Made by a program: the position numbers and the translations under genes. A stretch of DNA of 64,000 nucleotides from Anaeramoeba flamelloides (lineage: Eukaryota > Metamonada > Anaeramoebidae): the NCBI GenBank assembly GCA_027625915.1, contig JANTQA010000032.1, positions 11,920,001-11,984,000 on the forward strand, written 5' to 3'. Positions 1-64,000 of this stretch are shown piece by piece. Numbering within the stretch: position 1 is the first letter of the stretch; every line of letters starts with the position of its first letter. The notes under the pieces were generated by a model, which ran no database searches, was not told the DNA's origin, and was given only the letters and a program-made list of their open reading frames with translations.

Positions 1-202
1 AAAAATGTAAATGTTCTTCATGGTATGATATTTTTTTATTATTATCATAACATTTTTTTCGAGAAAGCAAAACAATAATTCAATTTAAAAACATACAGAT
101 GAATATAAGATAAGATTTTGGATCAAATCCTGAAATAACTTTGTTTTTTTCAAATTCCATCCAAATAATAAATTATAAAAAATAAATAAGAATCAATGTT
201 GA
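1..202. other. AT-rich flank downstream of the TPR gene
   Basis: Short AT-rich stretch 3' of the TPR gene. I see no coding signal or structured element in it. Confidence 0.5.
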
Positions 203-1681
203 TTAATTATTTTCAGAAACATCTGATTTTACATTAGCAATTGGACTTAATTCTATTGAGTTAATCAATTTTTCATTAATTTCTTTTTGAATCAATAATA
301 ATTGTGGTTTAACGTTTTGGACATCATTAATTTTCAAAGCAATTTCGATTTTTTCATTTGCAAGAAGATAGTTTTCATTTCTGAGAAAAATTTTTGACCA
401 GTTTAATAGGATTTCTGGGTTATTTGGCTTCAAGTGGTTGGCCTTTTCAATGTATTGTATCGCCTTATCAAATTTGTTTAATTTGGAATACAAATTGGCC
501 AAATTTGACTTGGCCCTATAATACCTGGGTGATAATTGCATTGATTTTTTATATAGCACCTTTGCCTGTGATAGGTTGCCATTTAATTCCTCGATGTATC
601 CCAAATGGTTGAAGGGGTTGCCGATGTTTGGGTCTGACTTAATTACCTTTTCTAAATGCACCTTCGCTTGGTCTAGCTCCCCGATTTTGATTAAATTATA
701 GCCAAGGTTGTTATGGATATCTGTCGAATTCGGATCAATTTTGAGTCCATTTTCAAACCAGATTCGAGACTTTTCATATTCCCCAATTTCGTCAAAGTAC
801 AGTGCCTTTAAATTGTAATACGTTGGGTTCTTGGGCTCGTTTTGTAGGCACTGATCGATTAATTTTTGAGAATTTGTGAAATCTCGCAGATCGAGATATG
901 AAAAAATTAAATTTTCGATCACAACACCCGTTTTCGGCTTGCACTCGAGCGCAAGCTGGAAGTATTCGTTGGCCTTCTTGTAATCCTTTTTGCTGTCCAT
1001 GGTGGTTCCCAGGATGTTATAAATTTTCCATTTGTTGGGGTTGTTTTCGTTGTTCTTCTGCAAGAGCCCCAAGAGCAGCTTCTCAGCCTTTTCATATCGC
1101 TCGAGCTTTTGTAAAGTGCAGCACAGGTTACGAATATAAAGATCCTTTTTGGGATCGACAGAGATCGCACGATCAAAATACTCTACCGCCAAATCGTACT
1201 GCTTGAGCTCTTCATAGACGAGCCCAAATAAATTCATGATCCGATCGTTGTTGGGCTCGATTTGAATTCCTTTTTCCAAGATCTTTTTCGTTTCTTCATA
1301 TTTTTTCATTTTGTATAACAAAAAGGCCAGCAGACGATAGACGTCAATGTCCTTTGGGTAGATCTTTAAGAGCTTTTCATAAATGATCCTTGACTCTTCA
1401 AATTTATTCAATTTTTGAGAAAAATAGCCCAGCCTGAGTAACAGCTTTTTATGGTTTGGATCCAAACTAAGTGCCCGTTTCGTGATTTCTTCTCCCTTGG
1501 TCCATTCTCTTGTGTACCTTAGTATCTGCGAATAACGCAAGTACAGCGAAATGTTAAAGGGATTTAATTCAATTGCCTGCTCGATATAGTGTCGGCTTTT
1601 TCCCATTTGCCTTAAGCGTAATTTCCTTGTCGCCTTGTTGACACAGAAATTAAAATGTTGTTGGCTTGTTCGTTTATTCAT
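203..1681 (-). CDS. tetratricopeptide-repeat (TPR) protein
   Basis: Single-exon reading frame of 492 residues. From about residue 30 to 465 it is almost wholly tandem 34-residue TPR units, about twelve of them. They show the usual signature of small residues at positions 8 and 20 and a Pro near position 32, as in the repeated NPN/DPN/KPNNP turns after each helix pair. TPR arrays are protein-binding scaffolds. No catalytic domain, signal peptide or membrane segment is visible, so a specific role cannot be named. The ATG at 1681 opens a basic 30-residue leader before the first repeat. The tail after about residue 465 is short and polar. The central part (about 900-1250) is visibly richer in G and C than the flanks or the other genes here. 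Its absence of introns also sets it apart from several neighbours. O-GlcNAc-transferase-type or IFT-type TPR proteins are alternatives, but no partner domain supports them. Confidence 0.9.
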   Translation of the reverse strand: MNKRTSQQHFNFCVNKATRKLRLRQMGKSRHYIEQAIELNPFNISLYLRYSQILRYTREWTKGEEITKRALSLDPNHKKLLLRLGYFSQKLNKFEESRIIYEKLLKIYPKDIDVYRLLAFLLYKMKKYEETKKILEKGIQIEPNNDRIMNLFGLVYEELKQYDLAVEYFDRAISVDPKKDLYIRNLCCTLQKLERYEKAEKLLLGLLQKNNENNPNKWKIYNILGTTMDSKKDYKKANEYFQLALECKPKTGVVIENLIFSYLDLRDFTNSQKLIDQCLQNEPKNPTYYNLKALYFDEIGEYEKSRIWFENGLKIDPNSTDIHNNLGYNLIKIGELDQAKVHLEKVIKSDPNIGNPFNHLGYIEELNGNLSQAKVLYKKSMQLSPRYYRAKSNLANLYSKLNKFDKAIQYIEKANHLKPNNPEILLNWSKIFLRNENYLLANEKIEIALKINDVQNVKPQLLLIQKEINEKLINSIELSPIANVKSDVSENN

Positions 1682-4600
1682 TTCACTGTGTGTTGATTTC
1701 TTTTCTTCTTTTTGTTTATTTTTGGTAATTTGGTTAGTTTGGAAAAAACATTAAAAAAAATAAATCCTTTTATGATTTAAAACTCTCAAAAAATTAAAGT
1801 TCCTTGACAAATCCTTATCCCAGTTCATAGCTTTCTGTCAACTTGTGTCCATTTACAAATACTTTCACAATCTTTAAATACCCAAAAGACCTGAAAAGCT
1901 TTGTAAAAGTCAAGAGAGTTTTTGTAACTTTTGTTTTGATCATTTGTTTTTTTTTTCTGAACCAAAACGCGTCATGAGAGACAATAAAGAATAAACGAAA
2001 ATTTGTTTTTTCTTTTTTTAAATTCGGAAGCAGTTAAAAAATCTGTTGTACCATCATTCGATTTTTTTTTTTGGAAAATAAGTTGATTAATCCTTTGATA
2101 AATTTTTTCCTTAACCACTAAAGAGATTAGATTCCACTTGATGTTAATTACTCCGTTGACTGTGTTTGGGTCTTTGTTAATTTTTTGAATTTAAGGGTTT
2201 CATTCTTTCATGATTTACTCAGGATATTTTTGATTTTTAAAGCTGATAATATTTTTTTCAAATTTTAAACTTAACTAAAAATTTTCACCCTTTTTTTTGA
2301 CTACTTGTGGTGAATGGAATTTCGACTTTAAAGGGGTTTTTTGAGTGTTTTCTGATTGAAATTTTCAAACAAGAATTGGATCTCAAAAATTAAATAAAAT
2401 TCAACTCTCCTCGATAGCCCTTAATTAATAAATAAAAATAAAACTTTTAAAATTAATGCTAAATTAAAATTAGTTTCTTTTTATTAACCCAAATGATTAA
2501 GAAAAATTGTAAAAAAAATTAAAATATAAATTGAAAAGATTTAAGATTTAGAGTCTTCAAGAAAGATAATTTTTAAATCAAATTTTCTGTTTTTTTTTTT
2601 GATTATTTTTTTGATTTTTTTTTATAAATTAAAAAGAATATTTTTTTTACCTTAAACTTTTTTTTTTATTTAAATTTGCTTAAAATGACAATTTCTGAGA
2701 GGAATAAGTCAATTATAAATGGGTTATATTCTTTTAAAAATGGTCATAAACGATATACTTTCCTAAATTAATAGTCTTTTATCTCACAAGTATAATAATT
2801 ATCTCTTGGTAAAAACATTTTTTTGAACAGTCATTTATTTTTTTTTGATTTGAAATTTGTCCAATTCAAAAAATAGTGTTAGATCTCAATTGAAATTGTT
2901 GTTTTTGTGGTCTTTGTTATTGTTGTTGTTAAGGTAAAGTTCAACCAAAGGGTACAAAAAATTGAGCAAAAGAGACATATTCAACTTCATGAAGATTATG
3001 TAAATTCAGAAAAAAATTTAAAAAATTTACAATTGACTAAATATATAAAATAATAATACTAAAGCACAATAATACAATTTTTATTTCAAAGTTATAGGAT
3101 TTCTTTGCATATTTATACCATTTTTTAAAAAATTCCCTTTTGTCAAATGATAAATTTACTTATTTTCTATCCGTATTAATTATTTCAAATACTCCAAAAA
3201 TATTAGAAATAAAATAATAAATTAATAATTGAAAAATTATATTATTTCTTGTTCCGCTTGAATTTGGTTTGTTAATATTGTAATTTTTTTTTTTTTTTTT
3301 GCTTTTGATAGAGTCATTTGTACTTTTAAGGTACAAATAACAACGAAATTTAAGGCACAATAAAAATCACAAATTAAGAAATAAAATTCTGAGATTCTAG
3401 GAAAATAATGTTTAAAAAAAAATTTACAAATTTTATGTCTTAATTTAAGATTGTTTTGTTCCTTAAATTTCGTTGAAAGTTTTTGTCTTAAAAGTTGAAC
3501 TGAATGTAAATTTTATTTTATATTAAAAAAGTTTGGTTAACTGTACTTTTTTGTAAGAATATATTAGGCTCAAATTTTACTACTTTCCCTGAAAAAGCTC
3601 TTTTTTTATTTTTAACTAGAAGTTAAAAAAACCAAATCAAAGAAAAATTTTTCAATTTATTTCTCTTAACATAATTTTAGTCTTTTTTCTTAATAAAAAA
3701 AAAAAAGAAAAAAACCTATTATAATAATGGCTTTAAAGGGAATTTAAGCTAGAGGATTTTACTGTATTATTTAAAAAAAAATCAAAAGCCAAAATTATAA
3801 ATACATATATGGTATTAATAAACTCCATTAAGGTGATTAGTTAAAAAATGAATTATTTTTTGAAAAGGTGTGGTAACCCTTTTTGATTTTCCAAGTGATG
3901 AATATGTATAAGTCTTTTTCAAGAAAATAGACTATTTTAAAAAAGAATTTTTAAGAAAATAATTTACATCAAAAAAATGAAGAATTATCATAATTTGAAC
4001 AATTCATTCTTGGGTTTAATATTTTAATCAACATTGATTTCAATTTGAAAAAGTATGTTATTTGCTAAAAATTTTTGAAAAAAAAAATATTTTTACATTA
4101 TTATTTTTTTGAAATATTTGTTACAATTTATTTATTGTATTTATTCAGAGGAAGAAATTATTAAAGAAAATTTTATCAAATAAATAGGTGAGAGAGAAGA
4201 AGAAAAATATTAAAATATCAATAATAATGATAATATCATTTGTATAGTCAAATTAAAAAATATCCACTATTTTTTGATTTTCCAGGATTTGAAAAAAGAA
4301 AGAACAAGAATTTATATTTTGATAAAAAGAGAAATTTCATTTAAATTAATTTCTTAAAAAATATCACAATTGTTTTTTTATGTGTCAAATGGAATAAAAA
4401 CCACCTCAAAAAAAACCAATTTTAAAATTAAAATCCGAATTAAACTTTTCTTTCTATTAGTTGAGATAATAAATTTCTCGTTTTTGTTATTTTCTTCGAT
4501 CAAAAAAAGATAAAATATAATTACTACCAAATATTCAATCTACAAATGGTTTGATTTCCAAAATTTATTTCTAATTTTTCAAACCCACTTGGTAATAAAT

Positions 4601-6040
4601 AATCCCAAAAAATAAATATCATTACTGAAAAAGAGTATCAAATCCTTTATATCCATTGAAGATTTAATTTCTAAAAAAAAAAAAGTTTTCACTTCAAAAA
4701 AAAAAAATAAGCAAATTAATTTTTTCCAATCTTATTCTCAGTTAAAGAACGTTTTATCCTTAAAAATTAGAAATTGAAATGGTTTTTTCCTAGAATTTAT
4801 TCAAAAAAAAAAATAAAAAACCTTCTTCTGTTTCGAAAAAGATAGTATTTCAAGGTATTTAATTTTTTTATAAAAAAACATTGATAAATCTTTTATGATC
4901 AAAAAACATAGTATCTAAACATTTTTAAACTTTATTAAATTTAAATTACAATAAGAAAATTTTTATTAAATTCCAACTGAATAGTTTTTTAATTCTGTTT
5001 TCACAATCAGTAAAATATGTTTTGGTATATTATCTTTTTATTTTTTTCTTTATTAGTTTATTGATCAATAATTTTCATTCAATATTTTAATATTCATATA
5101 AGAACAAATATTATTTTTGGATTATGGGAAATTAAAATTAATAAAAAAATACCAAAATTGTTGTGAAAGACATATCTATTCAAAAATTTTAAACAGATGA
5201 AATTAACTCCTGACAAATGTACCCATTTGACTGTAAAATGGTTTAGAAACTAAAATAATAATAGTATCATATTATTTAATTATTATATTTAGATCCTTGA
5301 AACATTACTATTTGTACATTATTTGAATTTCAAAGATTAACTCAATAATCATGAACAAAAAAAAACTCAAAGACTGATTAGTTTTGGTTTCCTTTTTTAT
5401 AAAGCTAGTTGTAGCACCAATTAATTCCTTTTGTGTGAGAATAATTTTCAAAATAATCTATTAGGGTTAATTATTTAATTTTATAAAAAAATTGAATTTT
5501 TTTGCTACTAATCTACTCTTTGAGACAATTTTAAGAAAGCTATTTTACAACTTTGGCTTCTTTGGAGATTGATTATTCAACATTAACATTTTTCTCGCAA
5601 ATGTATATTTTTTTAAAAAAAATTGTTTGGGTTTTTTAATAATACAAAGGATTATTTTTAATTAATTGATCAAATATTACTACTTTGCAATCGATTTTTA
5701 GAGACATTTGAACTCTGGAGAAGGAATGTGATTTCATTTAATAACAACCTACTTTGATCTTGGGCTTCTCCTTGGTAGACTCTACTCCCTTAAATCACAA
5801 GAATTTTTTTTTTCTTTCATGAGGCAGCCTTCTCGTGTCAAGATCAGATATTTTTTTTCACTTTTTTAGTGGTGAAAGCACAACAAAAGAATCAAATAAA
5901 ATTAAGAAAAAAAAATAGGATTTTTTGGAATGGCCATTAATTTGGATTATTTAAATTTTGTTTTTAACTTTTGTGTTTCCTTCTCAAATCGGAAACAAAT
6001 ATAAAAATAAAAAAGAACCAGTTTTTTTTTGAGTAGCTAT
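1682..6040. other. intergenic AT-rich region
   Basis: About 4.3 kb without a convincing gene. It contains homopolymer A/T runs and one copy of a dispersed repeat near 4630-5190. A slightly GC-richer island lies at 5735-5850. I saw no tRNA or snRNA that I can defend. Confidence 0.5.
4630..5190. repeat. dispersed repeat, copy A
   Basis: Aligns by eye with 12835-13145 and then 13760-13960. Shared landmarks include a block around 'TTATTAGTTTATTGATC' followed by 'ATTATTTTTGGATTAT', and an earlier block with 'TTCACTTCAAAAAAA'. Copy A lacks the roughly 600 bp that lies between the two blocks in copy B. There is no coding capacity. The family is unknown. Confidence 0.55.
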
Positions 6041-6616
6041 TTAGGCCATATAATAAAGAAGTTGGCTTGACATTTCTTGGTAGGTGTAATAAGTCACAGA
6101 GAAAAATGGATCATTACAATAAAAGATATCAGATTCTGTTTCGTATCCAGTCAATAGAACAAAATGGCCACTGTTTCGAACATGGGCAATGACAATCCCT
6201 TTTCTGTCAATGTGTTGTCTCATTTCTTCTTTGGAAATCAATTTGTAAGGCTCTGCATATTTTACAACATGTGGAGGAGTAGGGATACGATCTGGTGCAT
6301 TTAAGACAAGGTTATTGCAATCACCACCTAAACAAACATAGCCTTGATGTTCTTGAAGCCAGGTGTTTAGTGTGTCTGGGTTAGAGTCTGTAAGCATGCC
6401 GCTGCTAGTTGGTATTTTGATTCCAAAGCAATTTAATGCCATTGAAACACTGCTCATTGCACAGCCTTCTCTACAAATCGTTGATCCGTTCATGTTATGT
6501 GATCCCCATTTTGGATCGCATTGTTTGTACAGTGGACAATTTCCTAAAGGACTAACTTTTTTACAAAAAGTGCCAGAAAAGAAAATAACCAAAATTATTA
6601 AGAAAAGTAATTTCAT
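6041..6616 (-). CDS. secreted C39-like (papain-fold) cysteine peptidase
   Basis: Single exon, 191 residues. It starts with a signal peptide (residues 1-18: Lys, then a hydrophobic run ending near FSGTFC). The mature part matches the peptidase C39-like family. Cys52 sits in GCAMSSVSMAL at the start of a helix, as expected for the nucleophile. His151 is in GHFVLLTGY and Asp169 in CNDPF, completing a Cys-His-Asp triad. There is an extra Cys set (27, 33, 48, 63, 95, 100) that could form disulfides outside the cytosol. Related bacterial domains cleave double-glycine leaders, but stand-alone secreted versions in protists are of unknown substrate. A digestive or antibacterial lysosomal role is inference. 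The ATG at 6616 is the only start giving the signal peptide. The stop is TAA at 6041-6043. No intron is seen. Confidence 0.82.
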   Translation of the reverse strand: MKLLFLIILVIFFSGTFCKKVSPLGNCPLYKQCDPKWGSHNMNGSTICREGCAMSSVSMALNCFGIKIPTSSGMLTDSNPDTLNTWLQEHQGYVCLGGDCNNLVLNAPDRIPTPPHVVKYAEPYKLISKEEMRQHIDRKGIVIAHVRNSGHFVLLTGYETESDIFYCNDPFFSVTYYTYQEMSSQLLYYMA

Positions 6617-8864
6617 TTTGGAGAAATGAGAAAAAATGAAAAATCTTTATTGGTAAACAAGTTGGAAAAGTTGAGAGAAAAGGAACAAAACAGAAGTTTT
6701 CATGTTTCTTTTTACCAAATTGTTCTTAAAAGTTGATGTAACGTATTGCCATTCTTCAAACTCCAAAATTTCTCAATAACTAGTCTATCAAATTCGAATG
6801 AGATAAAAATATCTACTGATTATCTTTTTTCTTTTTTGTTTTCAGAGTTTCCTTCGGGATTCTTTGTTTACCCAATATTTATATCAATTTAATAATTCAA
6901 AACAGAAACAAACAAATAATTAGATTGAAAGATAATCTATTTCTTTGAAATCTCGAATCAGTAAAGAAAAATTTGTTAAAAGAAAAAAGATATTGAGGTG
7001 AAACTATTTTCCCATTTTTAATCAAAATAACAATAATGTTTGAATCACTTAAAACCCTAATGACGTTGCCTGTGGGTTATTTCAACAAATTATGATATTT
7101 ATGATAATGAAGAAGATGTAAATCGAAAAAATGGTAATAAAAATTGTTATATAATTGACTAGTAAACTAATAAAAATCTTCGAGTAAAGTGAATATCAAA
7201 TTCAAAAAAATTTTACCACTTCTTGAGATTGAAAAAGAAATAAAAATCCGATTATAATATAAAAGTTAATTGTAAAGCTATTTTCTGAAATGAATTATTT
7301 TTTTAATTTGTTTGATCCATTTTTTCTAATTTTAGGACAACTTCAAAATTCAACATTTTCCTAATTTTTAAAAAAAAAATAATAGTTGAAAAGGGGTAAA
7401 ATTTTAATATAAACTAAATTTCATAATAAATTGCCAAATTTTTATACTTTTTTTTTACATTTTTTTTCAGATGAAAAACAATTATTTCTTGAGTATAGTA
7501 TTAAATTTTAGAAACCTAATTTTTTTTATCATATTAGATAACTTCAATTTATAAAAATATTATTTTCAAAATTTGATTTATAATGGGTCAATGATTTTGA
7601 AATGGACTTTTTTTTCAAATTTATTTCAAAAATAAAAATTATTTTTTTGAAGAAAGAAAAATATCTTATTGTATGTGAACAGCGTATACAAAAATACACT
7701 TAAATAAAACTCACTAACTTCTAAAATATCCCAGTATAAAACATTTACTTTAGTACCAAAAAAATTACAAAAATTATTTTAAACTATAAAAAAATATATT
7801 TTTTTCTTTCAAAGAACAGTTCAAATCAATTTTTTTGTTTTTATTAAATTAAAATATACGAGAAAAAAAAAAAAACAAAGAAACTAAAAATTCTCCCAAA
7901 ATACTTATTTAAAACCTGGAAAATTCAAGAAATAGTTGAAAGGAATAGTTTTAAATTTGATTATTTAGAATCAATAATTAATAGCCCAATCTTAATTTTT
8001 TTTTTTTTAGTGGATTACTGACAGCCCAAGGATTAAATGTATCAATAGAATTCACAATGATTTCTCAATTTTTTATAGATTTTCAAACAAATAAAACATA
8101 TTCAAATTAATATTTATAATAAAAAAAAAATAATAGATATTATCTAATAACTGGTTTTAATAGTTAATAGTTCCTTGTTTATACTCTTATGGGTATTTAA
8201 AAAGAATATTATCTAACTGTAAAAATTCAAAGAAATTTAATAAATATTTGTGAATAAAATCGAGATCAATTTTTTTTAGATCTTCAAAGGATTCAATATT
8301 TAATTTATTTTTATTGTATTTCGATAATAAGATTAAATTTACAATGGTTATTTGTTTCATACAAACTCCTCAAAATGACTAAAAGTGAGGATATCACAAA
8401 ATAAATTTTTTTGGCAAATTTTTCTTTTTCTAATTTGATCCAAAAACGTAAAACAAAAAAGGATCTGGATCTTTTGACTGGAAATTTAATTGGTAAATAT
8501 GAACTTGTTTTTTAAAAAGATAACTCATTTCTCTCAAGTTGATAAATAAGTTTGTGTATCGGGTTTAATTGTATCCTTGTGTAAATAATTACTATATTAC
8601 CTTTGGGGAAAAAAATAAATAAGAGTTACTCGTATCGAAGAAGAAACTCATCTCACTATTAAGCTTAAAATTGTTTTTTTCCGAATTTTTTTTAGTTCTT
8701 TTTAGATTTGGAAATGAAATCCCATTTTGTCAGTAAAAAAGAAAATAAGTTTTGAAATGTATTGTTAAAAGATAAGCGAATGCCAAAAAATACTTTTTCC
8801 AAAATAATAACAAAAAACTAATTTTGATAAAAAAAATAAATCAACTTTCATTTAACAACTCTAC

Positions 8865-8992
8865 AGCTATGTGAATACTTGCTTTTCATTTTTCAACTTG
8901 AAAAATTTTCCAACTCGCGATTAAACATCAAAAGGGATGGTCGGGTGAAATGCTAAACATGAGTCTTCCATTTTTGTCTTATTCACATAGCT
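8865..8992. repeat. 13-bp inverted repeat flanking a 102-bp spacer
   Basis: AGCTATGTGAATA at 8865-8877 is perfectly inverted at 8980-8992. The enclosed 102 bp is richer in G and C than its surroundings. It could be a tiny non-autonomous element or an upstream control region of the PSI gene that starts 316 bp further on. Confidence 0.6.
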
Positions 8993-9000
8993 ATATAAGG
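8991..9000 (+). promoter_or_regulatory. possible TATA box of the PSI-repeat gene
   Basis: CTATATAAGG lies directly after the right arm of the inverted repeat and about 310 bp before the ATG at 9308. It fits a TATA consensus well, but in DNA this AT-rich the match could be chance. The transcript start is unknown. Confidence 0.25.
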
Positions 9001-9307
9001 GTGTAAGAAAAGAGGAAAAGTGTCCGAAATAAATTCACGGGTTATTTTGATTAAATTTGAGAACCACTTTTAGAATTTTATTGACTCGGCATTTTATCAA
9101 AAGAAAAAAGAAAAAATGAAAAAAAAAAACACTTCATTCAATCCCTTGTTATAGAACAACATAAAATCGAAAACTGATCTGTTTAATAAGTAAGAAGAAA
9201 AAGGGACAACAACACCTTTCCAAATAAAGAGTTGGAATTTCAAGTAAAAACATTTTTTTAGGTTCTTGAAAAAAAGATAAAATTATTATCAAAAAGAAAT
9301 AACTTTA

Positions 9308-12300
9308 ATGAACTTAAATTTATCTATCTTTTTCTTATTAGCAATTACTCTCTCTTTAATAAGAGGTAACGATGTATGTGGTTCATATGATAGCTCTTGT
9401 GAGTTGTGTTTAACACATTATGCTGATAGGCAATGTGGATGGTGTAATACAACCTCGAGTTGTTTTACAGGAAACACAGATGGCCCATTGGATGGTACCT
9501 GTAGTAAAGCAAATTGGTATTGGGGAGCAAATTCACAGTGCCCACCAAACCCAGCACCAACACCAACAACAACCCCTACTCCTACAGCTACACCAACACC
9601 CACACCAACACCAAGTAAATTAATCATCAATTTTGCATTTTTATTTCCCAAAAGAAAAAAAAAAAAAAAAAAAAAACATATTAATAAAAAAAAAAAAAAA
9701 AAAAAAAAAGATTAACTGAGCATCACCTTAAAACCGAAAAATCTAAAAATTTTTGATTTTTTCTTACAAACACCTCTCTAAACTGGCTTGTGTTTGTGCC
9801 TATTAATTTTTTTTTTCTCCTTTGCTTTATAGTTAAGAATGAGTGTACCAAATATTATAAGGATTGCGCAACTTGCTCTGCTCATTTTGCAGATCGAAGT
9901 TGTGGATGGTGTATTTCTGATCAAACATGTTATGACGGATCTGATTCCGGTCCAAACGGCGCAATTTGCACTGGAATGTCTTGGGTTTATGGTAAAAACA
10001 GCAAGTGTACTACCGATTTAGGTTTGTGATTTTTTTTTTTTTTTCTTTTTTTTTTTTTTGCTTTCCTCTCTTTTTTAAAAATTTTTCTAATAATCCCCCA
10101 TTCTTTTTTTATTTTTTTCCTTGTTAATTTTATCAATTGAATAGGATGTGGTGTCTATAATAATTCTTGTGACAGTTGTTTAACACATTATGCAGATAGG
10201 CAATGTGGATGGTGTAAAACAACCTCAAGCTGTTTTACAGGAAACACAGATGGCCCATTAGATAGTACCTGTACTCAAGACAATTGGTATTGGGGTGCAA
10301 ATTCACAGTGCCCACCAAACCCAGCACCAAAGCCAACAACAATCCCAACTCCTACCCCCACCCCTACCCCTATTCCAACACCAGGTAAATTCTTTATAAA
10401 CCAATTTTATCATTAATTTTATTAACAAAGAACAAACAACAAAACAGTAAAAAACCAGACAAACACAAACAATCAAACAATTAAAAAAGCACCAATTCAA
10501 AAATTTATAATTCTTCTCTGAAGATTGGGTGCGACTAATTATCAATTTTCAAATTTTAACCTACAAGTATTTGTCAAGAATTAATTTAAAAAATTTAATA
10601 GTGAACGTGTCTTATTAATGGTATGAATTTAATGAAGGTTTTTGTAAAAAAACAAAAACAAAAACTACCATATGATAGGTACTCTCGGTGGATGATTGAT
10701 CAAAATGAAATTCCATTTTTTTTTGTTATTCAAGGAATAAAAACTAAATTTTTGATTACTGTCTTATTCGAATTAATACATGAAAATTTTTCTTTCAGAT
10801 TCCCAAAAATATAACAGTCATCATTTGTTTTAAAAACCCAAGATCTTGTAAAAAATTATTAGTAGATTACAATCACAACAACCAGGTTTTTCTAACTGTT
10901 ATTTTCTAATTTAAAAAAATTAATTTGATCTCAAAGTTTCAAAAATAAAGAGATTCAAATTAATTAAACTCAAGATTATCATGATCAAATGATCTTGTGA
11001 TGGTCTCGGTTTTTTTTTCGAGGAATTTAGAGATAGTGAGGAAAAATATTTGAGAATCTGAAATAAAAATTTTTCAATCTTAATTGGAAAATGACAGTAT
11101 ATTTGGCTTGTTAGTAAAAAAAATTGATAATATAAGAAAGACTTAAATTTTTTTTTTGCTTTGTTTGACTAAAAGAAAGAAACCAACAAATGAAAACAAA
11201 AAACTAATTGTTAATTTTTTTTTTTTATAAACTGACAAATTCCCAAAAAAAGTAAATAAATTTTTCGTTCAATTTCCATTTTTGTAAATCTTATAACCCT
11301 TCCTTTAAAAGAATTCTTGAGAATGAATATTTTGAAGTCCAACTAATTTTAAAAAGTTTCTTCACATTAAAACCAATAAAATTCTTTATTCAGCACTTTT
11401 GTAAAAAAATTTTAAAAAAGGGAAAAAAAAATAAAAATGGAAAAACTTTTGTTTGAATTTATCAGTATTATCAAAGAGTGGTGATTTCACAAAATTACCT
11501 CCTGTTTGCCTGAAACCATAAATTTATTTTGGGATTCAAAAAACTAAGTGTTTCATAAAATTTGGTGATTAACAGTCGATGGTATTTTCGTAACAGTTAT
11601 GGCAAATTGTTAAATACTGTCATTTTCCCTGAAAAGATCAAAAATTTTTATTTCAATTTTTCACATATTTTTCCACACGATCAGTAGAAAATATAAAAAG
11701 ATCTTTACAAAGGAATTAAAAATGAAAAATTGTATAGAATTATTTTACTTTACCTTATTAAAGTTTGAGATAAAGTAAAAATTTTTTCAAATTGGAATTT
11801 AACAGTATTAAAATAATTCTAATTATAAAATCGTTAAATTAATGAAATTAAAATTATTTTAAAAAGTATTTAATGTTTTTTCAGTTCCAAATCTTTAATT
11901 TTTTCCAAGAATAAAGATTTAACGATCTCAAAAGAATTATTAAATCTTGATAAAGAGTCAAATTTATAAAATCTTCTTTGCTGGAATGTTTTTTATTAAA
12001 AAGCAAGTTTAAATTCAAAAGAAAATTCAATTATTAAAAAACTTTGAATTTTACTCATAAATTTTTTAATTAGATACCTTTTAGTTGAAGTAAAATCATC
12101 CATTCTTCTTTGTTATTTTTTTAGTAAAACAAAATAAATATAAATTTTTATCCAAAAAACAAGTAATTAATATCATTCAATATCTTCTAGTAAAGTCATT
12201 TTAAAAAAGTTTTCTTTCTAAATGAATTTTACATCTAAAATAACATCCTTGAAGATCAATTTTTTGGTTCAATTGGACGAGAGGTAGTCATTTTTATTAT

Positions 12301-15278
12301 TACTGTTAAGAATAATAAATAAAGGAATCAATAAATACTTAATTTAGAATGGGTAAATTTAGTAAAAAAAAATGATTACAGATACACCCATAGCTTAAAA
12401 AAAGTTAGGAATTTTTTTTTTTATGATTTTGTCAGAATTAAACCTTTTTTTAAGTTTAGTGTTTTTAAAAAGTGTGAACATTTTTTTTAAAAAGGTTCTT
12501 TCCTTCACACTTCAACCTCTACGTCGCATTTAAAGACTGTGTCCTCACTTTATTAAAACAGAAAACGTTCTCAAAAAGTTTTAATTCTGAAAAAGTTTTT
12601 ACTTTGTTAAAATAAAAAACTTGATATGTTTTAAAAAAATCTTCACTTTTTTTCAAACAACTGTAATTTATTAAAAAATTTTTTTGCTTATACTTTTTTA
12701 AAAGAAGTCTATTAAAAAAAAATAATATAAAATAAACGAAATTATAACAACAACTATAAATATTAAAAAAATACAACTTTAACACAAGAAAATATTATTT
12801 TTATTTTCAACAATAACCATAAAATAAAATCAAATTAAAGATTTAATTTTTGAATAAAAAATTTCACTTCAAAAAAAGCAATTAAATCAATTTTTCCAGC
12901 TCCTAATCCAATCTAAATAATGTTTTTATCATTTAGAATTTTAGATTGAAATTGATCTGATAGTTTTCAAAAATTTATTCAAAAAAAAAAAAATAAAATA
13001 AATTCCTATATTTCTTGAAATTAGAGGATTTCAATACATTTTTTTTTTTTCAATCCAAATCTATTTTTAAAGAATCTCTTAATATCAAAAAACTGATTAC
13101 CTAAAATTTTTTAACTTGTTAAATTCGAATTTCAAAGAGATTACTCTTCATTTTATTCTAAATTAACATATTTTTAAACGTGTTTCCAAAATCAACTCCA
13201 TTTCACTCAAAGGTGCCCAGCCAAAAATGAATCATTCACTTTTTTTTTCAAGAATCAATCAAACTACGATTGCTTAGAAATAATAGAAATAATATACTTT
13301 GGATTAGGGTTGAGATTCAAAAAAGAAATAACTAAATAAACCATAAATTTCAAAAAAAAAAAATGTTAAAAAAATTTTTGAGTAACCTTTCATTGGAATG
13401 TCTAGTGGAAAAATTTTACAATTTCCTTGGAAAATTAAAATTGTTGACAATAAGATTTTTTAATTGTAAATTTATGAATTTTAAAAGAAAATTAAAATCC
13501 TCACTTTTCTGTATGTTAACTTGGAGTTTAAAATGATTTTTTTTTTCAAATCGACTTTTTAAAAGAAAATAAAAAAGAAAAGAAAAAAAAAATTTACTAA
13601 ATGAGAAAAAATCAAAAATCAAAAATCAAAAAAAAAAAATTGTCCAAAATGAGAAAAAATGACTTTGATCTAAAAATTGAAAATTTATTTTGAGAAGAAT
13701 AATGAATTAAAACCATAGAATTTGTTTTATTTCTTCAATAAAACTGGCCCCATTTTACTGAAAAAGAGTTTAAATGAAAATTGTTTCAGTTTATTATCTT
13801 TGAAATTTTTTTTCTTTATTAGTTTATTGATCTACACTTCCTCTTCATTTTTTAATATATTCAAATAAAAAGTCAATATTATTTTTGGATTATCTGAAAA
13901 TTAGAAAAAAAAAAAAAAAATACCGAAATTGTAGCGAAAGAAATCTCGATTTATTATTTTTGAAAATTATTTATTATTTTCTTTTTTTTTGGGATAAATT
14001 AATTGATTTATACTCTTTAAATCATTTATTTTTTAATTTTAATTTAATTGTAAAATAGATTCTGATGACTGTGCAATTTATCCTGATTGTAATAGATGTG
14101 CTGCACATTATGCTGATAGAAACTGTGGTTGGTGCGCTTCTGATAAAAAATGTTATCAAGGAACAAAAAGCGGATCTTCAAATGGAAAATGTAAAGGTGT
14201 CAATTGGAATTATGGATCAAATGCTAAATGTTTATCTTCAGGTAAAAATACTCCAAAATTTTCATTTTCTAAAAATTTTTTGGTTAAATGAAAAAAAAAA
14301 AAAAAAAAAATTTCAAAGAAAATTATCTTGTTGATTTCAAAAAGAAAAAAATTAACACCCCGAATGAAAGATTCAAATTTTAAATTTAAATTTTTTTATT
14401 TTGCTTTCCTTTTGAAATTTTTTTTTTTTAAATTTCCTCATTTTTAAAATGGATTTAATAATTTTTCAAATTTCATTTATATTACCTTGATAACGAACAA
14501 ATTCTAATTACTATTTTTTAACTTCACAAATATGTATCAAATATATTATTTTTTTTCAATAGAATGTAATAATTATGATTCCTGTGATGTCTGTTTAACA
14601 CATTTTGCTGATAGAAAATGTGGATGGTGTACCGTAGATGGATTGAGTTATCATTGCTTAAGTGGAGATGGAATGGGTGCCACTAGTATGAATTGTACAG
14701 ATAATTGGTATTATGGACCAAACGCTAAATGTACCGGGCCAGCGCCATCACCTACCGTTTATCCATCACCAACACCATCACCAACTATTACACCATCACC
14801 ATTCCCAAAGGATGAATGTACAAAATATTTCGACAACTGTTACACTTGCTTGACACATTACGCCGATCGAAAATGTGGTTGGTGTTCAGATACCAAGAAA
14901 TGTTTCTCAGGGAATGCCAGTAACCCAATTGACGGCAGTTGTTCTTCAAAAGATTGGTTATGGGGACCAACAAAATCTTGTCAAAAGCCAGTGCCAACAA
15001 CATCGCCAACGAAAAAACCTTCGTCAACTCCTAAAAATCATAAATTAAGTAGTGGCGCAATCGCTGGAATTGCAGTTGGATCTGCTGCAGGTGCAATCAT
15101 TCTCATTGTGATCATCGTTGTTATTGTAAGAAAAAACAACAAACAAAAACAAGGTTATACACAAATTCAAACGAAGGGACAAGAAGGAAGTATTAATTAT
15201 ATTAAATCTGAAGATGACCTTTTAAGTGGGGATTTTAACAGCGATGAAGATGACTATTCTGATTCAGATCTTGTCTAA
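9308..15278 (+). CDS. type I membrane protein with six PSI-like cysteine-rich modules
   Basis: Five exons: 9308-9614, 9833-10021, 10145-10384, 14059-14241 and 14563-15278. They join to 544 residues. All four introns are GT-AG and all are phase 1. A signal peptide (residues 1-20) is followed by six modules of about 60 residues, each with eight Cys in the order C-x5-C-x2-C, then CGWC, then three more. HYADR precedes CGWC and W-x-G-x-N follows. This is the PSI/plexin-repeat pattern. Modules 1, 3 and 5 are followed by Pro/Thr-rich stalks. Exon 5 carries modules 5 and 6, then one membrane helix (AIAGIAVGSAAGAIILIVII...) and a 50-residue acidic cytoplasmic tail ending SDSDLV. It is probably a cell-surface receptor or adhesion protein; the ligand is unknown. 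Modules 1 and 3 are nearly identical in DNA, which suggests recent duplication. Intron 3 is 3.67 kb and holds repeat copy B. Confidence 0.85.
12820..13975. repeat. dispersed repeat, copy B (in PSI gene intron 3)
   Basis: The outer parts match copy A (4630-5190). The middle part, about 13188-13780, matches copy C (16040-16545), for example 'AGAATCAATCAAACTA' and 'TTGTTGACAATAAG'. It looks like one element nested inside another. It sits just upstream of exon 4 of the PSI gene. Confidence 0.6.
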
Positions 15279-16019
15279 AAATTTTAATCACTTTTATTTC
15301 TTTTTTCTTTTTACTCTCTTCGTTTTACTCTACTCTTTTTTCTCGTTTTTCTTTTTTCTTTTTTTCTTTTTTCTCGTTTCTATATATTTTTTTCATTTTT
15401 TTTATTTTATTATTCTTTCTTCTTTTTAAACTTTTTTTTAAATATTTTAAAAAATTTAACAAATTATAGCAAAAATAAATGAGTACACGAGTAATTTACT
15501 TTTTAATTATCTTATTCAATTTGAGATACAAATATTAATTTCTCAAGATTTGCAAAATAAAATCCTCAGGATATGCTTCTAACTTTGATGTGTTGTGAAT
15601 ATTTAGTTTTAACAATCTTTTTTATTGAAACACACAAATACCAACATTCAATTACACTTTTTTAAAAAAATCAAAAATTATTCTATTTTTATTCTCTTGT
15701 AAATCTTAATGGAAACTAATTATCCTGAAAATAGCTTCGATAAAGTTTAAAATATTTTTCATTTGAAATCATTTAGTCACTTATAGAGAATTTAAAAACA
15801 AAAACAATTATTATTTTTTAAAAAAGCAAAATAATATTAGGAAAATTCAGTTATTAATTCTTCAATTAAAATACAAATTTCTAAAGAATAATTAACAAAA
15901 ATATTCATTATGTGCAGTGAATTAGGATAGACATAGAAAAGGTTTCAATTACACAGATTATTTAAAGAAAACTTTAATGGAAATCCAGTAATCTTAAAAT
16001 AATTTTAAAAACAACTGTT

Positions 16020-16545
16020 GCAAAAGATAAATTTTTTTTATATAAAATCCATTTCAATCAAAGGTTCCCAGCCGAGAATGAAGAATTCGTTTTTTTTTTT
16101 TTTAAGAATCAATCAAACTACCATTGTTTGGAAAAAATAGAAAAAATAAACTTTGGATTAGAGACAATATTCTTAAAAGAAATACCTAAATAAACAATAA
16201 ATTTTTAAAAAAAAAAAATATTAAAAAATTTTTTGACTACCTTACATTGGAATGTATTGAGCAAAATTTCTCAATTTCTATGGAAAATTACAATTGTTGA
16301 CAATAAGTATTTTTTAATTGTTAATATATGAATTTTAAAAATAATTACAAAGCCACAATTTTCTTAATGTTAATTTAGAGTTTCAATTTTTTTTCTAACT
16401 AACTTTTAAAAAAAAATAAAAAAGAAAAGAAAAAAAAAAAATGTAATTTTAGATTGAGAAAAATAATGAATTAAACACAGGGAATATAGTATATTTCTTC
16501 AATAAAACAGGATATATTGAACTGAAAAGGAGTTTGTTCGAATGA
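16020..16545. repeat. dispersed repeat, copy C
   Basis: Close match to the middle of copy B (13188-13780). The match starts at 'CAATCAAAGGTTCCCAGCC' and continues through 'TTTTTTGACTACC', 'ATTGGAATGT' and 'TTGTTGACAATAAG'. It contains no gene. It lies 0.75 kb beyond the stop of the PSI gene. Confidence 0.6.
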
Positions 16546-17487
16546 AGTGTGTCTAATAAGTTGATAGATATATATATATATATCACGAGAACTGTTAAAA
16601 TCTGTATTAAAAAAAATCTAAAATATCTAAATATTTTCTTAAAAATTAAAAAACTAAAATTTTTAGCCAAAAATTATAAAAACAAACAAATATTGAATTG
16701 ATCTTCAATTGAAGAACAGAGAAATTTTAATAGATTTCTATATGATTTTAAGAACAATATTCTTACTATTTTAACATGATTAGAAAAATAAGATTCTACT
16801 CATTGAGAAACGAACTCGAATAGTTTTATTTCAAAAAGTCACAAATTGGAAAGTTGGTAATTATTTCGAAAGGTTTTTAATTAAAGGTGTAAGTAACTAA
16901 TTAATTATCTACCGACATAACATAATAATTTTCTTTATTGGCAATAGTGATTACGAAATTTGATGGCTATATGAGAACAGAAGGGTGATATTTGAAAGGT
17001 ATATTCATAATTTATTTTGAAATTGTGAACTTAAATAATAATAAGGTTTAAAAAATAAATATTATGTTCTATCAAAACCTATTTTTACTAAATCAGATAA
17101 ATCAAAAAATGAAATAAAAAAATGTTTTTTTAACAATTAATGTTCATAAGATTAAGAATATTTTGGAGAAATAATAAAAAAATCGGATTGGGGTTAATTT
17201 TTCCAAAAAGAAATATATTAAAAAAGTGAACTATTTTTCCAAAAATTGAAAATGTTGAATATCAATTAAATATCCAATTTTCAATTTTCCAAGTTTTTTA
17301 AATCTTTAAAATAGTTCACAATAAGATTTTTTAATGATCAATAATGAATTATTTTTAAAATAAAACATTAAAAGTTAACACAATTTTCGTTTTATTTTTT
17401 AAATTTTCAATGATTTTATTTAAAAAATTGTCTATCATAATAAAGGGGGGGGGGGAGTATTAAATGAAATAAAATAACCAAGAAATA

Positions 17488-17533
17488 ATAATAATAATAA
17501 TAATATGTATATATATATATATATATATATATT
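17488..17533. repeat. TAA/TA microsatellite
   Basis: Trinucleotide ATA/TAA units pass directly into a run of TA dinucleotides ending near 17533. Confidence 0.85.
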
Positions 17534-17702
17534 GGTAGATATTCTCTGTTATAAATGATAAACTCAATCATAATTGGGTAAATTAGTAATTCTGAATTGT
17601 AAGGATTTTTTTAGTAATATTTTGAGAAATAGATTACTTTTAAATCTAAAGAATTTCACAAATGAATTTTAAAACTTCTTTCATTTGGTTGATCTAATAC
17701 TA

Positions 17703-18761
17703 AACTCAATTCCAAAAAATGGGACACAAAAAAAAATTACATTAATAAAAATATACTCCAAAATACATGATACTTGAACATTAAAATAATAAAAGACCCG
17801 AAAATATTTAATTAATACTATTTATATATTTTATAGTAAATTTAAAATTCAATTCGAAAAATAAAAAAGAAAAAATAAAAAAAAGTGTGCCGCTATTTTT
17901 GGAACACGGTTGCCAAAAAATCCATTTTTATTGAAAGAAAAATTAATAAAAACTATTAATAGATTCAACTTGTCTTTTGATAACTAAATCTATCCTTTTA
18001 AATATAGAGTTTACTAATTATCTTAGGTTTCCCAACTCAAAGTATTTCATACATTAGTGAAAATTTTAATAAATTCTTCTTCGTTTTTTGGGTTACAATT
18101 TTTCAGCTGAGTATTCATAAATTCCCAATTGGATTTAAATTTGTGGAATTGGGGGTCAAGGGTCCAGAATATTACATCCCCGATTTAAGTAAGTTTGAGT
18201 TTTTTTTGAGGTATGTGGACAAGCTCCATCCTTTTGGAAAATCCATTTCAACTCACCATATTCTGAATTAGCGAGTTGAATTTCCTTTGATTTTTTTGAT
18301 AATATCATTAATAATACATTCAGTATTCACATTTCCATTAATAATAATAAGGTCTGTTTGTAGGCCATGTGTCCTAGCACACCATATCATGATTTTTTTT
18401 CAAAAAAATTTTTTCTCGATAAAAAAAGAATCTTTTTTCTTTTTGAGAGAAAAAAAACAATTTTTTTTGTGATCAGAATGAAAACTTTTAAATTTCATTT
18501 TAAAGTGATTTTGAGATTTTCGAAAGGTTTTGAAAAAAAAAGAAAATTTTTTTTTCAATTGAAATAAAAGAATACAAAAAAAATCAAAAAAATTATTGAA
18601 AATCAAAAATCAAAAAATAATGAAAAAAAATGATATATAATTAACTTTAAAATTATTTACATTGATTGTTAATATCTAATGTTTCTATTTAAGAGTTAAA
18701 TATCACTTTTCTTGGAATTAAATTGATTTTGAAGGTGTGCCCCAATTTTTGGAATTGAGTT
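17703..18761 (-). mobile_element. decayed Tc1/mariner DNA transposon
   Basis: The ends are a 27-bp imperfect inverted repeat (left AACTCAATTCCAAAAAATGG..., right the complement ending GGAATTGAGTT), each flanked by TA as expected for this superfamily. On the minus strand between about 18060 and 18400, broken frames still show the C-terminal DDE transposase landmarks: a Trp-phe-gln-lys-DGACPHTSKKTQTYLN stretch with the second catalytic Asp, and further on a WPPNSPDLNPIE-like remnant (ILDP-PP...LNP-like). Only part of the transposase is recognisable and it is interrupted by several stops and frame changes. An additional TIR-like motif (GTGTGCCGCTATTTTTGG) at about 17885 hints at a second element or an internal rearrangement. 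Fully inactive. Confidence 0.75.
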
Positions 18762-21134
18762 TATATTTAGGTTAAGAAAATAGGGTATTTTTTAAAATTC
18801 TTGCAGTAAATAAAGGTTTATTGGGTGTATTTGTTTGATTTTATAATTATTTACTATCTATTATAATGAGAATTAAAAATAATTATGAATCCGATTGAAA
18901 TTTTTTCTATAGTTTTCTTTTTCTTTGGTTTGAATCTTTTGTAACTTTTTTTTGATTTTGTTTTCAGTTTTTTGAAATTAATTTTTACTTTATCGTCAAG
19001 GTATCTAATCATAAGAGTTTGATGAAAAATCCCCTTATCATAACAATAAATTTCAAAATTTTTAGTATTCATATTAAACAGCATTAAGGCCATTTTTTCT
19101 AAGTACGAATTTTCTATATCATTTTTTTTTAATATATTTTAATAATTAGTTTTTTTTTTTTGATTTTATTTGAATAAATTTAGATCTTTTTACAAAAATC
19201 AAATATAGACAGTTCTTTGAGCTACTATTTAGTACATTAATCGCCTTTTTTTGCATTTTCAAAAGATTTCTCAATATTTTATATTCATATCTTTTTTTCA
19301 ACAAACATTAGTACCTGCTTAGTCATAGTTGAAACTTTCAAAATTTGGTAAATGTGGTATTTGAAAAATTTTAGATAATTTTTCATTTTTCTATTTAATT
19401 TTCAATTTTAATAAATTTATATTATTCTTTTTGAATGCCATATTGGAGTTATAGACTGTTTCAAATGCCTGATTTTTACAGAATTCAGATGAATTGGGTC
19501 AAATTTTTGATTGTGCTCTATTCTTTTTAATTAAAAAAAATTTAACCATACTTAGCTCGGTTTTTTTTTTTTTTTTTTGGTATATTCTGAAAATCTATTG
19601 ATTTTCCAAATCTTAAGAAAACCCAAGAAAAACTCATGGTAATTTATTTGAATTGTTAAGAGTAGAATAAAATTTATGATTATTCTCTATTCATCTAAGT
19701 TCCAGACAAAATAACTTCAAACAAGTGAACTGTTAATCAACATGCGCAAAAATGATTTCATATTTTTTTGTGATTTCTTGATATATTTGTGAAATCGTTT
19801 TTGTATATCTGTAGTCATTCTTTACTAAAAAAAAAAAAAAAAAAAAATTTAAAGCTTAATTTATTTTTTATTGAATTCCAAACTTCAGTAATGTTGAAGT
19901 AAAAAGAAAATTATATTTAGCTCTTAAAAAATGAAACTAAAAAATATTTTAAACAAGTAAAATCAACAACAATGTGTGTTTCTTCGAATAATATTTTGTA
20001 AGTAGCTAAAATAAACAAAACTTTTGAGTTTATTTGTTAAATCAATAATTATCTGAATGGTTATTGGCTAATTATTCATTTTTATCTGGATTTTGGGTTC
20101 TCAGAAAGTTTTTAAATTTTCATGTAAATATTTATTAAAATTTCTATAGTTACTATCTTTGTCATTTAAGAACGGTACAATATATATATATATATATATC
20201 ATTTAATTTAAAAACCCTAATTTATTATTATTATTATTATTATTATTTGTATTTTTTTGAACTGTGTAATATAATTTAGTCATTATTATGTTTAACATCA
20301 ATAAACTATTTACTTATATTCTTATTTTAAGTAACAAAAAAAAATTTTTTGAAGGTGATTCTTTTTTGAAAAATACTTTGATTTCGACATTTTTAAATCT
20401 CGTTAAAGTTGAAAAAATTGTTTACATTCATTCCAAAATCAATTAATTTCAATTGTTTATTTGTTCTGTAACCATCTATATTTGCCAGCGTAAGAATTGT
20501 GTTTGATTCTTTTCGATAAAAATTACTCATTTGAAATATAAAATAAAAAAAATCTCCAAGATCTTAGAAAGTGCCAAAGAGCGCCACTTCGAAACTAACA
20601 TTCTTGGATTCAAAATTGTAATTCACACATTTTTACTTTGAAATTGAGTGTCTCTCTATGGGTTTTTTTTGAAATTTTTTGTATAGTTTTTCTGTGTTGA
20701 TTTTCAGACATTTATCTGTCATCAATTAAATTTTGATTTGTTTCTCAATAGTAAAGACTATCTTATAAAATTAACTTTCAAATTATTTTTCCATTTTATA
20801 AAAAATTTTTTCACTGTAATAGCGGTACCCTTTAGAAACAGTGAGCTGATGATTATACTTGTGGTTAAAAAATTTTCAAAACAAGTAATTATTGTTAGAA
20901 TTTATGTTTTAATAAAAAACAATAAAAATACCATAAACACCAAAAATATAGAGCGAATACTTTTTGCATTCTTGAGATATTTTCTGGTTTTAATTTTTAA
21001 TTTTTCTTTTTGATTTATTTTTGTTTATAAGGGAAATTCTTGAGCATTATTCAAGTTTAATAGATGGAAAAAATAAGATTTTCAAAAAAATTTCAAAATA
21101 AACAAAATTAAAAAAAAAAATTATTTTTTTCTCT

Positions 21135-21589
21135 TTAATCAAGTTTAAGCTCTAAAGTTTCTGCTGCTTCATCTTTTTCGTTTTCATTTTCATTTTCTAT
21201 TTCAATTTCCCCTTCTGTTTGGAGAATTTGATCAAGATAAGTTTGAACTTTATTTGGTTTTAAAATTTCAAATTTCTGCTCTTTACCAACAACGGCAATT
21301 CCTACATTGAGCTTTGTAAGTGTTTCTTTCCCAGAGGATTCTTTTAAAGCTTTAACGCCATGAAGAACTAATTCTTCTAGTCCCAATTCTGGGAATGCTT
21401 TAAAGTTTTTTTCCAAATAAGTTCTTGCACTTTGTGATCTTGATCCAATGGCTTGTGCGTAATAACTAAAACAATTTCCGCTTGGTGAGGTTTGGTATAA
21501 GTGTGTTTTGTCACCCTTCGTTTATTTTTTTATTCAGCAATTAATTCGTTTTTTATTGTTTTTTATTTATTTTTTGAAAGAAAAAGAAA

Positions 21590-21620
<31 letters not shown>

Positions 21621-22356
21621 GAAAAAAGTTGTCAAATACTTTGTATAAAAAAACATTTTTAAAAGTGGTCTTAAAAAACACAAATAAAAGAAATATTAGG
21701 AAAAACAAACATCATATCCAATTACGAGAAGGCCAACACCATATGGTCTTCTTCCCCATCTTTGGGTATTTCTTTGTGATTCTAATTTGAAATTAAAAAG
21801 AAAACAAAATAAAAAAATGTTTGTTTTGTTTAGGGAAAAATGTAAAATGATGCTACTTTTAAAAAAGAAAAAGGAAAAAGGAAAATTTACTCATTGCAAG
21901 AGAAGAAACAACTTCACCTGTTGGCAAATCGGATCCATAAACAAACTTGTGGTGGAGTGTTTCGTTTCTCATAAACTTAAGTAATACACGTGCGTCTGCG
22001 GTCAAACCAGAAATAGCTATTCCCATATGCCCATCAACTTTAAAGATCTTTCTTTGATGGGAACTTAATTCATCGGAGCTCCTCATGAGTGTAACAACAA
22101 CTGCATGTGTTTTACTCTTTAAACCTAAAGCAGTTGAGCCTTGAGCAACTGCTTGCATGGCATATTCAATTTGATAAAGTCTTCCTTCAGGGCTTTTTGT
22201 ACATATTAAAAACAGGTTTGGCGATAGTATTTGAAAAAAAAAGAAAAAAGATCAGAGAACCTATCCAAGTAAAAAGTAAATAACAGAGCACCTTAAAATA
22301 AAAAATTAAACAAACCTATAAATTGAAATATCTGAGTCGTATTGTGTTCGAAACAT
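21135..22356 (-). CDS. PSMA1: 20S proteasome subunit alpha (alpha-6 / PSMA1 type)
   Basis: Four exons on the minus strand: 22316-22356, 21891-22192, 21711-21781 and 21135-21515. They give 264 residues, against about 263 in animals. Introns are GT-AG of 123, 109 and 195 nt. The alpha-subunit N-terminal motif SPEGRLYQIEYAMQAV is intact. The alpha-1-specific signatures follow: GLKSKTHAVV, SHQRKIFKVD, GLTADARVLLKFMR, then TQRWGRRPYGVGLLVIGYD and AIGSRSQSARTYLE. As an alpha subunit it forms part of the outer ring gating the proteolytic chamber of the cytosolic and nuclear proteasome and has no active site. The tail is acidic (ENENENEKDEAAE). The start at 22356 begins MFRTQYD and matches the family. 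Intron 3 contains a GAAAAA tandem run. A MITE lies 124 bp upstream of the ATG. Confidence 0.95.
21579..21620. repeat. GAAAAA hexanucleotide tandem in PSMA1 intron 3
   Basis: About seven units of GAAAAA, degrading to poly-A at the right end. It lies wholly inside an intron. Confidence 0.8.
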
Positions 22357-22479
22357 AATATATAAGAAAAATTTTTGTTGAAAAAAGAGAGGAAAAATGA
22401 AAAAAATTTTTTTTGAAATTTAAGAATCGGCCTATGTAACAAACAAAAAAAATACTGTTAATATTTAAAGTTATGTTTA

Positions 22480-22922
22480 CAGTTGAGAGAAAAATGGTTA
22501 GACACCATTTTTAAATTGGGAACATTAGTAAAATTGAAAAACAAATCCTATTGATAACTAGATGACTTTTATATAAATCCAGGTTTAAAGGTGTTAAAAG
22601 TTAATTAATCTGTGGTGTGTGTAGAATACTCATTTGAATGATTGATAACTAAAGTAGATCATGCTATTTTAAAAAAAATCCAAGTCTTGGTAAAGTTTAC
22701 TATTAATTCTGAAAATGGAAATTTTTAAACTTGCTTTAGATTATAAGAGATAGGGTTTTGGAAAAAGTAGAATTACATTAATCGTTATTCTAATAAGTAG
22801 ATTATTGTTATTTTCTTTAGTTATTTCACAAACAATTGAAATTAAAAATCATTTTCAGTAATGTTCCCAATTAAAATTGCTGTCAAACTATTTTTCTCTG
22901 TCCAACATTTTTCTCTCAACAG
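22480..22922. mobile_element. MITE, TTA target duplication (copy 1)
   Basis: 443 bp, flanked by TTA at 22477-22479 and 22923-22925. The ends are CAGTTGAGAG and CTCTCAACAG. Inverted repeats extend inward some 70 bp, through a subterminal block with 'GGGAACATT' and its complement. The core is nearly identical to that of 59317-59774. There is no open frame. A 3-bp TTA duplication suits PIF/Harbinger-type (Tourist-like) MITEs; Tc1/mariner with a TA target is an alternative. Confidence 0.85.
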
Positions 22923-23574
22923 TTATGGGCAAAAAAGTCGAAAAAGTTGATAGAAATGATTAAAATTTTTTATTTTATCTTTTTTTGGAATTTATGTGAT
23001 AAAAAGATTGTCTAAAGATAAATTAATTATCATCTTGTAAATGTTTTAAAATAAAAATCCTCTCTTTCATTTCCATTATAAGATCGTGTCTATATTACTA
23101 ATTAGGATAATATTGAATATAATAAATGATCTCGAAGAAATAAGGGGTTAACAAAATGTAATTTTAATTTTTAAATACTGTTTTCAAATTAACCCGGACA
23201 TAAATGTTATATCCACCTTAATCTTGATAAACAATTTTACAAAAAAAGGGTACTATTTGCTAATTTTCCTCTTTTTAATAACTTCACTTTGAAAAAATAC
23301 TTTAGATTAAAAAAAGATCTTTGATCATAAATTATTCTGAAAGATATTTTCTAATTTAAAATGAATACTTCAATTTTACAGTACTATTAAGATTTTTTTC
23401 AAATTTAATTGTAAAACAATTTGCTAAATTTAATTTTACAGAATTTAGTGATTATTTATTATCTTTCAAAGGTATTTTAAATTTAATAAATATCTTTTAA
23501 ATGTTAAAAAAATTATTTTAACAATTAAAGAATTATTTATTGTTTTAAATACAAAAAAAAAATACTTTTTTTTT

Positions 23575-24420
23575 GATTTTCGGTTAGGTTTTTTTTACAT
23601 TTTGGATAAACTGAAAATTAGAAATTTTAGGTTCATTTCAAAAAGTAAAAAAAACTAGGACACTTTTCATTAGGTTTTCTGATTTCAAATAATTCTGTTA
23701 AATCTTCGTTTTTGCTCAATTCTTTTGAATTCTGGAAAAGAGTCGCTAGGTTTCTTTTTTATTCATTATTTCAAAGAAAATTAATTAAATTTCCCTTTCC
23801 ATATTAAATCTAAAAAAATTGAGATTGGGTTTTATTGAGTTTTCTGTTTATTTGTAAAATCTAATGATTTTGGTTAGGATTTTTGGAGTTTTCTATTAAT
23901 TTGTGAAGTGTTCTAGGTTTTTTTGAGGTTTTCTATTTTATTAGGAAAATCTATGTTTATTTCAAAAAGTAAATAAACATAACCAAAATCAATATATTTT
24001 AGTTCACAAATAAATAGAAAACTCAAAAAAACCAAACTAAAATCTATTGATTTTCGTTATAAAATAGAAAACCTCAAAAAACCCTAGAAAACTTAACAGA
24101 TATAAAAGAAAATCTCAAGAAAACCTAGACACTTGATGGTGCTCTATGGCACTTGTCGGACACTTTTGTTGGGTTTTCCAGAATTTAAAAGAATTAAACA
24201 AAATTAAAATATTTTACTCAATTCTTGTAAATTCTGGAAAAGCAAATGTCTATTTTTTTTTTTTTTAATTTTGGAAATAAACTGAAAATTAAATAAATTT
24301 AGATGTTTATTTCCAAAAATTAAATAAAAAATAGAGTTATCTTTTACAGAATTTACAAGAATTGAGTAAAATATTTTAATTTTGTTTAATTCTTATGAAC
24401 TTTGGAAAACCTAGGACAAT
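23575..24420. repeat. palindromic AGGTTTTTT repeat cluster (locus 1)
   Basis: Alternating blocks of TTAGGTTTTTT...GAGTTTTCTATTTATTT and their reverse complement AAATAGAAAACTC...AAAACCTA. Short hairpins 'TTTTCCAGAATT...AATTCTGGAAAA' are interspersed. The same vocabulary recurs at 48660-49230 and 63425-63745. No coding capacity. Confidence 0.75.
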
Positions 24421-25499
24421 CCCCTTTTATCATCATATTTTTTTTTACCTTATTTTAGTTTTTTTAAATGACTAGAGCATTACTAAAACTATTAGTTATC
24501 ATTATTCAATCAAATATCACAAAGTTGAAGAAAAAAACTATAATCCCTTTTCACATCGATTTAAAATTTTTATACTATAAAATAGCCCCTTTTTACTTGA
24601 CTCGGGTTTTTTTATATAGTACTGCTCGAAACAATAAATATAATTCATGAAAATTGTACTTTATTTCTGTTAGTGATTTTTTAGAGATCTTTACTAATAT
24701 CATATTTCAATTGGGTTTATTCAGAAAAAAGGCACCTAGGATGTATTTCTTGTATAAGATATCTTTTTTAGAATTTTCTTTGAAAAAATCAAAAGAAATA
24801 GTATTTGCTCATCAATTAAATTTAATATAAACACAAAAAATAAAAATACCCAATTTTTATTTTTTGAGTTTATTTAGATGTTTATTCAGTGCTTAAATAA
24901 TATTCATTGTGCTCTTTCACTGATTTTTTGAAACCTCAATATGAAGAAGAAGAGAGAATTTTGTTTAAATTCTGATTCAATATTAAATCAAAATTAGATA
25001 TACTTGACTTTTTGAATAAAAATTACTTTCAAAATTTCAAGTGAATTTCAATATGGTAATAATCGAGATCATAAACAAAAGGCTAACATTTTATTCATTA
25101 TTTTTTGTACTCTAATAAATGTTTCTGAATGAAATGAAATTGTACAAAATATAAAATTCTTTTTCAAAAAAACTTGATAATAATTGAAGAAATAATAAAA
25201 ATGATTACTGCTGGATCAAAAAGAAAAATGTAAAAAAAAAAATAAGAAAAAAAATTACTTTATGTTTTTTTATTGTGAAAAATAAGAAAAGAAAAACTTT
25301 TCTTTTAAAAAAAAATAAAATAAATAAAAAAGTAGCTAAATTTGTAAAAATCAAAAATGAGGAAAATTAAATCTGGTAAAAAAATAAAATTTTTATTAAA
25401 AAAAAAAACAAAGACAAGAAGAGGAAAAATGAAAGGAATCAAATAAAAAATAAAAAAAATAATTAAAAAATAAATCCAAATTTTAATCTATTAATAGTC

Positions 25500-28400
25500 T
25501 CAATCAAATTCTTCTAATTTTTGTTTTCTAACTTTTTCTTCTAAGCTGACTTGTCTTTTTTGATATTTAATCATTCTAAACCATTTATCTAATTCACCAG
25601 AACTTCTCATATTCACGATATAAACTTCTGTTGAGGTTCTAATTTCCAAGCAATTTTCCTTTTTCGCTCTGGATCTTGAAGCCTTAACGATTCTTGCTTC
25701 TTCAAGATAGCAAATCAATTCGGGCTTTGTGTCGTCTTTGACTTTAAAGAAGGAAAGAGCGCCTTTGTATAGGACCATCCAACGCCTCATCCATTTTTTC
25801 TTACCAAGAACAACGTTACCACCTTCGTTATCCATAAGCATAACCCAATCGGCGTAATCATGAATACCAAGAGAACCTTCAACGTATCTGAGGATGTCTC
25901 TTTTCTCCATGGCCGCACGTCTTTTCATTTGTTCTTTCAAGTATTGCATTTTCTTAAGTTCACGTTTTCTTCTTTCGACTTCACTTCTTAATCTTTCTTC
26001 AAGTGAACCTGTACCACCGAGAATGATATCAATATCTCTTTCCAGGTTTGATAGCTCTTCTTCAAGTTCTGTAACACGTCTTCTAAGATGTGTTGCCTCC
26101 TCGCTCGTATGATCGGAAATCTTTTGCTTGTCATTTTCAATTTCGTTCGCGTATTTTTCCATTTCCGTGATTTTTTCTTTAATAACCGAATCATTTGTGC
26201 TTGTCTGAACAATTTGCTCGGCTTCTTGTTGACGTTGTCCGATTTCGTTTTCAAGATCCTTCATTGTTTGGATCAATAATTCTCTTTCGGTCAAGCAATC
26301 TTCAATGCCCTGTGTAATGACTTCCTTTTCTTGATTTTGTTCCTCCTGTGTCAAATTAATGTGTTCAATTAATTTCTCTCGATCAGATTTGGCTTGAGTT
26401 AATTCGGTAGTCAGTTCTTGTAAAGTTTGTGCTAAAACTTGTTGATCAGAATTAGTGTCTTCTTGAATCTTGACTGTTTCTTCTTTAATCTTTTCATATT
26501 CTTTTTGTAATTCCTCTTTTTCGAGTTGGAATTTTTCTCTTTCTTGATTTAAAGTTTGTTTTGTAGTTTCTAAAGCCTATAAGATTAGAGTCAAGTTATT
26601 AAAAAATGGTTATCAATTATGGAATTATAAGAAATATATTTGGAATTATTAATAGTTGCTTTTATTATGAGATTTGAAAATCAAAAAAAAAATAATATTA
26701 AATTGTTTTTTAAAATGAGTCAAAATTTATAATAATTAAGAAACCAATTAAATATATTGAAAATAAAACAATTTTCTGAAACAGTTTTTTTATAAGCATA
26801 AAATACTCCATATTTTTCTTATTTTCTTTTTTCTTTTTTCTTAGAAATTATCGATTTATGTAATTATTTAAAAAATATTTTTCAATAATTTAAGAAAACA
26901 TTTGTTGTTTACAAAATTAGAAAAATTGAAAATCTGTTTATTTGAATAATTCTTCAATTAAGACCAACTTTTGAAAAAGATATTTTATATTTTTTTTTTT
27001 GAAAATTTTTAGGAATTTAAAATTTATAATCAAGTATTTGATACAATGATTCCTCTAAAATTGTTTCACTTCTTCACAAGTTGCTAAATTTGACAATTTT
27101 TATTTTTTTTTTTAATGAGGCACACAACCATAAAGTCAAAATTTTCACTTTTTTACTTATTTTAAAAGAAGGTATCATCAAACAATGTTATTTACTTTTT
27201 GTTGTAACTCATTGTTTTTTATTATTCAAAGTACTTGTTGGAAAACAAATTATTAATTTTAAATTTTTTCAAAGATATAAAATAAAATGTCACAATAGAA
27301 TTTTAAGTTCAGTTGCTCTTATCTACTTTAGGGAATGTTAAATGGTTTAACTTTAGTTCTTATCTCAACATTCTATTATGGCATTTTATTTTACAAGTGA
27401 AAAAAAATTAATAAAATTGTTTTTAAGAAGGATTTTTAAATTGTAAAAATCCAACAGAACCACAACTAAATAAACAATAAAGTTTTCAGATCTTATTGTA
27501 AATGAGTAAAAAATTGAAATTTTTGACTTTTGGTATTACACTCTTACTATAATTGAACTTTCTTCCAAAATTTAAAAGGAACAGTAAGGACGTTGATCAA
27601 AAAACAAAAAGATATCCTAAATGATATTTTTATCAATCATTTTATGTTTTACCTTATTGTGAAATATTTTGAATTTAAACTACCGTTTTTAAAAACAATG
27701 AATTGATGTCAAGAAAATTATTTAACTGAAGAGAAATAAAAAGATAGAATGCATTTGAGGAGTTGTAGTATCCTCTAGAATTTTTATTATTAGTAAAATA
27801 TAATCAGTAATAGATTGTTCGCCAATTATTATTTCATAATTGATTACTATTTGAAATGTATATGTTCGATTAATTTGTCAACCAAATCAAAAAGCAAAAG
27901 AAAATTTACTGTTGATCTGATTGTTGATTTAAATTCCTTCTTTTGGTATATTTTTTAAAAAATAATTGTTTTTTTTGAAGATCTTTGTATTTATCTTATT
28001 CTTATTTTTTTATTCAAAATATTTTTAAATTAGCTTAAATTTTATAAAAGTATTAAATTGGAATTATTTTTTAATATTGGTTTGAATACCAAAATCATGA
28101 TTTGTAATTTTTTTCGTATTTATATAGAATCTCAAAATTACAAATAATTAGAAATCTTATAAATTAAATTGAACAAATAGAAATAAAAATGATAAAGTAC
28201 TGCTTTACACGTTTAAAATACTAATTAATATGGGTTAAATAATTGATCAAAATTCACAAAATAATGAATTCTAAAGATTGGAGAAACAATCAAAAAATGT
28301 TAATTATGCTTTTATGAAAAGAATACACATTTTAATACATTTTCGGGTTCAAGTTATATAAACTTTTTAATTAAAAAGTTTTAAATAAATCTTATAGTTT

Positions 28401-31400
28401 TTAAGATCGAAAAAATAAGATATTTCCCTTTATTTAAAACGTAAAATGATTACCTGAAATGGTATTAGATACTTTTTAAGATGAAAATAAAAGACTTTTT
28501 TATTATTTCATTCTAATTAAAAATTTAAAAATAAAAAAAGATAGAAAAGAAAAGAATTTAATCAATTTAACAAAAACTTGTTTAATAATATTAAAATTAT
28601 ATTACAGAATAAATTCTTTTTTGTAAAAGATATATAATACAAGAAAAATTTCTAGAAGGGATATACGAATGAATGTTTCCAATTCTCTTTTTTAAAGTAG
28701 AATTTTGAAAAAAAAATAATTATTTTATTTATTTTTTCGGAGATCTTGAGAATAGTTGGATTGGTGGAATATTTGTTGATAAAATTCTATCCAAATAATG
28801 AAAAAATATTATATAAAAGCCAATCTGAAAATATAACTCTAATGGGTTTACTATTAGATCTCAAAAAAAGAATTTCCATAATAAATCAAATAAATTATTC
28901 AAAATTAATTTTTTTTTTTAATTTTTTTTTTTAAGAATATTAATTTCTCTTTGAAATTTTAATTGTAGATATTAATAAAATTTTAATTTTTTCATTTTTT
29001 TTTTAAAATTTTTGGATAGTCTAGAACTTAAGAGCAACAATATAATTTTGAATAAACTATTATCACATATTTCAATTTCAGTGGTTGTGTAGATATTTCT
29101 AATTCCTTAAGGGTTTAATAAGTATGTTTTGTTTTTAACATTATTTTTTTTCTTCATAGTTTCTTCAACTCAATATTATTCCAAGAGTGATAATATTTTA
29201 AAAAATATTATTTATTGATTCAACTCTAACCCAATAAAAACTTTTGTATTAAAAAAATCAAAAAACGTCAAACACACCTATTACATAGATTGTATTAAAA
29301 TAAATACCATTTTCCCCAAAATACTTTTCGAGAGAAATTAATTAAAAAGTTTCCATTTGTAAAATGTATAACTAATCAAAAATATATTAAATTTTATAAT
29401 AAAATGTGTTCATTATTTTCTAGATTGTTTTTTAATTACAAGTAAATTTTAATTTTTATTTATCATATATTTTAAATTTATATTTTGTTTAATTGATACA
29501 GCTGTTTTAAAAAAGTGAGAACTAAAAGATTTTGAAAAGTGTTACCCAAAATAGTTAAAATATTGCATTAAAAAGTTTGAGTAACATTCTTTAAACTTTT
29601 TAGTATTCACTTTTTTAAAATGACTTTTCTCAACTAATTCTGTTTTGATTTTTTTTTTTTTTTTTGGTCATACAATTCTTAGCATTATGCACAGGGTTGT
29701 ATCAAAATCAAGATATATTATCAAAATAATTTTTGATTGCTTGAATGTTATCAATTATTAATTTGTAATTGTTTCATTTCTTGTTTAATATTTTTTTTTT
29801 TTTTATTTTTGATCTAAATTCCAACCAGAGTAGTCTTTACTTAACAGAGTTATTTTCAAAAATATTTTATTTTAATTCTTATAAATTATTTTATAATATT
29901 ATGGCTTGATAATTATTTTTTTTATTCTTGCACTGTTATCTCCTTTATATTTTTTGTATGATCTAACCTAAATCTCGAAAATAATTTCATTTTTCAAAAT
30001 CCTATATGTTTTAATAGCTTTTCAATTAGTGCTTTGTTGTAATAAAAATTACATTTCAATAGTTTTGAATATAAAATATAAAATTAATTTGACTTACTTT
30101 TTTACTTTGTTCAAGTTCATGGTTCACTTCATCATGTGACTCTTGTAAAACTACTTGTTCTTCTTTAACTTTTTTTAAATTTTGCTGTGTTTGTTCTTTT
30201 TGAACTTTAAGTTTTTGAACTTGTTGAACGGAATTTGATCCCAAGGTTTCATTTTGTGTTTGAAGTTCAACAACTTGTGTTGAAAGATCTCTTAAAGTTT
30301 TGGTTAATTGTTCTTTATCCTTTTGTACTTGTTGTATTGCCTGTTCCTTTTCTAATTCGACAATTTCCAAATCTTGTGACATTTCCTGATAGGCTTGCTT
30401 CATTGTATTGATGTCCATATTAGATTGCTTAATAATTTGTTGTTTTTCTTCTTTAACTAATTCTAAGTCTTGTTTTAAACCTCCAACTCTTCTATTAACT
30501 AATTCCTTAATGCCCCGTACAAAGTCCATATTGGCTTCTTGCTGGCTCATTCCTCCTTGTCTTCCCTTTTCTAAATATTGCCTCATTAGTTCTTTTAACA
30601 TCTTATGTTCTTCTTTAGATACCCCATCAAAAATTGTTGTTTCAATTTTCTTTAAATATGCTTGTAATTGTTGTTTTTCTTTTTTTTCATTTTCAATCTA
30701 TTTTTTTTTTTATTTTTTTAATTTTTTGAAAAAATAATAAGTATTATGTTAATTTATTAAAAATAAATATGTTTGTGAAAACAAAATGAAAAAGAAAAAG
30801 AAGTGAAAAAAAAAAAATGAAAATGAAAAAGAGAAAGAAGACGAGAAGGAAAAAGAAGAATATTAAAAAAGAAAGCGAAAAGAAAAAGGAAAAAAAAAAA
30901 AAAAAAAAACGATAATGAAAAAGAAAAAAGAATAAGAAAGTGCAAAAATTTGAAAAAATAAACAATGGATTAAAAAGAAAAAGATTTTACTTGTCCTTTA
31001 AGATTATGATACATTTTTTCGAGTTTTCCTTTCTCACCTTCCATTTTTTTTAATTGTTTTTCGGATTCATTTAATTGATCCCTCATTTTTTCTTCACGGT
31101 TTGAAGTATCAATAATTGGATGCTTAAGTAAAGTTGTTGCTAAAAAGCCGATCATTACCCTAGCGTTACCTTGAACAATATCTGAAACACTAATATATCT
31201 TTTACAGCCAATTTTTTTAGCATTTTGCAAAAATAATTCTGCCCTTCTTCCAAGATCTTGTTCTTTCAATGGTGTCAAATCACATGCGTCTGGTTTGATT
31301 GCATTAAATAAAGTAACTAAAGCAGTAGAGTCCTATTGTATATTATTAGATTATCAAAAATAAAACATTTGTTTGAAATAAGAAAAAAAAGAGTAAACAT

Positions 31401-32318
31401 TTATTCGGTAAGAAAGGAAGGAGGTGGTTAAATTTAATTGAAATAAATCGAGAGATTTTAGTTAAAAAAAAAAAAATAAAATGCTGGAATATTTACTTGT
31501 AAGGAAGAAGTAAAATTGATAACGACTTGTGAAAATTTCTTTTTTCTTAAATGAAAATTAATCCACCGCAAAAGAATTTGCTCACCAGGAAGGCTTTGTG
31601 TCATATTTTTTGTTCCTTTTGGCATAAGTGTTTGAGCAACTTTTGAAGCTTTTACTTGGTTCATTAAACACAAACGAGCAAGTTGCCAGATTAAATGCAT
31701 AATTAAATGAACCTTACCTGTTGCAACATCAATTTCTTTGATACTTGTAACCATACAGCCAAGTGCTTTTGCAGAATTAAGTACAGTTCGAATGTTTTTT
31801 GTGACTTCTTCTCGACTTAATTCTTCTCCTTTCTTGATTTGGTTTAAATTGATTGCCTTTGGGAAGAACTTGTGAATTAATTTACTATAGTTTTTAAGTG
31901 GAAGTTTATAAAAGGATTGTTAACACCGTTTTGAACTAAAAATATATTTTTTAAAAAAAAAAAGAGAAAAAAAATTATTTTCAAAAGTAGAATAATTACG
32001 CCAAAATTAGACCATCAGAAACTTCAAGAAACAAATCTTCTCCTCTAGGATCAATCGGAAGGATATGAGAGAGATCTTTGTCTGTTGAGAGTGACTCATT
32101 CACAAAATCAACAAGTCCCTCTTTTTCTTCTTTACTGTAAGAATGCCCTTCTCTCGCTTCTTGGATTTTCTTGGCTAAACCACTGTGAGAGATTTTACCT
32201 GTTTTCACACCATACATCATCTAAGAAATGATAGTTAATCGTTTAAAAAGATGGGTTTATTTTAGATTGTGTTTTGGTTTTTTTTTTTTTTTTGAAAGTA
32301 AATAAACATTTTTTTTAA

Positions 32319-32360
<42 letters not shown>

Positions 32361-32898
32361 AATTAATTACAAGAACAAATTCAGGAAATTCGATACTATC
32401 AGACTGATCTGTATCAACTGCGTCCATAAGTCTTTTAACTTGTTTTTCGGTCAGATAAGCACCACCCTATTTGATTTTTTTTTTTTCAATCAAAGAGGAA
32501 AAAAATTTTTGTTTTTTATTTTTTATTTTTTATTTTTTTGTTTTTTTGTTTTTTGTTTTTTGTTTTTTGTTTTTTTGTTTTTTTGTTTTTTTGTTTTTTT
32601 GTTTTTTTGTTTTTTTGTTTTTTTGTTTGTTGAATTTTTTAATTCGATAAATTCATAAGGTAAACATGGTGTAAAGGCCCAAAAAAATTTTCAAGTTGAA
32701 AAAAAATTCAAAGGATGTTAGGTAGTTGTTTGTTGGAAAATAACTAACTTTAGAAAGAATTTTTGAAAATTCTTGTGCTGAAATAGAACCATCGCCGTCA
32801 ATATCAAAAATTTGAAAATCTTTATAAAGCGATTGTAATTGACGATCGGTAAATTCTTTATTTACTTCCTCACTTAACAATTTTCTGTATTTTTCCAT
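25500..32898 (-). CDS. half-fimbrin (EF-EF-CH-CH) fused to coiled coil and PH domain
   Basis: Seven exons on the minus strand: 32749-32898, 32371-32466, 32000-32220, 31497-31884, 30991-31332, 30098-30697 and 25500-26576, giving 957 residues. All junctions are GT-AG and keep frame. Two canonical EF-hand loops (DIDGDGSISAQE at 32-43; DTDQSDSIEFPE at 68-79) are followed by two calponin-homology domains (about 110-240 and 260-355). These track the first actin-binding module of fimbrin/plastin: YSKEEKEGLVDFVN, HILPIDP, DGLILAKLI, LNSAKALGC, LIWQLARL, LLRWINFHLRK and NAKKIGC. The second CH pair of fimbrin is absent. Residues about 365-835 form a long Gln/Glu/Lys coiled coil. A C-terminal PH domain (about 842-940) has the basic strand KKKWMRRWMVLYKG and the expected helix Trp (Trp931). 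I infer a calcium-sensitive, dimeric actin binder targeted to phosphoinositide membranes. Intron 6 is 3.5 kb. Confidence 0.88.
27279..27392. repeat. inverted repeat in intron 6 of the fimbrin-like gene
   Basis: A 23-bp arm at 27279-27301 is inverted with two mismatches at 27370-27392, with 68 bp between. It is a hairpin or a small MITE remnant. Confidence 0.65.
29504..29621. repeat. mini inverted-repeat element (GTTTTAAAAAAGTGA type)
   Basis: About 118 bp with near-perfect 24-bp arms (TTTTAAAAAAGTGA...ACTAAAA and its complement). It lies within intron 6 of the fimbrin-like gene. A second copy is at 48418-48512. Confidence 0.7.
32515..32632. repeat. T6-7G minisatellite in intron 1 of the fimbrin-like gene
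   Basis: Some fifteen units of TTTTTTG or TTTTTTTG, all within the first intron. A long pure A run (about 32322-32357) fills most of the next intron. Confidence 0.85.
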
Positions 32899-35297
32899 TT
32901 CTCAATATCCAACACAACAATGAAAAAAAAAAATTTCTTAAAAAAACGAAAAAAAATGAAAATAAAAAATGTTATTTGAGGAATTCTCAGTTCAATTTAG
33001 TCTCTCAATATACCAAAAATACACATTTAAAGTTTGTGTGTAAAACATTGATCTTTTTTCGGTTTTGAAAACTTGCCTTTATTCTTTGAGATAATATTAT
33101 TTAGCGAAGAAGATTACCTGAATTTTTACCCAAAAAATAATAGTTTAAACAAAGCCAAATAGAATTCTGAAAACTCTTCTCAGATGGGTTAAATACTGAA
33201 CACAGGGATCAAATTCTTTCCTAATTTCTTGTGAAGGAAATAAATGAATTTCGTTTTTTCTTTACTAAAAGGTTTTGGACACTTTTTTGACAATTATACA
33301 ATTAAGTCCGATTAATCAAACGTTTTGTCAGTTTGAAAGTAATGAATTATCATTTTTTAAAGAGTTCATTTTCCAAATTTAATTTTACAGTTAAAAGATA
33401 CTTGTATCTTTTTCCTTATTGTGGAACTTTTTGAAGTGCAAAAATAAAAAAAAAATCATCACATTTTTATCATAAGGAAATCTCACTTTTACTAATTTCT
33501 GATTGTTTTAGTGAACGAATAACAAACAAAATATAAAATCTTATTTCACAAATACCAGAAAAATAAATCAATTGTAAAAATACTGAAGATCTAAAAACAA
33601 TTAACACTGTTATTTTAATTTCTTTAAAATTTGAAATTTCTTGAAATTTTTAAGATTCGCTAACATTTTTTTTCATTTATTAAGAGTACAAATAACGAAC
33701 ATTCATTATTAAAATAAATTATTTAAGAATATCTATTGGTTTTTTATATTTTAGAATTTCTTAATTGAAATTAGTTTGATTTGTTTTCAAAAAGTAAAAA
33801 AAAAATTGAAAAATAAAAGACAAATATCTTGATATTTAATCGTTTGGTTATTACTAGCAGGTTGAAATGATTAAGATTGGACTATTAATAATTGATTAAT
33901 AATAATCAAATTAAAAAGTATTTCTTTTTTTTTTTTTTGCTTAATTTTACAGATATTATAAATAGGTTTTTGAAAATATTCTCAATTCATTGGTTGGGTA
34001 ATTGAGAAATGTATTTCTTCTCGGGTTTTATTGTATATATAAAAAGAAAAAATTGAGTCGAAATGTGTTTTTGATAAAGAAATTAAATTTGTTCAAGTTT
34101 AAACAAATTATAGCAATTTTTTGAAATAACGTGGATTATATATAAAGTTGTAGTAAAACTTTCAATATTTTATTTTTAAAGGGTATTTTTGTACATAACT
34201 TTCTTGTCAATACATTTTCTTATTTCAAAATATTTGTTTGTTGAAATAATTTGAAATAATTTTTTGTTAATTATTACTTTTCAAAAATTGGTTAAATTTT
34301 AATGTTTGTTAAAAATCTCAATTTACACAAAATAGTCAATTCTATTGAAATATATTGACCGAGGGTATTTAATCCCCACTTCAGGTTTGATTAGAGTATG
34401 TTTTGTTCAGTTTGATTGGTATATTAGAGAATTGTGGATAATATTATGAAAAAAAAAAACATTACGAGAGGAATTAGAATTGTGTAACGTGTTTTAAGGG
34501 TTATATATTTTCCAACTATACTTTTTTGGTTAAAATTGGGTTTTAAATAAATTTTTAAAAATATTTAGTATAGATCATTTCAACAATTTGAATTTTCGAT
34601 CAATATAGAAATAAAATATTACCAATCACAAAATAATCTAGATAAATGTTACTTCTCACAGCAATTAAAAACCATTAAAATTTTTCATACCCATGAAAGT
34701 AACCAAAAAACTCTTCGAAAATAGAAAAATTTTCAATTTTACCAATTTTGAAATTTGACCCGATATGAAAAGGTATATTTTTTTCAAATTATTTCATAAA
34801 TGAGAAAAAGGGACTAATCTTTGAAAATAATTTAAACGTTTCAGGAAATAGTACTAAACAAAATTCTGTATTATTTTAATAATCAGATTTTTTTACTTCA
34901 TTTTTCAATTTCAAGATCTGGCAATATTTGTTAAAATTTTGGGCATTAAATTTTTTTTGGTTTTCTTATTACTTAAATCAAAATTTTAGGTGTTGACTTA
35001 AACACTTGGTTAAGTATTTTGTTTTTATCACAATTAATAAAAAGCATCTTTAGATGTAAAGTAAAAATAATTCGAGAATAATCCGATTATCAATATTGTT
35101 AATCAAAGTCTTTTACTAAATTATACTTTTTCTTTTTATTTTCTAATTATTCAAAACTGATATTCATTGAAAACACTTTGGTTTTCAGTTATAAAAACCA
35201 AGTGTTAATTCAATTAATGTGAATTTCTCAAGAGATTCAAGAAAAAAAAAAAAGAAGAAATTAAATTGTACTAAATTCAAAATTCAATTACAAACGC
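32899..35297. other. intergenic AT-rich region
   Basis: About 2.4 kb upstream of the fimbrin-like gene. I see A/T-rich sequence with no gene, no clear repeat family and no RNA gene. Confidence 0.5.
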
Positions 35298-35504
35298 TCA
35301 CAAACCAAAATAACAAGAAGTAATATTAATTTGGTTCCACTTTGAGTTACCTTCCAAAAATTCAACAATTGGTTGTGTATCTTGAAAAAGTTTTTTTGAT
35401 TTTTGTTTATTAAATAAATATTTACAGTCAAAAAACAAGCCGCAACCACAAATAATACATCTAACACGATGAAAGAAAAACCAAGATAAATAATTTCTTT
35501 TCAT
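35298..35504 (-). CDS. possible small membrane protein, divergent from the PH-array gene
   Basis: A 68-residue frame opens with ATG at 35504, 72 bp from the ATG of the large plus-strand gene. It has a hydrophobic Cys-rich stretch (about residues 8-31, RCIICGCGLFFDC) that could span a membrane. A more polar part with KQKSKKLFQDTQPIVEFLEG follows. Base composition is less A/T-skewed than typical intergenic DNA here. I do not recognise a family. A shared bidirectional promoter would be very short. It may equally be a chance frame; the longer frame reaching 35741 overlaps the large gene antisense and is not favoured. Confidence 0.35.
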   Translation of the reverse strand: MKRNYLSWFFFHRVRCIICGCGLFFDCKYLFNKQKSKKLFQDTQPIVEFLEGNSKWNQINITSCYFGL

Positions 35505-35576
35505 TTTTTCAAAAAAACTACCTTGGAATTTTTTCTTTTTGAAAAAGTATCTCCACAAAAAAGAGTTTTTATTGTG

Positions 35577-38500
35577 ATGAGCAAAATTGTTCTTGAAGAA
35601 CCGAAATTGGTAACAAAAGCTTATCAAGAAAAAAACAAAAGAGAAGATTTCTTCGTTGCATCTAATTTGACAAATGAATTTGCATTTAAGGATCTTGAAC
35701 AAGAAAAGGGTAACAAGAACGAACAGAAAAATGAAAAACAAATTAATGAAAGGATCTGTTCATTGTTTGCAAAAGGATCTGCAATATTTGAAATCCTGTT
35801 CTTTAATGAAGAAAACAGGATTCGAACTGCATGCCTTTTACAAATAAACAAAAGCAAATTAAGGGTAATAAACTCTACGAAAAGTAAAGAGTATTCTTTT
35901 TATAAGCTCTTAAAAAGTAATCTTTATTCTAATACAAACAACCGATCCATGATTTATTTTGAGATCCAAGAAAAAGAAAAAGAAAAAGAAAATAAAAAAG
36001 AAAAAGAAAAAGAAAAAGAAAATGGAAATGGAAAAGAAAACAAAAAAAAAGAAAGCTTTTGGTGTAAGTTTGAAAACGGGACTGAATCTTTTATCTTTTG
36101 GAAATGTTTAAAACTGTTTTTGTATTACCAAGACGATCAATTGGAAAGCACGCTCACTCACGGATCGATCTTGGGATTAGCCATGGAATTAGAATTATTA
36201 TCACTACGATTATTTTATAATAAGTATGCATGCTTCCAAGTAACTGTAAACAATATTAAAACCAATAACCAAAAAGAGGACTTGAATAATAGCAATTGTA
36301 AATTGCTACTTCAATTTTTACCAAATAGGGTACAGATCTTAATAGATCAAAACAAGAGATCTGTCCATTGGAAAAAGGAATTTCAAAATTCGGATTATAA
36401 GATCAAATTTACAACCAAATCAAATACAGATTTTAACTTAAAATTCGAAGAAATTAATAAAAAAAGCAATTTGCAGTATACCTTTAGTTTAAAGGCCAGC
36501 CAAAAAAACAAAACCCAATTGATTGAAAAGTGTCTGAATAATTTTTATTCATTAGTCAACAAGGATCATAAGGATATGAAATTGCAACCAAAAAAAGTTG
36601 ATTTGGAAAAAGAAAAAAAATTAATAAATTATTTAAAAAATAAAAACTTCCAACAAGAAAAAGTTTTGATTAAATTTACCGAGTTTGATCAAGAAGGGAA
36701 TTTAATGATGATCCAGAAAAGGAATCCTAATATCTCAGATGATAATAATATTTTAATTCATAATAGTTTACCAGATTTAAAATTAAAAATTTTAAAAAAA
36801 TTTCAAAATAATGATACTTTTAGCTTAAATATTTTCAAAATATTAGGTGGTTCAAATGAGGTTCAAAAAAAAAAAAAAAAAGAAAATTTGATATTTAATA
36901 TTAATCAAGAAAAAATCAAGATAATGGAAGAAAACAATAAACAAATTTGGGAATTAAATTTAATTTATAATTCTATTCAAATATTCTTACACCCAATTTA
37001 TGAAAATATTTTAATGATCAGGAATCATTTTAATCAAAAGAAAGTGAATAATAATCAAAAAAGTAAGAAGAAGAAGAAGAAGAAGAATGGCAATGATGAC
37101 GGCAACAAAAAATATATTATTATCGGAGTAAAATCCAATTTTGAAAGAGATCTTATAACTAATTCAATATTATATTATACGAAAAGGCCAATAAGCAAAT
37201 TTAGAATCAGGAGTTGGAAAGAAGGCGATTTAATTGACAGCTCGGTTGATTACTTAAATAACCAATTTATTAAATTTTTAAATGAGAAAGATAGTGATAC
37301 TAAATATAATTTGAAATTATTCAAAAAATATGAAATTGAAAATAAAAAGCAATTACAAAAACACAATTTTTATTCCAAATATAATATCATTTTATTGGAT
37401 TCAATAGGAAACGAAATCAATGATATTAAAATTTATTTGACGAATGAAATTTTTTTAATCAACTTGAAAAAAATTAACGGAAAAATTTATAATTTTAAAT
37501 ATACAATTTTTTCACAATTATTTTTTTATTCAAGGAATTCCTTAATAGGCAAATTCAATATTAATCAAGATTTGACTATTTTTTTGAAATTTCAAAATTA
37601 TGAATTTAGATGTGGTTTTAATTTAGATTTTTTAGATCGACGAAAAAATATTTTAAACACCACACAATTGAATTACCAAATATTTGATTCATTGGTTTTA
37701 TTTCCTATGAATAATAGCTATAACTATGGTGACAACGACAGTAATAATAATAATAATAATAATAATAAAATTCAAAATAATAGTAAAAATAAAAAGTTAA
37801 AAGAAAAGGGGAAGAAAAAGGCATGTAGGCTTTATGTAAATATTGAAAAATTTATTATTAAAATTAATAATAAAAAATATTTTTCAATCGAATTAGATGA
37901 AAGACTTCATATCAATATTAACAATTCTAATGATTCAAATGAATTTCTTCTTGATATTCAAATCGGTTATTTGGGGAAAATCCAAATCGTTTTTAATTCA
38001 ATCACAAAAAGAAATGAATTTTTATCTACATTTATTAAATTACAACAAGATCCAATTTTCGAATTAAGAAGAAATAATGTCTTAAATTTTGAAAAGGATT
38101 TAGATTCCAAGCAATGTAAATGGAAATTTAGAACCGATTCTTTAATATTAGGCATTTACCAAACACCAAGGGAGTGTTTACCGAGACAGGCATTGGAAAA
38201 CGAAGTCAATTCCGATGAAAATATTGGGAAATGGGACATTAAGGCATGTATTAAAAAGGGATCGTCATATATTTTACACAATAGGATCCTGTCTTTCAAT
38301 TTAACTTCCATTATGATCCAAAAGTCTATTAATAACGTGCCCTCCACTAACGAAAGAAATGGCTTAATATACAATTCCTTTTTTTCAACTGAAATACATG
38401 TTCATAAAAATAATAATAAATGGCTGATGGTCTTGGTCAAATCAGATAAGGGGGAAATAGTAAACGAGCTAGCTATTATGTTTCCGAAAAGAAAGGATCG

Positions 38501-41174
38501 TGTCAGTTTTTTAAAAAAATGGAAAATTTACAAGCAAGCTTATTTCATTAGCAACACAATCCCAAGCCGAAAAACATTTAAAAATAATGGTAAGGCTATT
38601 CTAACTGGGAAAAGTTTGGATATAAAAATTAATAAACAAATTTTGAAATTGTATTTTGATCAAAATTGGGCAATTACTCAAAATACACTGTTCAATAATA
38701 TCGCTGAATTAAATGTTTATATTAACGGCATTTATGATAACTATTTCTTTAAATTTAATAATAATAACCAATGTAAGGATTTTATCAATAGAATACTTGA
38801 AACTCGCGATATCGTTAAATACCGCGATTGTGTGCATAGAAGAGGTAAAAGACCAGCGTTTAATGTTTCGGTTATAAATTCAAATGGCGATGCAATGACA
38901 ACTGCCAAAATTTCGATTGTTAAATCAAATTTTAATATTGCACTATCAAAGCAAAAGAAAAATAAATATAAAGCCAACCAAATAAAGGTATTTAAGCATG
39001 ATACAAATGATTGCCTCTGCTTATTAAAAATTAATTCGTCAAAGAATAAACAAAACCGGAAAAGGCATAAGAACACAAGCAAGAAAAACGAGAAAATACA
39101 AAGTCATTATCTTTTATTCCCCAACACGTCATCATTGAAAGATTTCTTATTCCTTTATGAACATTCAATTTCTGGATTTAACCCAAAAAAGGATTTGCAA
39201 ATCAATACCACAACCCAAGTTCCTTTAACCTTTGTCAATTTGTCAAATCAAAAAGAAAGAAATGGAAAAATTTATTTTTTAAATGATAATACTATAAAAG
39301 TGGCTATTGAAAAAAAATCGAAAAGATACCAACTCAATGGAGAAAACAATACTATTATCAAATTGAAAGAATCTAAAAAAAATCCCAAAACTAAAGGCCT
39401 TGTAAAAATATCAATAAACGAAAAAATAAGATGGGCTAGAATGAATTCAAATCATGATAAGGCAGCAATATTGGGAAAATATCAACAAATTTTGAAAAAT
39501 TTAAATATTTCTTATCAAGGTGATGAGGACGAAGACTCGTTAACTGAGCAAAATGTTCCTACAAAAAATAAAAATTTAAATTTAATTAAAAATAATGCAC
39601 AACAGGATATTTTAGAGTTGAGTAATTCTGAAAATGAAGATGATATAAAAGATGGGAAAGGAAAGGAAGTTATATTAGAAAAAGAAAGTGGAAATGAAAC
39701 TTTAAAAGAAAATGATGAAAAGGAAAGGGAAAAGGAAAGGGAAAAGGAAAAGGAAAAGGAAAAGGATAAGGATGAGGGTAAGGAAAGGGAAAAGAAAAAG
39801 GATAAGGATAATGAAAAGGATGACGATAAGGATAAGGATGGGGGCAAAGAGGGGAAAAGTGTTACATTTGGAAAGATTAAAGTTATTCGCAATGAAAAGA
39901 AAACAATTAAATTATTATCAAGTGAAAGTTCAAGTGGAAGATCAAGTTCAAGTGAAAGTAAAAGTACAAGCTCAATTTCAAGTGGAAGTGAAAGTGAAAG
40001 TGAAAACAGTAAAAGTGATAAAAAAAGTGATAATGAAAGCGAAAACAAAAATAAAAACAATAATAAAAGCCAAAATGGTGATGATGATGCCAATGGAGGT
40101 GATGGGGGTGATGGAGATAATAAAAATATCGATCGACAAATCAAACAGGAATTAGAAAATGATGAACAAAAAAAATGGGAAATTACTTGGGAAGAACAGC
40201 CAGATATCTCTCATTTTGATATCTATTTATCCAATTATAATGGGAACGGGCTCTATGATTGCCATGTTTCAATAGATGAAACTATGGGGATCTTGAAACT
40301 TCAAAACCGTGATAAATGGGAAACCAAATGGGAGACTATTGATCAAATGACACGATTATTTAAGCATCCCAAAAATCGGTCATTATTGAAAATAGGATTC
40401 GAATCATCAAACAATAAAATGTATTTCTTATTTAAAACAATGACCGACTTGCAAACATTTGTCCAAATAATCAAGCAATTAATGCATCAGGAAAGATCAA
40501 ACTATCTAGCTAATATTACAGAATTAAGCAAAAACGGGAAAAGGTATTTTGGCGTCTTAAACTTCCACAATGAGGATTTATATATCAGAAACTGTGATGA
40601 TATTTCTCAGGAAAAAAAAAATAATGAGGTGCCAGTGTATTTAAAAAATGTTTTAGAAATCAAACAAAATGATAAGGACACAAAGAAAATTCAAATAATC
40701 CAAAATAAAAAAAAATTAAAAACTTATTTAATTGAATTCTTACAAGAAAAAAATGTGGTAGATTTTGTTGATCTATGCTTACCAATTCAAAAAAAATATG
40801 AAAAAATTAATGCACCAAAAAGGAAAAAAAAGGAAAAAAAAGAAAAGGAGAAAAAAAAAAAAAAAAAACAACAAAAGCAAAAAAAAAAAAACAGAAAGAA
40901 AGGTCTATTTGAAATTAACTGCAAAAAGGCTTCAATTATTTCAGAGAACAATCTTGATGGCGAAATCGTTTTAAAATGGAGAAGTTGGCAAATACATTTT
41001 AGTAATGGAAAGGAATTTAAAATTAAATACGGGACACCTTACAAAGTTTTTTCCAACCCGAATGTTTCAAATTTGGTTAAACTAATAATTAAAGACCTTG
41101 GGTATTTAATCATAACCTTTGATGACGAAATAGATAAATTGCGTTTTAAAAGGGAATTGGTTCAAAAGCAATAA
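35577..41174 (+). CDS. giant protein, apparent array of cryptic PH-like modules
   Basis: Single exon, 1865 residues from ATG 35577; the frame is open upstream but has no other ATG. No catalytic motif is visible. What recurs is a module of about 90-130 residues. It opens with strands like 'h-x-V-x-h-x-N-x-x-G', continues with alternating hydrophobic strands, and ends in an amphipathic helix such as RNEFLSTFIKL (about 812), DRVSFLKKWKIY (about 974), CKDFINRIL (about 1065), LKDFLFLYEHS (about 1187), KAAILGKYQQIL (about 1295), LQTFVQIIKQL (about 1624), VVDFVDLCLPI (about 1727) and KLRFKREL (about 1854). That strand-then-helix rhythm is what diverged PH folds look like; about ten are seen. Low-complexity linkers (KEKEKE near 130-160, Asn-rich near 725, a 170-residue charged and Ser-rich segment near 1355-1525, and poly-Lys near 1755) separate groups of modules. 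A membrane or phosphoinositide scaffold is inference. I do not recognise a named family. Confidence 0.85.
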   Translation: MSKIVLEEPKLVTKAYQEKNKREDFFVASNLTNEFAFKDLEQEKGNKNEQKNEKQINERICSLFAKGSAIFEILFFNEENRIRTACLLQINKSKLRVINSTKSKEYSFYKLLKSNLYSNTNNRSMIYFEIQEKEKEKENKKEKEKEKENGNGKENKKKESFWCKFENGTESFIFWKCLKLFLYYQDDQLESTLTHGSILGLAMELELLSLRLFYNKYACFQVTVNNIKTNNQKEDLNNSNCKLLLQFLPNRVQILIDQNKRSVHWKKEFQNSDYKIKFTTKSNTDFNLKFEEINKKSNLQYTFSLKASQKNKTQLIEKCLNNFYSLVNKDHKDMKLQPKKVDLEKEKKLINYLKNKNFQQEKVLIKFTEFDQEGNLMMIQKRNPNISDDNNILIHNSLPDLKLKILKKFQNNDTFSLNIFKILGGSNEVQKKKKKENLIFNINQEKIKIMEENNKQIWELNLIYNSIQIFLHPIYENILMIRNHFNQKKVNNNQKSKKKKKKKNGNDDGNKKYIIIGVKSNFERDLITNSILYYTKRPISKFRIRSWKEGDLIDSSVDYLNNQFIKFLNEKDSDTKYNLKLFKKYEIENKKQLQKHNFYSKYNIILLDSIGNEINDIKIYLTNEIFLINLKKINGKIYNFKYTIFSQLFFYSRNSLIGKFNINQDLTIFLKFQNYEFRCGFNLDFLDRRKNILNTTQLNYQIFDSLVLFPMNNSYNYGDNDSNNNNNNNNKIQNNSKNKKLKEKGKKKACRLYVNIEKFIIKINNKKYFSIELDERLHININNSNDSNEFLLDIQIGYLGKIQIVFNSITKRNEFLSTFIKLQQDPIFELRRNNVLNFEKDLDSKQCKWKFRTDSLILGIYQTPRECLPRQALENEVNSDENIGKWDIKACIKKGSSYILHNRILSFNLTSIMIQKSINNVPSTNERNGLIYNSFFSTEIHVHKNNNKWLMVLVKSDKGEIVNELAIMFPKRKDRVSFLKKWKIYKQAYFISNTIPSRKTFKNNGKAILTGKSLDIKINKQILKLYFDQNWAITQNTLFNNIAELNVYINGIYDNYFFKFNNNNQCKDFINRILETRDIVKYRDCVHRRGKRPAFNVSVINSNGDAMTTAKISIVKSNFNIALSKQKKNKYKANQIKVFKHDTNDCLCLLKINSSKNKQNRKRHKNTSKKNEKIQSHYLLFPNTSSLKDFLFLYEHSISGFNPKKDLQINTTTQVPLTFVNLSNQKERNGKIYFLNDNTIKVAIEKKSKRYQLNGENNTIIKLKESKKNPKTKGLVKISINEKIRWARMNSNHDKAAILGKYQQILKNLNISYQGDEDEDSLTEQNVPTKNKNLNLIKNNAQQDILELSNSENEDDIKDGKGKEVILEKESGNETLKENDEKEREKEREKEKEKEKDKDEGKEREKKKDKDNEKDDDKDKDGGKEGKSVTFGKIKVIRNEKKTIKLLSSESSSGRSSSSESKSTSSISSGSESESENSKSDKKSDNESENKNKNNNKSQNGDDDANGGDGGDGDNKNIDRQIKQELENDEQKKWEITWEEQPDISHFDIYLSNYNGNGLYDCHVSIDETMGILKLQNRDKWETKWETIDQMTRLFKHPKNRSLLKIGFESSNNKMYFLFKTMTDLQTFVQIIKQLMHQERSNYLANITELSKNGKRYFGVLNFHNEDLYIRNCDDISQEKKNNEVPVYLKNVLEIKQNDKDTKKIQIIQNKKKLKTYLIEFLQEKNVVDFVDLCLPIQKKYEKINAPKRKKKEKKEKEKKKKKKQQKQKKKNRKKGLFEINCKKASIISENNLDGEIVLKWRSWQIHFSNGKEFKIKYGTPYKVFSNPNVSNLVKLIIKDLGYLIITFDDEIDKLRFKRELVQKQ

Positions 41175-44100
41175 TGCCTTTTATCATGGTTTATTTATGA
41201 ACAGCATATTGCAGGATTATGTGTTTTTTTTTATTTTTATTTATCTATAACACACATGTTTCTTGTTTGTTTTGTTTTTTTCTTAATCTATTTTTTATTC
41301 TATTTCTATAACTATAAATTATAACTTTCAGTTTTTTTTTTAATAATTATTTAAAGATTTTTTTTTTTTTTTACTTTTTTATTCTGACATTTTAATTTAT
41401 TATAAATAATAAAATAATTTGATTTTTACTTGATTTGTAAACCTGGAAAATTAACATTTTAAAAAATAATAAAAGTTGGAAAAATTCGTTTGTTTTTTTT
41501 GAATTATGGATTTGATTAGAAAATCTAATGATTAGAAGCAAAAATAATTATTAAAAAAAATAATATCGATTTTTATAAGAGTTGTGAGGAAAGTGAACAG
41601 AATGGATTTTCATGTGGAATTCTGTTTATTCAGAAACCCCATATCGTTTTAACAGATACAGACATTTTTAGAAACTCTCAGATGTGGGTTTTCGTTTTGG
41701 GTAATAACTCTATTAATTTCCCGATCAATACAATAATTAAAACTGAAAGATAATTAGTCATTTTAAAGCCCTAGTATTAGTATAAAAGCAAAAAATGTCC
41801 ATTTTTTTGTCATTTTTTTTTTTAAATTTACTTTTTTGGAATATCTTAAAGTTATAATTTTGAACCCAATGTTTGGCAAGGTTTGAATAGTAATCATTTG
41901 TACATTTCAGGTGACCTTTTGTTCATGGGGTTTTTGAAAAGGTGGATTGATAAAAAAATACAAAAAGAATTTAAATCTTTTGCTTTTATACCAATATGAG
42001 GACTTTAAATGGGTTATTAAGTAAAGTTTTCTAAAATGCAAATAAAACTAGTTAGTACAAGTCAATTAAGCAACTGGTTTTCCACTGATAAAACTTTTAT
42101 TTGGGGGTTGTTTAAAAAAGAAAGAGGTCGATTTATATTTTGTTCTAATCAAAAAGAAGTGTGTTGGAAATCTGCGCTTTTAAGGGATTTTTTTTCTCAA
42201 ACATAAAAATAAAAAAAAAAAATATAACACTTATAAGACCAAATGGTAAAGTTAAAAAGCACAATTATTTTCATTTTCAATATAGTACACACTTCTTTTT
42301 ATAGTTGGTTGAGAGAATATTAGAGAAATTGACTATGTTTTATAATCTTTATTCCAATGGTATCAAATAAACTTGGGAGTTATATTATTATTGAAAATAT
42401 CTAGCTATTAATATCAGAATTAAAAGAATAATATCAAAATTTTATAATATCAGCTCATGGGTATCATTATCATTTACTCAACTCCAAAAAAATCACAGGC
42501 AGCGAAAGTGTGGCAAAGGGGTATTAACTCAGGATGAAAATTTTTCTTTAATTTGTATATAAAAATTATAAGTGGTTCGTTTTCACAATTTAATTGAATA
42601 AAGATATATTTTGATTATTTGATAGTTTTGATTATAATCTGGTTGATAATATTATTACGATCGGTCGAGATTTAGTATTAAAATCTAAATATAAAACGAA
42701 AGATCATTAGAATTTTGAATTATCAGATATTTGTATTTTAGAAATTAAAATAACATTAAATTTTAAATATTGTTGTTCAAATCAAAATGGTAACACATCT
42801 TTTTGAAAATTTAGATCATTTCATATCAGAATGCCCTAAATACAAATTATAAGGAAATAATTTGAAACAATCCATCAAAACAAATTAAATTAAAAGAATC
42901 GAAGTAAAAGCAACCAAGGTGTTAAACAATAGGAAGGGTGGTGTCTTTATTTTATCTTTCCGAAATAATGATGAATAATATAAATATTCACAAGATTTTT
43001 TCATTTGATCTCTGAATTCAAGATCGATTTTAAAGTAATAAAATAACATCACCATATATTTTTTACCTATTCACATCTCTTTTTTTTAAACACCATTCTC
43101 TTCCTCTATCTTTTTCATTTCCCCCCTTTCAATTTTTTTTTTTGTTTTTTTTTTTTCTCTTATATGCCCTTAATAAAATTAAGCACTATTTTTTTCTGGT
43201 TAATATTTTTGAAATTAAGTTCATAACTTAATTCAATTAACCACTGTGATAATTTTTTTTAGAATAAAAACACTCTCAACTTTTAAATATCGAAAATATT
43301 TTTTTGAAATTAGTGTGCACTTTTTTATTTTTTTTTGAAAAATTCGGGTTGAGAAAAGTTTGAAATCAAAAAATAAGTTAATATATTAAATTAGAATGCT
43401 TTTCTAGAAATTTTATCCTTTTAGTTTAACTTTGTTTTAATTTTACAATTTAAAACTAAAAAAAAACATTTGAGGAACAAATTAGTGCCTTTTGTGAAAA
43501 GAAAATTCCCCATAATTTAGAATTTGTTTTTGTAAATGAGTTAAAACAAGATAGTGAAAATATAAATATACATAATTTCAAGTGTGAATTCAATGATTTT
43601 GGCAAAAAATATTTTCAAGATAAAGTTAAACTGAAACTTTATTTATTTTTATTTTTTCATTTGGTTTTTTTAATGGTATTAATGGAAAGTATTTGATCAG
43701 TTTTTCATTTTTATTGTTTTTTGGGTTGTAGGGACATATAAATAGTTCTTTACCTAAAAAATAAATTGACAAGTCAAATTGGTTTTTTTTTTTATTGAAA
43801 TAGAAGAATCATTTATTAAACTCTTTTATTTTTCTCATTGATAAATGAGTTGAAAACATTGATCGTTTATCAAGTAAAAGGGTATCTACCCTCCTTTTTT
43901 CGGTTGAAAAAATCTTTTTATTTATTGTTTCTTCCCAGAAAAGTAAAAAATATTCTTACCCTTTAAAAAAATTTTCTCAATAAAAAACAACAAATTGTTA
44001 TATAATTGAGTAATCTGATCAATTATAGACAAATTCAATTTCAAAATTAAAATTTATTCGAAAAATCAAGGAATGTATAAGTTTGTCTTCAAAATTGAAT

Positions 44101-44569
44101 GTTTTTTGGGGTTTTTCAAGGTTGAAAACTTTATTATTTTTTATCTTTGAATAAGAAAAAAAAATTTTTTTTTATTTGAACCAAGGTTTTCAAGTATTTG
44201 ATACAGGTATTTTTGAACGCCCATTGGTATTATATTTGGTAACTCGTTTTGTAAAGGAAAAAAGACTGTTAATCTCAAAATAAAATCATCAAAATTTTCA
44301 TATGACTTTAAAAAAAATAATATTTTGTTCAATTAAAATAAATCACCAAACATGTTTATTTCTAAAAGGCAAAATTACTATCTGTTGAAAAATAAAGTAA
44401 ATAAAATTTCAGATGGCTTTCCAAAAAAGATTTTTGATCATGTATTATTTTAAAATTTTTATTTCTGTAAACAAGTTTAAATTATTATTTCCTATTTCGA
44501 TATTGGGTACTTCTATGATTTATTTTAATTCGGGTTTGTGTTTTTTTAGAAAGATGAATGAAAATATTA

Positions 44570-44985
44570 CTGTTGTGGAAAAAAAGTGAAACAGGAAAAA
44601 AAGTGAAACACAGTTTTTAATTGGGAACATTACTGAAAATTAAAAGTAAAATCAATAAAAAGAAGAAACCAATTAACTTCAAATAATAACCCATTATATT
44701 ATTTTCAATCAACCCAACAAATACAATCTAAATCCACTTGATTTAGTGAAATTATTGGTGTGGTTTTGGAGATCTCAAAAATAGTCAATTTTTTGAACAA
44801 ATTTTTAATAATTGATCATCAAAGAAAAACTCCATACCAAAAGATAGTATTTAAAAAACTGTTATTGTGGTGAATACTTCACTTTGTCTTGAATTATTTA
44901 TTTATTCTTTTTTCCATTGATCTTACTTTTAATTTTCAGTAATGTTCCCAATTAAAAACCATGTTTCACTTTTTTTCCACAACGG
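44570..44985. mobile_element. MITE, TTA target duplication (copy 3)
   Basis: 416 bp flanked by TTA on both sides (44567-44569 and 44986-44988). The ends are CTGTTGTGGAA and TTCCACAACGG. It shares the subterminal 'TTTTTAATTGGGAACATT' block with copies 1 and 2, but its core differs and matches copy 4 instead. Confidence 0.82.
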
Positions 44986-45000
44986 TTAAACTTTTTATTA

Positions 45001-45399
45001 CCGTTCTGGAAAAAAAGCCCAACACAGTTTTTCATTAGGAACATTTTTGTAATTGAAATTTAAAACCAATGAAAAGAAGAAATCAATTATCTTCAAATAA
45101 AAATTCATTAAATTAATATCAATCTAACCAACGAATATAATTGAAATCTACTTTCTTATTGGAATGGGTTGGTGTGGTTTTGGAGATCTCAAAAATAGTC
45201 AATTTTTTGAACAAATTTTTAAAAATTGATCATCAAAGAAAACCCCTTACCAAAAAATAGTATTTAAAAAACTGTTATTTTGTCAACTCCTTCTTTTTAT
45301 CTTTATCTGTTTATTTGTTCTTATATTAGTTTATCTTACATTTTTTTTTCTAGTAAGGTTCCAAATTAAAAACTGTGTTGAACTTTTTTTTCAGATCAG
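45001..45399. mobile_element. MITE, TTA target duplication (copy 4)
   Basis: 399 bp flanked by TTA (44998-45000 and 45400-45402). It lies head-to-tail only 15 bp from copy 3. The core shares long identical stretches with copy 3, for example 'GTGGTTTTGGAGATCTC'. The right terminal repeat is more decayed. Confidence 0.8.
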
Positions 45400-47523
45400 T
45401 TATTTAATTAATAGTAATAATATAAGTGATTCTGGGGAATTATTTAATTTAAATGTAGATTTGATCTATGAAACAACTTTTAGAAAACCAAAAGATAGTT
45501 CTGTTCATTTAATTTTACAGATCTTAGATTATTAGTTTTAATTTTCATTTCGAAATGATTTTCTGTTAGTCTAGGCAATTTTTTTTCACTTATTAGTAAA
45601 GATTTTGTGAAAATGAAATAAAATTGTTCATTTATATAAGAATTAGTGTTTATACTGGAGAGGTCTCAAATTAAAGTGAGTTGTAATTTCAGGTAAATTA
45701 GGTTAGTGTTCCAGGGTTCGAATGTCTCTAAAAATTCGATTAGTCAACCAGTAATATTTGTTGATCTCATCAAATTAAACGTGATACTTTGTATTAGTAA
45801 AAAACCAAAGAATTATGAAAAAAAGTTGTGGTTGTCAACAAATTTAAAGATGGAACGATCAATATTCAGACTTCAAAGTTGTAAAATGTCTTTCTTGAAT
45901 TTGTTTCAAAAAGTAGATGATTAATTGGTAAAAAATTCAATTTTTTAAAAAATTAAATAATTAACTCATGAGATTCTTTTGACAAATTATTTTCTATATT
46001 GGCAATAGATTTCAAATTTAATTTTCTTTCATTAAAAAAGAAACCGTATTAATCAGTCTATGGGATTTTATGTTGATAATTATTGAATAAATATTTGAAA
46101 TTCAAAAATTATAAATATATTTACTTTGGGATGATTCTAAATCTGAATTCTTTGATACTGGAAAACTATTTTATTGGTTTCTATTTTTAGATTGGGAAAA
46201 GCTAATTGAAAAAATAATTACCACATAAATAATTTTTAATTGTGATCTTAATAAAAAATTTTATATCTTATTGTACTATAATGTTTAAAAGAGATTTTTG
46301 AGAAAATTTGAAGTATGTAATATACTTTTAATTATAAATCACTACACTTTTTGCATCCTTTAATTTCAAATGGTCACAGTATGCCACTAATCCATGAAGT
46401 TTTTGAATAAATATTCAAGGAAAAATTATTTCAGACAAAAGCAGGCAAAAAAAAAAAAGGTTATAATCACTGTTTTTTTGTTATAAATAATATCGACATA
46501 AATTATTATTATTAATTAACTCTTCTCTTACAAGTGAAAATAATAAAATTTTAGTCAGGATCTCCATTGTTTTGTTTAAAATCTTTTTGTTTTTCACATT
46601 AAAATTACCAAAAAAAGTTGTAAAAAGGAAGATGTTGATATCATAATAAAAGTGACAATCAAAAACGTCCTTTGGTTTTTCTTGTTGGTGCTTTGTCTCT
46701 AAGAATTGACAAATAAACTTTGATTCTTGGAGAAATTGTTTCAGAAAATTCTTTGATATTATTTTTGCAATTTATTTGAAGGTTCTGAATAAAATACTTT
46801 TTGTTTTGATCATAAGAAATAAAATACTTGATTTAAATCACTTAAAATTTCAACGGGTTCGTTCTGTGACAAAAGTTTCATTTTTAGATCCTCCTTAAAT
46901 TACAGAAACATTTTTTGAGGATAATAATCTTAACTTTTTTTTCGTGTTATATTAAAAAGAGAAATCAAAAAGATCCAGTTTTTGAAGATGGTTATTGACA
47001 ACCAATTCTCTTTTCAAAAGTAAAATAAAATTTTATTGTGAGAAATAAAAATTATTAGAAACAAGAACTTCAATTAAAATTTTTGAGAATGAGAATAAAT
47101 CTCATCACATTTTGAACAATTTGAAAGTTGTGTACCCGTTTTTGGTCTAACTTGAAAAGAGAAATTAACTCTAGAACTTTGAAACAAAAAAAAATTTGAT
47201 AAACAAAAATTTTTTGTGACAAATTACAGAAAAAAAAGTGACTTTCTATTAAAAGAAAGAACAACAAAAAAAGAAATGAAAACAACCCATATACAATTCT
47301 CAATTAATAATTTTAATAATCTTGAAAAATCGCAAAAAGTAAGTTAATTGAGCCTATGTTCGAGTCTTGTGTTATAGTAAAGGAGTTACCATGTTTACAT
47401 TATTTTAATAAGGAAGTGGAATTTTGCCTTGTGAAAGACAAGATTTTAATTTTATAACAACCATTTTTCTTTCTTCTCATTTATTTTTAGATTTTTTTTA
47501 TTTTTTTGAAGAAAAGAAAACAA

Positions 47524-50500
47524 ATGAACATCAAAAAAGTTGGACCGTATATAATTGGTATGATTTAATCTTGTTTACTGTTCTTTTTAAATGCTAAACC
47601 ACATTCATTTAAATTTTTTTTTCTTTTTTAAAAATAATAAGGAAAAACTCTAGGAAGAGGAAGTTTCTCAAAAGGTAATTTCAAAATTTTAAATACTTTC
47701 CAGTGTTATTTCAAAGAATTCATTCAGATTTATTCTTTTTATTGAGGGGTGATCTAATATTTGCTCTATTTTTTTTTTATTTCTTTTTATTATTTTTATG
47801 AAAAACCCTTTTAGTGAAATCTGGCGTCCACTGTGAAAACGGAACAGAGGTTGCAATAAAAATAATCCAAAAATCCAAACTATCTGAAGAAACAGGTCTA
47901 ATCCAAAAATTTCGAAAAGAAATGACTTTACAAAGAATCTTTTCACACCCAAATGTTATTAAAACACTTCAATTCATCGAAACAGAAACGCACCTTTTTT
48001 TGGTACTTGAAAAACTCTCAAAAGGTAATTTTTTTCCTTTTTCTACTTTTGAATTTTTAAAAAAAAAAATTATTTGACAGCAAAACATTCAAACAATTTA
48101 TAACTATTGGTTTGAAAGGTGAGTCTAAAACTGTTAAAAAGTGTTGGTTAAACAGTTTGTTTTACATTTCGAAAAGACTTTTAGTGTTTTCAAAGCTTTT
48201 AACTCGTACCTTTTTACAAGGTTTTAAACAGTCTGAAAATTTTTATTTATAAGGGACTAGCATCTACTACTTAGAAATCGAAAATTAAAGAATTTTGTGA
48301 TTGGTGGGAATTCGAATTAGTCCTACATGGGTCAAATGCCTCCAAAAATATGATTTTTTTAGAATGGTATCAAAAAGTTGATCTCGTCAATTAAAAAAAG
48401 ATTCTTGTTCTACAGCAGTTTTAAAAAAGTGAGGGTTTAAAGATTTAAAAGTGTGAATCAAACAAATTCAAAGTAGCGAATCAAACATTTTGAGGAACAC
48501 TTTTTTAAAAATATTAAGATTTAGTTTTTTATTTCTAAAAAAAAGTTTAGAAATAATTAAAGTGTAGTAGAGTGTTGTCAAGTATTATCAAACATTGCCA
48601 AGCATCGCCAAGCATTGTCAAGCATCGCCAAGTACCACCAAGTACTGCCTAGTACTGCAGATGACCTAACTTTTCCAGAATTCAAAAGAATAGAGAAAAA
48701 TCAAAGATTTTACTCTCTTCTTTTAAATTCTGGAAAAACTAACTGCGATTTTCTTGAGGTTTTCTGTTTTATCTATAAAAACTATTGATTTTCGTTAGGT
48801 TTTTTTGAGTTTTCTATTTATTTGTGAAGTGTTCTAGGTTTTTTTTTGGTTTTTCTATTTTTTGGAATAAACGGAAAATTTATTAAAATTTTCTGTTTAT
48901 TTCTAAAGTAAAAAAAACCTAACGAAAATCTATTGATTTTCCAAATAAAATAGAAAATCTCAAAAAAACCTAGAACACTTCACAAATAAATAGAAAACTC
49001 AAAAAAACCTAAAACACTTCACAAATAAAATAGAAAACCACAAAAAGACCGAACGAAGATCTATCGATTTTCCAAATAAACAGAAAACTAAAGAAAACCT
49101 AACGAAAAATCTATTTATTTTATAAATAAATAGAAAAATCAAAAAAACCTAACCACGATTTTTTGTAATTTTAGAAATAAAAAATAAATTTCAGCAATTT
49201 TCTTTTTATTTCTCAAATTAAAAAAAACCTAATGGCACACAATAGGGATTAATAACCCCCCCCTTAAATAATTATAATAATAAAAAAAATGAATATTTTT
49301 TTTTACTTCTTGATCCTAATTAATTTTCACATTGACTAAAATAAAAAAAAAAAAACAATCAATAAAAATATAGGCGAATTATTTGATTATATTGTGGAAA
49401 AGGATTACTTACCAAGCGATCAAGCAAGAAAAATTTTCCGACAAATTATATTTGGATTAGAATATATTCATTCATTTTGTATTGCGCATCGAGATCTGAA
49501 ACCAGAAAATATATTACTAGATGAAAACTTAAATGTCAAAATTGCAGATTTTGGTATGGCACATATCAACGAAATGAATACACTGCTGAAAACTGCCTGT
49601 GGATCACCACATTATGTAGCACCAGAAATATTAAAAGTACAATCCTTTTTTTATTTTTTTATAAATCCTTGATTATCATTTTTATTTTTTCACATTAATT
49701 TTAAATTTTCACAATTTACAAAAAATAAAATAAAAAAAAAAAAAAAATAATAAAATATAAAATAAAATAAAAAAAAAAAATAAAAGAGAGAAAAATACAA
49801 TGGAATGATTACAGATATTTGGAGTTGTGGTGTAATTTTGTATGCACTATTAACCGGCTCTTTACCGTTTAATGAGGAATCATATACTGAATTAATCACG
49901 ATGATCAAAAAAGGAAAAATAAATTTCCAGAACATTTCTTTGAAAGAATCGGAAAAAGATTTGATTAAACAGATGTTGACTGTTGATCCCAAAAAAAGAA
50001 TAACCATTGAGCGTATTAAAAAGCACCCATGGTTTGTTGAGAATATTCCAAAAGGTTATCAATTCCCTAAAGTAGAAAAGAAAATCTTAAAAAATATTCA
50101 CAAGCCCATTGCATATTCTAATATCAACAAATCTTCCCTTCAACAACTTGAATCAATTCAAGAAACAAATATGGAATCTTTGTTAATTGATTTAAGAAAA
50201 GAGGGCTCAAATGAAACAAAAATTTTATATCAAATTATAAATAAAACCAAAAACCATTTAGAAACCGACAATTCAGGGCAATCAAATAATGCCAAGAAAA
50301 GTGACAAGAAAAAAACCAATGACAAGCAAAAGAAAAAGAAAAGGTCAAGTTCCTTTCAAAGAATTGGGAAAACAAACACAAGAAAAAAATCATTAAAGGA
50401 TTCTTCAAAAATTCAACCCTTAAAATCAAATTTTTATTTTGAAGAAAAAACAAAAATTAATCAATTGAATATTTTAATAAAGAAAACAAACAGAGAAAAT

Positions 50501-51823
50501 AAAATTACAATAAATGAACTTTTTGAAATCGCGTTAAAATTAGACATTTTTGATATTACTTTTAATAAAAGGAATAAAAAAGACAAAGACCAAGACAATA
50601 ACGCACGAAACAGCAAAACCAACAACGACAAAAGCAACACCACAAACAATAGATTGGAAATCACCAAAAAGAAAAAGAAAAGAACAAATTCGATAACTTC
50701 TAAATTTAAATTATTTACAAAAATTTTGAATAACTCTACAAAAAAAAATGAACATTTATTATCAAAAAATACAAGTTCAAACAATATAAAAAGCGAAAAC
50801 AGTTCTATAAATTCTGAAAAAGGCAGCAAGAACGATGATGATACTGATAATAGTTATAATAGCAACGATGATACAAACAACAACAACAACAACAACAATG
50901 ACAACGACAACACCAACAACACCACCACATCCAACACCACCGATACTAATAATGACAATAACACCAACAGCCGACCATCAAGCACCGAGAATAGTAATAC
51001 CATATTCAAAGATATCCAAACAATATTTCGAAAATTAAATTTTAATAAGATCAATTTTGATTCTAAAAAAAAAGTAATAATTGAACAACTTATGGATAAT
51101 AGTTTGGGTCAAAATATTTTCAATTCAAATACCTCTGAATTATTAATACAGTTCATTCAAAAACGATTATATAGATTTGGTTCAACAAAAAAAAAACTCG
51201 AGAAATATCTTTTAAATTATCAATTAAATTCTGAAAATTCGTTGAAAGATAAATCTGAGTTTTGCTCTTTAAATAATAAAACCCAAAAAAAAATCAATCA
51301 AAAATTAAAAACACATTTAAAAAATATTAAAAAAAAATTGTTCAAAAGAATTGAAAATAACCATAACATTCCCACATACCAATTCCCAGATCGATTGATT
51401 GGGATTAGTAGCAGCAAAAACACTTTTGAAGTAATAACGCAATTGCAATCTGCATTAACAATTAATGATTTTGATTGGAAGCACAAAATACCGGGAGAAT
51501 TAAAAATTAAAAACCGACAAACGAATATGAAAATGAAAATTAAAATACAGACTTTACCCTTCCAGAAAATAGTAAATAAAGTATGCAATAATTATCTTTC
51601 TAAAGTCGATCGTAATTTGGGTAATGATGACAACACTTCAAATAAAAAATTGTTAAAAAAAAAACTTAAAATACACTCAAAAACTACTAACCAAATTCTC
51701 GCTTTTAATACAGAAAATGAGAAAAGAAAATGGAATGTTTTTATTTCGATTATAAATTATTCCAATAATAAAAAAAATATCTCCAAACATGCTAAAAACA
51801 TTATAAAATTTGTAAATCATTAA
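47524..51823 (+). CDS. SNF1/AMPK-like Ser/Thr protein kinase
   Basis: Five exons: 47524-47557, 47642-47674, 47815-48024, 49374-49636 and 49787-51823, giving 858 residues. Introns are GT-AG. The kinase domain (about 9-265) is complete. It has a glycine loop GRGSFSKV, Lys38 in VAIK, Glu58, HRDLKPEN with catalytic Asp133, DFG at 151-153, and an activation loop [15 protein letters not shown] whose Thr166 fits the LKB1-type LxTxCGSP site. [19 protein letters not shown] and a terminal HPWF follow. This is the CAMKL/SNF1 group. A long Lys/Asn/Ser linker follows (about 330-700). The C-terminus (about 713-785: [10 protein letters not shown]...[13 protein letters not shown]...[10 protein letters not shown]) resembles the AMPK-alpha/BRSK C-terminal KA1-type domain. 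A role in energy or polarity signalling is inferred from family. Intron 3 (1.35 kb) holds a minisatellite and a palindrome. Confidence 0.9.
48418..48512. repeat. mini inverted-repeat element (GTTTTAAAAAAGTGA type), copy 2
   Basis: About 95 bp with arms GTTTTAAAAAAGTGAG and CACTTTTTTAAAAAT. It is related to 29504-29621 and lies in intron 3 of the kinase gene. Confidence 0.6.
48579..48658. repeat. 10-bp minisatellite (CAAGYAYYGC)
   Basis: Eight direct units of exactly 10 bp, such as CAAGCATCGC and CAAGTACTGC, within kinase intron 3. They abut the palindromic repeat. A related string (CAAGTGCCATAGAGCACCAT, read on the minus strand) occurs beside locus 1 near 24130-24160. Confidence 0.85.
48660..49230. 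repeat. palindromic AGGTTTTTT repeat (locus 2, kinase intron 3)
   Basis: A long imperfect palindrome centred near 48880. The left arm contains TTCGTTAGGTTTTTTTGAG and AAGTGTTCTAGG. The right arm carries their complements AAAAAACCTAGAACACTTC and CTCAAAAAAACCTA, partly duplicated. The outer hairpin 'TTTTCCAGAATTC...AAATTCTGGAAAA' is as in locus 1. Confidence 0.78.
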
Positions 51824-52560
51824 GATATTTAGTTATTCATATTTTCATACATAGATATAAATATAGAAGTACATGCGTAATATTATACATTATTATTACG
51901 TATTATAAAAATATGAATACTTGCCATTATTTTTTTAATAGAATTTGATTTAATTTTTTTTTTTTTTATATGAACAAAAAAAAAAAAAAAAAAAAATATT
52001 TTATAGATTTTTTATAGACTTTCTTTAAATCAAGATTTTTTATATTTACTTTGTGAATTTTTTTATATAAAAGATGAAATTTTGAATTATAAACGATTCG
52101 ATTAATATTCTTTTTTTTTTTTTGAAGAAATTTAATAATTAAATATCAAAAATATTTTATAGATTGATTTAAAGTTAATTTACATATTTTGATCTTTCAA
52201 AAATAAAACTTTTTTTTATTGCTTGATTAATATCTTTTTTTTTTTTTTTTTTTTTTTTTTGAGATTTAAATTGGCTTTTAATAATATTTTGATTATTTTC
52301 GAAAAACGTTTATATGAAATACTTTTCAGTAAAAGTTAAAAGATTTTTATTGAGTAATTTATAAAACTCTTTTTCAAATAAAAGGACACAGAATTTTTTA
52401 AGAATTATTCATAATTGAATCAAATTAATTGTAGTATCATTCTAAAAATATAATAAACCCTTTTAAACCTAAAAAAACACTCAACTGAATATTTAAAACT
52501 CATTAAAATAAAACAATAAAAATTAAAATACAATATTTTAGAAATTGATGTGCTCTTTTA
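51824..52560. other. AT-rich spacer between convergent genes
   Basis: Very A/T-rich, with T runs of more than 20 near 52232-52260. Nothing else is seen. Confidence 0.5.
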
Positions 52561-52827
52561 TTAGAAATAAGAAATCTCTTTTTGTAAATGGTCTAGAAAA
52601 GAAATTATAAAATCAATAAAAACTGTTAAACAAGGTGAATTGGGAAAAATTTCTGAATATTTTATTGATAACTCTTCACATATGAAACTTTTGTTCTTTA
52701 AAGTCTCATTTTCAATACAATCATGTAATTCATCAGGGTATTTTGTTGGATTTTTTTTTTCTTTATTTTCTTTTTTCTTTGTTCCAATCACCAATCCAAT
52801 AATGGTTTTGCTATATTCCTAGATCTT
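52561..52827 (-). CDS. possible C-terminal exon of an unknown gene
   Basis: On the minus strand a frame follows a TAG acceptor-like site near 52823 and runs through EYSKTIIGLVIGTKKKEN and KYPDELHDCIENETL to a hydrophobic end FIDFIISFLDHL, with TAA at 52561. No ATG heads it. An upstream ATG near 52944 starts MDIEQLENE but no clean splice joins the two. Composition looks more coding-like than the surroundings. It belongs to no family I know. Confidence 0.3.
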
Positions 52828-53372
52828 GCTTATTCGAAATCAATCTTTAAACTGTTTACATTTTTATACTGATAGATTATTTCCAAATTGGTTTCTTCTT
52901 ATCTAGTTTTTTTTTTTTTCATTTTCCAACTGTTCAATATCCATAAATAAAAAAACAAAAAAAGAAAAAATGAATGATTAAAATGAAATTAACCAATTAG
53001 TAATTATCTTATTAACAATCACATTCAAATGTATTGATTAATTGAGAAGTGTACCCTTTTGTTTGAAAAAGAGTTTAACTTTATAATTTTGAATTTTCAA
53101 TTTTCAGAAAAAAAAAACACTTTATATGTTTTAAACTAGACTTTTATTAACTATTTTCAAGTAATGTTTGTAACACCTTTGAAAAATCAACTTTGAGTGA
53201 CATTTTAGGTACAAAAATATTCTCGTAGATGTTAAAAAATTCAAATTGAGAAAAATAAACCTAGTAAAAAAGAAATGAAAATTAATAAACTAATTTTTTT
53301 TTTTTTTTTTGGAACTTAAATTTTGCTCAGAGTTTGTTTATTAAACTGATAATAACTACACATATTATTTGA

Positions 53373-53400
53373 CCCCCCCCCCCCCCCCCTTTTTTTTTTT
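53373..53400. repeat. C17-T11 homopolymer junction
   Basis: Seventeen consecutive C followed by eleven T, striking in DNA that is otherwise A/T. It could be a real tract or a sequencing artefact. Confidence 0.8.
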
Positions 53401-53519
53401 ATTAAATATTCTTTCTAACTCTATTTAAAAAAACTAGGAAAATTAGATTTTTTTTTTGGTAATCTAAGAGAAACATATTTAATTTTAAAAGGTATATTAC
53501 AGTGAAAAAAAAGTATAAA

Positions 53520-55195
53520 TTATTACATTCTGATTGATTTAGCAATTCCTAAAACATTTTTATAAGTCTGGTATTTTTATGAAAAATAAAATTCAATCTT
53601 GTTAAAGAAAAATTATTTTTAACTAAGGAGTAGCTTAAAATAATCGACAAATTTCTATTACCAAAATTCTTCCAATAGTATTTCTAAAAATTTTATATAA
53701 ACAAATAGAACCCCGTTGGGAATTTTATATAAATCTTAATTTGGCTTTAGAAAAAAATATGATAATCTTATTGCAGTACTAAACTTCTAAAAATATACTT
53801 TAATAAAGATAAAATCAAATTATGAAAAAGAAAATAATAAAACTTATATTATAACGATTGATATAGCAATATGCTTTGATTCAATCTATTTTAAAATAAT
53901 TAGAAAAACAATAAAAATATTTATCTTAAATAAAATTATTAAAATTTTTTTATTAAAATATTATCAAGTAGAAGGACTTGGTATATTCCAAGGAGACACA
54001 TTACAACGTATTTTATTTACTGTAATTTCATATTTTCTTTTGTTAAAAATAATTTCATTAACGAATCATTGTCAAATATTTGCAGATGATTTAATTTTAA
54101 TTATTAAAGGAAATAAGAATTAATTAAATAGAAAATTAATATTAATGTATTGAATTATTATACAATTTGGACTAAAAACTTATAAAGGTAAAACATTTAT
54201 ATCAAATTATTTATCAAAAAAATAAAATATTTAGATATTTAGTTAGATAAAAATTCACATATAGTTTATAAATAAAAAAAAGGCGAAAGAAACATATAAA
54301 AACCGTAAACGATTATTGAATAACAACCCACTTAACAAAAAGTTTAAAAATTAGATTATTTAAATCTTTTATAATAAGCCAATTTACATATGGGGTAGAA
54401 ATATATAACCATATAATAAAAACTCTAAAATATTTAAATTCTTGGATTAATTCATTCGTTACTGATATAAGTAAAAAAAAAATAGTTATCCACCAATTCT
54501 TATTTACTAAACTGAATCCAAAATTGAAAATATGATAATTTCTGCAAATAAAAAGAAATTTAAATTCAAAAAAAAATTTGGAAATTTATATCTGATTAAT
54601 TTTTGGAAAATGAATAAAATTTTAATTAAAAAATAAATAATAAAATCAATTGGAATTCAAAAGATATTATTGAACTAAAAAAAGAAATATACAAATACAA
54701 TTATACTATTTGTTTTGTAATAAATAGAACAAAATTTTCATTCATCTTTATAAAAAAATATTTTTATAATTCTTCAAAAATTTCAAATTTCTAATTCTGA
54801 AAATTAGCTTAAATTATTCAATTCCCCTTTTAGAAAAGCAAACATTGATGATTTATATTATTTCTTTAAAGTGTTTTTTTTGAAAGAGGAATGAAAATTT
54901 GGATCTTTTTATTATATAATTAACAGTAATGAGTTGTTTATTTCTACAATTTGGACGGTCCAAAAACATTTCACAATAAAAAAATATCAAAATTATTTAT
55001 TAAAACTCAAAAATATTTAATTTATCCCTCTAGCACAACAATTTTAAAATTCAGAATAGTCACCAACTATCCAAATAGATATTACTATGTAATTAATAAA
55101 AAATCAAATAAATTTTTTCTTTTATGTATAAAGTCTAAACAGAAGGAAATTATAGAAAATATTGATAATTTTTTGGGTATGCCCTTTTTATGAAT
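53520..55195 (+). mobile_element. decayed non-LTR retrotransposon (LINE) reverse transcriptase
   Basis: Broken frames on the plus strand preserve the reverse transcriptase motifs in order. They are an ITIDIA-CFDSI block (about 53850-53890), a GIFQGDTLQRILF block (about 53975-54020, equivalent to QGxxLSPxLF), and HCQIFADDLILI (about 54070-54105, the catalytic DD). A KYLDIQLD-like stretch near 54225 follows. Much further on (54951-55193) a TNYPNRYYYVINK segment with a C...C-like LINE C-terminus remains. This order and the tail fit a LINE rather than an LTR element. Stops are frequent throughout, so it is long dead. Neither end is defined. Confidence 0.7.
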
Positions 55196-56046
55196 AAGAT
55201 AGATTAATGTTTCACAATAAATTGAAGAAAATAAATCTTAATGAACAAATTTTAAATTGGGATAGTTTGAAATTATTTTTCATTAATTAATTATCATGAA
55301 ATCTTTAATTTTACACTTAAATTTCTGAAATGGAATTTAAGTCTAAGGTCAATTAGAATACAATTTACACTTCTTGAATATTAATAATAATAAAGGTATT
55401 TTTTTTTATTTTTATTTTTTTTTTGTAATTTGTGTCTTGGAATTTCAAATTGATGAGCTTACCCCATTTCAACAATTCATTAATCTGAGTCTATTTTTTT
55501 TTTATTCCAAAAATACCCTTTTCCAATAAAAAATGAAAAATGTAACCTATTATTTTTTCAACAATTAAATTAATTCTTAAAAATAGGGAAAATATATTTT
55601 AAGTTTTCTGTTAGATCCTCTTGATTTTGAAAGAAACATTTATAATTTTGTTAATTTTTTTGATTATTAATATTCCAATTCAAATCTCAGCCAATAAGAC
55701 CAACTGGAGTATAGATGAATTATTAAATCTAAATTTGATAGATTATTAACAATAGGTATCTAGGAATTTGGAATATTTTATGTAATTTTTTTATTTTTAT
55801 TTTTTTTAATTTTTTTTTTTATTCTTTTAAGGTTTGAAAAATTTCACAAAAAAATTTTTTTTAAAAATTATTTGGCCTTATCAACAAGAATCTTCATAAC
55901 AATTTAAATCATTTTTGTCTTAAAAAAATCGATTTTGAATTTTGAGGATAAAATTAACTAATTCTCAAATATCTTCAAGAAAATTTCATTTTGAAAAATC
56001 GAATTTCATCTTATAAAAAAACATAAGTTCTAAGTAAAAATTGTAA

Positions 56047-56433
56047 ATGACTTTTAAAATTCAATATTTATCACCATCCTTTTTAAAAAAATACAATTAT
56101 TTTCCAATCATTGGAATATATCTTTTTTTTTTTTTTTTTTTTTTTTTTTTGTTAACCAAAAAAATTTTATCAAAATTGAAAAAAAATCTTGATATTAATA
56201 TTACTGGCAAAAAAGACTTGCTATTGTATAATAATGTTGTAAAGGGAAATAAAAAAGGTAAAAACTTGTTTTTAATGTAATAAATAAAATGAATTTAATA
56301 TTTTTATTTTTCAGAAAAAATAGAAAAAAAAATTGATCTCGGAAAAAAATATCCTTTCTGGGTTTCTTTGACAATCAGAATTGTTCCACAGTTGGCATAT
56401 AAAAAATTTGTAATTAGAGAATACCACCAATAA
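56047..56433 (+). CDS. possible two-exon small gene, unknown
   Basis: Exon 56047-56257, then a 57-nt GT-AG intron, then 56315-56433, would give 109 residues. The second part reads LGKKYPFWVSLTIRIVPQL..., which looks like ordinary globular protein. The first exon encodes a long Phe run from a T26 tract, which is a poor sign. An alternative donor near 56410 followed by an acceptor at about 56463 could extend it instead. Family unknown. Confidence 0.25.
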
Positions 56434-57402
56434 AATATTTTAAAATTTTATATTGTTGTTGTAGTTTACTGTCCCCGTAAGTACAAAATTGAGAAATTGT
56501 GATTAAAATAAAAATTAATTTTCAAGAACTATAAATGATTATATCACAATAGAAGGTATTCCTGAAAAAAAAAAATCCAAATAAATATCAAAGTGTTTTA
56601 ATATCTAATTACTAAATCATTCTTTCTCTGTAAAAAAAAAATTGGATATTTTGAAAAGAAAATCATTTATATTCTCTTAAAGAATTATATATCTAAAAAA
56701 GATCTAAACTCAAGATCTAATAATAAAATATCAATACTTTTAATATCGAAATAATACAATAACTAGAATAATATTCTTCCAAAAAATGTAAAATTTACAA
56801 TAATATTATATAAACCATGTAAGTGTAAAAAGTATAGAAAAAATAAACTTATCCAAAGATAATTCTTTCTTTCTTTTTTTTTTTTTTTTGTTGATCAGAA
56901 AATATATAATCCAATTGAAATTACATAAACAAAAACAATAAAGAATATCTTTAGTGATAAAGATCTGAAAAATATAGTCTCATTTTTTATATATTTTTAA
57001 TAATTTTACTCCAGAAAAATAACATTGTTAAAAAATTAACAATAATTTCTTATAATAGAAAAATCATTACTAGATACTCAAAAAGTTTATTTTACAGAGT
57101 ATGAAAATTATAATTCCAAATTCAAAAATTGAACATATTTATTTATTATTATTTTTTTATTTGATTTAATTTGATTTTTGATTAAATATTATTTATAAAA
57201 TCTAATATATATATATATATTATTTTATATTTCTATTATTAATTGAATGGAAAAAACAAGTAGAAAAAAATTTGAATTTCAAACAGAGAATTTTTAAAGT
57301 TTTTTGTACCATTTACGCATATTCATAACTATATTTTTTTAAAAATTTCTCTATATTAAAAAGAAAACAATTTTTTGAAATTATAATATGTAGGAAATTT
57401 GA

Positions 57403-57591
57403 AAACAAATTATTCCTTTTTGTTTGAATTATCAACATCATATATTCTGGGATCTTATTAAAAATATTAAAAATCACAAAAAAACTCATATTTTCGGAAT
57501 TGGGAAAACTAATTCAATAAACTCTGAAATTGTGATTTACAAATTTTTGGACAACCCATTCTGGTATTATGATATATTTTTAGCAAAATAA
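57403..57591 (+). other. unassigned open stretch, exon-like
   Basis: Open for about 60 codons without an ATG, reading NYQHHIFWDLIKN...INSEIVIYKFLDNPFWYYD, ending in TAA. Its residue mix resembles real protein, but I find no family and no matched splice sites. Confidence 0.25.
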
Positions 57592-59036
57592 AATATATTC
57601 CAGATTTTTGTTTTCATGGATTTCTTCCTTATTTTCTTCACCTCAGCATCTTTTTCAGTAAAAAAATTCACAAAAAAAAAAAAAAAAAAAAACAGAAAAA
57701 ATGTTAAAAGTGGACCTTTTTTGTTACTATTCCTGAATTATAGAAAAATTAATTTTTATATTTTTTATTTGTGTGGATTCACACTTAAAATGTTTCCACT
57801 TTTGTGAAAAATAATTTTTTTTTACAAAATTAAAATGAAAATACTTCCCCACCATTTAACTCAACTATATACGGAAAACTATTTTATGAACCTTAAATTA
57901 TTTTCCGAAAATGCCCAAAATTTTGAAAATTTTCTCAAGAAAAGTGTAATTTATACACTTTTTTTTTACTTTAATTCAGAAAATTCAAATTTTTTTAACA
58001 ATTTGAATAATCAATATATATCTATTATATTTCATTCTTAACATGAAAATGTGAATCCCTTTTTTTTAAAAAAAAAATAAAAAATTTACAAACCTTTATT
58101 CACTTCAAATTCTTGTTTAAATAAAAAGTAATTAAAAAAATTAAAAGATGATCTATCTTTGCTTTATATAATTTTTGAACAAAATTAACATTTAGAATTC
58201 TTATTAATTTAGTGTTTTAATAGTCTCTTAAAATTGAATTTTTAATTTTCTTGAGAAACGGTTTCAATTAAAATATTAGACTTTTTTTAATAAAGTTTGG
58301 AAAAATATTGAACTTATACTAGAAAATTCTATTAACTCATAAAGATCAATTTACATTTGTATTGTAGACTTATTTGAATGTAAATTTTAAAACAAATTTA
58401 TGACAAGTTTTTGAATTTCTTCGAATAAACATTAAATATAAAAAGATCAAAGTATTCAGTTAAAAGACTAATATTTTTATATAAAAAAGGTAAACTATAA
58501 TTTCAAAAAAGACAATTGAAACTATTGTAGAGTAAAAAAAAATCAAGTAAACCACTCTCTTTTTGAATTCTATTCGATTTAGCACAATTAGAACTCATGA
58601 ATTATTTTCAAAGAAGAAAAATGTTTTGTAGAAGATTTAACTCAATTGAATAAATGGTAGAATACATGATATTCTTGAAGGTTGACTGAATGTAAACAAC
58701 AAATGTTTATAATTAGACTTTTAAATTGACTAAAAGTTTAAAAAATTGAAAACAATTCGCTATTTTTTTAAAAGAATTGCATCCAAAAAATAACTTGCAA
58801 GTTTTTCTCTTAATTTTTTTTTGATCTCTTGGCTTTTTATCAATTCTAATTAAAAAAATTTTAGATCAAACATTCAAATAATTGAAACAATTTCCATTTT
58901 TAAAAAGCCAACGACCCGAACTTGATATTGATCAAAATTTTTGAAAAACTAAAAAAAGAAAAATTCCAAATTTTTTAGTCTCTAAAATTAAAACACCCAT
59001 CCAATTGCATCAAAATTTTGTTCCTAACAAATTTTG

Positions 59037-59316
59037 TTGATGCACTTTTTCAGGACCAACAACCTAACTGTTGCTGTGATTAGTCGGAATTTGGAATCAA
59101 CTGTTAAAAGAGCATTAGGAAGGGGTACAGGGCCAACCAATATACCTTCTGGTGTCCAGTCCAGCTTTTTTTCTAATTGTAAAGATAATTTAGTACAAAC
59201 AAGAATTCAAAAAGAAAATTGCACAACCTTACCCATCAGTTTATCTCAAATAAACTGTTTACCAACCACAAATAATAATAACTTACAAAATAAAAAACTT
59301 TTAAGAAACAGTTTTA
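59037..59316 (+). CDS. upstream coding segment of the USP locus, interrupted by a MITE
   Basis: The frame runs from ATG 59037 (or a CAG acceptor at 59052-59054) through LTVAVISRNLEST and RALGRGTGPTNIPSG to the MITE at 59317. If the MITE and one TTA are mentally removed, the frame continues as NSF-NSFLLLSQLIGPPQ in 59778-59902, so the insertion hit coding sequence. The segment has no recognisable domain and probably forms the N-terminal part of the ubiquitin protease. A GT at 59311 together with the CAG ending the MITE at 59774 would splice in frame. Confidence 0.55.
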
Positions 59317-59774
59317 CTGTTGAGAGAAAAATGTTGGACACAGAAAAATGGTTGGACAGCATTTTTAATTGGGAACATTACTGAAATTGAAAATCAAATC
59401 CTATTGATAACTAGGTGAATTTTATATAAATCCAGGTTTAAAGGTGTTAAAAGTTCATTAATCTGTGGTTTGTGGAGAATACTCATTTGAATGGTTGATA
59501 ACTAAAGTAGATCATGCTATTTTAACAAAAATCCAAGTTTTAGTAAAGTTTACTATTAATTCTGAAAATGGTAATTTTTAAACTTGATTTAGATTATAAG
59601 AGATAAGGTTTTGAAAAAGTAGAATTACATTAATCGTTATTCTAATAAGTAGATTATTGTTATTTTCTTTAGTTATTTCACAAATGATTGAAATTAAAAA
59701 TCATTTTCAGTAATGTTCCCAATTAAAAATGCTGTCCAACCATTTTTCTGTGTCCAACATTTTTCTCTCTACAG
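59317..59774. mobile_element. MITE, TTA target duplication (copy 2), inside the USP gene
   Basis: 458 bp, flanked by TTA (59314-59316 and 59775-59777). The ends are CTGTTGAGAG and CTCTCTACAG. Inverted arms of about 75 bp contain the doubled motif TGTTGGACA...GGTTGGACAGC and 'AATTGGGAACATTACTGAAA'. The core is almost the same as copy 1 (22480-22922), so both moved fairly recently. No open frame. Confidence 0.88.
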
Positions 59775-59898
59775 TTAATTCCTTTTTATTATTAAGCCAA
59801 TTAATTGGTCCACCTCAAAAAAGTTCAACAACTCTTACAAACAAAATTGATGATCTTTCTTCAAAAGAAATCTTTTATTTGATCTCAGTGATCAAATC

Positions 59899-61326
59899 TT
59901 GAAAGAAGGAAAAACGAAAAAAGAAAAAGAAAAACAAGAACATTTTCACAAAATTCTCAGAGCTACAAACAAAAAAGGAGATCAAAAACAGCAACAAAAT
60001 CAAAAAAAACACAATCAGATAATTTATCAGTCTAAGACTCCAAAAACAAATACATTATACAAGCCAGAAATATCATTCCATTTCTCAAATCTTTTATTAA
60101 TGAGGGAAATCTTAAAACAATTGTATTCAATGGGCAACATTGGTTTAAAAAACTCCAATGGTGTTTCTTGTTACAAAAACGCCTCATTTCAGTGCCTATT
60201 AAAAACCCCATTAATAATGATTCGGGGGAATAATTCAAAAAAAAATGGTAAAAGTAATACAAAAAAAGTGCCTACAAAACAAGACACCAACCACGAAAAC
60301 AAATTACAAGAATTATCGGAAATCTCTGTTTTGCCCAGAATATCGAGGCTGATCAAATTTTCCTTTGATTTTAAGAGCAAAATTAGATTGGTCGAATCGT
60401 TTGAAAATTTAGTTGACAAATACAGATCGACAAATGAGAACGGTATAGTTGACCCACAATTTGTTGATCAAGCGCTAAGATCCATTTGCCCTATTTTTGA
60501 TCTAAAACAACAACAAGATGCACACGAATTTATTACGTTTGTATTAGACGCCTTAGCAGAAGAAACAAAAGATCAGAATAACCAAAGCTTTGTCTCAGAT
60601 TTGTTTTCAGGGCAATTAGAAATATCTTTAACTTGTTTGGAATGTAAAAATTGTATTTATTTTACAGAGCTGATACATAATATTTCTCTTCCTCTTGCCA
60701 TCGAAAATGGATTAGAACAGAATAGTAATATGAAGAAAAATGAAAAAAATACAAAGAATTTTAAAAAGAAACTGGAAACAAAAATCTCGAAGAAGAAAAC
60801 AATTAGAAGTAGAAATCTCAAAATAAATCAAAAAGCAAAGAATTATAAGAAAAAAATAAAAATAATTAACTGTTTTGGGAAATTTTTTACAAAAAATTTA
60901 TTACAAGGCGAAAATTCAGTTTCGTGCTCCACTCGCAAACAAAAAACAAACCATTCTCACCAATACAAATTTGACGTTTTTCCAAAGATCTTAATCATAC
61001 ACCTCTTACGTTTTAATGAAAAATTTCAGAAAAATGATATCCATGTTTCATTCCCAATATCTGATTTGGACATTAGCTTTACTTCAAAACGGAGTCACTA
61101 TTCAAATCCAAAAGTGAACCCAACCAAACACCAATATAACCTTATAGGTGTAATCCAACATATAGGATCAACACTATTTGGTCATTACAAATCCATCACT
61201 TTTGATCGTAAAATCAAAAAATTCTTTTCCTATAATGATAGTATCGTAAAGCCAGTCACGAACAAGAAAAAAATATTTGAAAATGCTTATATATTATTTC
61301 ATGAAAGGAAAGAAGGGTTATATTAA
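59899..61326 (+). CDS. ubiquitin-specific protease (USP) catalytic domain
   Basis: About 475 codons are open (in frame from 59854 without an ATG) and end at TAA. The USP fold is clear. The Cys box is GLKNSNGVSCYKNASFQCL, with the nucleophile codon at 60169. The QQQDAHEFITFVLDAL box follows, then FSGQLEISLTCLEC, ISLPL, FPKILIIHLLRF, and the His box YNLIGVIQHIG...GHYKS (His codon 61183). The third catalytic residue is in SYNDSIV, and it ends AYILFHER. All three catalytic residues remain. Two oddities: the Cys box has one extra residue compared with the usual GLxNxGxxCY, and the second zinc-finger Cys pair is mostly lost. It cleaves ubiquitin from proteins if active. The upstream frame ends at TGA 59900-59902 in another phase, so the locus has either a frame break between 59854 and 59899, an unseen intron, or a separate start. 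Confidence 0.82.
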   Translation: MKEGKTKKEKEKQEHFHKILRATNKKGDQKQQQNQKKHNQIIYQSKTPKTNTLYKPEISFHFSNLLLMREILKQLYSMGNIGLKNSNGVSCYKNASFQCLLKTPLIMIRGNNSKKNGKSNTKKVPTKQDTNHENKLQELSEISVLPRISRLIKFSFDFKSKIRLVESFENLVDKYRSTNENGIVDPQFVDQALRSICPIFDLKQQQDAHEFITFVLDALAEETKDQNNQSFVSDLFSGQLEISLTCLECKNCIYFTELIHNISLPLAIENGLEQNSNMKKNEKNTKNFKKKLETKISKKKTIRSRNLKINQKAKNYKKKIKIINCFGKFFTKNLLQGENSVSCSTRKQKTNHSHQYKFDVFPKILIIHLLRFNEKFQKNDIHVSFPISDLDISFTSKRSHYSNPKVNPTKHQYNLIGVIQHIGSTLFGHYKSITFDRKIKKFFSYNDSIVKPVTNKKKIFENAYILFHERKEGLY

Positions 61327-61794
61327 TTAATTTATTTATTTTTTGTTTGATATTTTTTTTTAAAAAAAATAAATTCAATTATGTTTTATAAAATCAAAAC
61401 ATTTTTTATTTTTTTTTTATTAAATACTTAGGCTAAACAAAAATAGTTTCCCCAAATTTAATGTATCCCTTCGAAAAAGATGTATAAGAAAAAACATTTT
61501 TTCAATTTATAAAAGAGTGTATTGTCGTTCTATCAATGCAAGAAAAATCACGGGAATACTGAAATTTACTTTTCAAATTAATTGTAAAAAACCAGTATCC
61601 ACTGTACGACTCATACGAAAATAATTAATAAAAAAAATTTCATTATTATTTTGTTTTATTGTTTTTATATAAATTATTTTTTAAATTGTGTTATTTGTTG
61701 ATCAATTTTAAGAAAAAATTATAACAAGAAGAGAAAAATCTTTTCTAAAAAATATATCAATTGTTTTTTTTTTTTTTTTTTTTTCTAATGATTA

Positions 61795-61917
61795 AAAGCT
61801 GATTTAACTTTTACATATGACAAAAATAGAGAACTTAAAGATATATTGGTTAAATCAGCACCAAGTTTCAAAAATCGTATGTATTTTGATCGATTGCTAT
61901 GTTTTAAAAAATTATGA
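61795..61917 (+). mobile_element. possible retroelement fragment (Penelope-like or LINE C-terminal region)
   Basis: An open stretch of 41 codons reads LTFTYDKNRELKDILVKSAPS, recalling the 'yrrnkNLkdiLVrs' motif downstream of reverse transcriptase in Penelope-like and some LINE elements. It is too short to classify firmly and no RT motif is seen nearby. Confidence 0.3.
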
Positions 61918-63424
61918 TATTTTGGAAAATCATGGAAATATATTATTGTCATAATATCACAAATCATGATATTATATAAAATCAGAATAATTGTCTAAAA
62001 AACATGATGAATGTCAAAATATCACGTTAAAAATTGAATCTCGATAAAATAGTTGATGATTTTGTGTTTCCATTTAACAAAATTTTCAAAAGAAAAATTT
62101 TGTTTTATCAAAAAATAGATTATGACAAAAAATTTATTCTTTTAAAAAAACAACAAAAAAGATACTTAAACCAGACTAGGATCAGATCTAAGATTTCTCA
62201 TTGTATTTTTTTTTTTTTGATTTGGTTGATATATCAATCGATCCTTTATATCAACAAAAGTATTTAGTAAAGGTCAAATGAATTGTTTCTCAGTCAATTA
62301 TTGTTTTATAAATTACCTTGAAAAAAAAAAAAAATTCTAAAAGAACCAAAATATAAACGTTTTTTAAAGAATTTTTTCTGTGATTAAACATTTTCAATCG
62401 TCTATGTAAACTGAAAAATTTGGATAACTTCTCAAAAGAATTCACAACATCCTTGCCACATTATCACCAATTTTTAAGATTTTGGTTACTTTTTTTCTTC
62501 TTGTTATTTTTCTTATTTTCATAATCTTTTTATTGTACATATTGGACAACTAAAGTTTAACAGGTTTTTGGTTAACCAAGTAATCAAAAAGAAGGAAAAT
62601 TCCTCTATATTCGTTTTTAGTTATTTAACTCTTGTATATAGAAAATCTATTTTAAAAAAAAACATACTCATATTTTATATTAAAGTACATATCGAAATGA
62701 ATGATTATTTGTTTGATCATAAAATTTACAGTTGATTTTATATTTTGTCAAAAAAAAGAAAATAAAATCTTTTTTCTTCCACTAACAACCAAAATAATTC
62801 CAATTCCTTTGATAAAGATTTCAAAACTTTCAAACAATTGAAGACAATTCGCAACCACTACAAACACTTTCTAACATTTTAAAGGGGAAAAGTGTTGTAA
62901 AAGTCTCCTAGGGTTTTGTAAAATTCGTTAGATTTTTTTTACTGTTATTTCAAAAAAATAATTTTTCATTTTATCTCAATTTTGATTTTATCTTCATAAT
63001 ATGTATTATCAGGATTTTATGATTTTTAGGATAAAGTTGGACTAATTGCGAATATTTAATATTATCGAGAATTTATTGCTTCTATCGTGATAATACTTGT
63101 TATCATTATAACCCCTTATGTTAAATAAAAAAAAACAATACAAACTAAAAAGACACGGAATTAAGCCAAAATTCTATCTATATTTATACCTAGTCCAAAA
63201 AAAAAAAAAAAAAACAAATATTAAAAATTAAAATAAAAAAAAAAAAAACCATTAAATTATTTTTCATAAATGAACTGGTAGAAACTGAATAACCACGAAG
63301 ATAAAAAGATAAGTAGTTTATATTAAGTGTAATTATGACTTGAAGATGAAAAAAAAAATTCCAATTATTAAATATACCGACTTTTAAAATAGAAATTGAA
63401 ATCTTACATTTTAAATATTCCATG

Positions 63425-63745
63425 TCTATAGAATTTCTTAAGTTTTCTGTTTATTTAGAAAATCAAGAGATTTTCGTTAGGTTTTTTTGAGTTTTCTATT
63501 TATTTAGAAAATCAATAGATTTTCGTTAGGTTTTTTTCACTTTAGAAATAAATCGAAAATTTATTGAAATATTCTGTTTATTTCTAAAGTAAAAAAAACT
63601 TAAAAAAACCTAGAACACCTCAGAAATAAAATAGAAAAATCTTCGAAAATCACAATTAGGTTTTTTTTTAATTTCTATTTTGATTATAAAATCAATAACT
63701 TTTTTAAACAAAAACATCAATTACAAAAAAAAAAAAAAACCCTCG
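63425..63745. repeat. palindromic AGGTTTTTT repeat (locus 3)
   Basis: TTTTCGTTAGGTTTTTTTGA and GAGTTTTCTATTTATTT blocks face AAAAAAACCTAGAACACCTC and its partners. It has the same make-up as loci 1 and 2. Confidence 0.72.
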
Positions 63746-64000
63746 CTTTTCCATAAATTACCAGAATTGAATAAATTAAATATTTTCCACTATACCTCTG
63801 GATTAAGAAAAATATAAACACCCAACGACTTTACTGTTTGAAATAGCTATTTTGGAAATTTATAACCTTTAGATATTGCTGATCTTTCCAACAAGTAAAA
63901 TAAATGTTTCTTTTTAATAATCTTTTTGTGAATTTCTCCCCAATAAAAAAAAGGTATCGGAATTAAAAAAAAATAAAAATAACAAAAAAAAAAACTAATT

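Follow-up and report, generated by a model that had tools for sequence, protein, structure and literature searches.

Introduction

PH folds usually occur once or a few times per protein. The members of the PH-like clan (classical PH, PTB, EVH1, RanBD, FERM F3, GRAM and others) share a seven-stranded barrel and a C-terminal helix, and the known ligands of the superfold include small GTPases, peptides and the tails of membrane proteins. RanBP2/Nup358, a nuclear pore protein encoded by one gene, carries four sequence-recognisable Ran-binding domains that adopt this superfold. Families within the clan often lack a sequence link to each other, according to a section of PMC5091641, a supplementary legend of which ranks the helix Trp above every other residue of PH-like domains in conservation. 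The nearest published case that we found to the protein described here is RME-8, which in a section of PMC9642905 has three PH-like domains.

We analysed a 64,000-nucleotide stretch of Anaeramoeba flamelloides DNA (the window) and describe a protein of 1865 aa, P0001, in which we counted about twelve putative PH-superfold modules per chain. Like RanBP2/Nup358, it would unite several protein-binding modules of the superfold in one long chain, whereas the former is recognisable by sequence, encoded by a single gene and located at the nuclear pore. Like RME-8, two of whose three domains are visible only by structure prediction (PMC9642905, same section), it carries cryptic tandem modules, but no other domain was found beside them, while RME-8, in that section, has solenoids and a DnaJ domain next to its three N-terminal modules. 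Within the same genome, the PH-SH3 frames L009-L012 (C70:12541000, C61:3337000, C13:13532000 and C33:11083500; parent open reading frames of 2598-2684 aa) are also long and hold several PH domains per chain; by eye they consist of repeated PH, helical and SH3 units, and L009, cut at 1973 aa, contains four PF00169 and two SH3_2 stretches. Unlike P0001, they are recognised by Pfam, and they share no sequence similarity with it (best blastp E 0.95 among 28 loci).

The open reading frame and its surroundings

P0001 is encoded by a single open reading frame of 1865 codons and a stop at 35577-41174 (+). Its start site is supported by the resemblance of its N-terminus (MSKIVLEE) to those of three paralogues (MSILKENF twice, MKKSILK), whose starts were set at the first Met in frame. 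The window contains 76% A+T and its genes are eukaryotic, with PH, CH, kinase, TPR and ubiquitin-hydrolase domains in Pfam; Anaeramoeba genomes are described in a part of PMC11550330 as A+T rich, with greatly expanded families. Two opposite-strand frames, at 39515-40144 (-) and 35298-35741 (-), overlie the low-complexity region and the 5' region of the gene and are probably by-products of composition.

An earlier sequence-only reading of this DNA had seen no standard domain in the protein, and we agree: the sole match in a Pfam scan was AGA2 at E 0.15, and a PDB sequence search returned nothing up to E 1. The Pfam scan recognised no enzyme domain, hydropathy revealed no transmembrane segment, and the net charge is +109. 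Relatives of the whole protein were not found by sequence search in prokaryote genome contigs or viral contigs. A separate gene of the window at 25500-26576 (-) encodes a Pfam PH domain (E 6.8e-11) preceded by a coiled-coil-looking stretch; it gave no alignment with the P0001 module profile, which matched none of the other window frames either (best E 0.11).

A repeat signature at the module ends

It had been proposed that a helix of the type R/D-x-x-F-L/I-x-x-h-x-x-h recurs at module ends. As written, this motif did not hold up, with two matches for 0.18 expected, a count equalled in 1.2% of 2000 shuffles. The recurring module end itself is real and beyond chance, and its signature is hxhxF-x8-F, which covers strand 7 and the start of the helix. 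P0001 contains nine such sites, and each of the other spacings between 2 and 30 gives three at most; nine sites were reached at no spacing in this range by any of 5000 shuffles, nor by any of 5000 shuffles that kept the hydrophobic pattern of the protein. Eight sites coincide with the ends of modules A, D, E, F, G, J, K and L, one (residue 1604) falls within J, and module H has the F-x8-F without the hxhx lead. Since this test needs no module boundaries, it is stronger than the decoy tests presented below. Among the paralogues, L035 has ten sites, as many being found in none of 2000 shuffles, and L033, L034 and L061 have six each, a number reached in 2, 6 and 2 of 2000 shuffles, respectively; in L033, L034 and L035 one site lies inside module D and not at its end. 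F-x8-F is present in 23 of 24 module D copies, each from a different gene. No peak at spacing nine appeared in a further 20 long frames from this genome (37,011 aa), which have 17 sites in all and at most two per frame.

A spacing of nine between the end of strand 7 and the helix Trp was found in 28/28 ordinary PH domains of this genome; spacing seven fits 17 of them, ten fits 8, and the others within 6-13 fit three at most. This 28-sequence count is cleaner than an earlier one of 24 spacing-9 matches, part of which lay outside PH domains. The modules of P0001 keep the spacing common to ordinary PHs, but in most of them Phe stands in place of the conserved Trp of the classical C-terminal helix, a trait of PF00169, and this replacement may explain why Pfam misses them.

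Module map and self-similarity

Module boundaries were drawn by eye from the strand pattern and the closing helix, giving twelve modules of 90-128 aa, A to L, all on the plus strand. The sequence-only reading had described about ten modules with a closing helix about every 90-150 residues; the array stood, while the count became twelve and the spacing proved uneven, with linkers between I and J and between K and L. Controls matter here because boundaries chosen by eye bias modules towards looking alike. Each module was compared with the others by leave-one-out hhalign, against 67 decoys cut from five further genes in the window (two decoys with long charged runs were omitted). Five modules scored above all 67 decoys and, in global mode, above all 20 of their own shuffles: A (35778-36131, residues 68-185, with a Lys/Glu-rich insert), E (37668-38051, residues 698-825, with an Asn-rich insert), H (38850-39176, residues 1092-1200), J (40206-40490, residues 1544-1638) and L (40902-41171, residues 1776-1865). 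Three were borderline: B (36225-36560, residues 217-328), drawn on its strand and helix pattern, with 3/67 decoys scoring as high, D (37374-37664, residues 600-696) with 5/67 and G (38538-38810, residues 988-1078) with 8/67. The remaining four were indistinguishable from decoys, namely F (38223-38540, residues 883-988; 24/67 as high), I (39213-39506, residues 1213-1310; 30/67), K (40497-40790, residues 1641-1738; 31/67) and C (36813-37187, residues 413-537; 47/67), the last defined by pattern only and bearing a Lys-rich insert before strand 7. Seven of the twelve modules therefore fail to beat every decoy in this single-sequence test.

Other controls varied in outcome. In the decoy run, modules B, C, H, I and K scored lower than their own reversed sequences; for H the reversed and real scores were 10.3 and 8.3, as against 2.5 and 21.2 in the shuffle run. 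Circular permutations were more demanding than shuffles; in global mode they never reached the real score of A, E, H or L (0/20) and did so once in 20 for J, and in local mode they reached it in 10/20 cases for E, 11/20 for J and 5/20 for L. A masked self-comparison of the whole single sequence gave one weak off-diagonal match (E 0.7), and among pairwise single-sequence comparisons of the modules only H-J stood out (E 6.4e-4).

The I-J linker (39519-40175, residues 1315-1533) spans about 219 residues, is Ser/Glu/Asp-rich and mostly complexity-masked, and carries a net charge of -15; charged and largely of low complexity, it is probably disordered. The Lys-rich K-L linker (40803-40892, residues 1743-1772) has a net charge of +16. 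Because FACT subunits carry tandem PH-like domains, an acidic stretch of this length adjoining PH-like modules could recall a nuclear FACT-like chaperone in which both elements bind histones. We consider this improbable: a protein of about twelve modules with very many family members does not resemble a core chaperone, and neither the Pfam scan nor the PDB sequence search gave a match.

Profile links among modules and to known domains

For each module a profile was built from up to four family members and the 66 pairs were compared, E-values being those of one comparison each, uncorrected for 66 pairs. The best pairs were G-H (1.8e-4, 64 columns), H-J (2.1e-4, 81 columns), E-L (2.5e-4), H-I (2.6e-4, 79 columns) and F-H (4e-4), and the best pair with one member reversed reached 0.013. 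A G-H-I-J profile found the held-out modules F (1.6e-4, 45 columns), E (7e-4, 81 columns), K (7.7e-4), D (2.3e-3, 85 columns) and L (7.3e-3); when reversed, these modules had E-values between 0.29 and 0.72, and 0.053 was the lowest value among the 67 decoys. A 24-sequence family of module D found L (4.9e-4, 63 columns) and the G-H-I-J profile (1.1e-3, 80 columns). It also matched module B out of register at E 0.0059, so that values near 0.01 are unreliable. Judged by these profiles, modules D to L are joined by sequence. The internal repeat signal expected by the sequence-only reading is present in the signature, decoy and profile tests.

No profile-level link was obtained for A, B or C, even with a fifth family member added, and no sequence test gave significant support for B or C. 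Of our two module alignments, A2 holds ten modules (without B and C) and A9 eleven (without C), and E lacks its first strand in both. The missing links, together with the score of C below most decoys, would suit a mixed chain in which the PH-like part is confined to D-L or fewer modules, other folds making up A-C as well as residues 330-412 and 533-598. We regard this as possible but doubtful, since A exceeds all decoys in the single-sequence test and shares its F-x8-F end with L035 and L061, and since the A-C regions, B included, align in the paralogues, with 35-37% identity over the aligned residues for C. A ubiquitin-like reading of residues 355-430 and 536-595 was weighed by eye only and set aside. 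Returning to a chain of PH-like modules throughout, we consider nine or ten of the about twelve to be well supported.

The match to PH-superfamily profiles that had been anticipated did not materialise. Compared with a classical PH profile of 28 sequences, module and family profiles gave nothing significant, the best being module K at E 0.018. This classical set was cut as 30 sequences, 24 listed matches and six of the eight loci L001-L008 (L001 and L006 were left out), and two with stops were dropped. Neither P0001, four paralogues nor the module sets matched PF00169 or another Pfam PH model, and P0001 and its modules matched no RanBD, PTB, FERM F3 or EVH1 model in Pfam. PDB profile searches returned chance, unrelated matches (TetX, E 0.33 and up) or nothing. 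Module K alone gave a match to AGA2 at E 0.0034, below the AGA2 cut-off; this match was set aside, as were other weak Pfam matches, each to one module only. Ordinary PH domains are abundant too: the genome contains at least 153 PF00169 matches, and frames longer than 1000 aa hold many of these.

Predicted structures of modules J and K

Structure prediction covered modules J and K, and the input alignment of each consisted of paralogous modules taken from P0001 itself; K was folded as a single module because the multi-module alignments for a two-module job looked too poor or too shallow. The AF2 model of J (pLDDT 90.1, pTM 0.81) has seven strands and a C-terminal helix, as does the predicted structure of K. 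In both models the seven strands make up an antiparallel barrel capped by a single C-terminal helix, the hallmark of the PH superfold, and both align over the whole domain with PH-superfold structures. Several PH subfamilies occur among these matches with tied scores, including the Ran-binding domains of RanBP2/Nup358; for K, Foldseek gave no match at E <= 0.001. These models bear out the suggestion of a PH fold whose sequence has drifted, and we class the modules as PH-superfold by structure and not as classical PH domains. By extrapolation, the other ten modules of P0001 would share this fold.

A large family of paralogues

The assembly searched comprises 254 Mb in 76 contigs. With region F-I as the query we found three paralogues (frames of 1824-1986 aa, 25-29% identical to P0001 in full-length alignment), and region J-K retrieved two further ones. 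Region D-E matched 35 places, the P0001 gene included, and a pair of queries taken from module D in other family members matched 96 and 98 places, which were merged under a 3 kb rule into 115 loci. Their median open frame is 1655 aa, 108 of them reach at least 1000 aa, and 114 have no stop inside the module-D match. The sole match with internal stops, at C61:2246128-2246397 (-), is possibly a decaying member. Certain loci share 95-100% identity in module D and might represent haplotype copies or recent duplications, which could bring the gene number below 115; the search itself gives lower bounds. On these sequence matches the family appears to have about a hundred members in this genome.

Array organisation was checked in five full genes (P0001, L033, L034, L035 and L061), and paralogues with the same modules, as foreseen, are present; modules F-L of L061 aligned poorly. 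D is the best conserved module among the fetched paralogues (30-44% identity). L033 (C61) and L034 (C22), about 91% identical as proteins, are each located about 140 kb into their own contig; in both no counterpart of module L was seen, and a long Lys-rich tail stands at the end instead.

Many genomic copies might also be expected of a mobile element, of which the frame would be a part, or of decaying sequence. We judge this very improbable. The region 33000-44000 holds no inverted repeats of at least 60 bases and its direct repeats are only Lys-rich coding sequence, a search on which the mobile-element reading was rejected. Decay is further opposed by the lack of stops in all but one locus and by a dN/dS of about 0.29 (dN 0.043, dS 0.149) for one pair, L033/L034; no transposition domain was found in P0001 or four paralogues.

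Ligands and possible function

The sequence-only reading had proposed a multivalent lipid or protein scaffold. The classical phosphoinositide signature of strands 1-2, K-x(n)-[K/R]-x-R, sought with a simple pattern among the N-terminal 40 residues and with ordinary PHs as the positive control, is found in 0/12 modules of P0001 and in 19/28 ordinary PHs; it occurs in 7/46 modules of four family members and in 1/24 module-D copies. This absence leads us to favour protein docking over the lipid half of the proposal. A multivalent lipid reader, in which several weak PH-like modules use non-classical basic surfaces to bind, by joint avidity, a membrane rich in phosphoinositides, would fit the excess of K+R over D+E in all twelve modules, inserts counted (21 versus 6 in H, 21 versus 7 in I), as well as the strongly positive chain, and a section of PMC9642905 reports the proposal that RME-8 uses its three PH-like domains together for endosomal lipid binding. 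Given the absence of the signature from P0001 and its rarity in the relatives compared with ordinary PHs, and a lysine richness that looks genome-wide, we think such a reader unlikely.

The account that we prefer, and hold to be probable though well short of certain, is an intracellular scaffold of about twelve diverged tandem PH-superfold modules, some separated by charged and probably disordered linkers, which belongs to a family of about a hundred genes and serves multivalent protein docking. Different modules would bind different protein partners, and one chain would thereby gather several of them through multivalent docking; small GTPases, peptides and membrane-protein tails are candidates. 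We infer a cytosolic location for P0001, as we do its ligands and function.

The sequence-only reading had thought such an array undescribed, and we likewise found no published description of so long a PH-like array in our searches of the open-licence literature. The fold is known; what the literature found leaves undescribed is how long the array is, that Pfam misses it and how large the family is. If our reading is true, the PH-like clan would gain a new family, missed by Pfam models in the members scanned, the PH fold would prove usable as a long repeat array, and its naturally diversified surfaces would lend themselves to comparing ligand recognition. More tentatively, a lineage-specific repertoire of about a hundred genes, whose chains would hold up to a dozen PH-superfold modules with diversified surfaces, might form a combinatorial adaptor set, in which PH folds are used as ankyrin or leucine-rich repeats are elsewhere, perhaps matching expanded small GTPases.
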